NCBI RefSeq assembly: GCF_014750655.1
Contig: NZ_JABBXD010000002.1
Span: 157,088-221,087 of the forward strand
Length of the DNA stretch: 64,000 nucleotides
Source of the DNA: Salinimonas profundi
GTDB taxonomy: Bacteria; Pseudomonadota; Gammaproteobacteria; Enterobacterales; Alteromonadaceae
Direction: 5' to 3'
Shown here in pieces: positions 1 to 64,000 of this stretch (the first letter of the stretch is position 1; each line of letters begins with the position of its first letter). The notes beneath the pieces are model-generated. The model was not told the origin of the DNA. It saw only the letters and a list, made by a program, of their open reading frames with translations, and ran no database searches. The translations under genes were made by a program, and so were the position numbers.

Positions 1-365
1 ACAGAGAAGATTGATTGAAATGGTGGGTCGTGCTGGATGATTCGCCTGTTTCACAGGCTCACCCTGCGGGCCGTGCTAAAGCACGTTCACCCTCGCGTTG
101 CTCGGGATGTCGAACCGCTTCGCTTACTTCTAATCCTGCGCGAGCTAAGAAAATCTTTTTGAGATAATTTGGAACAGAGAAGATTGATTGAAATGGTGGG
201 TCGTGCTGGATGATTCGCCTGTTTCACAGGCTCACCCTGCGGGCCGTGCTGAAGCACGTTCACCCTCGCGGTGCTCGGGATGTCGAACCGCTTCGCTGAT
301 TCTAATCCTGTGCGAGCTAAGAAAATCTTTTTGAGATAATTTGGAACAGAGAAGATTGATTGAAA
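1..365 (-). repeat. Tandem ~172-bp repeats carrying the tRNA-Lys 3' end
   Basis: Two nearly identical units lie at 21-193 (173 bp) and 194-365 (172 bp). Bases 1-20 match the last 20 bases of a further unit running off the window edge. Each unit begins (on the + strand) with an exact copy of the 3'-terminal 18 bases of the neighbouring tRNA-Lys gene including CCA, then diverges into about 155 bp that contains short inverted repeats (for example GTGCTgAAGCAC). The array lies directly downstream of the tRNA genes in their direction of transcription, so it would be part of the primary transcript. The arrangement is the same as the rtT repeats behind E. coli tyrT, where 178-bp units carry the last 19 bases of tRNA-Tyr. 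A 64-codon reading frame across 232-426 overlaps tRNA sequence and is probably not a gene. Confidence 0.85.
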
Positions 366-441
366 TGGTGGGTCGTGCTGGATTCGAACCAGCGACCAAT
401 TGATTAAAAGTCAACTGCTCTACCAACTGAGCTAACGACCC
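366..441 (-). tRNA. tRNA-Lys (UUU), copy 3 of the transcript
   Basis: The reverse complement gives a 76-nt cloverleaf starting GGGTCGTTAGCTCAG, with anticodon loop CTTTTAA, T arm GGTTCGAATCC and encoded CCA. The anticodon is UUU. It is identical to the copies at 494-569 and 608-683. It is the most 3' gene of the transcript and abuts the repeat array that duplicates its last 18 bases. Confidence 0.97.
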
Positions 442-493
442 ATTTCAATATGGATATGTCACACTGCGGTGATAACCATGGTAACGCTGCGAG

Positions 494-569
494 TGGTGGG
501 TCGTGCTGGATTCGAACCAGCGACCAATTGATTAAAAGTCAACTGCTCTACCAACTGAGCTAACGACCC
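494..569 (-). tRNA. tRNA-Lys (UUU), copy 2
   Basis: A 76-nt gene identical to its two neighbours, with anticodon UUU and encoded CCA. It is separated from copy 3 by 52 bp and from copy 1 by 38 bp. The spacers differ from each other, so only the tRNA body is kept identical. Confidence 0.97.
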
Positions 570-607
570 TTCGCATTGTTTAGAAAGTTTCGCCACCATC
601 TAAAAGA

Positions 608-683
608 TGGTGGGTCGTGCTGGATTCGAACCAGCGACCAATTGATTAAAAGTCAACTGCTCTACCAACTGAGCTAACGACCC
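608..683 (-). tRNA. tRNA-Lys (UUU), copy 1
   Basis: The first gene of the tRNA transcript. It is 76 nt, has anticodon UUU and encodes its CCA. A stable-RNA type promoter lies about 40-70 bp upstream. A tRNA-Lys following the tol-pal block is, from memory, also seen in Pseudomonas. Confidence 0.97.
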
Positions 684-724
684 GTCACTTTCTGGTTGTT
701 GCCTGTCTGTGGCAACGGCGGCAT

Positions 725-752
725 ATAATACTTATTTCCTGATGGGGTGCAA
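725..752 (-). promoter_or_regulatory. Promoter of the tRNA-Lys transcript
   Basis: On the minus strand TTGCAC (747-752) is followed after 16 bp by TATTAT (725-730), then by a GC-rich discriminator (GCCGCC). This is typical of stringently controlled stable-RNA promoters. Position and strand fit the three tRNA genes downstream. Confidence 0.65.
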
Positions 753-918
753 CCCTAAATGTCGTTTTATTTGCTTTTTTTAGCAAAAATAACATCAAGT
801 GGTCAAAACTACATCAATACTATCAATAATTAGCCGCAAAGCCTCATAACTACTGATTATCAAGGCCTGCTAATATTAAACGAAATTAAAAAATTTAAGC
901 GCGTCATTGCACATTAAA

Positions 919-954
919 ATTAAGAAAGTCTCTGGTAAATGAGACTTTCTTAAT
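919..954 (-). terminator. Terminator after cpoB
   Basis: A perfect 14-bp inverted repeat (ATTAAGAAAGTCTC / GAGACTTTCTTAAT) with an 8-base loop, ending one base past the cpoB stop codon. On the minus strand it runs into a short TTTAAT tract. It closes the ybgC-tol-pal-cpoB transcript and could act in both directions. Confidence 0.7.
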
Positions 955-955
955 C

Positions 956-1765
956 TTATAAACTATCTAACTTCGACTCAGCCAAACGTTTCGCAGAAGA
1001 GTTAGGATAGTCAGAAATAACACGATTAAAGTAATCTCTGGCGGTTCCGTCATCACCCTGACGCTGCGCAATAACCCCCAGCTTCACCATTGCCTCGGCA
1101 CGCTTGCTGGATTTGGTATATCGCTCTACAACCTGGCTGAACTGCTCTTCTGCCTGAGCCCATTCACGCTTGTTAAACAGTAACTGCCCTAACCAATAGT
1201 GGGCGTTTGCTGAATACTGGCTATTGGGATAATCGTCAATGAAAGAACGAAAAGCAGGAATGGCTTTGTCGTACTCTCTGGATTTCAGGATCAGATTCAC
1301 GGCATTGTCGTACGCTTCATCTTCACTCATCGATGGCTGAGAAGCATTGTCAGATGAGGACGAAGAGCTGTTTGACGAGCCGGAAGACGACGAGGTGCTG
1401 CTGTTGCCATTACTACCTTGCTGGCCGGTAGACTGTTTCAGCGCTTCAACACGCTTATCAATTTCCAGATACAGTTCACGCTGGCGTTCAAGAACTTTCT
1501 CAAGCTGATTCGTGTGAACCTCAACGGATCCACGAAGCTGATCTATCTCACCCTGCATGGTATCGATTTGCTGCTGTAATCGATGCTGCATCTCGGTGCG
1601 GCTATCCACCATTCTCTCAAGAACAGTGATTCGCTTTTCCAGCTCTGCCGTGCCTGAATTATTAACATCATAAACAGGTGCCTGAGCCATCGCTGTTGCA
1701 GAAACAACGAAAGCGGTGCCACAGACACCGCTTAAAAGCGCTTTACTAAGCAAGGAAAGGCGCAT
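956..1765 (-). CDS. cpoB: Cell division coordinator CpoB (YbgF)
   Basis: A periplasmic partner of TolA that couples Tol-Pal constriction energy to septal peptidoglycan synthesis by PBP1B (known for the E. coli protein). The 269-residue product has a signal peptide (about 1-27, ending A-M-A). A coiled-coil trimerisation region spans about 38-110. A low-complexity Ser/Asn/Gly linker covers about 112-145, and C-terminal TPR repeats cover about 150-265 (motif YWLGQLLFNKREWAQAEEQF). Its ATG overlaps the pal stop by one base (TAATG), indicating translational coupling. The poly-Ser linker is longer than I would expect for the family but is a normal hinge position. It is the last gene of the tol-pal run. 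Confidence 0.95.
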   Translation of the reverse strand: MRLSLLSKALLSGVCGTAFVVSATAMAQAPVYDVNNSGTAELEKRITVLERMVDSRTEMQHRLQQQIDTMQGEIDQLRGSVEVHTNQLEKVLERQRELYLEIDKRVEALKQSTGQQGSNGNSSTSSSSGSSNSSSSSSDNASQPSMSEDEAYDNAVNLILKSREYDKAIPAFRSFIDDYPNSQYSANAHYWLGQLLFNKREWAQAEEQFSQVVERYTKSSKRAEAMVKLGVIAQRQGDDGTARDYFNRVISDYPNSSAKRLAESKLDSL

Positions 1766-2331
1766 TACTGATAAACGACCACGCCACGACGGTTTTGTGC
1801 CATCGCGTACTCAGTTGAGCCCATCACAGCCGGCTTTTCTTCACCGTAAGATACAGTCGATAACTGATCACTGCTTACACCTGCGTTCATCAGGTACGTT
1901 TCAACGGCTTGTGCACGGCGCTCGCCCAGCGCAATGTTGTACTCTGGCGTACCGCGGCTGTCTGTATGACCTTCAATAACCACTTCCTGGTCAGGATTCT
2001 GAACCAAAAACTCAGCGTGCTTGTCCAGAATTTCACGGAATTCAGACTTGATCGTGGCACGGTCAAAGTCGAAGTAAACCGTTTGTTCTTCTTTCAGTGC
2101 TTCAAGTTGTTCCTGAACCATTTCTTCCTGGCGCTGCATACGTTGCGCAGCTTCGGCCTGTACACGTTGCTCTTCAGCTTCACGTGCCTGACGTTCAGCT
2201 TCAGCTTGTTCCTGGGCTACACGGTTACGCTCTGCGGCAAGCTCTTCTTCGCTCGGTCCGGATGAACAAGCCATCATAGTCACCACTGGTAAGGCGATAA
2301 CGAAGCTTCTCATTACTTTATTAAGTTGCAT
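1765..2331 (-). CDS. pal: Peptidoglycan-associated lipoprotein Pal
   Basis: An outer-membrane lipoprotein that binds peptidoglycan and is recycled by TolB/TolA at the division site. The 188 residues start with a lipoprotein signal ending M-M-A-C, so Cys22 is the predicted lipidated residue. A charged Glu/Arg/Gln-rich stalk follows (about 27-75), then an OmpA-like domain (about 80-188) with the meso-DAP binding signature (FDFDRATIK, then EGHTDSRGTPEYN and ALGERRA). An upstream AAGGA at suitable spacing supports the start. The stalk is longer than in E. coli Pal. It sits 42 bp after tolB and is coupled to cpoB. Confidence 0.97.
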   Translation of the reverse strand: MQLNKVMRSFVIALPVVTMMACSSGPSEEELAAERNRVAQEQAEAERQAREAEEQRVQAEAAQRMQRQEEMVQEQLEALKEEQTVYFDFDRATIKSEFREILDKHAEFLVQNPDQEVVIEGHTDSRGTPEYNIALGERRAQAVETYLMNAGVSSDQLSTVSYGEEKPAVMGSTEYAMAQNRRGVVVYQ

Positions 2332-2373
2332 CCTCTTAATTCCTTATCGTTTTTTTATAATTAATCTATTTCG

Positions 2374-3705
2374 TTAAAACAAAAATGGTGACCAACTCGG
2401 CGACTTAACCTGGCCGTCTGAGGCTGGTAACCTTGCCTTAAAGCGACCGTCCAACGACACTAAGGATAATACCTGCGTACCATTGTGCAAGGTGCTATAA
2501 ATTATCATGCTTCCGTTAGGCGCGATACTGGGCGATTCGTCCAGATACGTTCTTGTAAGCACTTGGATAGAGCCGTCCTCTAGCCCCTGACGTGCAATGC
2601 GATAGTCCCCTTTGGTCTGATTGACCAAAACCATCTCTTTACCATCAGGCGTAATTGTCGCCCCTAAGTTCTGTTCTCCATCAAATGTCTGACGTCTAAC
2701 TTTACCTGTACCTAAATTTACGCGATAAATCTGAGGTTTACCACCCCGTTCAGAGCTAAATATTAAGCTCTTTCCATCGGGTGTCCAGGAAGGTTCAGTA
2801 TCAATCGCACGGTTGCGGGTAATTCGGCGCAGCTCTTTGGAAGCAATATCCATGACATAAACTTCCGGATTACCATCTTTTGATAAAACCATCGCCAGTT
2901 TTTTACCATCGGGAGAGAATACCGGTGCGCCATTGATACCAGGAAAATCCGTCATGCGCTCACGCTTCATGGTGTAGATATCCTGAATGAAAATTTGCGG
3001 ACGCTTATTTTCAAAACTTACATAAGTCAGCTTTTCACCATCTGGTGACCACGACGGCGACATCAGTGGCTCGGGTGAAGACAACAGACGGGTTTCATTC
3101 TCGCCGTCATAATCTGAGATAACTAACTGGTAAGGCAGCTTGTTCGTTTTACGATCTTTAACTACCACATAAGCAATGCGCGTAAGAAATGCACCACGCT
3201 GGCCGGTCAGTTCTTCATACACCACATCGGAAATGCGATGCGCATACTGACGAAAGTCCGATGCATTAATAACAGCTTCGCGTTTAACAATGACGTGATC
3301 GTTACCGCGCTTGCCGCCTGTCGCCTGACCTCTGAGTACATCAATGAGTTCATAGCTAACTTTATAACGGTTACCGCCCTGCTGCTCGATGCTACCCACA
3401 AGCAATGTATCAATGCCTTTTCCTGCCCAGCCGGAATAACTCACGTCACTGGCGGTGGAAGGATACTGAGGCATTTCATCAGGCGCCATGGGGTTAAACT
3501 TACCGCTTCGCATTAAATCGGCACGAACCACTGATGCCAGTTCCCCAGGAAGCTCACCGTTGCCTTTCCAGCTAAAGGGTACTACGCCGATGGGACGGGC
3601 GTTATCCACACCTTCGGTAATTACAATTTCCAGTGAGGCATTGGCACCCGTGGTGACAAGCACCAGTGCCGCAGCCAACCATAATCGCATTGTCTTTTTA
3701 ATCAC
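2374..3705 (-). CDS. tolB: Tol-Pal system protein TolB
   Basis: The periplasmic beta-propeller component that shuttles between Pal and TolA. The 443-residue product has a signal peptide ending G-A-N-A (about residue 23), an N-terminal TolB domain (about 25-160), and repeated propeller blades with the SPxWSPDGxxLxY pattern in the C-terminal two thirds. The GTG at 3705 overlaps the TolA stop by one base (TAGTG). An ATG five codons later would also leave a good signal peptide, so the exact start is open. Length is normal for the family. Confidence 0.97.
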
Positions 3706-4532
3706 TACAGTTCCACCGTTAAATTTATATCTTTAAGTTCCTGATACACATCTGGTTCATCAGACATGGGTAATTTGTCAGGCCGTCTCACCGCAGCTTC
3801 CGCCGCCCGACACAAAGCAGGATCACCACTTAATGTCTGAACCTGAGTAACAAAGCCCGTCGTTGCCAGACGAATATTCAGCCTGCACTGCTTTCCTTCA
3901 TAGGCTGAGTCATTGTACAGATTCCTTACAATGGTCTGCTGAATCATCACCTTGTACCGATCCGTTTCAGAAAGCACCTGCTGGCGACGGCGTTGACGCT
4001 GTGCAGCCTGTTCTGCTTCACGTTGCTCACGCTCCAGCCTTTCCTGCTCTGCCTTTTCCTGCGCTTGCTTACGTTTGCGCTCGGCTTCAGCGCGCTCACG
4101 CGCTTCCCTTTCCTTTCTCTCTTTGGCTTTTTGGACCGCTAAACGTTCCAACTCTTTCTGTCGTTTGGCTTCTTCCGCTTTTTTTTGCTCTGCAGCCTTG
4201 GCAGCGCGCTCAGCGTTGATGCGTCGCTGGCGCTCAGCTTCTGCTCGCCGCGCGGCCTCTGCAGCATCCCGCTTGCGCTGTGCTTCCGCCTCTGCCTGGG
4301 CCTGGGCCTCTGCTTCGGCTTTTTGCTTGTCAGCAATAGCCTGCGCATCAATAAAGGTCGCTTTAATCACAGGTTGACTGGGCGCAGGTGAAGGCAATGG
4401 CTCTGGCGAAAAACTGACGCTGATAAGCAACACTGCAGCAATCGCAGCGTGGATCCCAAGTGACTTATACAGCGCTGTTTTATCGTCAGGCCAGCGCGCC
4501 TTGTTGAAAAATGAAGGTCTTTTTTTTGGCAT
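3705..4532 (-). CDS. tolA: Tol-Pal system protein TolA
   Basis: The inner-membrane protein that reaches across the periplasm from TolQR to TolB/Pal and CpoB. I place the start at the ATG at 4532 ([14 protein letters not shown], 275 aa), just after the tolR stop. A TTG five codons upstream would overlap tolR. One membrane segment lies at about 25-42. A long Ala/Glu/Lys/Arg helical domain spans about 65-190 and includes the repeated [12 protein letters not shown] tract. A C-terminal globular domain (about 195-275) carries the single Cys pair of the family ([11 protein letters not shown] and [12 protein letters not shown]). The repetitive helix gives several spurious overlapping reading frames on both strands. 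Confidence 0.95.
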
Positions 4533-4536
4533 GCTG

Positions 4537-4959
4537 TCAGGACTCAACCGGATCAGTCATTAGACCCACCGAAGGCACACCCGCGTTTTGCAGCAACACC
4601 ATCAGTTCTATCACTTTATCGTAAGCAACTTTACCATCACCTTTAACAACCACCGGGGTGTTAGGTGTTTGTTTCAATTGTTCCTGCACAATTGCTGCCA
4701 ATTCATCACCCGCGATGGGACTTTCCTGCGCATCGCCGACATTAAGATAAAACTTACCTTCGACATCCACTGACGCAATCAATGGTGGCACATCTTCCTG
4801 CTCGATGGGCTGGGCGCTCGCTTTCGGTAAATCAACTTTTACACCCTGCGATATCAATGGTGCGGTCACCATGAAGATGATTAGCAAAACCAGCATGACA
4901 TCAATGTAAGGCACCACATTGATTTCAGACACCGGCCGGCGGCGTTTGCGTATATACAT
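4537..4959 (-). CDS. tolR: Tol-Pal system protein TolR
   Basis: An ExbD/TolR family inner-membrane protein that forms the proton channel with TolQ and plugs or releases peptidoglycan. It has 140 residues with one transmembrane helix at about 17-38 (VVPYIDVMLVLLIIFMVTAP) carrying the essential channel aspartate. A periplasmic domain follows with the TolR-type KGDGKVAYDKVIELMVLLQNAG stretch (given here in outline). The start at 4959 has a clear AGGAG six bases upstream. It lies 27 bp after tolQ. Confidence 0.97.
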   Translation of the reverse strand: MYIRKRRRPVSEINVVPYIDVMLVLLIIFMVTAPLISQGVKVDLPKASAQPIEQEDVPPLIASVDVEGKFYLNVGDAQESPIAGDELAAIVQEQLKQTPNTPVVVKGDGKVAYDKVIELMVLLQNAGVPSVGLMTDPVES

Positions 4960-4986
4960 GCTTAACTCCTGGATGAATAATGGTTA

Positions 4987-5676
4987 TCAGCTGGCTTGCT
5001 GATGCTGAGCCGCAACCGCCTGGCGATGCAGAATGGCCGAAAACTCTTCCATAAAGTTGCCGTAATTATTCTCCATTTTTTCAACCTTGTTGCTGAACCG
5101 GTTATAGGCAATAACCGCCGGAATCGCGGCGAACAGACCAATCGCCGTTGCAATCAGCGCCTCTGCAATACCCGGCGCGACCATTGCCAATGTTGCCTGC
5201 TGAACTTCACCCAGTGCAATAAAGGCATTCATGATCCCCCAGACGGTGCCAAACAGACCAATATAGGGGCTAATGGAACCGGCTGTTGCAAGAAAAGGAA
5301 GATGGTTTTCAAGGCCTTCAACTTCGCGGGACATTCTTACCCGCATGGCCCGGTACGTCCCATCAACAATTCCGTTAACCGCAGTATTGCCTTTGCGAAG
5401 ACGAACAAACTCTTTAAAGCCGGCACAAAATATTGCAGACATCCCCGTCAGATTCGAACGGGCTGAAAGCTCCTGATAAAGTCGGTTTAAATCCGCACCA
5501 GACCAAAACTTATCCTCAAACTGGCGCATTTCGCTCTGCGCTGCTTTGAGAGCTTTTGTCCGCTGGAATATAAATGTCCAGGAAGCCACCGAAACGCCCA
5601 TAAGTAACAACATAACCAGCTGAACAACAAAGCTGGCTTGTAAAAATAAACCAATAAAGGTTAAATCAGATTCCAC
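4987..5676 (-). CDS. tolQ: Tol-Pal system protein TolQ
   Basis: A MotA/TolQ/ExbB family proton channel subunit energising TolA. It has 229 residues with three membrane helices (about 14-34, 135-160 and 170-195) and the family stretch [20 protein letters not shown]. It starts with GTG at 5676, preceded by AGGGGA at 8-base spacing. The gene overlaps the end of ybgC by 11 bases, so the two are probably translationally coupled. Confidence 0.97.
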
Positions 5677-6064
5677 GCGATAAATCCCCTAATAATGTGC
5701 GTGGTATTTTTCTGGCTCTCATTTTGACCTGATCCACGCACGCTACCCTAATATCAGCGTCAACCAGCAGGTCACCGCTTTCATTTTTTATTTTCTGGTG
5801 AAACACCAGACTAGCGCCTTTCAATTCTACAATCTGCGTATTAATACTCAACAACTGATTAAAACGGGCAGGCGCATAGTTATTCATTTCGACCTTTTTG
5901 ACGACAAAAGCCACGGATTGTTCCAGTAACACGTCCTGGTCATAGCCCAGCTCACGCAACCACTCAGTGCGAGCGCGCTCGAAAAACTTCAGATAATTCG
6001 CATAATAGACGATTCCACCTGCATCCGTATCTTCGTAATACACCCTCACTGACCAAATGTGCAT
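5666..6064 (-). CDS. ybgC: Acyl-CoA thioesterase YbgC
   Basis: A hot-dog fold thioesterase of the tol-pal operon, acting on short-chain or phospholipid-pathway acyl thioesters. The family signature [17 protein letters not shown] with the catalytic Asp and the FFERARTEW helix sits in the first 35 residues. I choose the ATG at 6064 ([10 protein letters not shown], 132 aa) over an in-frame TTG 15 bases upstream, because the sequence between them is itself the ribosome-binding site (GGAAAGA, six bases from the ATG). It is the first gene of the tol run. Confidence 0.95.
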
Positions 6065-6252
6065 AGTTATTCTTTCCAACCAAATAAAATTAATAGCTAG
6101 CAGTTACAAAAAAGCGATAAAGCGCCTTAAAAACAGCCAGACCAACAAGCCCGGAGCCCAACATTCTGTAGACATTTAATGAGAATAACAAGAATTTATA
6201 ACAGACAGTTAACAGATTAAAAATTCTAATCTGAAAAAATAATTTTCCTCAG

Positions 6253-6280
6253 TTGAGGGAATTCAAATCTCGCTTATAAT
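6253..6280 (+). promoter_or_regulatory. Sigma-70 promoter of an intergenic transcript
   Basis: TTGAGG (6253-6258), a 16-bp spacer, then a perfect TATAAT (6275-6280). It points away from the tol operon and into the ruvB-ybgC intergenic region, where there is no protein gene on this strand. The predicted transcription start is near 6287. Confidence 0.6.
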
Positions 6281-6286
6281 GCGCGT

Positions 6287-6415
6287 CATCTGTCACACAG
6301 ACATCACGGCAAACAGCCTGATGGTTGAGTTTTTCTCCTGTTAGACATGAGTTCCCTGGAATTATTTCCTTCAACACTTGTTGTTTTGGCCCGTTCATTT
6401 GAGCGGGCTTTTTTT
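6287..6415 (+). ncRNA. Candidate small RNA between ruvB and ybgC
   Basis: A free-standing promoter at 6253-6280 is followed about 100 bp later by a strong intrinsic terminator: GCCCGTTC / GAGCGGGC with an ATTT loop, then seven T (6389-6415). The predicted RNA is about 128 nt. Further pairing is possible (GGTTGA with TTCAAC; GGAA with TTCC). Both flanking genes are on the other strand, so the transcript is not a leader of either. A reading frame starting ATG at 6347 runs through the terminator into ruvB antisense and lacks a ribosome-binding site. I do not recognise the RNA as a known family. Confidence 0.5.
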
Positions 6416-6442
6416 ATGCCTGAAATAAATTACAAAAAGCGC

Positions 6443-7453
6443 CTATCGTGGCGCTTCTATGGGAAAACCAAAGTGCAAAAACGCCCGCTGCTGAACAATT
6501 CTGCCTCGCGGTGTGCGTTGCAAAAAACCTTGCTGAATCAAAAAAGGCTCAATGACATCCTCAATGGTTTCTTTTTCTTCGCCAATAGCCGCAGCCAGGT
6601 TATCCAGCCCCACCGGCCCGCCATCGAATTTTTCAATGATGGCAAGCAGTAGCTTTCTATCCATGTAGTCAAAGCCTTCTTTGTCCACATCTAACATATC
6701 AAGTGCTGCAGCCGCGATATCGGCAGTCACGCTTCCATCAGCCTTGATTTGCGCAAAGTCTCGTACCCGACGCAATAAGCGATTTGCAATGCGCGGCGTA
6801 CCCCGGGAGCGACGCGCGACTTCCAATGCACCGCCTTCATCCATCTCCAGATTAAGATAATGCGCGCTGCGACTGATGATAGTGGTCAAATCCTTCACCG
6901 AATAAAATTCCAGCCGCTGCACAATGCCGAACCTGTCGCGCAGGGGGGATGTCAGCGATCCGGCGCGCGTGGTTGCGCCAATAAGTGTAAAGGGGGGAAG
7001 ATCAAGTTTAATTGAACGCGCTGCAGGGCCTTCACCAATCATAATATCCAACTGATAGTCTTCCATCGCCGGATACAAAATCTCTTCGACTACTGGACTT
7101 AAGCGATGAATCTCATCAATGAACAACACATCGTTGCGTTCCAGGTTAGTCAGCAGCGCCGCCAAATCACCGGCCTTTTCCAGTACCGGTCCGGAAGTGG
7201 TCTTTATGCTCACATCCATCTCGTTGGCCACAATGTTAGCCAACGTCGTTTTACCTAATCCGGGAGGACCAAAAATTAATAAGTGGTCGAGCGCATCGTC
7301 ACGGTTTCTCGCCGCCTGGATGAAAATTTCCATCTGCTCGCGAACGTGGGGCTGGCCGGTGTAATCATTCAGCAGTTTTGGCCGGATGGCGCGGTCGATG
7401 ACATCTTCATCAGCACTGGCTGTGGCGTCTATTAAGCGATCAGCTTCAATCAT
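6443..7453 (-). CDS. ruvB: Holliday junction branch-migration ATPase RuvB
   Basis: The hexameric AAA+ motor that drives branch migration with RuvA. Its 336 residues include Walker [10 protein letters not shown] (62-70), Walker B FIDEIHRL (about 110-117), a sensor region with GATTRAG, the arginine finger context LRDRFGI, and a C-terminal winged helix with TPRGR (about 320). The start has AGGA at 8-base spacing. It follows ruvA by 13 bp in a ruvC-ruvA-ruvB order. Confidence 0.98.
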
Positions 7454-7466
7454 TAGATAATCCTGT

Positions 7467-8087
7467 TTACAATGCCGCTTTTAAGGCTTCACGAATGACC
7501 GTTTCGCTGTCCATATCGTCCTGGTAAACCCCTGCAACCATCTTGCTTGCCTGTGCCGGTTTATATCCCAGCGAGACCAGCGCGCTGGCCGCTTCTTCCC
7601 TGACATCATTTACCGGTACCCTTGCCTGTCCGGGCGATTCATCCATGGGTAAGGTGGGCAACGACATATCCTGCGCTTTGCCAAATTTTGCCAGACGATC
7701 TTTAAGTTCTACCACTAAGCGCTCTGCCGTCTTTTTTCCGATACCCGGCATTGCCACCAGCGCGCTGACATCTTCATGTTGTACTGCACTTAAAAATTGA
7801 CTGGCTGACATGCCTGATAAAATTGTCAGCCCCAGTTTTGGGCCCACGCCATTAGCTTTGATAAGCTCACGGAACAATCCGCGCTCCATTTTATCCGCAA
7901 AACCAAACAACAACTGAGCATCCTCTCTGACCACAAAATGGGTATAGACAGTGACTTGCTCGCCGGCGGCGGGAAGCTGATAAAAGCTGGTCATCGGCAT
8001 CTGTATTTCGTAACCCATGCCCGCTACATCGACCACAATTTCAGGAGGTTGTTTTTCGAGTAACTTACCGCGGATCTGACCTATCAT
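7467..8087 (-). CDS. ruvA: Holliday junction protein RuvA
   Basis: The junction-binding tetramer that loads RuvB. It has 206 residues: an OB-fold (about 1-63, [15 protein letters not shown]), two helix-hairpin-helix motifs (about 70-140, including [13 protein letters not shown] and [16 protein letters not shown]), and a C-terminal RuvB-binding domain (about 155-206). GAGG lies 8 bases upstream of the ATG. It is 12 bp downstream of ruvC. Confidence 0.98.
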
Positions 8088-8099
8088 ACTGCTTACCTC

Positions 8100-8618
8100 T
8101 TACCGGAGCCGGCCGCGGACCGTTTTACGGGCCTGCCCCGCCAGCTTGACTAAACTCTGTTCTGAATGTGCATGGCATAATGCCACTGCCAGCGCATCAG
8201 CTGCATCTGCCTGCGGTGTACCGGGCAAATCCAGCAAATGTCTGACCATATGTTGTACTTGCGTCTTTTCAGCGCTTCCCTTGCCCACCACAGCCTGCTT
8301 GATCTGGCGCGCTGAGTACTCTGCCACCGGCAAGCTTGCCTGGGTTGCTGCCACAATCGCAGCCCCCCGGGCCTGACCCAGCTTTAATGCCGAATCCGGA
8401 TTTCGCGCCATGAACACTTGCTCAATGGCAAATTGCTGTGGTTGGTACTGGCGGATAATCTCGCTGACGCTGGTATAGATTTGCGCCAGACGCTCAGGCA
8501 ACTGTTCGGCCTTAAGCCTGATGCAACCACTGCCAACATAGACTAGCTTACCCTGCTTGCGGGCAATCAACCCATAACCAGTAATACGGGAACCTGGATC
8601 TATACCCAGTATTATCAT
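8100..8618 (-). CDS. ruvC: Holliday junction resolvase RuvC
   Basis: The endonuclease that resolves junctions held by RuvAB. It has 172 residues with the RNase H-like catalytic acids in place: Asp7 in ILGIDPG, Glu in FAIEQVF (about 66), and the C-terminal Asp pair in [12 protein letters not shown] (about 139-142). The ATG overlaps the nudB stop by one base (TAATG). Confidence 0.98.
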
Positions 8619-9058
8619 TATTTTGCTTCCGGTACAAATGTCTCAACAGCTTCAACATTTGTTTGCGACCACAGTCGCGACAAAGCTTCTGCTTTTGAAA
8701 GCCATTCGTACGCTGAATGTTCAGTGAGAATTAATGTCGTATCGCTGTCTACCTGAGCAGTAAACACATGCTCCCGGTTGTAGCGTGTGCCTGGCGGATA
8801 GCGGTGCAGCCACTTTTCACGAATCTTAAATATATTGGTGGTTTGCTGATCCACGATAGCCTGATTGTCAGGGTGTAATTGTAACCCGGTTTCCTCAGCC
8901 ACCTCTCGATATGCGGTTTGTAGCGGCGTCTCACCGGCCTCGATAGTGCCGGTGACCGATTGCCAGAATTCAGCATCATCGTTACGTTGCATAACAAGCA
9001 CGCGGTGCTGCAAATCGTACAGCACCACCAATACTGACTCAGGTCGCTTCAACGACAT
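8618..9058 (-). CDS. nudB: Dihydroneopterin triphosphate diphosphatase NudB
   Basis: A Nudix hydrolase that removes pyrophosphate from dihydroneopterin triphosphate in folate synthesis. The 146-residue product carries a complete Nudix box at about 38-60 ([20 protein letters not shown], followed by TGL). The N-terminus [12 protein letters not shown] and the [12 protein letters not shown] segment are typical of NudB rather than other Nudix enzymes. It directly abuts the aspS stop codon and overlaps ruvC by one base. Confidence 0.92.
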
Positions 9059-10822
9059 TTAATCAGTGCTTTTTTTCACTACATCAATGGCAAGGTCGGC
9101 CAGTTGCTGTGGGTTAGCCGGACTTGGCGCATCCGTTAACGGGCAGGCCGCGGTCGTGGTTTTCGGGAAAGCCATTACATCACGAATTGATGTAGCGCCG
9201 GTCATCAGCATAACCAGACGATCAAGACCAAAGGCCAGACCGGCATGAGGTGGCGCGCCAAATTGCAGCGCTTCTAACAGGAAGCCAAATTTATTTTTCG
9301 CTTCTTCTTCGTCTATACCTAATACCGTAAAGACCGCCTGTTGCATCTGCTGATCGTGAATACGCACCGAGCCACCGCCTAACTCAACGCCATTAAGCAC
9401 CATATCATAGGCATCTGACAGTGCATCAGAGGGATTATCAATCAGTCCCTGCGCATCTACGCCACGTGGCGCGGTGAACGGGTGATGCAATGCATGCATC
9501 TGACCGTCGGCTTCTTCAAACATGGGGAAGTCAACCACCCACAATGGCTTCCAGTCGCCTTCCAGCAGATCGAAATCTTCGCCCAGCTTAAGACGCAACG
9601 CGCCCATCGCTTCGGTTACAACGGTTGTGCTGTCAGCACCAAATAACAAAATATCGCCCTGCGCTGCGCCGGTACGCGCGATGATCGCATCGGTGATATC
9701 TTCGCTCAGGAACTTCAGGATTGGCGATTGCAACCCTTCCTGACCCTGTGCCATTTCATTGATTTTTATCCACGCCAGACCTTTAGCACCATAAATACCG
9801 GCAAACTTGGTGTACTCGTCAATCTGTTTACGTGACATGCTGGCGCCGCCAGGCACACGGATAACAGCCACGCGCCCTTTATCATCGTTGGCCGGGCCGC
9901 TGAAGACCTTAAACTCGACGGTTTTAAGCAAATCTGCCACATCCACCAGCTCAAGCGGGTTACGCAGGTCCGGCTTATCACTGCCGTAACGCTGCATCGC
10001 TTCTGCGTAAGTCATACGCGGGAAGTCACCCAAATCAACATCTAACATTTTCATAAACAAATCGCGGATCATGCCTTCTGTGATTTGCATCACGCCGTCG
10101 GCGTCCAGAAAGGTGGTTTCCAAATCGATTTGGGTAAATTCTGGCTGACGGTCTGCTCGTAAGTCTTCATCACGAAAACATTTAACGATTTGATAATAGC
10201 GGTCCATGCCTGACATCATCAGCAATTGCTTGAACAGCTGAGGAGACTGAGGCAGCGCAAAAAACTCACCTTTATGCGTACGGCTAGGCACCAGATAGTC
10301 ACGTGCACCTTCCGGTGTGGCTTTGGTAAGAATCGGTGTTTCAATATCCAAAAACCCATCATCTTCAAGATAACGGCGCACGGCAGCTGTTACCTGCGCC
10401 CGGAACTTCAGACGCTGGCTCATCAGCGGGCGACGCAAATCCAGATAGCGATAACGCAGACGCTGTTCTTCAGAGTTTTCCTGATTCCAGTCCAGCGGCA
10501 ATACAGACGATTTACTGAATATTTCCAGACCGGTACCCAGAATCTCGATAGCGCCAGTGCGCATTCCATCGTTGACCTGTCCTTCGGGACGAGCACGAAC
10601 CTTACCGGTCAGTTTTACGCAAAATTCGCTGCGCAGCTTGTTAGCTTCTTCAAGTACTTCAGGTAAATCCGGGTCAAAGACTACCTGAACAATACCTTCA
10701 CGATCGCGCAGATCGATAAAAATCAGGCCGCCTAAATCGCGGCGCTTATTCACCCACCCGCAAAGAGTGACTTCTTGTCCTACATAAGATGAATCGATAT
10801 TCCCACAGTAATCTGTGCGCAT
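9059..10822 (-). CDS. aspS: Aspartyl-tRNA synthetase
   Basis: A class II synthetase charging tRNA-Asp. At 587 residues it is full length for the bacterial type. It has an N-terminal OB anticodon-binding domain (about 1-105, [15 protein letters not shown]), motif 2 ([18 protein letters not shown], about 217-234), a bacterial GAD insertion (about 290-420), and motif 3 ([15 protein letters not shown], about 525-539). The order aspS-nudB-ruvCAB is a common gammaproteobacterial arrangement. Confidence 0.98.
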
Positions 10823-10988
10823 GGTCGCTGACCCCTGGTTGTTTTACTAAGCTGTGCCACGAGAATTTGCTAATTTACCCCGGTATTACCTGCTAAAAAC
10901 GGCAATTTGTTAAAAAAGCTATCGGGCAATCAGTTGCTGTATGTCAAAATAAGGCCGCATAGTATAAACAAATGCGATTTAAAGCCCA

Positions 10989-11882
10989 ATGAGAAATCAA
11001 CATTTCCCTGACCGCGATTTGCCGGCGCCGCTTTATCTGGGCTTACCGATATGGCAGCACCCAAGCTGGCCAGGTCTGTGGTTGCCCCCGACGCAGGCGC
11101 GAACCAATGCACTGAACGCGTATGCGGGGCACTTTAGCAGTGTGGAGGGCAACAGCACCTTTTATGCCCTGCCAGACAGTATGACCTGCCAGCGCTGGTA
11201 TGAAAGCGTGCCGGCAACGTTCAGGTTCACGTTTAAGCTTAATCAACAGGTCAGTCATGCTGACAATATTCTGCTTAATGCAGACATTCTCGGCGCTCAG
11301 CTTTCGTCGTTAGCGCATTTAAAAGAAAAACTGGGGCCACTGATGCTGCAGTTGCCTGCCCGTTTTTCTCCTGAACGCCTTCCTGAGCTGGTGCAATTCA
11401 TCGCAAAATGGCCAAAAGATTATTGTCTGGCGGTAGAAGTCCGTCACCCGGCATTTTTTGAAAAAGGACACGCCGAGAAATCGTTAAATAACCTGTTAAA
11501 AGAACACGAAGTGAATCGGGTGATGATGGATACCCGTGCCCTGTTCAGGGGACAAGTATCGTCCGAGGCTATGTTAGATGCACGGGAAAAGAAACCGCGC
11601 CTCCCCCTGCATGTCTGGGCAAGTGGCCACCAGCCGGTCATCCGGTTTGTTGGCCATGACGATAATGAGATAAACAAACAGTGTTTATTGCCCTGGGTGG
11701 ACAAATGTCATGCGTGGCGAATGGCGGGAATATCACCGTTTTTATTTTTACATAGGGCGGATAACAAAGATGCGCCATGGTTGGCGCATCTGTTTACTGA
11801 TTTGTATAACAAGCAATATCCTGAACAGGCATTACCGGCCATCCGGTTATCCGAACAACCTGATCAGCAGGCATTATTCTGA
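10989..11882 (+). CDS. DUF72 family protein (YecE-like)
   Basis: A member of the DUF72 TIM-barrel-like family. Function is not established. The 297-residue sequence has the family hallmarks: a GLPIWQHPSWPG start, SSVEGNSTFYALPD near 45-58, FRFTFKLNQQVSH near 77-89, LGPLMLQLPARFSP near 115-128, and AVEVRHPAFF near 150. It is transcribed divergently from aspS. Its last nine bases overlap the 3' end of glrR on the opposite strand. Confidence 0.85.
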   Translation: MRNQHFPDRDLPAPLYLGLPIWQHPSWPGLWLPPTQARTNALNAYAGHFSSVEGNSTFYALPDSMTCQRWYESVPATFRFTFKLNQQVSHADNILLNADILGAQLSSLAHLKEKLGPLMLQLPARFSPERLPELVQFIAKWPKDYCLAVEVRHPAFFEKGHAEKSLNNLLKEHEVNRVMMDTRALFRGQVSSEAMLDAREKKPRLPLHVWASGHQPVIRFVGHDDNEINKQCLLPWVDKCHAWRMAGISPFLFLHRADNKDAPWLAHLFTDLYNKQYPEQALPAIRLSEQPDQQALF

Positions 11883-13226
11883 AGCGTTTCTGAAATCACC
11901 AGCATCAAGCTCGTGTTTTTTCATCAACTTGTGCATATCAGTGCGGTTTCTGCCGGCCAGTTCAGCTGCTCGTGTTACGTTACCGTCAGTCATTTTCAGC
12001 AGCTTGTACAAATATTGCTGCTCAAAGGCATCCCTGGCTTCAGTTAGGGTTGGCCAGCTTTGTTTTGTAGCTGACAGCGCCTGCTCCACCAAATGCAATG
12101 GAATCACCGGCGTTTGAGTCAGTGCCACACACTGCTCTACCACGTTAACTAACTGTCTGACGTTGCCGGGCCAGTCTGATTTGACCAGGTGCTGCATGGC
12201 GTCGTCTGAAAACTGCGTAACATTAACGCCGTGGCGCTGACCACTTTGCTGTAATAAGGTTCTGGCCAGCAGCGGAATATCTTCGCTGCGCTCTTTCAAA
12301 GACGGCAGCTTCAGATTGACCACATTCAGTCGGTAGTACAAATCTTCGCGGAACGTGCCCTCTTCCATCTCTTTATGCAAATCTTTATGCGTTGCTGAGA
12401 TAATGCGCACGTCGATATCCACGTGTTTGCTGCTACCAACCGGACGAATCTGACGCTCCTGTAACGCACGCAGTAATTTAACCTGCAAGGTCATCGGCAT
12501 ATCACCAATTTCGTCCAGAAACAGTGTGCCACCATTGGCTTCCCTGAACAGACCCGGCGCAGCCTGTACTGCACCGGTGAAAGCGCCTTTGGCATGACCG
12601 AACAATTCTGATTCAAGCAGATTCTCAGGTAATGCACCACAGTTAATAGCCACAAAAGGCATATCAGAACGATTGCTGGCACGATGAATGGCATTTGCCA
12701 GCAGCTCTTTACCGGTACCACTGGCACCGCTTATCAGTACGCTAACCTCGCGCTGTGCAATCCGGTATGCCTGATCAAGTACATTGGTCATTTCCGGTGC
12801 ACGGGTAACAATATCCTGACACCACTCGCCCGGCTGCGCCGCCTGAGACTGGCTTAACGCCTTATTAAGCAAATTGCGCAATTCATCATGATCAACAGGC
12901 TTTGGCAGGAATCCAAAAACGCCACGCTGCGTTGCTGCAACAGCATCAGAGATAGTGCCGTGAGCGGTCATCAAAATCACAGGGATATCTTTACGTATCC
13001 CCATAATTTCCTCAAACAGGCTTAATCCGTCCAGCCCCGGCATTCTTAAGTCGCTAAGTACAACATCGTACTCTTCACTGCGAATCTTTTTTAATGCTGC
13101 CTGTCCGTCTTCAACGGCCGTTACGCGAAATCCTTCTCCTTCAAGACGGATTGTCAGCAGGCGCAATAAACTCTTATCATCATCCACCAACAACAACTGC
13201 GGATTTGCTTTTACGGATTCACTCAC
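11874..13226 (-). CDS. glrR: Sigma-54-dependent response regulator GlrR (QseF)
   Basis: An NtrC-family activator partnered with the kinase at 13813-15210. The 450 residues comprise a receiver domain (about 9-125, phospho-acceptor Asp in [13 protein letters not shown]). The AAA+ domain follows, with Walker A GASGTGKE, the sigma-54 contact loop GAFTGA, and FLDEIGDMP as Walker B (about 140-375). A Fis-type HTH ([19 protein letters not shown]) lies at the C-terminus. It starts with GTG overlapping the qseG stop (GTGA). Gene order glrK-qseG-glrR matches E. coli, where the system controls glmY/rpoE; the target here is unknown. Confidence 0.93.
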
Positions 13227-13813
13227 TGCTGGTTACCTCTGTTTTTATCCATCAATGTCGCTTCTACTTCTAATAATTCTTCAAGTTTTTTGCGCTGAGC
13301 CTCTAGCTCTTCTTTAAGCGCTTCGCTGGACTGCGCCTGCTCTGCATTTACTTTATTCAGCACAACCAGGGCTGATTCTAACTCCAGCATTTCATTGTTC
13401 GGCGCAATCACCATGGTTTCTACCAGCGGGGCAATATTGCTTTGCAGTTTTGGTTTTAAAATATTCAACCAATGCTGCGCACGGAGTCTGTCCTGATAAG
13501 GCGTATCTACCGGTAACGACAGCAGGATCTTCTTGAGCAAATCAGAGGTGCTATCCCCTAAATTCGCGATGGCCTGCTTGCGGTCAGGCCAGCTTGTTTT
13601 ATCGGCGCTGAGCCATATTCCGGCCCAGTGTAAAAAATCACACTGATGCGCAAACTCTTCCTGATCTGGCGACACCAAACAAAAGTCATCACTATCATCA
13701 ATAACAACGACAGGCTGCGGCTTATTTTGTTCAGGAGGAGCCGGCTCGGATTGTTCTAATCCCGCACACCCACTCAGTACTGCTATGAAAGGCAGTAAAA
13801 TCAATTTTTTCAT
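13223..13813 (-). CDS. qseG: QseG-like outer-membrane lipoprotein
   Basis: The small lipoprotein encoded between kinase and regulator in Glr/Qse operons. In E. coli, QseG binds and modulates the kinase QseE. The 196-residue product has a lipoprotein signal ending L-S-G-C (Cys16) and a C-terminal coiled coil (about 155-190, EALKEELEAQRKKLEELLEVEAT). Sequence similarity by eye is modest, so the name rests mainly on position, lipobox and size. It overlaps both neighbours (TAATG upstream, GTGA downstream). Confidence 0.75.
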   Translation of the reverse strand: MKKLILLPFIAVLSGCAGLEQSEPAPPEQNKPQPVVVIDDSDDFCLVSPDQEEFAHQCDFLHWAGIWLSADKTSWPDRKQAIANLGDSTSDLLKKILLSLPVDTPYQDRLRAQHWLNILKPKLQSNIAPLVETMVIAPNNEMLELESALVVLNKVNAEQAQSSEALKEELEAQRKKLEELLEVEATLMDKNRGNQQ

Positions 13814-15210
13814 TATTGTTTTACCTCACGCGGGATAGTCACTCTAAAACACACATCAGCATCTTCAACATCCACAACAGACACGTCGCCATGCATTAGT
13901 TTTGCACAATCTGAAACAATGGATAATCCCAATCCTGTTCCAATGACATTGTCATTACGCGGATCATCGCCTCGGGTAAAGGGCTCAAACAAGCGTTTGA
14001 CCGCATCCGGTGCAATCCGTTTCCCCCTATTTGCCACGTCCAATACGGTATTGCCATCCCTTTGATAAATAGACAAGTTTATTGGACGTCCTACCGCGCC
14101 ATGGGCCACGGCATTAGAAATCAGGTTATCCAGAATCCGGCGATATAACTCTTCATCCACCACGATGCTACTGGTGCGAATATCCACCGTTACTTCACGA
14201 TCCTGTAACGCAAGGGCGTAGTCTTCAAGACAGTCTTTTACCATTTGATTGGGATCGACGTCGGTGAAGGTTGGCTGCGCCTGTTGCAGCAAAAGATTAT
14301 AATCTAAAAGTTTCTCAACCAGTGTATTTAATCGTTGAGTACTGGATGTCAGGAGAGAAAGCACCTCTACCTGCTGGGTATTCAGTTCTCCCACGACATT
14401 TTCTGACAATAAGCTGCAGCCCTCTTTGATACTGGCAAGGGGCGTCTTCAACTCGTGCGCGGCATGTCTTAGCAATGCGGTACGTATGTGTTCCAGTTGC
14501 TGAAGACGGTCAGATAACCAGTGCAGATCTTTTTCCACGCCGATAAGCTCAGAGGGTGCATGGGTGGAGAGCGGCGGCAGTTCACCCTGCTGACGGGCCA
14601 GCATGCGGATAATCAATTTAAGCTTTTTGACCGGATTAACAATCAGCTGACTGCCCAGCAAAATAAGTAATAGCGAAACGCTGACCAACATGGCGGTAGA
14701 CCAGGCCTGTTTTGCCTGCATGGCATTCAGATCTTCTTGCTGGATGGCAAGGCGCTGTTGGATTGCCGTGTCCACATCCTGACGCATTGCTGACACGTTA
14801 TTACTCAATGAATTGAGATACGCACTGAGCAGCATCGTATCATCGATGTTCCGGAAGGTTTTAAGCTGGGTGATGTCTTTTTTAAGGGTGGTGCAGGTGC
14901 TGCTTTGCGGTAGTGCTTCACAGATAGCTTTTAATGCATCTATAAACTGCACGATCGCATTGTCGCTGAGCTCAGCCACCGTTTCGTTTTGTATGATGGC
15001 GTACTGGCGAAGCGCGCGTTCTAAATCAATAGACGCTTCATCAAGTTGCTGCATCAGGCCGACAACATTAACTACATAACGGGTCTCCACACTCGTCATT
15101 TGCCCGACCTTGGCCAAATCGTTCTGACTTTGCCAAAGTAACGCAATGAGAGGGACCAGTGCCAGTACAAAGCTGGCCAGTGTTAATTGTCGTAAAGAAC
15201 CGAGTCGCAC
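13813..15210 (-). CDS. glrK: Sensor histidine kinase GlrK (QseE)
   Basis: An inner-membrane kinase for GlrR. The 465 residues have two membrane helices (about 10-28 and 170-190) enclosing a periplasmic sensor of about 140 residues. A HisKA box with the phospho-accepting His (LRHAAHELKTPLASIKEG) is near 250. HATPase motifs are an N box with NLISNAVAHG near 345 and GTGLGLSIV near 425. It starts with GTG behind AGAGAG. The gene for an EF-hand protein lies 99 bp upstream on the same strand. Confidence 0.92.
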   Translation of the reverse strand: MRLGSLRQLTLASFVLALVPLIALLWQSQNDLAKVGQMTSVETRYVVNVVGLMQQLDEASIDLERALRQYAIIQNETVAELSDNAIVQFIDALKAICEALPQSSTCTTLKKDITQLKTFRNIDDTMLLSAYLNSLSNNVSAMRQDVDTAIQQRLAIQQEDLNAMQAKQAWSTAMLVSVSLLLILLGSQLIVNPVKKLKLIIRMLARQQGELPPLSTHAPSELIGVEKDLHWLSDRLQQLEHIRTALLRHAAHELKTPLASIKEGCSLLSENVVGELNTQQVEVLSLLTSSTQRLNTLVEKLLDYNLLLQQAQPTFTDVDPNQMVKDCLEDYALALQDREVTVDIRTSSIVVDEELYRRILDNLISNAVAHGAVGRPINLSIYQRDGNTVLDVANRGKRIAPDAVKRLFEPFTRGDDPRNDNVIGTGLGLSIVSDCAKLMHGDVSVVDVEDADVCFRVTIPREVKQ

Positions 15211-15309
15211 TGCTTACTCTCTGATAGTAAATCGGCCATTGAGAATGGCACACCCCAGAATTGCGAGCAAGTCAGACGAATACTTCGTTGCTTCATAATC
15301 CTTTGAAAA

Positions 15310-15573
15310 TTAAGACTGTGTAGTCACTTTCGCAACATACTCGCCTTCAGCTAATTCTTCTTCGCTTAACTTACCGTCGCGGTTATTATCCATTGCACCA
15401 AACCGGCGTAAAAGCGCTGTGTCGCTTACCGCTTCTTTCAATGATACCTGACCGTCCTTATCAACATCTAAGCGGGCGATGGTTTCGTTTTGCGCGTGTG
15501 CATTGGCTATTGCGATGGATTGTACCGCAATTGCAGTCAAAAGTATTAGTAAAAGCTTTTCTACACGTTTCAT
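15310..15573 (-). CDS. Secreted EF-hand calcium-binding protein
   Basis: A small protein of 87 residues from the ATG at 15573, which has a strong AGGAGG ribosome-binding site. A longer in-frame start upstream would spoil the signal peptide. Residues 1-28 form a signal peptide (KRVEKLLLILLTAIAVQSIA, cleavage after N-A-H-A). Two EF-hand loops follow: DVDKDGQVSLKE (about 36-47) and DNNRDGKLSEEE (about 62-73), both with intact calcium ligands. It probably acts in the periplasm. It sits 99 bp upstream of the GlrK operon on the same strand, so co-transcription is possible but not shown. Confidence 0.8.
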   Translation of the reverse strand: MKRVEKLLLILLTAIAVQSIAIANAHAQNETIARLDVDKDGQVSLKEAVSDTALLRRFGAMDNNRDGKLSEEELAEGEYVAKVTTQS

Positions 15574-15781
15574 GTGTCCTCCTGATTTAGCAGTGCCCGG
15601 CTGGCGTCGGCATATTGCTAAAGTTGCTAACTCGATAATCAGAGTGTATCGGGTAACTTTTTTCAAAAGACTTTCAGCAGTAACTATGCCAGTTAAAAAA
15701 ACAGGCTATTTATCATAATTTTACTTTGTATTAACCAGATATTACCGGCATTGGTGTTGCAAATAGCGAACACCTTCGCCG

Positions 15782-17875
15782 CTAGTTTGAAACGTGGCGG
15801 GAGGCTGAATCAGTGAACGAGAATCGCGCAGGCAGATTAGCCACCTCCTCCAGGGGGATGGGCTTACTAAACAGATACCCCTGTACATGGTCACAGCCAT
15901 GTTCAAGCAGATATTCCCACTGACTGACATGCTCAATACCTTCAGCACAAATGGTCAGGGACAAACGCTTAGCCAAATCAATAATGGAGTTGGTAACCAG
16001 ACGACTTCGATCGGAAGTGCCTAATTCACGCACAAACTGCCGGTCAATTTTCAACGTATCGATAGAAATCTGGGTAAGATAACTTAAAGAGGAATAGCCG
16101 GTACCAAAGTCATCAAGCGCGATCGCGCAGCCCATATTACTCAACCGACGGAAAAACTTATTGGCAAACGCAAAGTTCTCCAGGTATGCGGACTCAGTTA
16201 CTTCAAACTCGATATATTCAGGGTTAACCTGCTGCTGCGTAAAGATACTGTAGATAAGATCGAACAGTCCTGAATGGCGTAGGTCATGGCCTGACAAATT
16301 CACTGCCACGCGGAATTTGTCTTCAAAAACAGACTGCAACAGTGGCAGCTCTATACTGACCCGCTCAATTACCCAGCGGGTGATTGCCGATATTTTACCG
16401 CTTTGCTCGGCGATAGGAATGAACTCTGCCGGATTGATCATTCCAAATTCCGGGTGCTGCCAGCGTATCAGCGCCTCAAAGCCCACAAGTTTGCCGTCAC
16501 GTGCCACTTTTGGCTGATAGTAAAGGACAAACTCATCCTGAGAAATACCCTGATCGATACTGTTTGCAATAGACAGTTTACGCTTGTGCGACTCAACCAT
16601 TTCGTGCGTGAAGATAGTATAGATCCCCCGCCCTTTTGCTTTTGAACGATACATCGCTAAGTCTGCATTGCTCATCAGCTGACTGAGCTCAAAATTAGCA
16701 TCTGACGCTTTTGCGATGCCAATACTCACGCCAACGGTTAGCGCAAGACCACGAAAATGAAAGGGTTCAGCAAAGGCGTCAATGACCCGGGTTGCCAGAT
16801 TTTTTAGACTAAGCTCCGTAACATCACGATCCGGTACGATAATAAACTCATCGCCCCCCAGTCGCGCAACCAGGTCTCCGTCACGCAGCATGGTCGTGAC
16901 TCGGTCAGCCACATCAATCAGAATCAGATCGCCGATTTCATGGCCCAGCGAATCATTAATCCCTTTAAAGCCATCCAAATCAAAAAACAGCAGTGCGATA
17001 TCTTTTTCCAGACGGCGGGAGCGAGCCAGTTCAAGCCGCAGGTTATCCATCACAAACTGGCGGTTTGGTAAACCTGTCAGGCTGTCAAAATTTGCCAGCC
17101 GCGTCATGGTCTGTTGCTGTTCCACTAACGTCTGATTTTGCTCCTGGTTTATAGTCAGCTCGGCTTCAATCGCATCCAGCAGCGTATTGACATGAAAAGC
17201 CAGCTGCCCGACTTCATTTGCAGAGCTTGTATCGAAACGCTGCGTATAATCTTTGGTAAAACTCAGCTGGTGCGTAAATGCCGACAGACGACTTAATGGT
17301 GACAACCACCGGTTTAGTAAAAAGAGTGTGATAGCTATCGTCAGTAACGTGGCTACGATGACAAATGGTAAGACATGCAGAAGCAGCGTCTGCCAGCTGT
17401 CACTGACAGGGGTTTCCACATCATTGATAATGACCACATAGCCCAGCGGCACACCATTGTCAGAAATGCGATTAATCGCAATCAGTTCATCGCCCACCCG
17501 GTAGCTGCCAGAGGGTTGTGTCAGCAGCCTGTCAAACTGACGTTCTTTCGCCAAATTGAATATTGATGAGGAAAGTGCTGGCTGCGAATAGATCAGTCCG
17601 CGTGCATTGTCATAGACTCTCGCCCCCAGAATATGCTGGTAGGACGCCAGATTAGTCAGTTCCTTTTTAATACGATCTTTATCGGGGCGGCGTTTAAGTA
17701 ACTCTGGGGTGAGATCTATGGCCAGATTCGCGGTCAGCGCGTTAAGATCCTTTTTAACTGACGCTGTATAAAGTTTTTCATGTTCGATAACCGTCAGCCA
17801 CATTACCAGCGCCGAGGTGATCAGCACCGCGCTGACCAGTAAAATGGCAATGGGCGTTTTTATAGTTCTTAGCAC
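15782..17875 (-). CDS. Membrane-bound GGDEF-EAL cyclic-di-GMP enzyme
   Basis: A 697-residue two-helix membrane protein with a periplasmic sensor (about 30-175), a HAMP linker after the second helix (about 180-255), a GGDEF domain (about 262-430) and an EAL domain (about 440-690). The cyclase motif RLGGDEF is intact and preceded at the right spacing by RDGD, an RxxD product-inhibition site. The phosphodiesterase motif is intact (FEALIRW, and DDFGTGYSS later), so both activities are possible. The start is a GTG with only a weak upstream Shine-Dalgarno sequence. Confidence 0.9.
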   Translation of the reverse strand: MLRTIKTPIAILLVSAVLITSALVMWLTVIEHEKLYTASVKKDLNALTANLAIDLTPELLKRRPDKDRIKKELTNLASYQHILGARVYDNARGLIYSQPALSSSIFNLAKERQFDRLLTQPSGSYRVGDELIAINRISDNGVPLGYVVIINDVETPVSDSWQTLLLHVLPFVIVATLLTIAITLFLLNRWLSPLSRLSAFTHQLSFTKDYTQRFDTSSANEVGQLAFHVNTLLDAIEAELTINQEQNQTLVEQQQTMTRLANFDSLTGLPNRQFVMDNLRLELARSRRLEKDIALLFFDLDGFKGINDSLGHEIGDLILIDVADRVTTMLRDGDLVARLGGDEFIIVPDRDVTELSLKNLATRVIDAFAEPFHFRGLALTVGVSIGIAKASDANFELSQLMSNADLAMYRSKAKGRGIYTIFTHEMVESHKRKLSIANSIDQGISQDEFVLYYQPKVARDGKLVGFEALIRWQHPEFGMINPAEFIPIAEQSGKISAITRWVIERVSIELPLLQSVFEDKFRVAVNLSGHDLRHSGLFDLIYSIFTQQQVNPEYIEFEVTESAYLENFAFANKFFRRLSNMGCAIALDDFGTGYSSLSYLTQISIDTLKIDRQFVRELGTSDRSRLVTNSIIDLAKRLSLTICAEGIEHVSQWEYLLEHGCDHVQGYLFSKPIPLEEVANLPARFSFTDSASRHVSN

Positions 17876-17931
17876 TGTTACAACTGCCTTGTTCCCACAT
17901 GCTCTTTGACCTGCCCTGCCAATGGCGAGGG

Positions 17932-18372
17932 TTAAGAATCAGTGACTGAGAGCTTCGTTTTAATAAACTGACTATGGGGGATATAAAGTAAATCTGCAAT
18001 CCGGCGGATAGTATGTTCTTCCATAGGTGCCAGAGACTTATCCGCGTACGCAATCTCCCACAGACTGGTTAAGATAACCTTTTTCTTATCATTATCACAC
18101 CTTTCGTTGATCACTTGCGTGAACTGCACCAAGTCAACGGCTTCCTCGGCCGTTTGCTCACCTTCATCCAACAGACTTTCCAGTGTTGGTTTATCCAGAG
18201 AAAACTGGCGTTGCAGAATATCGCGGTAAGCCTGCTTTTCTCTTTCATCGGTATTATTGTCAGCGCGGATAACCTCACTAAGCAACGCAGCAGTCGCTAG
18301 CTCTACTGAAAAGCTCTGATCCTGTTCATCGTCACTGGAGCGTTTAAAAAGTTCAACTACAGATTTTAACAT
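17932..18372 (-). CDS. TerB-like helical protein
   Basis: A 146-residue all-helical protein resembling the TerB/DjlA N-terminal family. It has two half-repeats, each with an acidic turn: LLSEVIRADNNTDEREKQAY near 32-51 and LWEIAYADKSLAPMEEHTIRRIADLL near 105-130. The family often binds metal through such acidic residues, but no function is established for stand-alone members. It is encoded upstream of the GGDEF-EAL gene on the same strand with a 56-bp gap. Confidence 0.75.
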   Translation of the reverse strand: MLKSVVELFKRSSDDEQDQSFSVELATAALLSEVIRADNNTDEREKQAYRDILQRQFSLDKPTLESLLDEGEQTAEEAVDLVQFTQVINERCDNDKKKVILTSLWEIAYADKSLAPMEEHTIRRIADLLYIPHSQFIKTKLSVTDS

Positions 18373-18441
18373 TCACTGATTCCTATCTTTGGCTATGCTA
18401 CCTTTTTACGACACCTGGCCATAAAGGTTTGTTCAGCCACC

Positions 18442-20100
18442 TTATTCATTCAGTGCAAGGGTAGCCTTAATTGTGGTGCCATTATCAAAAAGCGCTACGT
18501 GCTCACATAAATGATGAATCAGGGACAGTCCCCTGCCATGTGCCATGTCCGGCCCTGCTGACTGTGACAGTGAATCTGTATGAAAACCCGCGCCTGAGTC
18601 ACTGACGGTAATTATCAGCGACTCCCCCGTGTCAGAAACCTGTGCATCGACCGTGATTTCGCCGGCATTCAGAACGGCCAGTCGGCTGGCGCGCAACTGG
18701 TAGTAACGGGAAAACCCCGACGCCGTACTTTTAAGTGATGAATCCAGATTTAAAAGCCCATGTTCAAGTGCATTATTAAGAAGCTCGGAGAGTACGGTGA
18801 ACAGTTTACTCTTTACGCGCTTCAAACTTTCCTGAGCGCATAGTAAATCCGTAAGTTCCGATACCAGTTCCGGTCTTTTCAACTGAGCAGGTTGCAATCG
18901 TGTAGAAAGCCTGAAGGGAATAGTGGTAATGGGCGATACCGCGTGATGACTTAACGCCTGACAGCGAAAGTACATTACCGTCATATCGTCGGCCTGTGTA
19001 TCGGAATGACGATACTGTAATGCTGCATGGTAAATGTCGGTTGCCCCCACATTCGCTTTGGCAAAAAAGGATTCAACACCCTGTTCGCCCAGCATCTGAC
19101 CATCTTCGCCCGTCACTTCCACCAGCCCGTCAGTAAACATCAGCAGTTCATCGCCTAAAGCGCATTGTACGGTAATGCATTTGCTCTCAAACTCATCGTC
19201 GTCAAGCACCCCCAGCGCCATATGCGCAGAGTCGTAATATGTCATCCTGGCTGAGGTCGCAGATTTTACCAACACGGCCGGCATGCCCCCTTGCCATAAA
19301 CGATGACAGGTTCCGGCGGCATCAACGTGGCCGATAATGGCAGCAAAAAACATATCTGCTGGTAGCAAATCCAGTAAAATTCGATTGAGCGTTTTTGCTA
19401 TTTGCTCTACGGCCAGCCCCTGCTGGGTCAATGTGTTGAACGTGCGGGAGACAGGCAATACACCTATGGCCGATGCCAGACCGTGGCCGGTGAAATCGCC
19501 TATCAGATAATAGGCGCCGCCATCGGGACTCATGGTATGCAAACAGACATCACCGCAAAATTGCGCAGCGGGCGATGCGCTGACATCGAAATGCTGTTCA
19601 AGCTGCTGACTGCGCCGCACCACATTGTTAAAAATGTGCTCCACTATTGTATGTTCACGATCTATCGTCAGCTGATGCTGACGAAGCCGTTGATTTTGCT
19701 TTTCAATATGCTGACCGAGGTGGCGGATCCGGGTATGGGCGCTTATCTTGGCCGCCAGAACCAGCTTATCAAAGGGTTTTGAGACAAAATCATCGCCCCC
19801 CACATTCAGACAGCGTACCAGGGCGGCCTTATCTTCCAGCGATGTAATAAAGATAATGGGTAAATACTGTTCAGGTGATAGTGCTTTTATCTGTGGGGCC
19901 ACATCATAGCCGCTGATGTCCGGCATGATGACATCGAGCAGAACCAGATCGGGTTTTTCAGACTGACAGGCGGCAATAGCAGAGGTCCCGTCAACGGCTT
20001 CAATGCAATTATGATAACCCTCTTGCTCCAGCATGTGCCTGAGCAAAAACCGGTTCAGGGCGTCGTCATCTACGATGAGAATTTTGATGCTGGACGACAT
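18442..20100 (-). CDS. HsbR-type response regulator: REC, PP2C phosphatase, HATPase
   Basis: A partner-switching regulator of 552 residues. The receiver domain (about 1-125) has acceptor Asp in LVLLDVIMPDISG. A SpoIIE/PP2C phosphatase domain follows (about 165-380; GDFTGHG, then FTDGLVEV and DDMTVMYF). A C-terminal anti-sigma-factor type HATPase kinase covers about 410-550 (LLNNALEHG, DSGAGF, GRGLSLI). In Pseudomonas HsbR and Shewanella CrsR this architecture phosphorylates or dephosphorylates a STAS antagonist to free a sigma or anti-sigma factor. The STAS partner is the adjacent gene, six bases upstream. Confidence 0.88.
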   Translation of the reverse strand: MSSSIKILIVDDDALNRFLLRHMLEQEGYHNCIEAVDGTSAIAACQSEKPDLVLLDVIMPDISGYDVAPQIKALSPEQYLPIIFITSLEDKAALVRCLNVGGDDFVSKPFDKLVLAAKISAHTRIRHLGQHIEKQNQRLRQHQLTIDREHTIVEHIFNNVVRRSQQLEQHFDVSASPAAQFCGDVCLHTMSPDGGAYYLIGDFTGHGLASAIGVLPVSRTFNTLTQQGLAVEQIAKTLNRILLDLLPADMFFAAIIGHVDAAGTCHRLWQGGMPAVLVKSATSARMTYYDSAHMALGVLDDDEFESKCITVQCALGDELLMFTDGLVEVTGEDGQMLGEQGVESFFAKANVGATDIYHAALQYRHSDTQADDMTVMYFRCQALSHHAVSPITTIPFRLSTRLQPAQLKRPELVSELTDLLCAQESLKRVKSKLFTVLSELLNNALEHGLLNLDSSLKSTASGFSRYYQLRASRLAVLNAGEITVDAQVSDTGESLIITVSDSGAGFHTDSLSQSAGPDMAHGRGLSLIHHLCEHVALFDNGTTIKATLALNE

Positions 20101-20106
20101 AATGGT

Positions 20107-20412
20107 TCAGCTGATCGTAAACTTTTTATCAAACCGGGAAATTTGTAAAATGCGGGCTACCTGCGGGCGACAGTGGGTGATTTTGAATTCGATATTCCGG
20201 TGACTCAGGCTTTTCTGCATATTCAATAACATGCCTAATGCTGAACTATCCATATACTCAGTTTTAGCCAGATTTACCTCTACAATATTCACCTGCTCGG
20301 GTATCGTTTGATAGGCTAGCTTGAAATCCTGCACTTTTGCAAAATCAAATTTTTCATCCATGGCAATGATGAGACGTTCGTTTTTATCAACGGTTTCGGT
20401 AACTAACGACAT
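20107..20412 (-). CDS. STAS-domain anti-anti-sigma factor (HsbA-like)
   Basis: A single STAS domain of 101 residues. The conserved phosphorylatable serine lies in TEYMDSSALGML (about 51-62). It is the expected substrate of the kinase/phosphatase encoded next. AGGAG precedes the ATG by seven bases. The two genes form a compact partner-switching unit; the final sigma or anti-sigma target is not encoded nearby. Confidence 0.88.
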   Translation of the reverse strand: MSLVTETVDKNERLIIAMDEKFDFAKVQDFKLAYQTIPEQVNIVEVNLAKTEYMDSSALGMLLNMQKSLSHRNIEFKITHCRPQVARILQISRFDKKFTIS

Positions 20413-20556
20413 ACCTGTTCTCCTGCTAGGCCGTAACCATTCATGGTATTCGGCGCGATGCAGATAAATATAGTCAGCAGATGCGCACAGCGCTATTAAT
20501 TTTTCATGCTTTTTCTACCATAATGTAGAGCAATTTTTAATTAGCCGGAAAATTCT

Positions 20557-20883
20557 ATGAGTGACTCTAATCTGGTTTACAGCACAGACTCGGGCCGGAT
20601 AAAGCAATCCGACAATACGCAGGCGCCGCGATCAGTGTCAAAAGATGGCATAGTGAGAATCAGCCGTGAAACAAAAGGTCGAAAAGGCAAAGGCGTCTCT
20701 ATCGTTTCCGGGTTAGATATGGATGCCAAAGCGCTAAAAACACTGTGTACCGAACTTAAGAAAAAGTGCGGGTGTGGCGGCGCAGTTAAAGACGGTACCA
20801 TTGAAGTTCAGACCGATGATCGTGAAAAGCTCAAAAGTCTGCTGCAAGCCAAAAATTATACCGTTAAACTTGCTGGCGGCTAA
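20557..20883 (+). CDS. yciH: SUI1/eIF1-family protein YciH
   Basis: A homologue of eukaryotic initiation factor 1. E. coli YciH influences start-site fidelity in vitro, but its physiological role is unclear. It has 108 residues: a basic N-terminus and the SUI1 domain (about 40-105) with KGVSIVSGLD, LKKKCGCGGAVKDG and the C-terminal VKLAGG. It is divergent from the partner-switching genes and followed after 53 bp by the tandem-receiver gene. Confidence 0.92.
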   Translation: MSDSNLVYSTDSGRIKQSDNTQAPRSVSKDGIVRISRETKGRKGKGVSIVSGLDMDAKALKTLCTELKKKCGCGGAVKDGTIEVQTDDREKLKSLLQAKNYTVKLAGG

Positions 20884-20936
20884 CTCTGCCCTTTGCTGCA
20901 CCGCAGGTGCAAAATAACAAAAATCAAAAGTGAGAT

Positions 20937-21743
20937 ATGTCGATGGAAAAGCTGTCTATTCAGGATCTTCACATCGTGCTGGTCGAACCCTCAGATACCC
21001 AGCGCAAGATTATCACCACCCTACTCCTGAAAGAAAAAGTAAAGGAAATAGATGCTGTCAGTACGCTGGCCGAAGCGAAGGCGGCGATTAAAGCCCACGG
21101 TGCAGACCTGATTGTCAGTGCCATGTATTTTGAGGACGGTACAGCCATAGAGCTCCTGACGTTCATTAAAGAACATGCCGAGCACGCGGCTATCCCGTTC
21201 ATGTTGATATCCAGTGAAAACCGCCTCAGTAAACTTGAGGAGCTTAAACAGGCGGGTGTGGCTGCGATCCTTCCCAAGCCATTTGAACCATTGCACCTGT
21301 CTCGTGCACTGAACGCCAGCCTTGATTTGATTAACCATGACGAGCTCGATTTGGATTTCTTTGATGTTCGCGAAGTTCGCGTGCTCTTGGTCGATGATAG
21401 CCGCCTGGCCAGAAATCACATCCGCCGGGTATTAGAAGGCATGGGCCTGGAAAAAATCAAAGAAGCAGAAAACGGCGCGATGGCGCTAACACTGATAAAG
21501 GATGAGTCATTTGATTTGGTGGTGACCGATTACAATATGCCTGAAATGGACGGCAGAGAGTTATCGGAGTTTATCCGCTTCAATCCTGATACTGCACATA
21601 TCCCGATTATCATGGTGACATCTGAATCTGCGGATAGCGCGCACATGGCAAACATTCAACAAACCGGGGTTAACGCGTTATGCGATAAACCGTTTGAGCC
21701 GACAGAAGTAAGGGCGATGCTGGCAGCCCTACTGGGTGAATAA
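20937..21743 (+). CDS. Tandem receiver-domain protein, first receiver degenerate
   Basis: Two CheY-like receivers and no output domain in 268 residues. The second (about 145-268) is canonical: DDSRLARN at the acidic pocket, acceptor Asp in LVVTDYNMPEMDG, then VTSES and the DKPF lysine. The first (about 8-135) keeps KPF but has Ala in the acceptor position (DLIVSAMYFEDG), so it should not be phosphorylated there. It probably works as a phospho-relay or scaffold protein. It sits in a cluster of signalling genes, but the partner kinase is not apparent. Confidence 0.85.
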   Translation: MSMEKLSIQDLHIVLVEPSDTQRKIITTLLLKEKVKEIDAVSTLAEAKAAIKAHGADLIVSAMYFEDGTAIELLTFIKEHAEHAAIPFMLISSENRLSKLEELKQAGVAAILPKPFEPLHLSRALNASLDLINHDELDLDFFDVREVRVLLVDDSRLARNHIRRVLEGMGLEKIKEAENGAMALTLIKDESFDLVVTDYNMPEMDGRELSEFIRFNPDTAHIPIIMVTSESADSAHMANIQQTGVNALCDKPFEPTEVRAMLAALLGE

Positions 21744-21781
21744 CAGACAGCACTCAGATCCTGTTACCACATAAATATCAA

Positions 21782-21806
21782 AGCCGCTATGAACAGCGGC
21801 TTTTTT
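21782..21806 (+). terminator. Terminator after the tandem-receiver gene
   Basis: AGCCGCT / AGCGGCT with a six-base loop followed by a run of T. It separates the upstream gene from the pheA leader. Confidence 0.85.
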
Positions 21807-21830
21807 GTCTGCACACCCTGTAAAAATGAG

Positions 21831-21859
21831 TTGACAGAAACGGTTTACCCTCATAGAGT
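21831..21859 (+). promoter_or_regulatory. Promoter of the pheA leader
   Basis: TTGACA (21831-21836), 17-bp spacer, TAGAGT (21854-21859). The predicted transcription start falls on or next to the A of the leader-peptide ATG at 21866. Either the leader message is nearly leaderless or another start is used. Confidence 0.55.
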
Positions 21860-21865
21860 CAGGCT

Positions 21866-21922
21866 ATGAACCTAATACATCACGCTCGCGCATCGTTTTT
21901 TGCTTTTATCACCTTCACCTGA
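21866..21922 (+). CDS. pheL: pheA leader peptide
   Basis: An 18-codon reading frame, MNLIHHARASFFAFITFT, with four phenylalanines in its last eight residues. It is placed immediately upstream of a terminator/antiterminator structure and pheA. This is the classical design of Phe-dependent transcription attenuation: stalling at Phe codons when charged tRNA-Phe is short favours the antiterminator. There is no strong Shine-Dalgarno sequence. Confidence 0.85.
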   Translation: MNLIHHARASFFAFITFT

Positions 21923-21970
21923 GGGAGGCGATGCCGCGCGTAAAAACCTCCCGCCGGGAGGTTTTTTTTT
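21923..21970 (+). promoter_or_regulatory. Phenylalanine attenuator of pheA
   Basis: The terminator is formed by AAAAACCTCCC (21942-21952) and GGGAGGTTTTT (21956-21966) followed by more T. The alternative antiterminator is GGGAGGCG at 21923-21930, which can pair with the same CCTCCC. Segment CGCGCATCG inside the leader gene (21887-21895) can in turn pair with CGATGCCGCG (21929-21938). This gives the 1:2 / 2:3 / 3:4 arrangement of an attenuator. Confidence 0.85.
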
Positions 21971-21991
21971 GGCTACACCGGAGAGTACCCC

Positions 21992-23173
21992 ATGACTGTA
22001 CCTGCACTTGATGAATTACGCACACGGATAACTGACCTGGATAGTGAGTTGCTGACTTTACTCGCTGAGCGTCGTGCTTTGACCAATGAGGTGGCAGAAA
22101 CAAAAATCTCACATCAAATTCCGGTACGGGATATTAAGCGTGAGGAGCAATTACTGATTCGACTGATTAAACATGGTCAGGAGAAAGGGCTGGATGCACA
22201 TTACGTCACGCAGGTTTTTCACGTCATCATTGAAGACTCAGTGTTAAATCAGCAGGCAATGTTAGCCGAGCGTGCCAATCCTGGCAGCGCCTTACCGTTA
22301 AATCGTGTGGCGTTTTTAGGTGACCGGGGCTCCTACTCTTATCTTGCTACGCAAAAGTACTTTTCCCGCCGTCCCGGGGAGTTACTGGAAATCGGCTGCC
22401 AGAGTTTCAGTGAAATCGTGCAAAAGGTTGAACACGCGGAGGCTGACTACGCGGTTCTGCCCATCGAAAACACCACCTCCGGCAGTATTAATGAAGTGTA
22501 TGACCAGCTGCAACATACAGAGCTCAGCATTATCGGCGAACTGACACACCCCATTCGTCACGCCTTACTGGTTGCCACGTCCACCTCGCTGGACAAGATA
22601 AAAACCTTGTATGCGCACCCGCAGGTATTCACACAGTGCAGCCACTTTTTAGCTGAACTGGGGAACGTTGAGGTAAAAACTATCGACAGTACCTCGTCGG
22701 CCATGCTGAAAGTCAGTGAATTGCAACGTGATGATGTTGCCGCTATCGGCAGCGAAGCCGGCGGTAATCTCTATGGGCTGTCAGCCATTAAGTCAAACCT
22801 TGCCAATCAAAAAGAAAATCACAGCCGTTTTATTGTGGTCGCGCGTCAGGCAGTGAATGTGCCTTTGCAGGTGCCGGCTAAAACCACCCTGGTAATGTCT
22901 ACCATTCAAAAGCCCGGTTCACTGGTGGAAGCGTTGATGGTGCTCAAAAATAATGAAATAAACATGACGAAACTGGAGTCACGCCCTATGCCGGGCAACC
23001 CGTGGGAAGAAATGTTTTACATTGATGTTGAGGGCAATACCGCAGACGGCCCATTGCAGCAGGCCATTGATGAGCTGAAAAAGATTACGCGGTATCTTAA
23101 AGTGTTAGGCTGTTATCCTTCAGAGGAAATCAGCCCAACAAAGGTCGCTGCGGCAAGTGCGTTATCTGAATAA
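21992..23173 (+). CDS. pheA: Chorismate mutase / prephenate dehydratase
   Basis: A bifunctional enzyme committing chorismate to phenylalanine. It has 393 residues: an AroQ chorismate mutase domain (about 5-90, LDSELLTLLAERRAL), a prephenate dehydratase domain (about 105-285, FLGDRGSYSYLA and the conserved NHSRFIVV near 272), and a C-terminal ACT regulatory domain (about 298-378) with KPGSLVEAL and the Phe-binding ESRPMPG motif. GGAGAG precedes the ATG. It is regulated by the leader attenuator and converges on the diguanylate cyclase gene with only 11 bp between them. Confidence 0.97.
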   Translation: MTVPALDELRTRITDLDSELLTLLAERRALTNEVAETKISHQIPVRDIKREEQLLIRLIKHGQEKGLDAHYVTQVFHVIIEDSVLNQQAMLAERANPGSALPLNRVAFLGDRGSYSYLATQKYFSRRPGELLEIGCQSFSEIVQKVEHAEADYAVLPIENTTSGSINEVYDQLQHTELSIIGELTHPIRHALLVATSTSLDKIKTLYAHPQVFTQCSHFLAELGNVEVKTIDSTSSAMLKVSELQRDDVAAIGSEAGGNLYGLSAIKSNLANQKENHSRFIVVARQAVNVPLQVPAKTTLVMSTIQKPGSLVEALMVLKNNEINMTKLESRPMPGNPWEEMFYIDVEGNTADGPLQQAIDELKKITRYLKVLGCYPSEEISPTKVAAASALSE

Positions 23174-23184
23174 AAAAGCAAGCG

Positions 23185-24936
23185 TTAAACGGGTTGCTCT
23201 GTAAGTGAGCCTGAGACGATTTCAGGCTCAAACCCGCAAATCTTATTGCGTCCGGTTTCTTTGCTTCGGTAAAGTGCTTCATCAGCGCTGGCATACAGAC
23301 TATTAAAGTCATAGCCGCACTGGGCAGAGTCTGCCACGCCGAAGCTGGCGGTAACTGAAAAGTCATGTCCGGTAGGTGTAGTATCTATTGCAGCAATTGC
23401 ACTGCGGTAATTCTCTGTAATCACCATGGCTTTTTGAACGGTGCAGCCGGGTAACAGTAACGCAAACTCCTCGCCGCCCATTCGCCCAAGAATATCCTGC
23501 CCCCGGCATACACGCTGAATGGTTTTTACCACCTCACGTAATACCCAGTCACCAACCACATGTCCGTAAGAGTCATTAATGCGTTTGAACAAGTCCAGGT
23601 CAAAGATAACAAACGCGAGGTCTTGCTCCGTGCGCGTGTGATAACGCAAATTAGACTGCGCCAACTCCGTAAAATAGTGCCGGTTTGCCACCCCGGTAAG
23701 CTTATCGGTTCGGGCCTGAAGCTTAAATTTGCGATGAATACGGCGTGTGACAATCAACCAGGTGATAATCACTGCAGCCAGTAACAGAAGAGAAAGAATA
23801 ACAAGGTAGCTATTCTGCAACTCTTTTTTATGAAGCCTGGCTTCGGTTTTTAATAGCGCATTTTCTTTATCCAGCAATTTAATCTGGTTGGCTTTTTCAA
23901 TTGCTTCGTTTTTGGCTTTGGCTATTGCTATCTGCTTTGCAGAAACTTCGTCCACGAACGCTTTTTGAAGCTCAGCGTATTGTTTGTAAAATGTTAAGGC
24001 CTTGCTACTGTTGTTTCTGTACTCTTCGATTAGATACAGCACATATAATGCATCGACGTTGGGTTTTGTTGCCCCCATTTCAGACGCTATATTCAAAGCA
24101 GTTAAAGCCTGTACTTCGGCCTCACTGATACTATTCGATTCAAAAAGTAGCGTTGACATCAAAGAGTGATATTCGGCTTTGATTCGGGGGTAGCTGATAG
24201 AATCAAATATTGCCCTGTTTTCTATCAGCAGCTCCTGCGCTGCTCCGTGATCCGCATTATTGAGATAGTTTTTTGCCTCAAGAATAATAGTAGAGGCTAT
24301 CACTACGTCCTCTTCTGCGAGTTTGCATGCTTCAAGACCTTCTTTGAAGTTATCTTTGGAAACAATATGTTGCCGATTTATCTGAGACTCAAAAATTAAA
24401 TTTTTACCGAAACAGACAGAGCGCAGATCTGAAGTCAGCGAAAGCGCTTTAGATGCGCTACTATATGCATTGTCATACTCGTCCACCTGGTTATAAAATA
24501 TTGCCAGTCCCAGGTATGCTTGTGCAGCAGCTTCAGAGCCAGGCGCCACAAGCTGAGATAGTAATTGCGTGACCGCTTCAAAACCTTCGCTATAATTACG
24601 TGTAATTGCGAAGATATTCAGAAGTGCGGTGGAAGCATGCAGCCGAAGCTCAGAATCAGCCGTATTTGCGATTACACGCTCATATTTTTCAATCGCCGCC
24701 AGCGGCTGGCCTGAAAAAGCTTCCCGGTACCCATCCAAATACTCAAATTCCAGTTTTTGCTCGATACTGAAAGAATGGTTGTGTGTCGCTAAGTTATCTA
24801 ACAGAGCAGCAAATTCCACAGGTGCTTTACTTTTCAACTTCCAGGCTTGAGCAAACATGCCCTCGACATCTTTTTCAGATGCGAACGCACAGAACGCCCA
24901 GAGACTTAGTAAGAAGAAAAGTAAAGCGCTTTTCAT
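23185..24936 (-). CDS. TPR-GGDEF diguanylate cyclase
   Basis: A 583-residue protein with a signal peptide (about 1-19), a periplasmic TPR-rich region (about 25-330), a coiled coil (about 335-370), one membrane helix (about 376-396) and a cytoplasmic GGDEF domain (about 410-570). The active-site motif is GGEEF, preceded at five residues by RGQD, an RxxD inhibition site, so it should be an active, feedback-controlled cyclase. It starts two bases after the stop of the 66-residue small protein, so the two are probably co-translated. This places it at the end of the putative borosin gene run. Confidence 0.88.
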   Translation of the reverse strand: MKSALLFFLLSLWAFCAFASEKDVEGMFAQAWKLKSKAPVEFAALLDNLATHNHSFSIEQKLEFEYLDGYREAFSGQPLAAIEKYERVIANTADSELRLHASTALLNIFAITRNYSEGFEAVTQLLSQLVAPGSEAAAQAYLGLAIFYNQVDEYDNAYSSASKALSLTSDLRSVCFGKNLIFESQINRQHIVSKDNFKEGLEACKLAEEDVVIASTIILEAKNYLNNADHGAAQELLIENRAIFDSISYPRIKAEYHSLMSTLLFESNSISEAEVQALTALNIASEMGATKPNVDALYVLYLIEEYRNNSSKALTFYKQYAELQKAFVDEVSAKQIAIAKAKNEAIEKANQIKLLDKENALLKTEARLHKKELQNSYLVILSLLLLAAVIITWLIVTRRIHRKFKLQARTDKLTGVANRHYFTELAQSNLRYHTRTEQDLAFVIFDLDLFKRINDSYGHVVGDWVLREVVKTIQRVCRGQDILGRMGGEEFALLLPGCTVQKAMVITENYRSAIAAIDTTPTGHDFSVTASFGVADSAQCGYDFNSLYASADEALYRSKETGRNKICGFEPEIVSGSLTEQPV

Positions 24937-24938
24937 GA

Positions 24939-25139
24939 TTAGTGCATTATTACCTTATCTGAATCAGAAGGTGCTGGTGTATCGGTTTCTTCCTCATCAT
25001 CTTTTTCAGGAACCATCAAACACCACTGTTTCCTGTTTTCAGGGAGTTCATTATCAATTTTTTCAGAAAAAATCGTTTTCGCTTCACTGCGTTTTTGTGC
25101 ATCTGCGCCTAACTGCGCTAACAACTGAATTGCAGACAT
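24939..25139 (-). CDS. 66-residue putative borosin precursor (SonA-like)
   Basis: I place the start at the ATG at 25139, with GAGAGAAG just upstream; an in-frame GTG four codons earlier is unlikely. The N-terminus MSAIQLLAQLGADAQ is an amphipathic helix and recalls the start of Shewanella SonA, the substrate of the methyltransferase SonM. The middle holds a hydrophobic WCLMVP segment (about 39-44) followed by an acidic DDEEETD tract, and the chain ends DKVIMH. The likely modified stretch is WCLMVP or the VIMH terminus. Evidence for the role is resemblance from memory plus the neighbouring SonM-type gene, so this is inference. Alternatively it may be a small partner of the adjacent cyclase. 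Confidence 0.6.
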   Translation of the reverse strand: MSAIQLLAQLGADAQKRSEAKTIFSEKIDNELPENRKQWCLMVPEKDDEEETDTPAPSDSDKVIMH

Positions 25140-25223
25140 AACTTCTCTCACTTATTATAAATTTTTATCAATATACTGCGTTATTTAGGTTATCACTATA
25201 AACGCAACACTGTTAATTTTTTG

Positions 25224-25736
25224 TCAAATCACTTCCAGTTTGAGTTCGTCAACGCGCGCCACAATTACATCATAATATGAGTTTTGGACTACTTCTTCGA
25301 ACCTGAAGCCTAAACTAGTCAGTAATTTTTTAATGACGAGGTGACTCTTTGCGAACCTTGCAATTACCTCTGTCTGATTCAAATCTTTAAATGCAAATTG
25401 ACACACTCTGCTCAGGGCCTCTGACGAGTAACCTTTTCCATTTTGACTTTGAATAAGCATAATCCCTATCTCACACTCATCGTGATTCAAGAATTTAAGC
25501 ATTATCAATCCGCAATCTGATTTTGAGTGCTTGTTAGTAACCCTCCATATGTATTGTTTAAAATAAGCTTTCTGATTATTTCGAATCGCTGACTCAAATA
25601 ATACCTCGGCTTTTTCAGCACTTAATGCAGGGCCAATTTTGCGCATTACTTTGGGGTCCTGATATAGTGCGATAAACATTGCGCGATCAGATTCATTCAA
25701 TAAACGAAAATCCAGCCTGCGTGAACTAAATTCCAT
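25224..25736 (-). CDS. GNAT-family acetyltransferase (RimJ/RimL-like)
   Basis: A 170-residue N-acetyltransferase. I choose the ATG at 25736, which overlaps the methyltransferase stop as TGATG. Recognisable parts are the RimJ/L-like start RRLDFRLLNESD, motif A QNGKGYSSEAL (about 113-123, acetyl-CoA pyrophosphate loop) and the late SLGFRFEEV helix-strand. Substrate is unknown. In this setting it may act on the precursor peptide, its product or a self-protection target. Base composition looks more AT-rich than its neighbours, which would fit acquisition by transfer. Confidence 0.8.
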   Translation of the reverse strand: MEFSSRRLDFRLLNESDRAMFIALYQDPKVMRKIGPALSAEKAEVLFESAIRNNQKAYFKQYIWRVTNKHSKSDCGLIMLKFLNHDECEIGIMLIQSQNGKGYSSEALSRVCQFAFKDLNQTEVIARFAKSHLVIKKLLTSLGFRFEEVVQNSYYDVIVARVDELKLEVI

Positions 25737-26527
25737 CACATATTCTCTGACAGCTTATTCAGTCGGGCGACCATCTCAGCATCTTCTGTTTTAGTTTGTG
25801 ATGGCGGGATAACCAACGTTGTATGCTGATGTACTTTTGCACTACTCAATTCATTTAGCGCCAGCCACTCGATACGCACATCTTCAATCGGCAAGACGGC
25901 AGCTTCATACAGCGCCACCTGGTGTGAGTCAGGATAGAAAGTCTGCAAACATTCCTGAAGTAAGGCTCGGTAGCGATTGTCAGATGTGAATGCTTTATGG
26001 GAGCGGTCCCCGGCCATCCCCACCTGCCATAAAATTAATAACGCAGAGGTATCCACTACCTTACGATTTACCATAAATTGTGTGGCTTCGTAGTGAATAC
26101 AGCCGGACGTACCCGGATCCAACCCCATATCCGCGTACAGGCAATCTTCGGCGGAAACACCCGGCTCCATGTGCGCGTGGTACCCTTCCTGTCTGGCTTG
26201 TTGAATAACCTTATGCGGCGCGAGGGCAAACACACCGGGATGGCCATAAAATGCGCCCACCACTTTTTTACCGGCCCGCACTTCGGTCATCATTGCATCG
26301 ACCATCTCGCGATATGTTTGTCGACGATCTTTGCCCTCAGCGTAAAACGGTTGCAGGCTTCTCACATCCTGGTTCATTTCTTTTATCCAAAGCTCAACAT
26401 AACTGTCAGAAGCGCTGGAAAAAACAACATCTGCCTGTTCAATGTGACTTCTGGAAAGTGGCGTAATGTGTGAGCCAAGTGTCATTCCTACGCCGACACA
26501 GACTATGCTGCCTTGTTGTGTTGTCAT
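25736..26527 (-). CDS. SonM-like borosin alpha-N-methyltransferase
   Basis: A class III SAM-dependent methyltransferase (tetrapyrrole-methylase fold), 263 residues. The start SIVCVGVGMTLGSHITPLSR and the FYGHPGVF loop (93-100) fit the fold. Residues Tyr62, Arg68 and Tyr72 (FYAEGKDRRQTY) reproduce the Tyr-x5-Arg-x3-Tyr catalytic pattern of the peptide-backbone methylating borosin enzymes (OphMA Tyr66/Arg72/Tyr76). Overall it strongly resembles Shewanella SonM as I remember it. There is no C-terminal core extension, so it would be the split type acting on a separate precursor. A porphyrin or corrin methylase is unlikely: no cobalamin or sirohaem genes are nearby. The ATG overlaps the protease stop (ATGA). 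Confidence 0.85.
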   Translation of the reverse strand: MTTQQGSIVCVGVGMTLGSHITPLSRSHIEQADVVFSSASDSYVELWIKEMNQDVRSLQPFYAEGKDRRQTYREMVDAMMTEVRAGKKVVGAFYGHPGVFALAPHKVIQQARQEGYHAHMEPGVSAEDCLYADMGLDPGTSGCIHYEATQFMVNRKVVDTSALLILWQVGMAGDRSHKAFTSDNRYRALLQECLQTFYPDSHQVALYEAAVLPIEDVRIEWLALNELSSAKVHQHTTLVIPPSQTKTEDAEMVARLNKLSENM

Positions 26528-27843
26528 GTATTTGTTTTACCTTTGCTGGCAGGTTGCAACGCGTGATGAATGGCCTGAATCATATGACCCGGAATATCAA
26601 CTTTGGTGGCAAAGTGTATCTCACCGGTGTCACCTGCGCTGCGATCAAAAATGGTGTAGTAGTTATTTAACAGGGGTAATCCCAGAATGATTTGGTTTGG
26701 CCAGCCTGGCAGATAGCAGAACTTAAAGGTTGCTTCGCCGGGTGCAGGTGCGTGTACCTGCCAGTAAGTGTCCGGCGTTAGCGTCAGCGTGATCGCTTCG
26801 TCGTTACTCCCCAGACAGGTGATATGAATAGCTGGCCACTGGCTCAAATCAAGTGACGCGGCATCAATGCCGACTTCCTCGCCAGTGAAAGCTTCGTAGT
26901 GCGCTAACAGCGGTGCGAAGTTCGCGTTGCAGGCGATCAGTTGCCTCTTCATTTCTTCGAAAATTGCCTGAGGCAGTACTATGGCCGATGCGCCGCTATC
27001 GACAATGCCATTGGTGCAGTAGCTTTCGACATGCTTATCATCAAGCACCGGGCCGGGAATCAGCTCGCCGTTACCAACTTGAATGCTCTGCACATGTACG
27101 TTGTAGTATTTATCGTGTAGCACAGCCAGGGTTTTAACTGGCTGCGTATACAGATCACGGTGAAGTAGCGGGTCACCCAGTACAAACAGGCCATGATTCA
27201 GGTGGTGCGCCAGCAACTTTTCAACAGGCTGATGCGTTTGCGTATGATAAATACTGGATCGATGGGTCAGTAGGGCGAACTGATTGGCTATCGCCCCGCT
27301 TTCTTCAAGACGGGTAAAGTACGGTGAAACATGGGTTTTCGGGTAGCGATGCAAAAACTGCGAATAGTGCGAAACATCCTGTGCAGTATGCTGCATTACA
27401 TAAGGATAGGTTTCGCGCGGATTGACGTTTTCGGTCGTGAGAAATTCGGTAAGGTCGTAGGCGTTATCCAGCGACGTATAGGCCAGCCCGAGGATCCCAT
27501 CAGCATCTAGAAAGCTGGCCACCTGCGTTTGCGATGTCAGCGCGATGGATACGTCATCCAGCGCCACGTGATGGTAAGGCAAACCTGCACGGATACTGGT
27601 CTGCACTACAGGCCCGTACCAGCCACCTTTACCATATTGCACGTCCTGGACCAGTGTGGTGCCCGTTAAATGACTGTCCCGGCCAGGCTGATAACTGTCA
27701 TCATGGACGACAAGCGCACTACTGCCAGTATCTAAAATGAGGTTTACCGGGTGATGTTGGGCGCCAACATAAAAGCGCGCAGTGTACCCCCCTTTAGCGT
27801 ACACGTTGGTTAACGGTACTCTGATGGATGTCACATCAGCCAC
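26524..27843 (-). CDS. Pepsin-like (family A1) aspartic protease
   Basis: A 439-residue full-length two-lobed pepsin homologue, which is rare in bacteria; the shewasins of Shewanella are the known relatives. Catalytic motifs are Asp38-Thr-Gly-Ser in NLILDTGSSALVV and Asp282-Ser-Gly-Ala in GIVDSGASAIVLP. The flap Tyr70 lies in QYGKGG, and ADGILGLAYTSLDN matches the pepsin DGILGLAY strand. I see no signal peptide or prosegment, so it is probably cytoplasmic and not a secreted zymogen. The start is a GTG at 27843 with an unclear ribosome-binding site; a GTG three codons later is possible. Four-base overlap with the methyltransferase suggests a joint role, for example leader-peptide removal (inference). 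Confidence 0.88.
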   Translation of the reverse strand: MADVTSIRVPLTNVYAKGGYTARFYVGAQHHPVNLILDTGSSALVVHDDSYQPGRDSHLTGTTLVQDVQYGKGGWYGPVVQTSIRAGLPYHHVALDDVSIALTSQTQVASFLDADGILGLAYTSLDNAYDLTEFLTTENVNPRETYPYVMQHTAQDVSHYSQFLHRYPKTHVSPYFTRLEESGAIANQFALLTHRSSIYHTQTHQPVEKLLAHHLNHGLFVLGDPLLHRDLYTQPVKTLAVLHDKYYNVHVQSIQVGNGELIPGPVLDDKHVESYCTNGIVDSGASAIVLPQAIFEEMKRQLIACNANFAPLLAHYEAFTGEEVGIDAASLDLSQWPAIHITCLGSNDEAITLTLTPDTYWQVHAPAPGEATFKFCYLPGWPNQIILGLPLLNNYYTIFDRSAGDTGEIHFATKVDIPGHMIQAIHHALQPASKGKTNT

Positions 27844-27865
27844 CCAGTCTGATCAGGCCAGATGC

Positions 27866-27897
27866 AAAAATGCAGACGCTTATCGAATCGTCTGCAT
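27866..27897 (-). terminator. Hairpin terminator between tyrA and the protease gene
   Basis: ATGCAGACG / CGTCTGCAT, nine perfect base pairs with a ten-base loop, followed on the minus strand by five T. It ends only 22 bases before the protease GTG. It either terminates the aroF-tyrA transcript or acts as an attenuator in the leader of the protease gene, since no promoter fits between it and the start codon. Confidence 0.7.
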
Positions 27898-28013
27898 TGA
27901 GAGGTCACAGCATTAAACAGTGCCATATAGGTTTGAGCTTTGTAGATACGCTTACGTTATTAATGCGTTATCGGCAGCAACCCTGGTTTCTTTAGGTCTT
28001 TGCCCATGCCAGC

Positions 28014-29147
28014 TCACATTTTGTCATCATCGGCTTTCAGTAAAAGCTTTTTACTGTCCTTCAAGGACTTGCGCGCATAGGGGCCAAACCACTGTGCAAT
28101 GCTATTAAACTGCTTAATAAACGCTGACTTATCATTTTTTCTGAGAAGCGACAGCGCTTCACCAAAGCGTTCATGAAAACGCGCCAGCAATTCAAAATTT
28201 TCTGGATTATTGAAAATGATATCCCCGTAGAGCTCAGGCGGTTGAGCGAATAAGCGGCCTACCATCGCCAGTTCCAGCCGGTATATGGGCGAACTGAAGG
28301 TTTTAAGCACAGACAAATCAGGGTTTTCGCGGCTTAAATGAGCACCATAAACAAATGTGTTGAAATGGCGCATAACCTGAATATACGCCATTGCCTCATC
28401 ATGCTCTGTGGCACCACTTTTATGTAATGTCGCGCCCCACGTTGTCATCTGATCCATCAGCCACTGACATTTTTCAGTGTCGCGACCTTCAGTAACCACA
28501 ACAACCTGTTTAATCATACCCGGCGCATCAGGCCCGAACATAGGATGCAACCCGATAACTGGTCCGGCATGCGTCGCCAGCATGGCCTCTAAAGGACGCT
28601 TTTTAATACTGGTGACATCAGCAAGGATACAGTCAGGCTTTAGCATGGTCAGCGTCGCGATCACCTGCTCAGTCACATTAATCGGTACTGCCACAACGAC
28701 CACATCAGCCTGAGACAGCCTTTTTTGAGCCAGACCATTATCCCAGTCAGTCTTTTCTACCGAGGCAACCGAGTATCCGCTTTTAGAAAACAGCGAAACA
28801 AACACACTGCCCAATGCGCCACCGCCGCCGATAACGACAATATTGCCAACATCGGGATTCACGCAACGATAGCGGTTGTTTTGCGTGTGATAGGATTCAC
28901 GCATAATCCGGCGCAACAAATCCTCAATCAAATCAGGGGAAACGCCGGCGTGCTCAGCCTGCTCACGGCGTGAAGCAATCAGGCTTTTTTCCCGCTCAGG
29001 CACATAAACCGGCACGCCCGATTCAGCTTTAATTTTGCCTACTTCTGTGGTTAACGCCGCCCTTTGGGCTAATAGGTCTACAAGTTGCGAGTCTAGCGCA
29101 TCAATGCCCTGACGTAATTTATCAAGGCGTTGTGATGTATCAGTCAT
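28014..29147 (-). CDS. tyrA: Chorismate mutase / prephenate dehydrogenase
   Basis: A bifunctional tyrosine-branch enzyme of 377 residues. The AroQ mutase domain covers about 5-90 (LDSQLVDLLAQRAALTTEVG). The NAD-binding prephenate dehydrogenase domain covers about 98-377, with the fingerprint VVIGGGGALGSVF and the substrate motif GLHPMFGPD near 198-206. It follows aroF by 20 bp, the usual aroF-tyrA operon, and would be co-regulated by the TyrR-like box upstream of aroF. Confidence 0.97.
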   Translation of the reverse strand: MTDTSQRLDKLRQGIDALDSQLVDLLAQRAALTTEVGKIKAESGVPVYVPEREKSLIASRREQAEHAGVSPDLIEDLLRRIMRESYHTQNNRYRCVNPDVGNIVVIGGGGALGSVFVSLFSKSGYSVASVEKTDWDNGLAQKRLSQADVVVVAVPINVTEQVIATLTMLKPDCILADVTSIKKRPLEAMLATHAGPVIGLHPMFGPDAPGMIKQVVVVTEGRDTEKCQWLMDQMTTWGATLHKSGATEHDEAMAYIQVMRHFNTFVYGAHLSRENPDLSVLKTFSSPIYRLELAMVGRLFAQPPELYGDIIFNNPENFELLARFHERFGEALSLLRKNDKSAFIKQFNSIAQWFGPYARKSLKDSKKLLLKADDDKM

Positions 29148-29167
29148 ATAAGTCCGTGGTTGGGGTT

Positions 29168-30271
29168 TCAGGCCACCTGAATACGTTTATCCTGACGCAT
29201 CGGGAGCACAGTAATGAGCCTGTCACGCATTTGCGTTAACAATTGCTCTGTTGTGGCCCAGTCAATGCAGCCATCTGTAATGGATACACCATAATCCAGC
29301 TCATCAGGCTTTTTGCCGTCAGCTTTTTGATTACCTGCAAAAATATGGCTTTCCAGCATAATGCCGATGATAGACTGATTCCCTTCAAGAATCTGGTTAA
29401 CCACGTTTTTTGCCACTGCCGGTTGACGGCGATAATCTTTACTTGAGTTAGCATGACTACAGTCTACCACTAACCCGGCGGTTAATCCGGCCTGCGATAA
29501 CTCTTCCTCGCAATCCGTTACGCAAACCGAATCATAGTTGGGTTGCTTACCGCCGCGTAAAATTATATGGCCGTCGGGATTGCCCTTGGTCCCGATGATG
29601 CTGACCTGACCTTCCTTATTGATACCCATAAAACGGTGCGGTGATGCCGCCGATTTAAGTGCATTGATAGCAATGTCCAGACTGCCATCGGTACCATTTT
29701 TGAAACCTACCGGCATCGACAGACCGCTGGCCATTTCACGGTGGGTTTGCGATTCGGAAGTACGGGCACCAATTGCGCTCCAGCTGAAAAGTTCGGCCAG
29801 ATACTGCGGGCTGATAGGATCAAGCGCTTCTGTTGCCACTGGCAACTCCAGTTCAGCAAGCCAGATCAGCAGTTCGCGAGCTTTGCGCAGGCCGGTTTCA
29901 ATATCAAATGTACCATCAATATGCGGGTCATTGATAAGTCCTTTCCAGCCAGTTGTGGTGCGCGGCTTTTCAAAGTACACGCGCATCACAATAAACAGCG
30001 TGTCCTTACAGGACTCATGCATCTCTTTTAGACGCAGCGCGTAATCTTTTGCAGCGTCGATGTCATGAATAGAACAGGGACCGCAAATGACCAGCATGCG
30101 GTGATCACGACCATGAATAATATCTGAAATGGTATTGCGGGCATCAGATATGGCACCTAAAGCTTTATCAGAAACGGGCAGCGCCTGACTTAAATCATCC
30201 GGCGTGACCAACACATCTTCAGTGCTGATGTGCACGTTATTAACGGTATCTTGAATCATATTATTACTCAT
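29168..30271 (-). CDS. aroF: DAHP synthase, class I (AroF-like)
   Basis: 3-Deoxy-D-arabino-heptulosonate-7-phosphate synthase, first step of the shikimate pathway. It has 367 residues with the class I landmarks VICGPCSIHD (metal-binding Cys), MRVYFEKPRTTTGWKG, and KNGTDGSLDIAINAL, ending with the conserved SYGVSITDGCI-type segment (here DYGVSITDGCIDW). The Tyr-sensitive assignment is inferred from the operon with tyrA and the TyrR-like box. Confidence 0.95.
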   Translation of the reverse strand: MSNNMIQDTVNNVHISTEDVLVTPDDLSQALPVSDKALGAISDARNTISDIIHGRDHRMLVICGPCSIHDIDAAKDYALRLKEMHESCKDTLFIVMRVYFEKPRTTTGWKGLINDPHIDGTFDIETGLRKARELLIWLAELELPVATEALDPISPQYLAELFSWSAIGARTSESQTHREMASGLSMPVGFKNGTDGSLDIAINALKSAASPHRFMGINKEGQVSIIGTKGNPDGHIILRGGKQPNYDSVCVTDCEEELSQAGLTAGLVVDCSHANSSKDYRRQPAVAKNVVNQILEGNQSIIGIMLESHIFAGNQKADGKKPDELDYGVSITDGCIDWATTEQLLTQMRDRLITVLPMRQDKRIQVA

Positions 30272-30297
30272 ACAAAAATCAGGTGAAGCATGCCAGC

Positions 30298-30315
30298 TGT
30301 AAACTTTTAATTACA
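30298..30315 (-). promoter_or_regulatory. TyrR-like operator upstream of aroF
   Basis: TGTAAACTTTTAATTACA fits the TyrR box (TGTAAA-N6-TTTACA) with one mismatch. It lies 27 bp upstream of the aroF start codon, a repression position. TyrR control of aroF-tyrA is established in E. coli; here it is inferred. Confidence 0.65.
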
Positions 30316-30441
30316 AATCAAAAAAGAAGCTGGCGCTCTGCGTGTTGACTTTTTATCAATTAATTAATAAAGGCGCAACCATTCATTGGCGTTGATTTCA
30401 TGTAATGCGACAAACGCCGAATTCAAACGTCCTGTAGCCGG

Positions 30442-30951
30442 TTATTGCGCTGATGAAACCACATGATAATCAGGCACGACGGCATTATCTGGCACTATCG
30501 CTCCGGGCAATAGCGTAACGTTTTGTCCCAGCCTGGCATTATTTCCGATACATATGGGAAATGCCTGCTGCATGCCGCGCAGACGTTGAGTCGGGTCATT
30601 GTGATGTTGCAGAGTTGCTATGACACAACCCTGCCCTATCACAACCGACGTGCCGATGGTCACCGGTGCGGCATCCAGTATGACCACGTTTTTATCTATT
30701 CTGACCGTATCGTCGGCAAAGATATTCATGCCGTAGTCGCAAAAAAATGATGGCGATATAATAGCGTCAGCATTCGGCAACAAGGTGCGTAACAGCGCCG
30801 CGCGCTGTTGGCTATCCGGACAGGAATTAAATGCAACACACATCGCTTTTGCTGACTGTCTGGCACGGCGCAAAGGCTTGGCATTAGTCTGATACCAGCG
30901 ACCTTTGACCATATCCTGCCATAACGGTGTGGTGGTGATGCTGTTGTGCAT
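30442..30951 (-). CDS. Left-handed beta-helix acetyltransferase (LacA/Maa/NodL-like)
   Basis: A hexapeptide-repeat O-acetyltransferase. I choose the second ATG at 30951 (169 aa) because AGGGGA is seven bases upstream of it and touches the first ATG. The N-terminal maltose-acetyltransferase helix segment (WQDMVKGRWYQ) is followed by repeats: FFCDYGMNIFADDTVRIDKN, VVILDAAPVTIGTSVVIGQG, the catalytic-His region LQHHNDP, and a C-terminal IGNNARLGQNVTLLPGAIVP helix turn. The sugar or alcohol acceptor is unknown. It lies directly behind the rplS terminator, so it probably has its own or read-through expression. Confidence 0.85.
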   Translation of the reverse strand: MHNSITTTPLWQDMVKGRWYQTNAKPLRRARQSAKAMCVAFNSCPDSQQRAALLRTLLPNADAIISPSFFCDYGMNIFADDTVRIDKNVVILDAAPVTIGTSVVIGQGCVIATLQHHNDPTQRLRGMQQAFPICIGNNARLGQNVTLLPGAIVPDNAVVPDYHVVSSAQ

Positions 30952-30968
30952 TTTCATTCCCCTGAAAC

Positions 30969-30996
30969 GAAAAAAGCCCGCAATCTGCGGGCTTTT
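30969..30996 (-). terminator. Terminator of the rpsP-rplS operon
   Basis: AAAAGCCCGC / GCGGGCTTTT with a five-base loop, ending in six T on the minus strand. It lies about 35 bp past the rplS stop. Confidence 0.9.
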
Positions 30997-31029
30997 GAAA
31001 AGTTAACAATAACGCAAGGATTAGTAATC

Positions 31030-31389
31030 TTAGTTAAGCTTCTCTTTGATACGTGCAGATTTACCTGAACGCTCACGAAGATAGTAAAGCTTAGCACGAC
31101 GAACCGCACCGCGACGTTTCACTTCAATAGAAGAAACTGCGGGGCTGTGTGTTTGGAAAACACGCTCAACGCCTTCGCCGCTTGAAACTTTACGAACGGT
31201 AAAAGACGAGTGAAGACCACGGTTACGTTTAGCGATAACAACGCCTTCGTAAGCCTGAAGACGCTCTTTGTCACCTTCGGTAACACGAACTTTTACACTG
31301 ACTGTGTCGCCTGGGCCGAACGCAGGAACATCAGTTTTCATCTGTGCTTGTTCAATATTTTTGATGATATCTTGACTGACTTTGCTCAT
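31030..31389 (-). CDS. rplS: 50S ribosomal protein L19
   Basis: A 30S-50S interface protein. Two adjacent ATGs exist; the second (31389, [10 protein letters not shown], 119 aa) has GAGAGG at better spacing. The sequence shows the L19 core: [28 protein letters not shown]-type segment (here [20 protein letters not shown]) and [17 protein letters not shown]. It is the last gene of rpsP-rimM-trmD-rplS. Confidence 0.97.
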
Positions 31390-31407
31390 CATATCCTCTC
31401 GTCCTAG

Positions 31408-32169
31408 TTAACTGTCATCTTGCTGCAGCTGCAACTTGAAAACTTCAAGCAGTTGCTGCTGCTCCTCAGTCAGAGCTAGGTGATTTAACAATTCAGGGCG
31501 ACGCTGCCAGGTTCTTCCCAGCGATTGCATAAGTCGCCACTGCCTGATTTTTTCATGATCACCACTTAACAACACAGAAGGAACCGCTTTACCATCGAGT
31601 ACTTCGGGCCGCGTATAATGCGGACAATCCAGTAACCCGTCAGTGAAGGAATCTTCAATGGCAGAAGCATGATGTCCCAGTACACCGGGAACCAGCCTTG
31701 CTACCGCGTCCATCAGGACCATTGCCGGTAGCTCTCCACCACTTAGCACGTAATCGCCAATCGAGACTTCTTCGTCTACCTGATCTTCAATAACGCGCTC
31801 ATCGATACCTTCATAGCGCCCGCACAACAAAATTGTACGGTCGGATTCAGCCAGGCGCTTCACGCCAGCCTGATCCAGTTTCTTACCCTGTGGGGATAAG
31901 TAAATGACCTTGCTATTTTCTCCGCCTGCCGCTTTGGCAGCCGATATTGCGTCAGTTAAAGGCTTAACCATCATCAACATACCCGGACCACCGCCGTAAG
32001 GGCGATCATCCACTGTGCGGTGACGATCGTGCGTAAAGTCTCTGGGATTAAATGTATCGACTGACAATACCCCTGATTTAACTGCTCTGCCTATCACACC
32101 CTGTTGGGTGAACGGGCCAAACATTTCAGGAAAAATACTGACAATGCCGAACCACTTTTCCGCGGTCAC
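31408..32169 (-). CDS. trmD: tRNA (guanine-N1)-methyltransferase TrmD
   Basis: A SPOUT knot enzyme making m1G37, which prevents +1 frameshifting. It has 253 residues with the conserved [31 protein letters not shown], the knot [14 protein letters not shown], and [11 protein letters not shown]. It starts with GTG directly abutting the rimM stop codon. Confidence 0.98.
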
Positions 32170-32691
32170 TTAAAACCCCGGGTCCCAGTCGACCGTAATT
32201 ACTTTGCCTTCTTTATCCACCGATTGTATGACTTCATCCATTACAAACGGCAATAATCTTTCTTTCAGACCAAATGCATCTTTCGCGTTAGCTCTGACCT
32301 GAATAATGTCATTCGCTCCGGTATTAAATACATCTTTAACCACACCCAGATCGTAACCTTGCGTAGTTACCACCTGCATGCCGGTTAGCTCCCGCCAGTA
32401 AAACTCATTGTCATCGAGTTCCGGCAACTGATCAGCTGAAATCGAAATATCAAGATTTTTGATGCGCTCAGCGTCATCACGTGTCTCAATACCTACAACT
32501 TTAGCGACCAGTACTTTGCCATGGGGGCGCCACTGATCTATTTGATATTCTTTACCATCACCCAATAACCAGGGTTGATAGTCGAAAATACCTTCTGGTG
32601 TATCAGTATAAGTGTTGATTTTGACCCAACCTTTTACGCCGTGAGGCGCGCCGATTTTGCCAATAACCACTTTGTCAGACGCTTGACTCAT
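32170..32691 (-). CDS. rimM: Ribosome maturation factor RimM
   Basis: Assists maturation of the 30S head near S19. It has 173 residues: the N-terminal RimM barrel (about 8-90, VVIGKIGAPHGVKGWVKI) and C-terminal PRC-barrel (about 95-173, EFYWRELTGMQVVT and LLPFVMDEVI). It is 22 bp after rpsP. Confidence 0.98.
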   Translation of the reverse strand: MSQASDKVVIGKIGAPHGVKGWVKINTYTDTPEGIFDYQPWLLGDGKEYQIDQWRPHGKVLVAKVVGIETRDDAERIKNLDISISADQLPELDDNEFYWRELTGMQVVTTQGYDLGVVKDVFNTGANDIIQVRANAKDAFGLKERLLPFVMDEVIQSVDKEGKVITVDWDPGF

Positions 32692-32713
32692 TTATACCCA
32701 CCAGTTAAGCAGC

Positions 32714-32965
32714 TTACGCTGCAGATTTTTTTGCTTCTTTTACCAGGCTGTTAACGCGCTCAGATAAGCTTGCGCCAACACCAACCCAGTATTCTACACG
32801 GTCCAGATCAAGGCGAAGACGCTCTGACTGACCCTGTGCAGTTGGGTTGAAGAAACCGACGTTTTCGATGAAACGACCGTCTCTTGCGCGGCTGCTTTCA
32901 GCCACGACAACTTGATAAAATGGACGCTTTTTTGCGCCGCCACGCTGTAAACGAATAGTAACCAT
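32714..32965 (-). CDS. rpsP: 30S ribosomal protein S16
   Basis: An 83-residue S16 with the diagnostic start [20 protein letters not shown], the [14 protein letters not shown] loop and the [11 protein letters not shown] helix. It is the first gene of the operon, behind a strong promoter at 33052-33079 and a long leader of about 80 bases. Confidence 0.98.
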
Positions 32966-33051
32966 AAGTGCCTCAAACTCGTTGTAGCGTTACTGTCAAC
33001 TTTACCTCCCCACCTACCGCAATCATGCATGCAGGTTTGGAAGGCCGCGGA

Positions 33052-33079
33052 ATTATACGTATATCAGGTCAAAATGCAA
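33052..33079 (-). promoter_or_regulatory. Promoter of the rpsP operon
   Basis: On the minus strand TTGCAT (33074-33079), a 16-bp spacer, TATAAT (33052-33057), and a GC-rich discriminator (TCCGCGG) as expected of growth-rate-controlled ribosomal promoters. Confidence 0.65.
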
Positions 33080-33215
33080 GCCTAATTACCGCTCGCCTCT
33101 TCTCGTCGGTGCGCAGATTTAGCTGATTTCCCCGTCCTTTTACCTTGCGCCGCTGTTGGCTTTGTCATGAATAGGATAATCTGGCTCACAAGATCCCTGT
33201 GAAAAAGTAGATTTT

Positions 33216-34967
33216 GTGTCTTCAGCACTGCATTCTGTCACTACCGGTCAGGTACTTCGCTGGCTGTTATCCCATTTATCACCTTATCGGTGGTACGTCA
33301 CCGGCGCGGTTATTTCGTTGTTTCTGGCCTCCGGTGCCTGGCTGGCGCTGGGTCAGGGCGTAAAATTTGCCATAGATGAGGGGTTTGTCAGCGACCACCC
33401 CGGCATACTAAATACTGCCGCGGTTATCGTATTAGGTATCTGTATTGTCGCCAGCGCTGCTACCTATTGTCGCTTTTATCTTATGACCTGGCTGGGCGAG
33501 CGGGTTAGCGCGGATATCCGCATTCGAATATTCAATCATCTGATGACCCTGCCCCCGGCCTTTTTTTCAAAAATTCGAACCGGTGAGGTCATTTCACGCT
33601 TTACCAGCGATACCACGTTGTTGCAGACAGTTATTGGAATGAGCCTCTCGATGGCGCTGCGTTCGGCCGTTACTTTTATCGGCGCGCTTATTCTGATGGC
33701 CATGACCAGCCCGCTATTAACGTTGTGCGTGTTACTGGCTGTACCCGCTGTACTCATTCCTATCCGAGTGCTGGCTCCTCAGGTGCGCCGCTATGCCAGA
33801 GCCAGTCAGGATAAAATCGCAGACTTGGGGGCGCATATTGATCAGAGCCTGCATGAAATTACCACGGTGCAGGCATTCAATGCCCAATCCATGGAAAGCC
33901 GACAATTCTCCGACCGAGTTATGGCTTCCTTTAATACCGCCAGAAAGCGAATTCATTATCGGTCCCTGCTCATCGGCCTGATTATGGTGCTGAGTCTGAG
34001 TGCTATATTGCTGATTGCATGGGTGGGTGCCCGCCAGGTTTTCAGCGGGGACATTTCTGCCGGCGAATTATCCGCCTTTCTGTTTTACGCCGTGATGGCA
34101 GGTGGCAGTGTTGCAACGATCAGTGAGGTTATCGGCGAAGTGCAACGCGGTGTAGGTGCAAGCGAGCGCTTACTTGAATTACTCGCCACGCCAAATGATA
34201 TTCGGTCTGGCGATATTACGCTTCATACCTGCCAGCACGCTCCCACCATTGCGATTAACGCTATACGGTTTGCCTACCCCGACTCGCCGAATTTATTTAA
34301 CCAGTTCTCGCTGACCATCGCTTCTGCCGAAAAAGTGGCGCTGGTGGGCGCAAGCGGTGCAGGCAAAAGTACACTGTTTCAGTTGTTGCTGCGTTTTTAT
34401 GATGTGCAGGAAGGACAAATCCTGCTGGACGACGCCCCCATCAATACACTGACGCTGACGTCTTTACGTGAGCACATTGCGATTGTTACACAGGAATCCG
34501 TGATCTTTGCCACAACCGTGCTGGAGAATATCCGGTACGGTCGGCCGGATGCATCAGATGATGAGGTAGTCAGCGCAGCCAAGGCGGCTTTTGCTCACGA
34601 GTTTATCGAAGCACTTGAGCATGGTTATGCAACGGAACTGGGCGAGCGCGGTGTCAGACTCTCCGGTGGTCAGCGTCAGCGCGTTGCCATCGCCAGGGCG
34701 ATACTGGCAGACCGGCCGGTACTGTTGCTGGATGAAGCCACCAGTGCGCTGGATGCGCAAAGTGAGAAAATGGTCCAGCATGCCTTAAACCAGCTTATGC
34801 AGGGCAGAACCACAATTGTTATCGCCCACCGCCTGGCTACCGTTCAACACGCCGATCGCATTGTTGTGATGGATAAAGGCCGTATCGTGGCGCAGGGAAC
34901 TCACGAGATGTTGATGAAAAGCGACACTTTGTACCGACAATACGCTGAACTGCAATTGCTAAGCTAG
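33216..34967 (+). CDS. ABC exporter, fused membrane and ATPase domains
   Basis: A 583-residue half-transporter of the MsbA/BmrA-like type that works as a homodimer exporting lipid or drug substrates. Six membrane helices occupy about 20-310. The nucleotide-binding domain (about 345-580) has Walker A GASGAGKST, signature RLSGGQRQR, Walker B VLLLDEATSALD and the H-loop VIAHRL. The start is GTG without an obvious Shine-Dalgarno sequence. No accessory adaptor gene adjoins it, and the specific substrate cannot be told from sequence. Confidence 0.88.
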   Translation: MSSALHSVTTGQVLRWLLSHLSPYRWYVTGAVISLFLASGAWLALGQGVKFAIDEGFVSDHPGILNTAAVIVLGICIVASAATYCRFYLMTWLGERVSADIRIRIFNHLMTLPPAFFSKIRTGEVISRFTSDTTLLQTVIGMSLSMALRSAVTFIGALILMAMTSPLLTLCVLLAVPAVLIPIRVLAPQVRRYARASQDKIADLGAHIDQSLHEITTVQAFNAQSMESRQFSDRVMASFNTARKRIHYRSLLIGLIMVLSLSAILLIAWVGARQVFSGDISAGELSAFLFYAVMAGGSVATISEVIGEVQRGVGASERLLELLATPNDIRSGDITLHTCQHAPTIAINAIRFAYPDSPNLFNQFSLTIASAEKVALVGASGAGKSTLFQLLLRFYDVQEGQILLDDAPINTLTLTSLREHIAIVTQESVIFATTVLENIRYGRPDASDDEVVSAAKAAFAHEFIEALEHGYATELGERGVRLSGGQRQRVAIARAILADRPVLLLDEATSALDAQSEKMVQHALNQLMQGRTTIVIAHRLATVQHADRIVVMDKGRIVAQGTHEMLMKSDTLYRQYAELQLLS

Positions 34968-35103
34968 TTGGCTTATGGTGCTATAGCTAGTGAGTTGCAC
35001 AAACGTTAATGATAAGCAACATTCGAACTATTTTTAACCACTCAACGTTGATAACACAGTCAACAGCCAGTGAGTTCGAAATCAACATGCCGATGGAAAT
35101 ATA

Positions 35104-36153
35104 ATGTTTAGAATTGTGATAAATAACGGTTTGTTAGCAGGCCTGTGCATGTCATTGTGCGCATTAAGTCTGCCAGCATACAGCCAGTACTTCGGCGACA
35201 ATCAGGCCAAACTGGTTGTGCTTGAAGAGGTGGCATTTAAAAACGAAACCAAAAATGTGGAGGCTGTGGGTACTGCCGAGGCAATTCGTTCCGTTACGTT
35301 GTACGCAGCTGTTTCTGATGAAGTTACCGAAGTGAATTTTGTGCCCGGTCAGTATGTTGAAAAGGGCAAGGTACTGGTCAAACTGGACGACCGCCGCCAA
35401 CAGGTTGCTGTACGTCGCGCTCGTTTACAACTGGAAGACGCTTTGCGCACGTTTAAACGTCTGCAGGAAAGCCACGAGCGCGGTGCTATATCGCAAAGCG
35501 AGTTAGATATTGCACAAACCGACCGTGATTTGGCAGAGGTTGCCTTAGCAGAAGCGCAGGCAGATTTGGATGACCGCATTATTGAGGCGCCGTTTAGCGG
35601 TGTGGTAGGCCTGACCGATGTTGAGGTGGGTGATCGTATCAATGAACAGACAGCCATTACGACCATTGATGACAGAAGCAAACTGTACGTAAACTTCAGA
35701 GCGCCGGAAGCAGCCCTGTCAGTATTGATGAGCAATCCCAAAGTCACACTTGAGCCATGGACAAATCGTAATAAAGACATCAGTGCAGAGATTGCGGAAG
35801 TGGATTCGCGCATCAGTGAAGACGACCGTACTATGCGCGCCCGTGCATTGCTGGATAACAGCAATGACAGATTTCGTCCCGGCATGAGTTTTCGGGTGAA
35901 CCTGTCAGTTGATGGTAACCGGTTCGCCGCCATTCCCGAAGCAGCACTTTTATGGGGGGCTAACGGTGCGTATGTCTGGATCTCGGAAAATGGTAAAGCC
36001 AAACGTGTGGATGTGGAGGTGCATCAGCGATTGCGCGGAACAATTCTGGTCTCCGGCAACCTTGAAGAAGGCGATTTACTCATTTCAGAGGGCGTTCAAC
36101 GCTTGCGGAACGGACAGGATGTGACGACAGAACTGGCGCGGAGCGCAGAGTAA
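35104..36153 (+). CDS. RND efflux periplasmic adaptor (membrane fusion protein)
   Basis: The adaptor linking the RND pump to an outer-membrane channel. Its 349 residues carry a signal peptide (about 1-24). A barrel-sandwich/lipoyl domain split around an alpha hairpin (about 60-200; VNFVPGQYVEKGKVLVKLDD and IEAPFSGVVGL) and beta-barrel and membrane-proximal domains to the end follow. It belongs with the next gene, whose ATG overlaps its stop (TAATG). No outer-membrane channel gene is adjacent, so a TolC-type protein encoded elsewhere is presumably used. Confidence 0.92.
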   Translation: MFRIVINNGLLAGLCMSLCALSLPAYSQYFGDNQAKLVVLEEVAFKNETKNVEAVGTAEAIRSVTLYAAVSDEVTEVNFVPGQYVEKGKVLVKLDDRRQQVAVRRARLQLEDALRTFKRLQESHERGAISQSELDIAQTDRDLAEVALAEAQADLDDRIIEAPFSGVVGLTDVEVGDRINEQTAITTIDDRSKLYVNFRAPEAALSVLMSNPKVTLEPWTNRNKDISAEIAEVDSRISEDDRTMRARALLDNSNDRFRPGMSFRVNLSVDGNRFAAIPEAALLWGANGAYVWISENGKAKRVDVEVHQRLRGTILVSGNLEEGDLLISEGVQRLRNGQDVTTELARSAE

Positions 36154-39100
36154 TGAGTCACCTGACCTCCCAGAATAATGATCTTCCCTCCACGGCCATC
36201 CGCCGCCCTGTCTTAATCGTTGTCCTGAATCTGCTGGTTGCTATTGCAGGTTTTGCGGCACTCAATGGCCTTGAGGTTCGTGAACTGCCTGATGTGGATA
36301 CACCGACCATTACTGTCACCGCGCAGCTGCCCGGTGGATCGCCGGAAACAGTCGATGCAGAAGTAACCAGTCGCCTTGAGGGTGCAGTAGCACGGGTAAG
36401 TGGCGTACAAAATATTTACGCACAAAGCGAAGAAAACAGCGCCCGGATACGGGTAGAATTCCGCCCCGGTATTGATTTGGAAGATGCGGCCAATGAGACT
36501 CGCGAGTCTGTTAGCAGAGTTCAGCGTCAACTCCCTGAAGATGTTGAACAGGTGGCGATTATCCGAGCTGACAGTGACGCTGAAGCTGTAGTCAGTATTG
36601 CTGTGTCTTCACGCACACTGGATATGGAGACCCTCACTGAGCGGGTAGACACCGACCTGGCGCCTCTGTTTTTAAGTATCCCCGGCGTGGCTGATGTTCA
36701 GCTAAGCGGAAATCGTGAGCGGGTACTTCGCGTTTCTGTCGATCCGTTACGTTTAACCAGTTACGGGTTGTCGATGACCGATGTGGCGGATGCGCTGCGT
36801 CTGGCCCCTTTTGATGTGCCTGCCGGCAGTATCCAGTCCGAGGACCAGTCACTGATTGTGCGCGCTGATGCCACCTCAGTCACCGCCGAAGATGTTTCAT
36901 CTATCGTGTTAAATAACGATGTGCGTATTGGTGATGTTGCCAGTGTCTATTTTGGCCCTGCCGATACCACCAGCATGGTAAGACTGGATGGCAAGCCAGT
37001 TATTGGACTGGGTGTGGTGCGCCAGGCAAGTTCCAACACTATTGAAATATCCGATGAAGTCCGTGCCATGGTCAGTCAGCTTAATGAGCGTTTTACTGAC
37101 ATGGAAATTGTTGTCACCTCTGACGATGCCGAATTCATCCGGGACTCAGTCAGTGAAGTGGTTCAGTCATTAAGCCTGACAGTTTTGCTGGTTGTCTTTA
37201 CGCTGTTAGTCTTCATTGGCTCATGGCGCGCGACGATTGTGCCTGCGTTGTCTATTCCTGTATCACTGGCCGGGGCGCTGGGCATTATCTGGGTGCTGGG
37301 CTTTTCCGTTAATATTCTGACCTTGCTGGCACTGGTTTTAGCCACCGGGATGATTGTTGATGACGCTATTGTGGTATCAGAGAATATCCAGCGTCGTCGC
37401 GGCCTGGGACTGGGCGCGCGTGCTGCTGCGGTCGTTGGCTCCCGGGAAGTCTTTTTTGCCGTTGTCGCCACCACAGCTGTACTGGCATCGGTGTTCATTC
37501 CTATCGCATTTCTGCCCTCTACCGCGGGCAGACTTTTTCGTGAATTCGGCGGGGTGTTAGCAGGCGCGGTCATTATATCTTCATTTGTCGCCTTGTCGCT
37601 GGTCCCTGCCCTGACAGCGCGGCTACCATTAAAAAATCATAAAAAAGGCGGATTCTTTGATAAAACCTTCGGCCGGTTCGGCTACTGGTGTTTATCGGGC
37701 TATCAGCGCTCGTTGACCTGGTCGCTCCGATATGGATGGGTTATTGTTCTGTTAAGTCTGGTGGCGGCAACCGGTGCCTGGTTCCTGTCACAAAATATCA
37801 AAAGCGAGTTACTGCCCAGTGAAGACCGTGGCACCATTCGTATCTTTGCCCGCGGCCCGGACGGCGCCGGCATTAACTTCATGGACCGCCAGGCGGAGCG
37901 CATGGAAGAAGTGCTGTTACCGTATGTAGAAAAAGGGACAGTAGATTCCATTTATACAGTGGTTGGCTCATGGGATCCCAACATTGTATTTATCACCGCC
38001 CCTCTTAAGCATTGGGAAGACAGAGACGAGTCGTTACAGGATGTAATAGAGGAAATCCGTCCTTCACTTCAGTCAATTCCTGGCGCTCCAGGCAACGCAT
38101 TTGGTGGCAACAGTCTGAACTTACGTGGTCAGGGCGGTGGTCTTGAGATTGCTTTGACGGGCGATAGTTATGAGCGGATCTTCCAGGCTGCGCAGGATTA
38201 TGCAGCTAAGATTGAGCAGAACGTTCCTGAGCTGGGCACGCCCCGCATCAGTTATGAACCTACGCAGCCCCAGATGCGCATCAATATTGACCGTCGCCGT
38301 GCAGATGAACTTGGTGTACCGTTAAACGATATTGCCACAACACTGCGTGCTGCGGTAAACGGTGATGACATTGCTGATCTTAATGTCGGCGACCAGGCCA
38401 TTCCTATCATGCTGCAATCCAGAAACCGGAACACCAGTGATCCGGCTGATCTAACCAACCTTTACGTTAAATCCGAGTCTGGAAATCTGATACCACTTTC
38501 AAGTCTCGCTTATATCAGTGAAGAAGGTGTTGCCGCTGAACTTGAGCGCCAGGCACAGCGTCGTGCAATTCAGATTGAAATGGATTTACCTGAAGAAGTC
38601 GCGATAAACGAAGCGGTCGAGAAACTCAGAGGATTACAAAATACCCTGCCTGATGGCATTGGTCTTATCTTTTTAGGTGAAGCGCAGACCTACGAGGAAA
38701 CATCACAACAGGTGGCCATCACCTACGTGTTGGCGTTCATCATTGTCCTGCTGGTATTGGCTGCACAATTTGAAAGTGTAAACAGCGCCGTTGTCGTAAT
38801 GCTGACGGTTCCCTTTGGGATAGCGGCAGCCATTTATGCGTTGTTCCTGACTAACACGACCATCAACGTATACTCACAAATTGGTCTTGTCATGCTGATT
38901 GGTCTGTTGGCGAAAAACGCTATTCTGCTTATCGAGTTTGCTGATCAGCTTCGTGATCGGGGCTACGACATTTATGATGCCATTGTTGAAGCTGGTAAGG
39001 TGCGACTTCGTCCCATCATGATGACGCTCGTATCAACCATACTGGGTGGCTTGCCGCTTATCTTGTCGACCGGCGCAGGGGCTGAGGCAAGAAACGCGAT

Positions 39101-39260
39101 TGGCTGGGTAGTCTTTGGCGGATTAGGTATCGCGGTGGTTTTCACGCTTTATCTGACACCGGTGCTTTACCTCGGCCTTGCCAGATTTACCAAGCCGCGG
39201 GCAGATGAAAGTCAGCGACTGGAAAATGAGCTGGATCACGCCAGCCAGCAGTCACTGTAA
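36153..39260 (+). CDS. RND efflux pump inner-membrane transporter (HAE-1-like)
   Basis: A proton-driven trimeric exporter of 1035 residues, the usual RND length. It has twelve membrane helices in two halves. The first half has an N-terminal helix (about 19-36), large periplasmic loop and helices 2-6, with proton-relay Asp residues in GMIVDDAIVVSEN (about 408-420). The second half ends with helices 8-12 including LLAKNAILLIEFA. It is the closest in style to MdtBC/AcrB-like and VexF-type pumps, and the substrate is unknown. A strong terminator follows. Confidence 0.93.
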   Translation: MSHLTSQNNDLPSTAIRRPVLIVVLNLLVAIAGFAALNGLEVRELPDVDTPTITVTAQLPGGSPETVDAEVTSRLEGAVARVSGVQNIYAQSEENSARIRVEFRPGIDLEDAANETRESVSRVQRQLPEDVEQVAIIRADSDAEAVVSIAVSSRTLDMETLTERVDTDLAPLFLSIPGVADVQLSGNRERVLRVSVDPLRLTSYGLSMTDVADALRLAPFDVPAGSIQSEDQSLIVRADATSVTAEDVSSIVLNNDVRIGDVASVYFGPADTTSMVRLDGKPVIGLGVVRQASSNTIEISDEVRAMVSQLNERFTDMEIVVTSDDAEFIRDSVSEVVQSLSLTVLLVVFTLLVFIGSWRATIVPALSIPVSLAGALGIIWVLGFSVNILTLLALVLATGMIVDDAIVVSENIQRRRGLGLGARAAAVVGSREVFFAVVATTAVLASVFIPIAFLPSTAGRLFREFGGVLAGAVIISSFVALSLVPALTARLPLKNHKKGGFFDKTFGRFGYWCLSGYQRSLTWSLRYGWVIVLLSLVAATGAWFLSQNIKSELLPSEDRGTIRIFARGPDGAGINFMDRQAERMEEVLLPYVEKGTVDSIYTVVGSWDPNIVFITAPLKHWEDRDESLQDVIEEIRPSLQSIPGAPGNAFGGNSLNLRGQGGGLEIALTGDSYERIFQAAQDYAAKIEQNVPELGTPRISYEPTQPQMRINIDRRRADELGVPLNDIATTLRAAVNGDDIADLNVGDQAIPIMLQSRNRNTSDPADLTNLYVKSESGNLIPLSSLAYISEEGVAAELERQAQRRAIQIEMDLPEEVAINEAVEKLRGLQNTLPDGIGLIFLGEAQTYEETSQQVAITYVLAFIIVLLVLAAQFESVNSAVVVMLTVPFGIAAAIYALFLTNTTINVYSQIGLVMLIGLLAKNAILLIEFADQLRDRGYDIYDAIVEAGKVRLRPIMMTLVSTILGGLPLILSTGAGAEARNAIGWVVFGGLGIAVVFTLYLTPVLYLGLARFTKPRADESQRLENELDHASQQSL

Positions 39261-39283
39261 AGTAAATATGCTGGACTACGAAC

Positions 39284-39317
39284 AAAAAAGCCGCAATGAA
39301 AATTGCGGCTTTTTTTT
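39284..39317 (+). terminator. Terminator after the RND operon
   Basis: AGCCGCAAT / ATTGCGGCT with a GAAA tetraloop followed by eight T and preceded by six A, so it can serve both the RND operon (+) and the convergent TerB-like gene (-). Confidence 0.9.
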
Positions 39318-39334
39318 ACCCATATGCGGATCGT

Positions 39335-39745
39335 TCAGGGCATAGCGGCGGGCTGCTGATCTGTCCGGGAACCGTTCACCAACGCTTTGGCCAGCATTTT
39401 GTGCGTAAGCAGCGACAGGATTTCGGTTTCTTCTTCACTGCGATTGCCGTCTACCCCGGTGATCGTCATCGCCACTTCCATCGCTCTGTGCGCATCAAAG
39501 GACAAGTCATCTTTAAAGTCGCGTAAGTAGTCCATCGCGGCACCGGTATCCAGAGCCTTGCGAGTTTGATAGATAACATCGTTTAAGAACGCCTCGGGGC
39601 AAATCGGGCTTTCCCACTCAAGCGAATTAACTAACTGTTCAAGGTAATCCTGCTCTGTAAGCGTAACTTTATTATCAATCTGATAGAGTAGAACGGCGAG
39701 ACGAACAAGGGCCTGGTTAAAAGATTGCTGACTGGATAACTGCAT
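39335..39745 (-). CDS. Small TerB-like helical protein
   Basis: A 136-residue acidic, all-helical protein that I recognise only loosely. The C-terminal part (MEVAMTITGVDGNRSEEETEILSLL, shown in outline, about 92-116) has the acidic-turn pattern of TerB-like domains. No membrane segment or signal peptide. AAGGAG lies five bases before the ATG, and a 7-bp perfect hairpin (TTCACAG / CTGTGAA, 39755-39774) abuts that ribosome-binding site, which could affect translation. Confidence 0.55.
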   Translation of the reverse strand: MQLSSQQSFNQALVRLAVLLYQIDNKVTLTEQDYLEQLVNSLEWESPICPEAFLNDVIYQTRKALDTGAAMDYLRDFKDDLSFDAHRAMEVAMTITGVDGNRSEEETEILSLLTHKMLAKALVNGSRTDQQPAAMP

Positions 39746-40054
39746 ACAAACTCCTTCACAGATTTTCCTGTGAATAATTATCGAAGCGTCCTGCTTCCAC
39801 TTTATTGTGATTAATTAGGGTACATTTCCACCGTGTTCCGGCTGCCCGGAATAAAGTGACACACGCATTACGCGTATTTTCTGAAGATAGTTCAGCCCGT
39901 TAAATGAAGTCTGTGTAAGTGTTCAGAACCTGAGCGACTATCGGCCGAAATCCGGCTAAGTGCTGCCTCGATGCAGTTGCTAACAGTATAGAAGAGAATT
40001 GCGGAAAGCCAAACTAAGGGCCGACCTCAGACAAGGTCGGCCTGTAACGCTGCC
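39746..40054. other. Intergenic region, 309 bp
   Basis: It contains the small hairpin beside the ribosome-binding site of the TerB-like gene (39755-39774) and the terminator-like hairpin of the condensin operon (40019-40042). I see no reading frame or RNA gene in the rest. Confidence 0.5.
40019..40042 (-). terminator. Terminator-like hairpin after the mksF-like gene
   Basis: GGCCGACCT / AGGTCGGCC, nine base pairs with a six-base loop, 13 bp past the stop. The following sequence is only weakly T-rich, so termination may be partial. Confidence 0.55.
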
Positions 40055-41275
40055 TTAACGCAGCCCGAGTGTTATATCATTAATGTAGAAGTTTCCGTTG
40101 AATATCGCGTGTGCTTCTCCGGTGGGATCCAGCGCAAAGTACTGCTTGTCCTGGTCGTTAAGGGCCTGATAGCCGCCGATAACCTGATATAGCCAAACCT
40201 CTGGGTCAAAATCCAGTTGCTGTGCCTCGTAGTACGTCAGTGCTGAGCACGGCTGACCGGAATCAATCACCTGACAGAAATACGCTTCTACAGCAAGCTG
40301 AACCGGTGCCTTTTCCAGCGAGATCGTATCCTGTTCGCTAACATCAATCTCACTTGCCGGCTGGTGTTTTTCAGCATCCGGCTGACGGCGATGTATATCA
40401 GTAAGCGCGCCGACCAGTTGCTGCAAGTCCTGCTCGTGTTCGACGTTATTAACATCGGCACTCGCCTCATTCAGCATCCCGCCAGCCTGATTAAACAGAA
40501 CAGGCACATCGCTCAGATTGGCATAGTTGCCCGGCGTAAAGTCAGGCTGCTGCTCCATATGCAACAAAAACCCTTTCAACAGGCGTGTGCGCCCCTGAAA
40601 CTCCCTGAACCGTCCCAATAGCTCCAGCAGCCGGGCCTGTGCCACCGATAGCTCCTGCGCCGCTTTGGAAAAGTTTTGTTGCAGGGCGACCACCAACAGC
40701 TGACGCAGTTCGCGATTACTGCCTGCCAGTTCACTGAGCTCATCAAAACGAAAACACTCAAGCTGTGTGAGCAGTTCTGACACCTGACTCTGTGCAAGTT
40801 CGTTTTCGCGAATTTTGGCCTCTACCGACGAAACATAGCCAAACTCATTGTTAATGCGGCTGAACATGACTCTGACACTGTTGGCCAGAGATTCAGTTAA
40901 CTGATAAACATGCTCGGTCAGATCCGACATATGCGCATGCGCTTCATTGAAGCGGTTGTAGTGCAGCGCTTCTTTATAGTGTTCGGTCAACGTTTTCAGG
41001 CTGGCCAGCGAGGCGCCGATATTGGCATTGATGGTGCGGTTTCTTTCATCCTGAAGGCTACCTTCCAACAGGGTTCGCACCGCCGCTTTCAATCGCAAGG
41101 GGCTTTGCGGCTCGGGCCGCCACAACACCTGAAGCTGAACCAACTGCTCGAGTACTTTTTTACTGTACTCCTGCTCATTCACATGGCCGGACACGTAGGC
41201 CTGCATGATTAAATCGCTGTGCCGGCCAAGTGCGTTGAGCAGCTTACTGCCGGCCTGGATTAGCGCCTGACTCAT
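40055..41275 (-). CDS. MksF/JetA-like kleisin subunit
   Basis: The probable kleisin of the SMC-like complex encoded upstream. The 406-residue protein is mainly helical with a winged-helix-like N-terminus (about 1-75). Long coiled helices span about 100-240 (ESLANSVRVMFSRINNEFGY), with an acidic linker about 280-315 and a C-terminal domain about 320-406. It overlaps the preceding gene by four bases (ATGA). Assignment is by size, fold pattern and operon context; sequence resemblance to MukF itself is weak. Confidence 0.65.
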   Translation of the reverse strand: MSQALIQAGSKLLNALGRHSDLIMQAYVSGHVNEQEYSKKVLEQLVQLQVLWRPEPQSPLRLKAAVRTLLEGSLQDERNRTINANIGASLASLKTLTEHYKEALHYNRFNEAHAHMSDLTEHVYQLTESLANSVRVMFSRINNEFGYVSSVEAKIRENELAQSQVSELLTQLECFRFDELSELAGSNRELRQLLVVALQQNFSKAAQELSVAQARLLELLGRFREFQGRTRLLKGFLLHMEQQPDFTPGNYANLSDVPVLFNQAGGMLNEASADVNNVEHEQDLQQLVGALTDIHRRQPDAEKHQPASEIDVSEQDTISLEKAPVQLAVEAYFCQVIDSGQPCSALTYYEAQQLDFDPEVWLYQVIGGYQALNDQDKQYFALDPTGEAHAIFNGNFYINDITLGLR

Positions 41276-41907
41276 ATCAGGCTGCCCTGGCTGATAGCAG
41301 CTTCGGCCTGTTCAGACAACGACAGCGATTCGGTTTCATCAATAAACTTAATGACATCATACAAATGCTCAATACGTCCTGTAGCCAGATAGATCTGTTT
41401 ATCTGTATTGGGCTTAACCAAATACCCCAGGTCCGTTAAACGCTTAAATACCTGCTTTAACTGCCCATCCAGATTGACGCTGGTCGAATTGAACAACCGG
41501 TAACGGGATATCTTCTCAAGTTGCTCTGCATACGCCGGCGTATCCTCAATCACAGATTGCAGTTCATTCAGTCGGATAGCACTGCCCATTGTCACCGGCA
41601 CATCTGCTTCGCCGGCTTGCTGCACCAGTATCAACCATTCAACCAGTGGCACTAGTGAGGATGTGGTTTCCTGAAACTGATTCAGTAGTGTTTTACGTTC
41701 AGCTTCTCCCAGCGTCAGGTAGGCGGCAAAAAACACCTCACCTTCTGCAGAACTGGCCAGGGTTCGGTTGAGCATATTCAGGTGAGGCTCAAGCGTATCA
41801 GCGTTCTCACGTCGCTTGAGAAAACGCCATGCTTCTTCGTCTGTCACCTGACAAATGAATTTTCCTTCCAGTAACTGGCTGAGAATACGACCTGCTTCAG
41901 ACATCAT
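41272..41907 (-). CDS. MksE/JetB-like accessory subunit
   Basis: A 211-residue helical protein expected to bridge the kleisin and the SMC arms. The C-terminal part (about 150-190: LKQVFKRLTDLGYLVKP, then QIYLATGRIEHLYDVIKFID) has winged-helix character typical of MukE/MksE/JetB. It overlaps both neighbours by four bases (ATGA at each junction), so all three subunits are made from one coupled message. Confidence 0.65.
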   Translation of the reverse strand: MMSEAGRILSQLLEGKFICQVTDEEAWRFLKRRENADTLEPHLNMLNRTLASSAEGEVFFAAYLTLGEAERKTLLNQFQETTSSLVPLVEWLILVQQAGEADVPVTMGSAIRLNELQSVIEDTPAYAEQLEKISRYRLFNSTSVNLDGQLKQVFKRLTDLGYLVKPNTDKQIYLATGRIEHLYDVIKFIDETESLSLSEQAEAAISQGSLI

Positions 41908-44900
41908 GCTGACGCTTCCTCCTGAGTTCGGCGAGCCTGAATACGCTCGGCTATGGCACTGGCTTTAGGTTGCACCACCTGCAGTTTTCGACTGACCTTG
42001 TCGATCAAATAGCGATTTTCAAACAGGGTGAGTACATCGGACTCCGGGTTGGGGAATGCACCCACAACGCTGATATTGTTTTTATGACAGGCATCAAATA
42101 TTTTTTTCACATTGCTTTGATGCAGCGTGCCCAGTTCGTCAATGGGCCAGTGAACTGTCGTGCTGTCGTCACTGCGCAACAGGCGGGTAAATGCCAGTAA
42201 GAATTTACATAAAATCAGATAAGCCATGCCGTGACTGGATGACTCGTTTAGCTGACGGTCGGTACGAATAATCAGGTCACTGTTGCCTTCGCGAAGATGC
42301 AGCTCAATATCCAGTAGCTTGCTGATCCCGCCGGTCAGGGCTGCGCGCCCCAAAATATCCAGCACCCGGCGCATGCTTTGCCCGTACTCCTCGTCGGGTA
42401 ATTCAGCAGCCCCAGAGGCCATCCACTCATCATAAAGCCCTCTGAACTGCTCCAGCTCCGGCCAGAATTCAAGTTCACTGATGCGTGAGCGGATTTTTAC
42501 CGCAGAATCCGACACGCCATCTAAAAACAGTTCGCTGTCGACTTCTTTGGTGATGCGGCGGCTCTGACTGACAATGCGTTTATCAATGTCTGCCAAAACA
42601 TAGTAATACTGTGTGAGGTCGGCACCGAATATCCGCCCCTGCTCTTTTAGCCCCTGCAGTTTCTGCGGAACAATCACATTCAGTAGCTGTGACAGATGCG
42701 TCACCATTCTGCGATGGTCAATCCCCTTCACACCATGTGCGTTGATCACTGCACATTCCTGACGAGCCCGCTCCCAGGTATCGGACAAACCTGTGCCAGC
42801 CTGCGCAGCGATAAGCTGATCAAAGCGTTCGACGTAATTACGAACATCGCTCAGCAGCTCCTCGCGCTCCTGTAACAACGCCTGGGCCTGCGACAGTCGC
42901 TGACCTATGCTGACATCATCAAAGCGTTGTTCATCGGGGTGTTCACCGCTTGCCAGTGATATGCGCGCCAAAGCCTTACCCAGTGAAGTAACCTGGTCAA
43001 GCTGCTCTGTAGCTGTTTTTAGCGTAACCTCAAGCTTCTGCTGTGCTTCAAGCAATGATTCCCGGGTTTCGCGGTACGTACTGTTCTCCTGCGCAAGGCT
43101 ACGCTCAGCATCGGACAGGGTTTTGCGCGCCTCGCTCAAGCCGCTTTGCCATTTAACCTTGTGACCGGTAAACACCGTTTGATACCAGCGCTCGTAATCA
43201 CTCACTTTATGTCGCTGCGATTCGGTTTTTGTGATGCTGTCTTTGAGTGATTTGATACGCTTTTTCAGCTGACCAATTTCGTCAACATCCACGCCGCGGT
43301 TGTTCAGCTCACTTTCCAGCCAGGCTTCCATATCTTTGCGGTCGCTGGCCGCCAGCTCTCTGGCTTTCTTAATATCAGCGTCACACTGCGCAATTTGTGC
43401 TTTGGTATCGCCAATTAATTGCTGCCAGTGGAAACGATGTTCTGTCTGGGCTTCGCGTAACTGGTCGTTCAGCTCATCGTTATCCGATTCAAACTGCGCG
43501 ACGATTTTTTTCTGCGACTGAGTATTTGCATCAAGTTTGCCACGGGCTTTTTGCTTTCTTTGTGATAACGCCTGCTGGTACTCGCTTAACAAACCATCTT
43601 TATCTTGCTGAGCACGCTTGCGGGCAGACTCGGCGCTGCGTACAAGGTTATCTTTTTGGGTCAGCGCCAACTCAGCATTTCGCACATCTTCATTGGCTTT
43701 GGCCAGTGTCTGCTCACATGTGTTTTGTTGCACCAATGCATCTTTCTGGCGCTGCTGTGCATCACTAAGCTGCTGTTTCAGCGCCTGCTCGCTTTGGGCG
43801 TATTCAGGGGTATCCAGCATATCAGTGGATAAATCGATACCGTAAAGCCCTGCACTATTTTCCGTTGTGCGCGGGGTTAAGTCGGTCCGACCCAGCAGTT
43901 CAGGGCGAAGAACTTTGCCCAGGGTTTGCTCCCAGCTTTCTACATTTTTGCGTAAAAATTCCAGTAATGAACCTTCCCCCGGATAGAGCAGCTGATTCAC
44001 CGCGGCAACGGCTTTTTCTTCTTTTTGATATAACTGGCGAGCCTTATCCAGCGCCTGAGATGCTTCCTGGCGCGATTGCTGTAACTTGTGATGCTGCGAC
44101 TGCGCCTGACGGTACTCAGTGCGCGCCGCATCCTCATTAATGGTGGCTTCTTTAATCGTTGCATCCATCAGATCTAACTGAGACTGCTCGAACTCATTGA
44201 AGCCAACATTGTTTACGCTACCTTTTAGCTTCGCCTCAGCAACTTTAAGCTCGCTGAGTTGTGCCTGAAAGGCTTCTTTAAGCGACTGCTGACGCTGAGC
44301 AAAGGACGCTTTAATTTCATGCAACGCATCGCTTTCCTGTTGCTGCTGCTCGCTGTGTTTTTCGGCCGCTTCCTGACGTGAAGCAGAAAGTTGCTCCAGT
44401 GTCGCATTTAACTTCTCACCCGCCTCCGCCAGACGTCGTGCGTAAGCTGATTCAATATCCTGGTGTTTTTCAGTTAACAGGCTGTAGCGGGCTGACACAG
44501 TTTCCAGTTCATTTTGCCACTGCGCAAGACTGGCGACATCTTCTCGCAATTGCTCAATATCCAACTCTTGCCACTGTTCATATTCACGCTCCACCGCTTC
44601 AAGTTCGGCGGAGAATTTCTCGACATCGGCACGAGCACCGGAGACCGTCTGATTGAGTAGGTCGCGGCGTTCATACCACTGGGCATCGCTTTGTTTTCGC
44701 TGATGATGATTATCTTCAAGGGATGTTTTTGCCTGCTCCGCCCGTGCCGACAACTGGCTCTTATCCTGTTCAAATTGCCCTTTCAGCATGCCCAGTGTTT
44801 GTTCTGCGGTGGTCAGGGCCAGATTAGCCTGCTCTAGCTTGGTAAACTCGGGGCGGATACGGTCAAACTGCTTGATGAGCTGGCACTCTTTCAGCCAGTC

Positions 44901-45590
44901 GTCCACACGATTACGACTGAGGCTGGAGGTTGGCGGCTGAACCCCATCTTCTTCCAAAATGGCGGCAATCATCGCCTTGATGGTTTCCATTTTGCCTTCT
45001 TTCGAATGCACTGCCTTGGCAAGTTTTTCCATGTGACGAATATGCGATTGCTGTGAGCACAGACTAAAGATACGCGCATAGCCAAGTAACTCTCGGGCAT
45101 TACTGCTTTGATTCAGTACGCCCTGATCATTTTGTAAAATCGCCCGGAAATCTTTGGTGTTCAGCTGGCTGGTCACCAATACGTTATTTCGCTTCATCGC
45201 ACGCGCTAATTCGACACTTGATACACTGCTATGCTTATTGTTTTTTTGCTCATACAAATAGTCAGTTATATCAAACGGCTTACCGATGAACCGGTAGTTC
45301 ACGCCACTGCCAGAGGAGCTTAGCACCACCTGACACAAATCCCCTTCCGGGCGGGTATATTCGTAAATAATGAAACTGGAGGTGCGAGGCAAGTACCATT
45401 TTTCAAAGCTGTCGCGCGTTGCTGGTACAACGCGGCTGGGATACTCACCATAAAAGACAGGAATCAATCGTTGTAATGTTGTTTTTCCCGACGCATTGGT
45501 TCCGCAGATATTGGTGTGCCCGTCAAGCTTCAGCTCGACAACACCGGGAAGATGAGTATCAATTAAAATTATGCGTTTTAAACCAGCCAT
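41904..45590 (-). CDS. SMC-like ATPase (MksB/JetC-like condensin)
   Basis: A large ATPase of 1228 residues from the ATG at 45590 (MAGLKRIILIDTHLPG), which has AGGA at good spacing; a longer frame upstream adds 37 unlikely residues. Walker A is GTNASGKTT (30-38). About 800 residues of coiled coil follow (about 270-1000). The C-terminal head carries a signature-like NESSSHGMAYLIL and a Walker B-like VHWPIDELGTL. The layout is that of MukB/MksB/JetC: split head with long coiled arms. It may also be classed under the uncharacterised DUF3584 ATPases. It forms a coupled operon with MksE- and MksF-like genes, with no nuclease (MksG/JetD) gene adjacent. Confidence 0.75.
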   Translation of the reverse strand: MAGLKRIILIDTHLPGVVELKLDGHTNICGTNASGKTTLQRLIPVFYGEYPSRVVPATRDSFEKWYLPRTSSFIIYEYTRPEGDLCQVVLSSSGSGVNYRFIGKPFDITDYLYEQKNNKHSSVSSVELARAMKRNNVLVTSQLNTKDFRAILQNDQGVLNQSSNARELLGYARIFSLCSQQSHIRHMEKLAKAVHSKEGKMETIKAMIAAILEEDGVQPPTSSLSRNRVDDWLKECQLIKQFDRIRPEFTKLEQANLALTTAEQTLGMLKGQFEQDKSQLSARAEQAKTSLEDNHHQRKQSDAQWYERRDLLNQTVSGARADVEKFSAELEAVEREYEQWQELDIEQLREDVASLAQWQNELETVSARYSLLTEKHQDIESAYARRLAEAGEKLNATLEQLSASRQEAAEKHSEQQQQESDALHEIKASFAQRQQSLKEAFQAQLSELKVAEAKLKGSVNNVGFNEFEQSQLDLMDATIKEATINEDAARTEYRQAQSQHHKLQQSRQEASQALDKARQLYQKEEKAVAAVNQLLYPGEGSLLEFLRKNVESWEQTLGKVLRPELLGRTDLTPRTTENSAGLYGIDLSTDMLDTPEYAQSEQALKQQLSDAQQRQKDALVQQNTCEQTLAKANEDVRNAELALTQKDNLVRSAESARKRAQQDKDGLLSEYQQALSQRKQKARGKLDANTQSQKKIVAQFESDNDELNDQLREAQTEHRFHWQQLIGDTKAQIAQCDADIKKARELAASDRKDMEAWLESELNNRGVDVDEIGQLKKRIKSLKDSITKTESQRHKVSDYERWYQTVFTGHKVKWQSGLSEARKTLSDAERSLAQENSTYRETRESLLEAQQKLEVTLKTATEQLDQVTSLGKALARISLASGEHPDEQRFDDVSIGQRLSQAQALLQEREELLSDVRNYVERFDQLIAAQAGTGLSDTWERARQECAVINAHGVKGIDHRRMVTHLSQLLNVIVPQKLQGLKEQGRIFGADLTQYYYVLADIDKRIVSQSRRITKEVDSELFLDGVSDSAVKIRSRISELEFWPELEQFRGLYDEWMASGAAELPDEEYGQSMRRVLDILGRAALTGGISKLLDIELHLREGNSDLIIRTDRQLNESSSHGMAYLILCKFLLAFTRLLRSDDSTTVHWPIDELGTLHQSNVKKIFDACHKNNISVVGAFPNPESDVLTLFENRYLIDKVSRKLQVVQPKASAIAERIQARRTQEEASA

Positions 45591-45777
45591 AGAATTCCTG
45601 TTGTTGCGTGGTGACGACGGCGCAGCACTTTTGTGAAACGGCAAATAAAGAATGCCGATAGTTATCGTTAAGAGGTTGCCTTGCCCACTTTTACAGCGCA
45701 CGAAAGTGTATTATGAATTGCAGAATTTTCCCAGCCTGTATGTGTATGCCCGCTCATACTGCATACAGCTACGCAAG

Positions 45778-45813
45778 GGCAAAAGAAAAGGCCGCCCTTT
45801 CAGGGGCGGCCTT
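45778..45813 (-). terminator. Terminator after ffh
   Basis: AAGGCCGCCC / GGGCGGCCTT, ten base pairs with a six-base loop, followed on the minus strand by TTTTCTTTT. Confidence 0.88.
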
Positions 45814-45833
45814 CTTATCATATGTAACTGCGC

Positions 45834-47225
45834 TTAGCGCGGCGGGAACATACCACCGCCGCCGCCCATGCCACCACCACCGGGTGGCATCATGCCTTTC
45901 ATCTGGCGCATCATTTTTTTCATACCGCCACCGGACATTTTTTTCATCATCTTCTGCATTTGCGTGAATTGCTTCAGCAGCCGGTTCACATCCTGGATCT
46001 GCGTGCCCGAGCCAGCCGCGATGCGACGCTTGCGCGAGCCTTTTATGATGTCAGGACGAGCTCGTTCACCCGGCGTCATCGAGTTGATGATGGCTTCCAT
46101 CTGATTAAACTGCTTGTCGTTGGCACTGTCTTTGATTTTCGCCGACATATTGCCCATGCCGGGCAACTTGTCCATCAGCCCCATCATGCCGCCCATGTTC
46201 TTCATTTGCTCAAGCTGCTCTTTGAAGTCCTGAAGATCAAAGCCTTTGCCTTTCTGAACTTTTTTCGCCAGTTGCTGAGCCTTGTTTTTATCAACCTTAC
46301 GCTCAACTTCTTCGATAAGACTCAGTACATCGCCCATCCCCAGGATGCGTGATGCAACACGTTCAGGGTGGAAGGGTTCAAGGGCATCGACTTTCTCGCC
46401 CATACCCATGAATTTGATTGGCTTACCAGTAATCTGACGCACAGACAGCGCCGCACCACCACGGGCGTCACCATCGGCTTTGGTCAGAATCACACCGGTT
46501 AATGGCAGTGCATCATTGAATGCCTTTGCCGTGTTCGCCGCATCCTGACCGGTCATCGCATCAACAACAAACAGCGTCTCAACCGGCTCTACGGCGGCAT
46601 GAAGCGCCTTGATTTCATCCATCATGTCGCTATCGACATGCAAACGGCCGGCGGTATCGACTAACAGCACGTCATAAAATTGCTTACGCGCACTGTCTAT
46701 CGCGCCTTCAACAATATCGACAGGCGTTTGTAAAACGGTAGAAGGATGGAAACCAACATTGACTTCATTTGCCAGAGTTTCAAGCTGTTTGATCGCAGCG
46801 GGCCGGTAGATATCCGCACTCACCACCATGACCTTTTTCTTTTCGCGCTCAGTCAGGTATTTGGCAAGCTTACCCACGCTGGTGGTTTTACCCGCCCCCT
46901 GCAGACCCGCCATCAACACAACAGCTGGCGGTTTGGTTGCCAGGTTCAGCTTTTCATTCGCTTCACCCATAACCGCTTCAAGCTCAGACTGGACAATTTT
47001 GATAAATACCTGGCCAGGCTTGAGGCTTTTTGAGACTTCGGCACCCACAGCCCGCGCTTTTACCTGCGCGACGAACTCCTTGACCACAGGCAGTGCAACG
47101 TCTGCTTCAAGCAGCGCCATGCGCACTTCGCGAAGTGTCTCTTTGATATTGTCTTCGGTAAGCCGCCCCCGCCCGCTGATATTGCGCAGCGACTGGCCAA
47201 GGCGGTCGGATAAATTCTCAAACAT
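45834..47225 (-). CDS. ffh: Signal recognition particle GTPase Ffh
   Basis: The SRP54 homologue that targets inner-membrane proteins with 4.5S RNA and FtsY. I take the ATG at 47225 (MFENLSDRLGQ, 463 aa); a longer in-frame extension is not supported. The N domain (about 1-90), G domain with GLQGAGKTT, DTAGRL and TKADGD (about 100-295), and the Met-rich M domain (about 325-440) are all present. The tail is a Gly/Met-rich GGGGMGGGGGMFPPR sequence. The RNA-binding SGxGxxxxDVNRLLKQF-type motif is GSGTQIQDVNRLLKQF. Confidence 0.98.
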   Translation of the reverse strand: MFENLSDRLGQSLRNISGRGRLTEDNIKETLREVRMALLEADVALPVVKEFVAQVKARAVGAEVSKSLKPGQVFIKIVQSELEAVMGEANEKLNLATKPPAVVLMAGLQGAGKTTSVGKLAKYLTEREKKKVMVVSADIYRPAAIKQLETLANEVNVGFHPSTVLQTPVDIVEGAIDSARKQFYDVLLVDTAGRLHVDSDMMDEIKALHAAVEPVETLFVVDAMTGQDAANTAKAFNDALPLTGVILTKADGDARGGAALSVRQITGKPIKFMGMGEKVDALEPFHPERVASRILGMGDVLSLIEEVERKVDKNKAQQLAKKVQKGKGFDLQDFKEQLEQMKNMGGMMGLMDKLPGMGNMSAKIKDSANDKQFNQMEAIINSMTPGERARPDIIKGSRKRRIAAGSGTQIQDVNRLLKQFTQMQKMMKKMSGGGMKKMMRQMKGMMPPGGGGMGGGGGMFPPR

Positions 47226-47462
47226 ACAAAGCAGTCTTTTATTGATGATAATTAACAGGAGACAGTATAACGAAAATTGGCCGCACAACGTACCATTGTT
47301 GTTACACTTTTGTGTTTAGATGGCTCTGATTAGGTGAAAAACAATAGCAATGGTTGAATTTATCGGTCACTTACAGTATCAATAGCGGCGGGCAAATACA
47401 TCGCTGTGGCTTGCTCTGCATCGGATTATAGCCTTTCAGGACTGTCTTTTACGGGAATTTTA

Positions 47463-48257
47463 ATGACCACGCCTTTTGCCATTGCGGCCATCATTTTTTA
47501 CTTTTTCAGTGCGGCACTGCTTGTCAGGCGTTTCGTTCAGCATCAGCATTCCGAAAATATTGCGCTGCCACAAACGGTGGCAGTACTGGCCGCGCTGGCG
47601 CACATTGTTTTTCTGGTGCAGGCGATAATGATCGCGCCCGGCCAGAATATGAGTATTACCAATGTGTTGTCTCTGGTGTCCTGGTTAATCAGCAGCACAA
47701 TGCTGGCCTCGACCAGAGTATTACCAAATCAGATATTATTACCTGTGGTGTTTTGTTTTTCAGCGCTGACGGTGGCAGCCTCGTTGCTCATTCCCGTCGA
47801 GCACATCATGCACATTGAGCTGCAACCCGGACTGGTGATTCACATCACCTTGTCATTGTTCGCCTATGGCGCTCTGGTTATTGCATTTTTATACGCTCTT
47901 CAGATGTCATACATCACCTATCGTTTGAAGCAGAAAGGGTCAAGCCTGCTCCATTCCTCGCTGCCACCACTGATGATGGTAGAAGGCGTCATGTTCAAGC
48001 TGGTTCAGATTGGCACGGTACTGCTTGTTATTTCACTTATTAGTGGATTCGTATTTCTTGAAGATATGTTCAGTAAGCAATACGCGCATAAAACTGTACT
48101 TTCCATGTTTGCACTGGTGCTTTATGTTATCGTATTAGCAGGTCAGAAATTAAAAGGCTGGCGGGCCCGCCAGGCAATCATTTTAAATGTGATTGGTGTG
48201 TTGCTACTGAGCGTTGCGTATTTTGGCAGCCGCTTTGTCCGCGAGTTTTTGTTGTAA
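47463..48257 (+). CDS. ypjD: Inner-membrane CcsA/YpjD-family protein
   Basis: An eight-helix membrane protein of the cytochrome c assembly (CcsA/CcmC) family, usually paired with ffh in gammaproteobacteria; function unproven. I choose the ATG at 47463 (264 aa), preceded by GGGA, rather than a GTG 57 bases upstream. Conserved features are the helix-rich core with HITLSLFAYGALVIAFLYALQ (His in HIxLS) and GFVFLEDMFS near residue 195-205. Confidence 0.85.
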   Translation: MTTPFAIAAIIFYFFSAALLVRRFVQHQHSENIALPQTVAVLAALAHIVFLVQAIMIAPGQNMSITNVLSLVSWLISSTMLASTRVLPNQILLPVVFCFSALTVAASLLIPVEHIMHIELQPGLVIHITLSLFAYGALVIAFLYALQMSYITYRLKQKGSSLLHSSLPPLMMVEGVMFKLVQIGTVLLVISLISGFVFLEDMFSKQYAHKTVLSMFALVLYVIVLAGQKLKGWRARQAIILNVIGVLLLSVAYFGSRFVREFLL

Positions 48258-48361
48258 GGGTAACCTCTGGCTTACTTTCTATCACTAAATCTGGTTTAGC
48301 CTTGCAACCTGCCCGTCAAATTACTACATTGAACATCACTTTAGGTACAGGAACCCAATAG

Positions 48362-49657
48362 TTGGACGACATATCTACCAGCACTCTGTTTATTATTCTT
48401 GCGGTGCTAATTTTATTTTCAGCGTACTTCTCCAGTTCAGAAACAGGCATGATGTCGATAAACCGGTATCGGCTGAAGCATCTGCAAAAAGAAGGAAATA
48501 GTGCCGCTAACCGTGTCCAGCGTTTACTTGAGCGTCCTGACCGACTGATAGGCCTCATTCTCATAGGCAATAATCTGGTCAACATTGCGGCGTCGTCCAT
48601 TGCAACAATCATTTGTGTACGGCTTTTCGGTGATTACTGGGGCTTTTTCGCCACCACCTTTGGTCTGACGTTGATATTGCTGATTTTTGCTGAGGTCACG
48701 CCCAAGACACTGGCAGCGCTGTATCCTGAAAAAATAGCCTTTCCCAGTTCTTTGATTTTGCTGCCTTTGCTTACTGTGATGTATCCGTTTGTTGCACTGA
48801 TTAACAGTATTACAAACGGTATTCTCTATTTGCTGAGAATTAATCCAACCAATGGCAGCGATGATTCGCTAAGCCGGGAAGAGTTACGCACAGTGGTGTA
48901 TGAAGCTGGCGCTATGATTCCCAAGAAACACCAGGATATGCTGGTTAGTATTCTTGACCTGGAAAGTGTGACAGCAGAAGACATCATGGTGCCGCGCGCC
49001 GAAATTTTCGCCATCGACATTAATGACGACTGGAAAAAAATTCAGAAGCAGCTGACCAGCTCACAGCATACCCGTGTATTGTTGTATCGCGATAGCATTG
49101 ATGATGCTGTTGGTTTTGTTCATGTTCGCGATGCGTTGCGTCTGCTTTCCAAAGATCAATTTACCAAGTCAAGTTTGCTTCGGGCTGTCAGAGAAATTTA
49201 CTTCACGCCTGAATCTACCCCACTACATACTCTGATGTATAAGTTCCAGGCCGAAAAAGAGCGCATAGCCCTGGTGGTCGATGAATATGGCGACATCATG
49301 GGACTGGTCACACTGGAAGATATTCTTGAAGAAATTATCGGTGACTTCACGACCAGCATGGTGCCGGATCATAGTAAAGAAGTGAATGTACAACAGGACG
49401 GCAGCGTATTGATTGATGGCAGTGCGAACATCCGTGATTTGAATAAGGAAATGGACTGGGCGCTACCCACAGAAGGCCCCAAAACACTTAATGGACTGAT
49501 TTTAGAGTATCTTGAAGAAATTCCGGAAAATAAAGTGAGTGTCCGGCTGGCTGGCTATCCGATTGAGATTGTGGATATCAACGAAAACATGATTAAAACG
49601 GTAAGAATCATGCCTGAATTTTACACCCGGCAGGCTGAACCGGAAACAGATAACTAG
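48362..49657 (+). CDS. CNNM/CorC-type membrane protein (YfjD-like)
   Basis: A DUF21-CBS-CorC_HlyC protein, a family linked to magnesium/cobalt transport. It has 431 residues: a DUF21 membrane domain (about 5-185; FSSSETGMMSINRYRL and GNNLVNIAASS), two CBS repeats (about 205-330; EDIMVPRAEIFAIDI and VVDEYGDIMGLVTLEDILEE), and a C-terminal CorC domain (about 345-430). It starts with TTG at 48362, with AGGA upstream. It follows ypjD, the usual neighbour. Confidence 0.9.
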   Translation: MDDISTSTLFIILAVLILFSAYFSSSETGMMSINRYRLKHLQKEGNSAANRVQRLLERPDRLIGLILIGNNLVNIAASSIATIICVRLFGDYWGFFATTFGLTLILLIFAEVTPKTLAALYPEKIAFPSSLILLPLLTVMYPFVALINSITNGILYLLRINPTNGSDDSLSREELRTVVYEAGAMIPKKHQDMLVSILDLESVTAEDIMVPRAEIFAIDINDDWKKIQKQLTSSQHTRVLLYRDSIDDAVGFVHVRDALRLLSKDQFTKSSLLRAVREIYFTPESTPLHTLMYKFQAEKERIALVVDEYGDIMGLVTLEDILEEIIGDFTTSMVPDHSKEVNVQQDGSVLIDGSANIRDLNKEMDWALPTEGPKTLNGLILEYLEEIPENKVSVRLAGYPIEIVDINENMIKTVRIMPEFYTRQAEPETDN

Positions 49658-49669
49658 CTAAGCAAGGCG

Positions 49670-49849
49670 TTACTTTTTAACTTGGGTACGCTTGGCTAAC
49701 ACCTGCGCTTTTGCAGCGGCGACTTTCGATGACAAGTTATTAAGCTTGCCCAGTAACTCACGCATCTCTTCATCTTCACGCAGATCCGACTCGGCCAGGT
49801 GGCTTTCGAGTGAACGCCTGAGAAGCTCAGGGATCGATTTGGTGGTCAT
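49670..49849 (-). CDS. Small helical protein, 59 residues
   Basis: A short frame, ATG at 49849, in the gap between corC-like and sixA. The product starts MTTKSIPELLRRSLESHLAE, is highly charged and predicted fully helical (possible coiled coil about 25-55), and ends QVKK. GAGGA lies ten bases upstream, a rather long spacing. I do not recognise it. Coding is supported by a regular codon pattern and the absence of any other candidate here. Confidence 0.5.
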   Translation of the reverse strand: MTTKSIPELLRRSLESHLAESDLREDEEMRELLGKLNNLSSKVAAAKAQVLAKRTQVKK

Positions 49850-50015
49850 GGTGATGTCGTCCTCTACAAATACCTACCGGTAAACCACAGCGCATTGTTT
49901 GCTGCAGTCACTCACTAGATCTTATATCGGTCAGGATCGGGAGTTCTTAAGATCAATCGTCAAAAAAATGACAAAAAGTGAGCACTTCGGCCCGTGTTTG
50001 TGTGGTGAAGGGAAC

Positions 50016-50525
50016 TTAGCGCCCCTGATAATGCTCCAACAACTCGCCACGATGACCAATGCCGGAATAATTTATAACGGCCACGGACGCAGTAGCAAAC
50101 AATGGCATGCGTTGTATCTGACAAATTTCATCTAGCAAATAGCTGACAAAGGGCATATGACTGACCACAAGTAATGATCGCAGAGGTTTAAGTCTGGTTC
50201 GGGATTGTTGAAGCAGCGCATCAATGTAATCATGTGTCAGATGGATATCCCCGTCTGGTACGATATCATTGCAAATCTGGTTATTCAGAAACCGGTGATG
50301 CTGTTGCATCACTTCAAAGGTTTGTTTCGTGCGACGATAGGGGGAAACAAGTGCCATATCAATTGTTTGACTTTGACTGTACTTTTCCAGCCATTTAGAC
50401 GTAGCCAATGACTGTAACCGGCCATTGTCAGTCAGCTGCCGCTGACGGTCATCCCGACGAGCGGGCTCGGCTTCGCCATGGCGCATGATAAATAGCAAGG
50501 TAGAGTCGCTGCTTTGACGTGGCAT
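50016..50525 (-). CDS. sixA: Phosphohistidine phosphatase SixA
   Basis: A histidine-phosphatase of the phosphoglycerate-mutase superfamily; in E. coli it dephosphorylates ArcB and the nitrogen PTS. It has 169 residues with the catalytic RHGEAE (about 15-20), the SPYRRTKQT segment (about 60-68) and the second His in VVSHMPF (about 120-126). It is divergent from the M16 protease gene. Confidence 0.9.
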   Translation of the reverse strand: MPRQSSDSTLLFIMRHGEAEPARRDDRQRQLTDNGRLQSLATSKWLEKYSQSQTIDMALVSPYRRTKQTFEVMQQHHRFLNNQICNDIVPDGDIHLTHDYIDALLQQSRTRLKPLRSLLVVSHMPFVSYLLDEICQIQRMPLFATASVAVINYSGIGHRGELLEHYQGR

Positions 50526-50705
50526 AACAATTATTAATACTATGGATTACTGCTGCGTAACAATATCAGAACTGCGTTTACACGCCTAGCGTTTAAAAAG
50601 AAACCTGATGTTGTTCGTACACATTTTTGCCTTAACTGATTGTGCTGTTCACTAGGCTGAAATACGGGTTTAAACGTGTCACTAATCCTTTGACCAGAGA
50701 GCATT

Positions 50706-53447
50706 TTGACAACATTAAATTTAGCACAATCAAAATTTATTACGCTTAAAAATGGGATGCGCGTCATGCTATGTCGCCCTCCCGAAGGCGAAGCGGCGTA
50801 TGTATCGCTGTCTGTAAAGGCAGGTCACTTCTACGATCCCAAAAAATATCAGGGGCTGGCTCATTTGCTTGAGCATGCGCTTTTTCTTGGCAGCCAGCAC
50901 CTGCCCAAAGCAAACGAAATTAATGACCTGGCTGAACTGTGTGGTGGGTCCATCAACGCCTGGACCGGTACCGAATACGCTAATTATCATTTTCACTGCC
51001 ATGAAAATGCCCTTTCAGCAATGCTACCCGCGTTTTGTGACATGATAGCGCACCCGCTGCTTGAACCTGACGCGCTAAGCAAAGAAGTTGAAGCCATCGA
51101 GGCGGAGTTTCAGTTTAAACGTAAGGATGATTTACGTCGTCTTTATCAGATTCATAAAGAAACCTGTAATCCGGAACACCCTTTCAGCAAGTTTTCAGTG
51201 GGTAATGCGCAGATTTTTCGTCGCGAAAGTATTGAGCAACTGCAGAATGTCCTGATTTCTCACCATCAGCGGTTTTACTGTGCCAGCAACATGGCGATGT
51301 GTATCTTTTCATCGCAGCCTGAAAATATGCTGACAGATATGCTGGAAGAGCAGTTCGGCATTGTTTCTCGCGGGAGCCCGGCACCGGCAGACTGGCCTGA
51401 ATTGTATTTACCCGAACAAATGGGCACTCAGATAAATATCGAGCCGCTTCAGGCGGCACGTCGTATGATTGTGACTTTTCCCCTGCCGGGTTTGCATAAC
51501 AACTATCAGGTCAAACCTTTGGATTACATCAGCCACCTGCTGGGTGATGAGGGCGAAGGCTCCTTACTGAATTATCTCAAGCAGCAAAACTGGGTAACCA
51601 ACCTCATTGCCGGCAGCGGGATTGAAGGGGACGACTTTAAAGATTTTAATGTCAGTTTTCAGCTAACTCAGGAAGGACTGGATAAGCGTGAGGATATTCT
51701 CAAAGCGTTATTCAGTTTTCTGGCGTTGATAAAAAGCGGAATCAGTGAGCAGTGGCGTTACGAAGAAAAGATGCAACTTTTTGCACTCGCCTATCAGTAT
51801 GAAGACGCGCCCAAACTGATGCCTGTTGCCTGTGAGTATTCTCAACACCTGTTTTTGTATACGTTTGACGAAATCCCACTTTTTCGAACGCCAATAGAGA
51901 CATACGATAAAGAGTGTCTGGATGAGGCGCTACGATATTTTGATGCCAGACGCATCAGGGTTAAGTTGATCGCCCCGGGCATCGATACGGATAAACAGTG
52001 TCGTTACTATGATGCGAAATACGCGATAAAGTCACTCGAGCCTGCTTTCATTCAGTCCCTTAATGAGGAAAGTGCATCTGCACAAATGGCGTTGCCTCCG
52101 CCAAACCCGTATTTAGGCAAAGAGTATGCGTTGTGCTTACCCGACTCATCATTTGTGAAACCTGCGTTACTCCATCAGGAACATGGGTATCGAAGCTGGT
52201 TTGGTCAGGACCATCAGTTTCATAGCCCGAAAGGTGATATTTATCTATCTTTTGATACTGAAGCATTCTGTGCAGATGTGAATGCTACTGCTGCAAAGCG
52301 GATATGGCTCGCGTGCCTGAATGACGCATTGCAGTCCCGTTATTATCGCGCGGAGATAGCCGGTCTTCATTATCGCTTATACGGCCACCAGGCTGGCTTC
52401 AGCCTGCACACCAGAGGCTTTACAAATCAGCAGGTTTTATTGGCAAAACAACTCATTTCGGCTATCAACACGACAGTCCCTGACCGCGAGCAGTTTGCCC
52501 TTCGCAAATCGATGCAAATTCAGAACCTGCAAAACTCGTTGATGAACAAACCCACAAACCGTCTGTTTTCCAGGCTTAGTGTATTGATTCAGCGAAATAC
52601 CCAGGCACCGGTAGATTTGCTGGCGGCGGTTAGTGAGTGTAGTTATGACCACATGATGGATACTGCACAGTCTGCGTTGGGCCACTATTATCTTGAGACG
52701 TTTATGCACGGAAACTGGTCTGGTGATGAAGCCAAATCATTTTGCAAAGACGTCAAAAAATTGACACCTGGCGCATCCGGTGCGCCACTTGCGCGTTCGG
52801 TGTCCCGGCTGCCTGCCGGAAAAACACTATTGCACCATGTTCCCAGTGAGCATGATGACGCCGCGGTCGTTCTTTATTTACAAGCCCCCAGCGCATCCAT
52901 TGAGGACACCGTTTTTTGCATGATTTTGGAACAAATGCTGTCCGGACCGTTTTTCAATGTGCTCAGAACACAGAAACAACTAGGGTATGTTGTAGGTACA
53001 GGGTATGTGCCTCATAACCAGCATCCGGGAATGGCTTTGTATGTTCAAAGTCCCCGGTATCCCGCTGCAGACATTTTAAAAGAAATCACGCAGTTTCTGT
53101 TTAATCAGTTAAACGAAATTGATTTTTACAGTGCGTACTGGCATACCATTCAGCAAAATCTGCTCAAGCAACTTCATGAGCACGATTTATCGCTTTCTAT
53201 GAAGTCACAGCGCCTGTGGATAAGCCTTGGCACCGCCGATTATCAATTCAACCGTAATGCAAGACTGGCGGCCTGTGTCAAAAATATGACATTCGATACT
53301 GTCAGAAGCTACGCCGAGCGCGTGGCCAACCGACAACTGTATGGTGAGTTGGTTCTATTTGCTAATGGCCACTTTAACACAGCCCCCCCGTCAACCGGGG
53401 TCAGAGAAGATGACATCGCTACCTTCAAGTCAATGATGCACCAATAA
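50706..53447 (+). CDS. M16 insulinase-family zinc protease
   Basis: A 913-residue protease III (pitrilysin)-like enzyme. The inverted zinc motif is HLLEHALFLGS (His-x-x-Glu-His, about 48-52), with the downstream Glu in EVEAIEAEF about 75 residues later. Four roughly equal M16 domains can be followed along the chain, the second half being inactive as is usual. I see no signal peptide, so it is probably cytoplasmic, unlike E. coli Ptr. The start is TTG at 50706 behind GAGAG. A terminator follows. Confidence 0.9.
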   Translation: MTTLNLAQSKFITLKNGMRVMLCRPPEGEAAYVSLSVKAGHFYDPKKYQGLAHLLEHALFLGSQHLPKANEINDLAELCGGSINAWTGTEYANYHFHCHENALSAMLPAFCDMIAHPLLEPDALSKEVEAIEAEFQFKRKDDLRRLYQIHKETCNPEHPFSKFSVGNAQIFRRESIEQLQNVLISHHQRFYCASNMAMCIFSSQPENMLTDMLEEQFGIVSRGSPAPADWPELYLPEQMGTQINIEPLQAARRMIVTFPLPGLHNNYQVKPLDYISHLLGDEGEGSLLNYLKQQNWVTNLIAGSGIEGDDFKDFNVSFQLTQEGLDKREDILKALFSFLALIKSGISEQWRYEEKMQLFALAYQYEDAPKLMPVACEYSQHLFLYTFDEIPLFRTPIETYDKECLDEALRYFDARRIRVKLIAPGIDTDKQCRYYDAKYAIKSLEPAFIQSLNEESASAQMALPPPNPYLGKEYALCLPDSSFVKPALLHQEHGYRSWFGQDHQFHSPKGDIYLSFDTEAFCADVNATAAKRIWLACLNDALQSRYYRAEIAGLHYRLYGHQAGFSLHTRGFTNQQVLLAKQLISAINTTVPDREQFALRKSMQIQNLQNSLMNKPTNRLFSRLSVLIQRNTQAPVDLLAAVSECSYDHMMDTAQSALGHYYLETFMHGNWSGDEAKSFCKDVKKLTPGASGAPLARSVSRLPAGKTLLHHVPSEHDDAAVVLYLQAPSASIEDTVFCMILEQMLSGPFFNVLRTQKQLGYVVGTGYVPHNQHPGMALYVQSPRYPAADILKEITQFLFNQLNEIDFYSAYWHTIQQNLLKQLHEHDLSLSMKSQRLWISLGTADYQFNRNARLAACVKNMTFDTVRSYAERVANRQLYGELVLFANGHFNTAPPSTGVREDDIATFKSMMHQ

Positions 53448-53453
53448 AAGTGT

Positions 53454-53489
53454 AAGCCTTTGGTAAGTTGTGCCAAAGGCTTTTCTTTT
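53454..53489 (+). terminator. Terminator after the M16 protease gene
   Basis: AAGCCTTTGG / CCAAAGGCTT with a nine-base loop followed by TTTTCTTTTG. Confidence 0.85.
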
Positions 53490-53608
53490 GTGTAAAATTC
53501 CACCTACCCTCGCCTGTCTGGCAAAAAAAAGTTGTAGAGAAAGAGTGATTTGGGCATATTGGTCATTCGGTTTGAACGAATACTGCCGATAAAACAATTA
53601 AACTAATA

Positions 53609-56600
53609 ATGATAAGGCTTTTAAAGCCACTCAAAGGTGTATTGGTGCGCTCAACCATCGCTCGCTTATGTACAATATTTTTGTTGGTGTGCTGCGGACC
53701 TTTTTTCGCGTCATTCGCACACGCCATCTCCGTCACAGACATTTATTTCGAAGAACTAACGCTTCGGGATGGTCTTTCTGACACGACAATCCTGGATATT
53801 GCTGAAGGACCGGATGGCTATATCTGGATCGCGACCCTGGGCGGCTTAAACCGTTATTCAGGCTATGAGTTTAAGCAGTATTTGCCTAATAGTTCAAATG
53901 CCGCATCCTTACCTTCAGGCGTTGTAAGATCACTCTTTGTTTCTGCTGAAGGTGCATTATGGGTTGGTACGCTTGATGGGTTAGCACGGTATCAGCCAGA
54001 GAGCGATGATTTCAAAGTCTTCAATGAATCAAACTCGTCATTAAAATCGAATAACATTTCATTTATTGGTTCTAGCAGCGGTGGTGATTTATTGGTTGCA
54101 GCCGGTGCACGTATTTATCGCTATGATAATGACAGCGGAATCATTAAACCCTATGATTCCAAATTGCAATTTGACTCGCGCGTTGTCACAATTCACGATG
54201 AAGCTTCTAAGTTGTTAATCGGTACGTATAGCAACGGTCTATTTATATATGACAAAACACAAAAAGAATTGTTTTCAGCCACTGACGCTAATCCATATTC
54301 TTTTAATATAAGTGCTCAAAGGATAAGAGACATTGCTGTTATCCAAGGTGACTACTGGATAGCAACTAATCATGGTGTATATCAAGTTGCCGGTTCGGGA
54401 AAAACTAAAAAGCAACTTACTGTTTCAACTCATCCGCTTATGGGCTCGGACAATATCTTTAACATTCTGGAAGTTGATGAAGATATTTGGCTGGGAACCG
54501 ACAATAACTTATCAATTTACTCACCCGTTCAAGAACAATTTGTATCTATAGGACCGCAGAATGCGGAACTAACCGGACTAACACAACGTTATATTTTCAG
54601 CGGCCTGCAGGACTCCACAGGAAAAATATGGATGGGTTCTTATCACGGCCTGTTTACGTACAATCCACAGCTAGATAATAGCCGCTTATTTTCTAACGAG
54701 AAAGCATTTCAGGAAAAAACAGAAGGCAATGCCATCTGGGCGTTGGATGAAGATGCGCAGGGTAAGGTTTGGTTTGTAACGCAAAGCGAAGGGTTAGGTA
54801 GGTTTAATAAAGAAACTGGTGACATAAGTTATTTTCTGGAAAATACAGGCAAAACCTTTTGGGACCTGGTTATTGATGATAATGGACTGTTTTGGATTGC
54901 AAATTCCAACGGAGTTACAGTATACAAGCTTGCCAACGACAACTTGACCGAAATTGTAACTTTCTTACCGAACCAATTAGTTGACACGATTCTATATCAA
55001 GACGGTCAAGTTTGGTTTTCAACTGCTAATAAAAACGTCCAACTAATGGCCGTCCAAAGTAAGTTGCTAAAAGATGGAAATGACAATATTGATGTGACCG
55101 ATTTAATGGAAACATATTATGTCGACATTTCTACTACTCAAAGCTCGCTTCTACACATTGACTCTAAAGGAAGAGTATGGCTGAACTCTACCGACAATAT
55201 AATTATTTACGAACCGAAGAAGAAAAAAATAATTAAGCAGATTACTTTACCTAATACCAGCGGCAGAGTTTTCTTTGTATACGAGTGGAGAAATTCATTT
55301 TGGCTCTTAAATACTAATAATACTATTTTTCAATTGAACCAAAAAAGCTTTGAACTCAAGCGACAATCACAGATGGGCCAGGCTGAGGGTACAGTTCTTT
55401 CGGCTCAGGGTGTGGATAGCACTGTTTGGATCACCACAAATAACACTATTTATCAATTAGATTTACTAACATTAGACAAGAAAAACACGCTATATTTGGA
55501 AGAGCTCAATTACAATGATTTCAATGAGAACTCTGTACTGCAGACTAGCTCTGGTGAACTTATTTTTGGTGGAACAAAAGGGTTTAACATAATTAAACCC
55601 GAGGAGCTTAGTGAAAAATCTGAAGCTCCTACCATAACAAAAGCACCTCAGGTCACTTTCGTACGGGCCTTTGGTGATAATTTGCCTGACGGTGATTATG
55701 CAAGTCTTAACGGTCAAAATGTCGTTGATCTTGCCTATGATGAATCTCGTTTCACTATAAATTTCGAGCTGGTTAACCCTACAAACCCTACATTGGTTGA
55801 TTACCGATATCGTTTACTTGGCTTTGATGAAAACTGGATAGGTGCAGAAAATAGCCGTACTGCACAGTTCAACAATGTCTCTTTCGGCACATATCAATTT
55901 GAGGTACAAGCTAGAGAAAAAGGTAAGGCGTGGTCTGATTCTGCTGTTAAGAAAATTCAGATAGCCCGCCCTCCTTGGTTGCATACAGTAGCGCTCGTTT
56001 TTTACGCTGTTGTGGTAAGTGCATTTTTATTAAGACAGTACCAGGTCCGAAAGCAAAATCAGCAAGCCATCCGCGAATCAGAAGAACGGTTGAAGCTTAC
56101 TCTGTGGAGCAGTGGTGATGAACTTTGGGACTGGGATGTCTATCGCGGTCAGGTCTATCGGTCAAATACCTGGGGGACACTGGATTTTCCGCAGGATAAC
56201 ATCCGCACCTCTACTGCTTATGATGCCAATATTCATCCTAATGACCTGATGCGGGTTCAGGAAGCATTAAAAAGTCACCTTGAGGATAAAACGGACTTTT
56301 ACGAGCTGGCTTACCGGGCGAAGACGTTTAGCAATCAGTGGATATGGATTCTGGACCGGGGCAAGGTGGTTACCCGAGACCACAACAACCAGCCCGTCCG
56401 AATGACAGGAACGCTGAAAAACATTCACCATCTCAAAGAAGCGGAAGAGCAACTGAATCTTTTCAAGCGCTCCATCGAGAATATCTCTGAAGGCGTATTT
56501 ATAACCAACACGAACTTCAAATTTATTTCGGTGAATAATGCTTATTGTACTTATACGGGGGAAACCCGCGACCAGGCGCTGGCCTCATATATGTACTTCC

Positions 56601-58126
56601 ATCAGTACCCCGAAGCATTTACCGAGGAAATTAAAAAGACGCTTAAAACTAAAGGTAACTGGTTCGGCGAAGTGGAGTCAGTTCGTGTTAACGGCGAAAA
56701 GTTTGAAATTGAACTCAATATAGACGCCGTCCATGACGAAGATGGCCGTATCAGTCATTTTGTTGGCGTATTTTCAGACATTACTTCACGAAAAAGTACT
56801 GAAAAAGAGCTGTTGAAACTGGCTAATGCAGACCCGCTCACTGACTTGCCCAACCGGTCATTCTTTCAGGCAAGCCATCAGAATTTGGTGCGGCGGGCTG
56901 AGGCGCATGCCCTGCTTTGCCTGGACATGGATAATTTTAAGAAAATTAATGATTCATTGGGACATCAAACCGGTGATGTGCTGATTAAACAAATTGCCAA
57001 ACGCATTCAGCGCATGACTGGCACAACAGCAACCTGTTATCGTCTGGGTGGTGATGAGTTCAGTATCCTGCTTGAAGATAAATCTGACATTCACACTATC
57101 ACCCACTTCGCTCAAGGCCTTTTGGATAGCCTTGCCAGGCCGTTTATCATCAATAAGCAAGAGTTTGTCCTTGGTGCCAGTATCGGTATCGCGTTTTACC
57201 CTGAAGACGGCACCACCTCTCAGGAAATGCTGAAAAATGCAGATACGGCCATGTATTTTGCGAAAAATAATGGCGGTAACAGCTACAAATTCTTCAGCGG
57301 TGAAATGAACCAGAACGCTGTCAGGCAGCTGCAAATTGAAAATCTTATTCGTCAGGGCATAAAGGACGATTTGTTCACTGTATATTATCAGCCCAAGGTT
57401 GATATCTTTACCGGGCGTCTGGTGAGTATGGAGGCCCTGGTACGCTTTGAACATCCGCATAAGGGCATCGTCAGCCCTGGCCAGTTTATACCGCTGGCCG
57501 AGCAGACAGGGCAAATTATCGAGATTGGCGATCAGGTTTTACGTAAAGCTCTGAGTGATACTAAACGATGGGTTAATCAGGGTATATTCACTGGCCGGGT
57601 CGCCGTCAACATTTCCGCCAAACAATTTGAGTTGCCTGATTTGGATGAACGTATTATCAAAGTGCTTAACGATGTCGGGTTATCCCCACTTCATCTTGAG
57701 TGCGAACTTACCGAAGGCACATTGATGGAGCACCCAGAACAGGGTCTTTTGATGATGGAACGTTTACGTGAGCGGGGTATCCATCTGGCATTGGATGACT
57801 TTGGCACAGGCTATTCATCGCTGGCTTATCTAAAACGCTTTCCGTTAAATACCCTGAAAATAGATAAGGCCTTTATTGACGATATTGCAAATAGCAATGT
57901 TGACCGTCATATGGCTGCATCTATTATTAATATTGCCCACAATCTGGGACTCAAGGTAGTTGCAGAAGGTGTTGAGCATGAGAATCAGCTGTCTATTCTG
58001 CGTCAATATGAGTGTGAAATGCTTCAGGGCTACCTATACAGCAAGCCGCTGCCCGCTGATCGTTTCGAGCAATTGCTCAACGAAAACCAAAAACTACACG
58101 AGCTCATTAACCAACCTAAGGTGTAG
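53609..58126 (+). CDS. Propeller-Y_Y_Y-PAS-PAS-GGDEF-EAL signalling protein
   Basis: A 1505-residue one-protein signalling system. It has a signal sequence (about 1-39), a periplasmic sensor of two-component-regulator propeller repeats (about 45-690; GPDGYIWIATLGGLNRY and similar blades), and a Y_Y_Y domain (about 700-785; VDYRYRLLGFDENWIGAENS). A membrane helix (about 793-812) and two PAS domains (about 825-1060) follow. GGDEF (about 1070-1235, YRLGGDEF intact but no RxxD inhibition site) and EAL (about 1245-1495, MEALVRF and DDFGTGYSS intact) complete it. The ligand is probably a polysaccharide or its breakdown product, as for related hybrid sensors (inference). The sensor half is visibly more AT-rich than the enzymatic half. 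Confidence 0.9.
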   Translation: MIRLLKPLKGVLVRSTIARLCTIFLLVCCGPFFASFAHAISVTDIYFEELTLRDGLSDTTILDIAEGPDGYIWIATLGGLNRYSGYEFKQYLPNSSNAASLPSGVVRSLFVSAEGALWVGTLDGLARYQPESDDFKVFNESNSSLKSNNISFIGSSSGGDLLVAAGARIYRYDNDSGIIKPYDSKLQFDSRVVTIHDEASKLLIGTYSNGLFIYDKTQKELFSATDANPYSFNISAQRIRDIAVIQGDYWIATNHGVYQVAGSGKTKKQLTVSTHPLMGSDNIFNILEVDEDIWLGTDNNLSIYSPVQEQFVSIGPQNAELTGLTQRYIFSGLQDSTGKIWMGSYHGLFTYNPQLDNSRLFSNEKAFQEKTEGNAIWALDEDAQGKVWFVTQSEGLGRFNKETGDISYFLENTGKTFWDLVIDDNGLFWIANSNGVTVYKLANDNLTEIVTFLPNQLVDTILYQDGQVWFSTANKNVQLMAVQSKLLKDGNDNIDVTDLMETYYVDISTTQSSLLHIDSKGRVWLNSTDNIIIYEPKKKKIIKQITLPNTSGRVFFVYEWRNSFWLLNTNNTIFQLNQKSFELKRQSQMGQAEGTVLSAQGVDSTVWITTNNTIYQLDLLTLDKKNTLYLEELNYNDFNENSVLQTSSGELIFGGTKGFNIIKPEELSEKSEAPTITKAPQVTFVRAFGDNLPDGDYASLNGQNVVDLAYDESRFTINFELVNPTNPTLVDYRYRLLGFDENWIGAENSRTAQFNNVSFGTYQFEVQAREKGKAWSDSAVKKIQIARPPWLHTVALVFYAVVVSAFLLRQYQVRKQNQQAIRESEERLKLTLWSSGDELWDWDVYRGQVYRSNTWGTLDFPQDNIRTSTAYDANIHPNDLMRVQEALKSHLEDKTDFYELAYRAKTFSNQWIWILDRGKVVTRDHNNQPVRMTGTLKNIHHLKEAEEQLNLFKRSIENISEGVFITNTNFKFISVNNAYCTYTGETRDQALASYMYFHQYPEAFTEEIKKTLKTKGNWFGEVESVRVNGEKFEIELNIDAVHDEDGRISHFVGVFSDITSRKSTEKELLKLANADPLTDLPNRSFFQASHQNLVRRAEAHALLCLDMDNFKKINDSLGHQTGDVLIKQIAKRIQRMTGTTATCYRLGGDEFSILLEDKSDIHTITHFAQGLLDSLARPFIINKQEFVLGASIGIAFYPEDGTTSQEMLKNADTAMYFAKNNGGNSYKFFSGEMNQNAVRQLQIENLIRQGIKDDLFTVYYQPKVDIFTGRLVSMEALVRFEHPHKGIVSPGQFIPLAEQTGQIIEIGDQVLRKALSDTKRWVNQGIFTGRVAVNISAKQFELPDLDERIIKVLNDVGLSPLHLECELTEGTLMEHPEQGLLMMERLRERGIHLALDDFGTGYSSLAYLKRFPLNTLKIDKAFIDDIANSNVDRHMAASIINIAHNLGLKVVAEGVEHENQLSILRQYECEMLQGYLYSKPLPADRFEQLLNENQKLHELINQPKV

Positions 58127-58373
58127 TGCCAACTAGTTAATTTAGTGACTCTTGGTTTATTGAGTAGGTTCTGCCTTCCCAAGTCAACTGTCGATTAAAT
58201 GACTATACTATTTTGGTACCGTCATTTTTTTGACAAAAAAGTACCACACCATCATAGATTATTGAAAAATATAAAATTTTTAATTTTGGCACAGTAATCG
58301 CTATATTTCTTCCATAGCCGCAACATAATAAAAACGCGGTTTGTTTGTTCAAATTATTTAAGGAAGAAAGAAA
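58127..58373 (+). promoter_or_regulatory. Leader and upstream region of the small secreted peptide gene
   Basis: It contains an imperfect palindrome at 58211-58249 (TGGTAC ... GTACCA around GTCA ... TGAC), an AT-rich stretch at 58255-58287 that could bend DNA, and the sigma-54 promoter at 58287-58302. This layout (distal palindrome, AT-rich bend, -24/-12 element) fits an enhancer-dependent promoter. No terminator for the preceding gene is evident. Confidence 0.5.
58287..58302 (+). promoter_or_regulatory. Sigma-54 (-24/-12) promoter
   Basis: TGGCACAGTAATCGCT matches the RpoN consensus TGGCAC-N5-TTGCW at all positions except one, with the invariant GG and GC ten bases apart. It points at the small peptide gene starting at 58374, leaving a leader of about 60 nt. 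Confidence 0.7.
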
Positions 58374-58538
58374 ATGTTGAAAGCATACGCCGTAGCACTC
58401 GTACTATCCAGCAGCACGCCAGTAGCATCTGATACGCAGGAAACAGCCCGTCCTCTGGAAAAGCAGCAAACAGAAAGCTCAACAGAGTTATACCGCCCTA
58501 AACCTGGTAAGTGTTTTGTATGCGGTGTCGATAAATAA
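58374..58538 (+). CDS. Small secreted peptide with CxxC motif, 54 residues
   Basis: ATG at 58374 with AAGGA eight bases upstream. The first about 19 residues form a signal-like segment (MLKAYAVALVLSSSTPVAS). The mature part is polar and ends with RPKPGKCFVCGVDK, a Cys-x-x-Cys close to the C-terminus that could form a disulfide or bind metal. I do not recognise the family. It stands alone between two unrelated genes, is driven by a sigma-54 promoter and is followed by a hairpin at 58554-58577. Confidence 0.65.
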   Translation: MLKAYAVALVLSSSTPVASDTQETARPLEKQQTESSTELYRPKPGKCFVCGVDK

Positions 58539-58553
58539 AAGACAAATTCAAGC

Positions 58554-58577
58554 CAGAAGAGGCATCGGCCTCTTCTG
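58554..58577 (+). terminator. Hairpin after the small peptide gene
   Basis: CAGAAGAGGC / GCCTCTTCTG, ten perfect base pairs with an ATCG loop, 15 bp past the stop codon. It is followed by CTTCTCTC rather than a T run, so termination is likely but not certain. Confidence 0.55.
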
Positions 58578-58583
58578 CTTCTC

Positions 58584-58799
58584 TCAGGCATTCAGCCAAA
58601 TGTTTTCTCTGCCAATCGCTTGCTTAACCAGTATAAACCGGTGAATGTTAAACAACGGAAACAGCATCGGACCCAAAATCAAACCACCCAGCGCCCAGTT
58701 TTTTCGCTTCATTCCAGCTTTCGTAGCTTCAACGTAAAAATACCCACCCGATATCACTGAAACGATGAAAAGCCATACCGGCCAAATTGCTAATATCAC
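58584..58799 (-). CDS. Small two-helix membrane protein, 71 residues
   Basis: GTG start at 58799 with GGGAG nine bases upstream. Two hydrophobic segments (about 3-22 and 35-52) flank a basic loop (KAGMKRKNW). The GLILGPMLFPLFNIHRF stretch looks like a family feature, but I cannot name it. It faces the small peptide gene convergently. Confidence 0.55.
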   Translation of the reverse strand: MILAIWPVWLFIVSVISGGYFYVEATKAGMKRKNWALGGLILGPMLFPLFNIHRFILVKQAIGRENIWLNA

Positions 58800-58966
58800 T
58801 ACTATTTACTCCCGTGCATTGAAGGCCCGTATTTAAGCGGGAAACGAATTGTACAGAAATTGCGCAAAAAAGCCACCCTTGGCTGACTGATTTTTATACT
58901 AAACTTGTCTTCTGTTCAGCCTTCGTGAATTTTTCTGCGCGTTTAGACCCATGCTAACTCATATAC

Positions 58967-58994
58967 AAAAAAGCCGGCTTAAGCCGGCTTTTTT
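58967..58994 (-). terminator. Terminator of the fadIJ operon
   Basis: A perfect palindrome of AAAAAAGCCGGCTT and its complement, ending in six T on the minus strand, 19 bp after the fadJ stop. Confidence 0.88.
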
Positions 58995-59012
58995 AACACA
59001 TCAGCATCAACA

Positions 59013-61172
59013 TTAATAAAACGTTTTACCGTCCGCTTTCATAGATGTCAGCAATTCACAGGGCGCAAATTTTTCGTCGACTTTCTGTGCATAATCAGAA
59101 AGTTTATCAACCACCTTATCAATTCCAATTGAATCCATATAATGGAATGGACCACCCAGGAATGGCGGGAAGCCAATACCGAAAATCGCACCGATGTCTC
59201 CATCCCGTGCACTTCTGATGACCCCTTCATCCAGGCAGCGGGCAGCTTCATTCAGCATCATCAGCACGCATCGCTCGGCAATTTCCTTTTCGCTCTTCGA
59301 AGAAGACGGCTCTATATTCAGAAGACTGTATATACTTTCATCAACTTCTTTACCTGACTTTTTACCCTCGTAAAGATAGAAGCCTTTGCCGTTTTTCTTA
59401 CCCTTACGGCCATCATCTAACACCTTGTCGAAAGCAGCGGGTGCAGTGAAGCGATCACCAAACGCATCAACCAAAATAGGAATGATCTTAGTCCCAACAT
59501 CAATACCTACTTCATCCAGCAGCTTTACAGGGCCCACAGGGAAACCGAACTTGACCAGCGATTTATCAATATGATCGATAGGTTCGCCTTCAAGCAACAA
59601 GTTTGCTGCTTCATTCATGTAAGGCGCAAGTATGCGATTGACGTAGAATCCCGCACCGTCTTTCACCACCACAGGAGTTTTACCTTGCTTTCTGGCAAAC
59701 GCTACTGTGGTGGAGATAGTTTCATCAGATGTCTTGTCATGCGCGATAACCTCAGCCAAAGGCATTTTATCTACTGGTGAAAAATAATGCAGACCAATGA
59801 CATTTTCTGGTCGCTGAGCATTTTCAGCAATCTGACCAATAGGAATAGAGGAGGTGTTTGACGCAAACACTGTTTTTTCATTGCAATGTGCTTCAATGTC
59901 AGCAACCATTTTCTGCTTCAGAGATACATCTTCAAATACCGCCTCTATTACGATATCAGCATCCTGGTAACCTTTATAATCAAGCGTACCTGTCAACAGC
60001 GCCATTTGCTTCTGCATCTCAGAATTACGCATATAGCGTTTTTTTACTTTCTTATTTAGCAGGTCATAGCTGTATTTCATTGCATGGGCAATGCCCTCAG
60101 GCTTGATATCTTTGATACGTGCAGGCACGTTCGCCTTTGTAGCCGTTACATAGGCGATACCACCACCCATCAGACCACCACCGAGGATTCCGGCCTTTTT
60201 CACTTTACGTGGTTCGACGCCCTCAACGCCGTTTTCTTTTTTCATTTCAGTCGTGGCAAAGAAAATCTGGCGAAGCTGGTAAGATTCTGGAGTCATTACC
60301 AGCTCACCAAAGGCTTTGGCTTCTGCGCGCAGCCCTGCCGCCATACCATCATTCATACCGGTTTCGATGACATCAATAATTTTCATCGGCGCCGGGTAAT
60401 TACCTTTCGTTTTGCCCTGCGTTTGTTCTCTGGCTTTTTTGAACACCACACCGCGCCCAAAACTGTTTTGCTCCAACAGTTTATTCAGCATACCTTTTTG
60501 AGGCTTCTCGCGATCCGGCTTACGTTTTAACGCATATTTTTGCGCCACATCCAGCAGTACGCTCTGTGGTACCACGTCATCAACGATGCCATATTTTTTC
60601 GCTTGCTTAGCGCGAGCAGAGGAACCAGTAAGCATCATTTTCATTGCTTGCTGGATACCAATTAAACGAGGTAGACGTTGCGTTCCGCCGCTGCCGGGCA
60701 AAAGCCCCAACTGCACTTCCGGTAACCCCACCTGGGTAGCATCATCATCAGTACAAATCCGGTAATGACACGCCAACGCCAGCTCCAGACCGCCGCCCAG
60801 AGCAGGGCCGTGAATAGCTGCGACAAATGTTGCCCGCATTTTCTCGATTCGATTGAACACATCCTGGCCATCGGCAGCTAGCTTTTGTGCATCTGCTGCG
60901 CTTTCGCATTTTGCCAGCATTGATATATCAGCACCGGCTACAAACGATTTTTTCTTGCCACTGGCGAGCACGACGCCCTTGATACTTTTATCAGCATCAA
61001 TTTCATCCAGCATCGCGTTGATTTGTTCACCAAATTCGCTTTTGAGGGTGTTCATCGACTCCCCCGGCACATCCATGGTCAGTATCGCAACACCGTTGTC
61101 CTGACGGGTAAGCGTAAATGCGCTTGCAGATGATGGCTGTTCATTTTCCATAGTGGTTGTCTGTTCGGTCAT
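59013..61172 (-). CDS. fadJ: Fatty-acid oxidation complex alpha subunit FadJ
   Basis: A multifunctional enoyl-CoA hydratase / 3-hydroxyacyl-CoA dehydrogenase. It has 719 residues: a crotonase domain (about 18-200; FVAGADISML oxyanion loop and GPALGGGLELALACHY, with the catalytic Glu in LPEVQLGLLPGSGGTQRLPR), an NAD-binding HAD domain (about 325-505; GILGGGLMGGGIAYV), and C-terminal HAD domains (about 508-700). Its ATG overlaps the fadI stop (TAATG). The fadI-fadJ order marks the second (anaerobic-type in E. coli) beta-oxidation complex rather than fadBA. Confidence 0.95.
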   Translation of the reverse strand: MTEQTTTMENEQPSSASAFTLTRQDNGVAILTMDVPGESMNTLKSEFGEQINAMLDEIDADKSIKGVVLASGKKKSFVAGADISMLAKCESAADAQKLAADGQDVFNRIEKMRATFVAAIHGPALGGGLELALACHYRICTDDDATQVGLPEVQLGLLPGSGGTQRLPRLIGIQQAMKMMLTGSSARAKQAKKYGIVDDVVPQSVLLDVAQKYALKRKPDREKPQKGMLNKLLEQNSFGRGVVFKKAREQTQGKTKGNYPAPMKIIDVIETGMNDGMAAGLRAEAKAFGELVMTPESYQLRQIFFATTEMKKENGVEGVEPRKVKKAGILGGGLMGGGIAYVTATKANVPARIKDIKPEGIAHAMKYSYDLLNKKVKKRYMRNSEMQKQMALLTGTLDYKGYQDADIVIEAVFEDVSLKQKMVADIEAHCNEKTVFASNTSSIPIGQIAENAQRPENVIGLHYFSPVDKMPLAEVIAHDKTSDETISTTVAFARKQGKTPVVVKDGAGFYVNRILAPYMNEAANLLLEGEPIDHIDKSLVKFGFPVGPVKLLDEVGIDVGTKIIPILVDAFGDRFTAPAAFDKVLDDGRKGKKNGKGFYLYEGKKSGKEVDESIYSLLNIEPSSSKSEKEIAERCVLMMLNEAARCLDEGVIRSARDGDIGAIFGIGFPPFLGGPFHYMDSIGIDKVVDKLSDYAQKVDEKFAPCELLTSMKADGKTFY

Positions 61173-62482
61173 TATTCTGTCTCCACAATCATTGCGGCGC
61201 CAAGTCCGCCAGCTGCACAGGCGGTTAGCAGACCCGTGCCACCTCCTCTGCGCTTGAGCTCATTCAGCATCTGGGTAATCATTCGGGTACCAGTGGCGGC
61301 AAATGGATGCCCATAGGCAATTGAACTTCCCATCACATTAAATTTATCCATATCGATTTCGCCGGTTGCTTTTTCGCGGCCAAGTTTTTCGCGGGCAAAC
61401 TTATCACTGGCAAACATTTTGATATTCGCCAGAGTCTGAGCGGCAAAGGCTTCGTGCATTTCTATCAGGGTAAGATCGTTAAGCGTCATACCTGCGCGAT
61501 CCAAAGCGATAGGCGTGGCATAGGACGGCCCCATCAGCATATCTTCCCATACATCTATTGCTGAAAACGCGTAGCTTTTGATATACCCCAGCGGCGTATA
61601 ACCAAGTTCACGAGCTTTACTTTCTGTCATCATCAATACTGCGGAGGCACCATCGGTCAACGGCGTTGCGTTGGCCGCGGTCACTGAACCATGCTTTTTA
61701 TCAAACACAGGCTTAGGCTTAGCATAACCTTCCAGACTGGAGTCGAAGCGCACGTTATTATCACGACTTAGCGCACCTTTATACGGTTCGGCATACGCGG
61801 TCATGACTTCATCGTCCAGTTTGCCCTCTTCCCAGCTTTTCGCGGCCAGGGTATGTGAGCGGTGCGCCAGTTTATCCTGATCTTCTCTGGCGATATGATG
61901 ACTCTTAGCCATTTGTTCTGCGGTTTGTCCCATTGACAAGCCAGTGGAGTATTCGGCGACCGCCGGTGGCACAGGTAATAAGTCTTTAAACGACAACCGT
62001 TTGAAGATACTCGCCTTCTGACCTACAGTCTTGGCTTTTTGCATATCGACCAATGCCCTGGCAAGGTTTTTTGATACGCCAATCGGCGACACAGAGGTTG
62101 AATCTGCCCCACCAGCTATACCGACATGGATATTTCCCGCCATCATGCTCTCGGCTATATTTACCGTGGACTGAAAACTTGTCGCACAGGCACGTGAGAC
62201 GCTATATGCATCAGTGTGAACATTCATGCCGGTGCCTAGTACAATCTCTCGGGCGATATTAGGCGCTTCGGGCATCTGCACAACCTGACCGTACACCACC
62301 TGATCAACCAGTTCAGGCGATACGCCGTTACGTATCAGCAGCTCATTGACTACCATTTTACCTAGGTCAACGGCCGGAACGCCGTGAAAGTAGGTTGCCA
62401 TTTTTGCAAAAGGTGTGCGAAGTCCCGAAACAATCGCGATGCGATCGCCTGAACGTGTTGTTACTTTTTGTTTAGTCGCCAT
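61172..62482 (-). CDS. fadI: 3-Ketoacyl-CoA thiolase FadI
   Basis: The beta subunit of the fatty-acid oxidation complex, releasing acetyl-CoA. It has 436 residues with nucleophilic Cys in [11 protein letters not shown] (near 100), the His motif in [16 protein letters not shown] (near 390) and the second Cys in [14 protein letters not shown] (near 420). It is first in the operon, 27 bp downstream of a FadR-like operator. Confidence 0.96.
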
Positions 62483-62809
62483 AATCTACCTGACTTGTTA
62501 GCCACACTTAAGTGGTCTGACCTGTAATTATTTCGATTTTACAGACTATCATCGAAATAGCAAATTCCTCCTTCCAGAGGTCGCAGGCGCCGGCTCAGAA
62601 GCACGACACGTATTGCTTAATTCATTTCGCCTGCAGAGCAATCAACGCTGCATCATTATTAATAACAATGAGTATTTCTATGGTAGTTTGCTGGTAAGGA
62701 CTTGAAGAACCTTTCTTGAACCATATATGACATTCATTGTCTGTGTTTCACAGCGTAATTTTTCGCTAACTATTTATTTATACGCCACAAGTGACGGATT
62801 AACTACATT
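62483..62809. other. Divergent intergenic region fadI / moxR, 327 bp
   Basis: Apart from the FadR-like site at 62510-62526 I see no further clear operator, RNA gene or reading frame. The moxR promoter presumably lies in the AT-rich part at about 62640-62790, but no convincing -35/-10 pair stands out. Confidence 0.5.
62510..62526 (-). promoter_or_regulatory. FadR-like operator upstream of fadI
   Basis: The + strand reads AAGTGGTCTGACCTGTA, close to the FadR consensus AnCTGGTCnGACnTGTT with the TGGTC-n-GAC core intact. It lies 27 bp before the fadI start codon, a position suited to repression released by long-chain acyl-CoA. FadR control of fad genes is established in gammaproteobacteria; here it is inferred. 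Confidence 0.7.
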
Positions 62810-63766
62810 ATGGCAGCAGCGCAGTTTCAGCAACTCCATGCCTATCTGAATTCTCAGATTATTGGCCAGCACCAACTTACCCGCAGTCTTCTAATCGCCC
62901 TTCTTGCAGATGGCCACCTTTTGGTAGAGGGCCCGCCGGGACTTGCCAAGACCCGTGCTATTAATGCACTGGCAAATGGTATGGAGGCCGATTTCCACCG
63001 CGTACAATTTACTCCCGATCTGCTCCCGGCCGATTTAACCGGTACAGACATTTACCGACCCGAGACCGGTGAGTTCGTTTTTCAGCAAGGGCCGCTGTTT
63101 CATAACCTGATGCTTGCCGATGAGATCAACCGTGCACCGGCAAAAGTGCAGTCGGCGTTACTTGAAGCGATGGCCGAACGGCAAATTACGGTAGGTAGTA
63201 AGACGTACCCCCTGCCCTCGCTGTTCTTGGTAATGGCGACCCAGAACCCGCTGGAGCAGGAGGGCACGTATCCGTTGCCCGAGGCGCAGCTTGACCGTTT
63301 TCTGATGCACGTGGAAATAGACTATCCCGGCGCCGAAACGGAGCTCGACATTCTGAAACTTACCCGGGGAGAAGCGTTAAAGCAGGCCCCACTCCTACCC
63401 GGTAAACTCACCCAGGAAGATATTTTTAAAGCCCGTGATGAAGCACTGGCATTGCATATGGCGCCGGAGCTTGAAACCTATTTGGTACAGCTGATAATAG
63501 CGACCCGCCAGCCTGCCAACCTTGACGATGAGCTGGCAAACTGGATTGAGTTCGGGGTGAGTCCCCGAGCCACAATCGCTCTGGACCGCTGCGCCCGTGC
63601 GCATGCCTGGCTCGCCGGACGTGAATTCGTTGGGCCGGATGATATTCAGGCCGTGGTACACAATGTGTTGCGTCATCGTATTATTCTGACGTATCAGGCC
63701 GAGGCGCAGGGCATCACCACAAACCAGGTGCTGGATCGCATCATCCAGCTTGTAGCGGTGCCTTAG
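62810..63766 (+). CDS. MoxR-family AAA+ ATPase
   Basis: A 318-residue chaperone-like ATPase. Walker A is GPPGLAKTRA (about 42-51), Walker B LMLADEINRAP (about 100-110), and the sensor 1 region VMATQNPLEQEGTYPLPEAQ (about 142-161). A C-terminal lid domain follows (about 235-318). MoxR ATPases work with VWA-domain proteins encoded alongside; the DUF58 gene right behind it (6-bp gap) is the usual start of such a cluster, continuing beyond the window. Confidence 0.93.
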   Translation: MAAAQFQQLHAYLNSQIIGQHQLTRSLLIALLADGHLLVEGPPGLAKTRAINALANGMEADFHRVQFTPDLLPADLTGTDIYRPETGEFVFQQGPLFHNLMLADEINRAPAKVQSALLEAMAERQITVGSKTYPLPSLFLVMATQNPLEQEGTYPLPEAQLDRFLMHVEIDYPGAETELDILKLTRGEALKQAPLLPGKLTQEDIFKARDEALALHMAPELETYLVQLIIATRQPANLDDELANWIEFGVSPRATIALDRCARAHAWLAGREFVGPDDIQAVVHNVLRHRIILTYQAEAQGITTNQVLDRIIQLVAVP

Positions 63767-63772
63767 ATAGCG

Positions 63773-64000
63773 ATGAATGATTCAACACGCTGGCTGAAGG
63801 CGCTTCAGTCCGACGGTATTCACCTTGCTTCGCAGGAATTGCTGCGATACCGGCAGCTATATAAACTGATTAATCTCGCACCTACGGCCAAAAAACAGGC
63901 CGGCGTGTCGGGCGCCTACCTGAGTAAATACAAGGGTCGCGGCATGGAGTTTGATGAAGCCAGACACTACCAGCCAGGCGACGACATCAGGGCAATAGAC
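63773..64000 (+). CDS. DUF58 protein, N-terminal part (runs off the window)
   Basis: ATG at 63773, open to the window end (76 codons visible). The start includes LLRYRQLYKLINLAP, then GVSGAYLSKYKGRGMEFDEA and RHYQPGDDIRAID, the recognised DUF58 motif. It is the standard partner of MoxR, six bases after its stop codon. Confidence 0.9.
   Translation, partial: MNDSTRWLKALQSDGIHLASQELLRYRQLYKLINLAPTAKKQAGVSGAYLSKYKGRGMEFDEARHYQPGDDIRAID

Follow-up and report, generated by a model that had tools for sequence, protein, structure and literature searches.

The Salinimonas profundi window (the whole 64,000-nucleotide stretch of DNA that was analysed) encodes a five-gene cassette that is probably a split-borosin peptide system equipped with a protease and a receptor of its own, in which the peptide would control c-di-GMP. 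At the sequence level, the identities of the genes, their intact catalytic residues, their conserved linkage, the way the pepsin tracks a single core type and the near-exclusive placement of the sensor's repeat domain in borosin loci all point to such a system. The cassette and its flanks comprise the following features.

21992..23173, plus strand: pheA, flank, found in 59 of 59 genomes of the genus
23185..24936, minus strand: membrane-anchored sensor with signal peptide, helical (TPR) repeats, transmembrane helix and diguanylate cyclase, 583 aa
23464..23478, minus strand: GGEEF catalytic motif, preceded by RGQD (sequence and 42-row alignment)
23746..23808, minus strand: transmembrane segment, residues about 377-397
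24019..24867, minus strand: predicted periplasmic helical-repeat domain, residues 24-306 (model and whole-genome control)
24939..25139, minus strand: SonA-like borosin precursor, 66 aa, ATG at 25139
24987..25025, minus strand: core-like segment WCLMVPEKDDEEE, residues 39-51, with hydrophobic patch, P44 and acidic tail
25224..25736, minus strand: GNAT acetyltransferase, 170 aa, ATG at 25736 (Pfam Acetyltransf_3, E = 2.5e-22)
25736..26527, minus strand: SonM-type peptide backbone alpha-N-methyltransferase, 263 aa
26312..26344, minus strand: SonM catalytic residues Y62, R68 and Y72
26524..27843, minus strand: family A1 pepsin homologue (shewasin type), 439 aa, GTG start
26998-27000, minus strand: pepsin catalytic D282, in DSGAS
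27730-27732, minus strand: pepsin catalytic D38, in DTGSS
28014..29147, minus strand: tyrA, flank

All five minus-strand ORFs between 23185 and 27843, which a sequence-only reading of this DNA had claimed as one run, were found at these coordinates, and the coupling described for them is borne out by the letters. The pepsin stop and the SonM start share ATGA (26527-26524), the SonM stop and the GNAT start share TGATG (25738-25734), and the cyclase ATG (24936) follows the precursor stop (24941-24939) after 2 bp. The cassette does sit between pheA and tyrA, which are convergent. Its position had also been called typical of an insertion; this is partly supported, with tyrA directly adjoining pheA, at 53-391 bp, in 16 of the 30 pheA loci examined in the genus. 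A consensus scan of the minus strand returned no promoter for the precursor-cyclase pair and fewer sites than shuffled sequences, one looser pattern also gave none, and the stretch before the precursor has no unusual folding (z = -0.48). An anti-phage defence system was ruled out, PADLOC models matching none of the five proteins.

The methyltransferase is of the SonM type, as had been read from the sequence, and matches crystallised SonM (PDB: 7ltc, E = 2e-69) and OphA (PDB: 5n4i, E = 2.6e-47). A cobalamin or sirohaem methyltransferase is ruled out by the E-value of 4e-5 for precorrin-2 methyltransferase. The Tyr62/Arg68/Tyr72 pattern has the proposed spacing of 6 and 4 and is invariant in 24 of 24 aligned rows. 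These residues correspond to SonM Y58, R67 and Y71, whose role was addressed by mutant kinetics (PMC8429565). Enzyme and precursor are encoded by separate genes (25736-26527 and 24939-25139) with the GNAT gene between them, as in a split borosin, and we infer that the enzyme N-methylates the backbone of the 66-aa precursor.

The window precursor has no significant PDB match as a single sequence. A profile of 30 pepsin-type precursors, built without SonA rows, finds seven SonA chains as its best PDB matches at a modest score (E = 0.004-0.006), and through these relatives the leader of the small peptide can indeed be called SonA-like. Its own predicted model is weak (pLDDT 67), with helices at residues 3-12 and 14-31 only, compared with the five-helix borosin binding domain. 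In the precursor type associated with the pepsin, a hydrophobic patch is combined with P-A/E-E and an acidic tail. The best conserved position among these precursors is P44, in the core-like segment, kept in at least 90% of the 30. The precursor carries no export signal.

The protease was correctly read as pepsin-like (Pfam PF00026, E = 4.9e-17) and belongs to the shewasin family. It has the two lobes of an A1 protease, each with an Asp in D-T/S-G; D38 and D282 are invariant in 21 relatives. All 60 PDB matches listed for the pepsin profile are BACE1/2, and no signal peptide was seen by eye. Among bacterial pepsins, shewasin A (Sama_0787) was the first whose activity was documented (PMC2761423), and proteolytic activity is reported for both shewasin A and shewasin D, with an in vitro optimum near pH 4 and a mainly cytoplasmic location for shewasin D (PMC4814920). 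The optimum near pH 4 is hard to square with cleavage in a cytoplasm of neutral pH. What bacterial pepsins do physiologically is called open in the discussion of PMC4814920, and a word search of PMC2761423 and PMC4814920 retrieved no operon or neighbouring genes for the shewasins. In our survey, the ORF at L130:7067-8404 has the exact coordinates of Sama_0787 and lies within a pepsin-GNAT-SonM-SonA-TPR cyclase cassette similar to that of S. profundi.

The pepsin travels with SonM and with one core type. All 49 pepsin-carrying genomes surveyed encode SonM, within 3 kb of the pepsin in 34. By a core pattern written after the sequences had been seen, 43 genomes have both pepsin and core type, 40 neither, nine the core only and two the pepsin only. 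The nine genomes with the core type and no detected pepsin indicate that the pepsin is not essential everywhere. In genus g7, where the pepsin is unlinked, the core type occurs in 10 of 10 pepsin genomes versus 0 of 7 pepsin-free ones. GNAT adjoins all 31 pepsin-linked SonM ORFs and stands beside SonM in 50 of 54 ORFs with a pepsin-type core versus 3 of 76 others. Like the counts for sensor and precursor ORFs near SonM, these are biased toward such genes, because SonM neighbours supplied the sequences for the GNAT, sensor and SonA profiles. The linkage of the five genes, for which a survey had been suggested, is kept in several families and at several genomic sites. One genome (G015) has a chemotaxis receptor next to SonM instead of the pepsin. 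No replacement protease is co-oriented next to SonM in the core-positive, pepsin-free genomes (seven loci by eye; eight neighbouring ORFs by Pfam). The opposite strand does carry an FtsH 1.7 kb from GNAT at locus L214 and a Lon-like protein adjoining SonM at L211; both look like housekeeping genes, but a replacement may exist.

The fifth gene encodes the sensor, which had been described as a TPR-diguanylate cyclase. The cyclase part holds (Pfam GGDEF, E = 2.2e-42; Foldseek 3ign, E = 7e-15); TPR repeats are missing from the protein's own Pfam scan and are supported by the AlphaFold model (mean pLDDT 91) and by TPR_12 in 17 of 42 relatives. The signal peptide and the transmembrane segment were assigned by eye, the latter inside a long model helix (residues 310-409). 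In the 42-row alignment G487, G488, E489, E490 and F491 are invariant or nearly so, C175 and C204 of the repeat domain are invariant, and the RGQD before GGEEF has the inhibitory-site pattern RxxD. The best 50 of 1614 Foldseek matches of the sensor model are all GGDEF proteins and thus give no information on TPR ligands.

Across the order's sampled loci, no partner of SonM is better conserved than the sensor family, to which the sequence-only reading gave no role. A same-strand TPR sensor lies within 3 kb of 126 of 130 sampled SonM ORFs; its output varies (96 GGDEF, 15 histidine kinase, 15 repeats only), the repeat part being constant. A search of 31 genomes with the window TPR domain, which serves as a control free of the bias toward SonM neighbours, gave 20 matches, 19 of them in a SonM gene run (within 3.2 kb). 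The precursor stands directly upstream of the sensor in 113 of 126 SonM loci. A precursor-profile match directly precedes 114 of 152 sensor ORFs and is absent before 38; in 18 of the 114 pairs the sensor lies between the precursor and SonM. One locus has two precursor-sensor pairs, and eight loci of genus g7 have the order precursor, SonM, sensor. Outside the order of S. profundi, these profiles find the sensor in two of eight SonM genomes. Across 73 loci, distances between SonA sequences agree better with those of the sensor's repeat part than with those of its GGDEF part (partial correlation 0.38 vs 0.11, without a significance level), a weak correlation since linked genes share history. A chance neighbourhood is ruled out by the sensor linkage (126/130), the tracking of pepsin and core type, and the repeat-domain control (19/20).

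We propose that SonM would bind the 66-aa precursor by its N-terminal leader and N-methylate backbone amides within WCLMVP, the hydrophobic patch. Cleavage by the pepsin homologue, which is probably cytoplasmic, would then free the methylated core, and GNAT may acetylate the N-terminus so exposed or some other amine. On reaching the periplasm or the medium, the product would bind the sensor's periplasmic repeat domain, the sensor gene starting 2 bp downstream of the precursor gene; the ligand-bound sensor would set the diguanylate cyclase output, and through it c-di-GMP. Backbone methylation may permit the product to cross the membrane without a transporter, a step proposed because none of the five genes encodes one. 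The lack of an export signal on the precursor, set against a repeat domain predicted to be periplasmic, speaks against this scheme.

The same mismatch weighs on a reading in which the whole precursor, methylated or not, serves as a docking partner of both SonM and the sensor, the pepsin merely turning it over and no small product arising. Complexes of SonM with full-length SonA have been crystallised (PMC8429565), and the precursor-sensor gene pair is conserved; conservation nevertheless peaks at P44, in the core-like segment, and we consider such docking improbable. Somewhat less improbable, though still unlikely, is a borosin natural product aimed at other organisms outside the cell, with pepsin and GNAT maturing it and the TPR cyclase sensing something else to tune production or lifestyle. 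Cyclases can regulate many traits. Omphalotin A, the founding borosin product, is nematocidal (PMC11285071). Against a natural product stand the repeat domain found almost only beside SonM, the retention of that domain when the output changes between loci, and the usual position of the precursor gene directly before the sensor gene. That the genes are passengers on a mobile insertion between pheA and tyrA, without common function, would agree with the adjacent pheA and tyrA of other loci in the genus; it is very improbable, being already contradicted by the conserved co-occurrence of the same gene set elsewhere in genomes of the genus and in other families, and an unlinked pepsin still tracks the core type.

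Returning to the peptide-receptor system, we know of no established function for split-borosin peptides in marine bacteria; the near confinement of the sensor to borosin loci suggests a signalling role. More tentatively, the cassette may represent a new class of peptide signalling in Gram-negatives, in which a backbone-N-methylated ribosomal peptide is freed by a cytoplasmic pepsin, capped by GNAT and sensed by a periplasmic TPR receptor dedicated to it, with exchangeable output (c-di-GMP synthesis or phosphorelay), the bacterial pepsins of the shewasin family existing to mature such signals. If true, the pepsin would be an unusual RiPP protease and bacterial pepsins would gain their first likely job, a role that is directly testable because the pepsin is tied to one borosin core type. 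Literature searches combining borosin with aspartic protease or with diguanylate found no paper (the key papers Crone 2023 and Imani 2022, which may already mention the sensor or the pepsin, were outside the set covered), and one on RiPP, pepsin and Shewanella found no related paper at the level of titles. By word search, a review of RiPP leader proteases (PMC10885120) does not contain pepsin and has "aspart" in one reference title only.

RRNPP receptors are cytoplasmic TPR proteins of Gram-positives with HTH or phosphatase output. The S. profundi sensor resembles them as a helical-repeat receptor adjoining a small peptide gene, with exchangeable outputs. It differs as a membrane sensor with predicted periplasmic repeats and a peptide predicted to be backbone-methylated; the signal peptide and transmembrane segment seen by eye, together with family outputs of GGDEF, histidine kinase or none, place it outside that family. 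RcbAB of Vibrio vulnificus shares the proposed control of a GGDEF domain by a TPR domain, but there RcbB is regulated by another TPR protein rather than by a small peptide, and "methyltransferase" is absent from the main text (PMC12282931). The type IV split borosin SonM/SonA of Shewanella oneidensis (PMC8429565) has in common a separate enzyme and short precursor, the catalytic Tyr/Arg/Tyr and the SonA-like leader. Unlike the S. profundi cassette, the eight sampled loci whose SonM groups with PDB SonM have no linked pepsin, no GNAT and precursors without the PAE-acidic tail. At the locus of a SonA orthologue (L123) a TPR cyclase is adjacent, as in S. profundi.

The window encodes five minus-strand ORFs flanked by convergent pheA and tyrA. 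All except the peptide were assigned by Pfam and PDB searches.

26524-27843, minus: family A1 pepsin homologue, upstream-most ORF, 439 aa
25736-26527, minus: SonM-type methyltransferase, second ORF, after pepsin, 263 aa
25224-25736, minus: GNAT, third ORF, 170 aa counted from ATG
24939-25139, minus: precursor peptide, after an 84-bp gap 3' of GNAT, 66 aa
23185-24936, minus: GGDEF protein (sensor), 2 bp beyond the peptide, 583 aa

The ATGA and TGATG overlaps described in the sequence-only reading are present in the window sequence. As a single query, the 66-aa peptide had no significant match in Pfam or the PDB; the precursor family profile ranks chains of SonA, the short Shewanella oneidensis precursor, first (E 0.004). 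The structure model of the window precursor is weak.

The methyltransferase had been proposed to be a borosin enzyme, and on all sequence-based tests available it is one. It matches crystallised SonM (E 2e-69) and fungal OphA (2.6e-47) in the PDB, and a precorrin methyltransferase at 4e-5 only. Y62, R68, Y72, Y94, F100 and W167 each align with a SonM residue of described role (PMC8429565) and are invariant across 24 aligned rows.

The pepsin belongs to the shewasin family. Neither of its catalytic Asp motifs varies among 21 relatives, and BACE1 or BACE2 make up the best 60 PDB matches listed for its profile. A pepsin ORF of one sampled genome, L130:7067-8404 (G151:C1:969066-970403), has coordinates identical to those tabulated in PMC2761423 for Sama_0787, shewasin A, the bacterial pepsin with the earliest documented activity (PMC4814920). 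The first bacterial pepsin of documented activity thus sits in a split-borosin locus, with the gene order pepsin, GNAT, SonM, SonA and TPR cyclase. Leal et al. write that the task these bacterial proteases perform remains to be uncovered (PMC4814920).

A co-occurrence survey supports linkage of these genes, with GNAT and sensor conserved beside SonM. Of 98 relatives, 13 have pepsin, as do 11 of the 58 genomes from the family to which the Sama_0787 genome belongs, 34 of 345 of the order, 2 of 369 of the class and one Aliiglaciecola contig, giving 49 distinct genomes (surveys pooled, overlaps counted once) that are related and count as non-independent events. SonM is present in all 49, although its overall frequency is 84/345 in the order genomes (E up to 1e-20) and 10/369 in the class genomes (E up to 1e-30). 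Judged by eye from coordinates, pepsin and SonM lie within 3 kb in 34 of the 49, including G130 with a pepsin fragment only, and apart in 15. The G130 locus (L140:5533-8448) carries a 104-aa pepsin fragment, two precursors without the core proline and a cyclase as fragment only. The closest relative's GNAT is divided between two overlapping frames (L018:6699-7210).

Precursors linked to pepsin have a core consisting of a hydrophobic patch, next mostly P-A/E-E/D/K and then an acidic tail; the window precursor has WCLMVPEKDDEEE, and VVCLMVPAEDEE is an example from relatives. Scored with this pattern, which was written after the sequences had been seen and is therefore non-independent, 94 genomes with fetched precursors divide into 43 with core and pepsin, 9 with core only, 2 with pepsin only and 40 with neither. 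A cleaner test is one genus, g7 (17 SonM-bearing genomes, all listed SonM loci fetched, pepsin linked in none), where the core type is found in 10/10 pepsin genomes vs 0/7 pepsin-free ones. The pepsin-only genomes are G130, with just the fragment and adjoining precursors without the proline, and G193, whose precursor is a near variant of the core, CCIVQPEPDEDEE. On inspection, four additional pepsin genomes, among them G792 of another order, also have core-type precursors, one being the variant APARDDDD. Genomes with core and no pepsin include G015 and G042 of the window's own genus. GNAT adjoins 31/31 pepsin-linked SonM ORFs and 50/54 with core, vs 3/76 without. At L343:7160-9095 and L344:7906-9940, precursors have two core-like stretches (by eye), and a second small precursor-like ORF is situated between pepsin and GNAT.

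In the SonM tree, 30/30 pepsin-linked and 20/24 core rows fall in a single supported group of 69 (support 98/90) that includes 19 rows labelled 'other'. The PDB SonM is placed in a different group, together with eight Shewanella-family loci. The pepsin label requires 11 changes (27.3 under shuffling), so pepsin was gained or lost several times.

The most conserved partner of SonM in the sampled loci is the sensor family, which combines TPR repeats with GGDEF, histidine kinase or no output domain. In a sample picked for diversity and thus non-random (135 loci, 130 SonM ORFs), a same-strand family member lies within 3 kb of 126 SonM ORFs, the nearest bearing GGDEF in 96, a histidine kinase in 15 and repeats alone in 15 (Pfam). 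The other four are at L140, L210 (sensor on the opposite strand), L225 and L226. Because the sensor profile was derived from SonM neighbours, a whole-genome control was run on 31 genomes with the window's repeat domain. Of its 20 matches, 19 share a gene run with SonM at a distance of at most 3.2 kb, and the last belongs to a SonM-free genome. Outside the order a sensor was seen in 2 of 8 SonM genomes, and distant sensors may escape these profiles.

A candidate small ORF lies directly upstream of 121 of 152 sensor ORFs, and 114 of these match a SonA profile refined on the very ORFs that it then scored. Away from a sensor start, the profile matches 17 of 7,606 ORFs, 15 of which look like additional precursors. 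At least one precursor directly precedes a sensor at 113/126 SonM loci; the remaining 13 are L140, L225, L226, L287, L288 and eight g7 loci. In the g7 loci SonM stands between the precursor and a repeat-only sensor, whereas L287 and L288 do show a precursor, which scores below the profile. SonM is located past the sensor in 18 of the 114 pairs. The S. oneidensis type has a sensor as well: at L123 a TPR cyclase adjoins an orthologue of SonA (E 3e-14 against 7ltc_B).

The window sensor, which by eye has a signal peptide and a transmembrane segment, is modelled confidently (mean pLDDT 91), with helical hairpins at 24-306, a long helix at 310-409 containing the transmembrane stretch, and GGDEF after it. 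C175 and C204, the sole residues invariant in 42 sensor rows beyond the GGDEF part, may form a periplasmic disulphide. Across 73 loci, the partial correlation of SonA distances with the repeats is 0.38 vs 0.11 with GGDEF, and 0.30 vs 0.16 with SonM held constant, which points weakly toward peptide sensing.

We infer, as the simplest account, that one operon both makes and senses a modified peptide. SonM would methylate the hydrophobic patch of the precursor, pepsin would release it and GNAT would cap the product. This could move to the periplasm, perhaps aided by its methylated backbone, and the sensor's repeat domain would read it and set c-di-GMP. Variation in the output domain and the recurrence of the precursor-sensor pair favour sensing over a chance neighbourhood. 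Weak points of the make-and-sense account are the acidic pH optimum of shewasins, a precursor without an export signal, genomes with core yet without pepsin, and loci with the precursor away from the sensor.

Sensor arrangements vary. L110:1293-5499 has a tandem of two precursor-sensor pairs downstream of a single SonM, and L251, L254 and L258, from pepsin-free g7 genomes, array three repeat-only sensors beside SonM (precursor, SonM, sensors). At L127, L128 and L342, the gene after SonM-SonA encodes a hybrid histidine kinase with TPR repeats, longer than 1000 aa, that also contains receiver and Hpt domains (Pfam on L127 and L128). L226:600-2516 (G376) has a SonM domain within a 638-aa ORF, possibly a fused borosin, on a short contig where no sensor was found. 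An orphan TPR cyclase of the family (L290:4863-7529; G011, no SonM found) follows an ORF that we take to encode a peptide of the double-glycine leader type (MRELKANDIQKISGG...); the sensor family may pair with a further peptide class. The window's own genome has a second SonM locus (L030:7842-10578, G000:C1:319841) with SonM, a 72-aa precursor with an EPTDP-type core and a TPR cyclase, and linked pepsin or GNAT is absent. The window also encodes two large GGDEF-EAL-like proteins at 15782-17875 and 53609-58126 (by eye from translations).

The suggested insertion was examined at pheA, which is present in 59/59 genomes of the genus. At the 30 of 59 loci whose flanks were examined, tyrA lies 53-391 bp from pheA in 16, the cyclase adjoins it in 6 and neither is in the flank in 8. 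G042 carries a cassette without pepsin at the same pheA-tyrA place, in reversed orientation.
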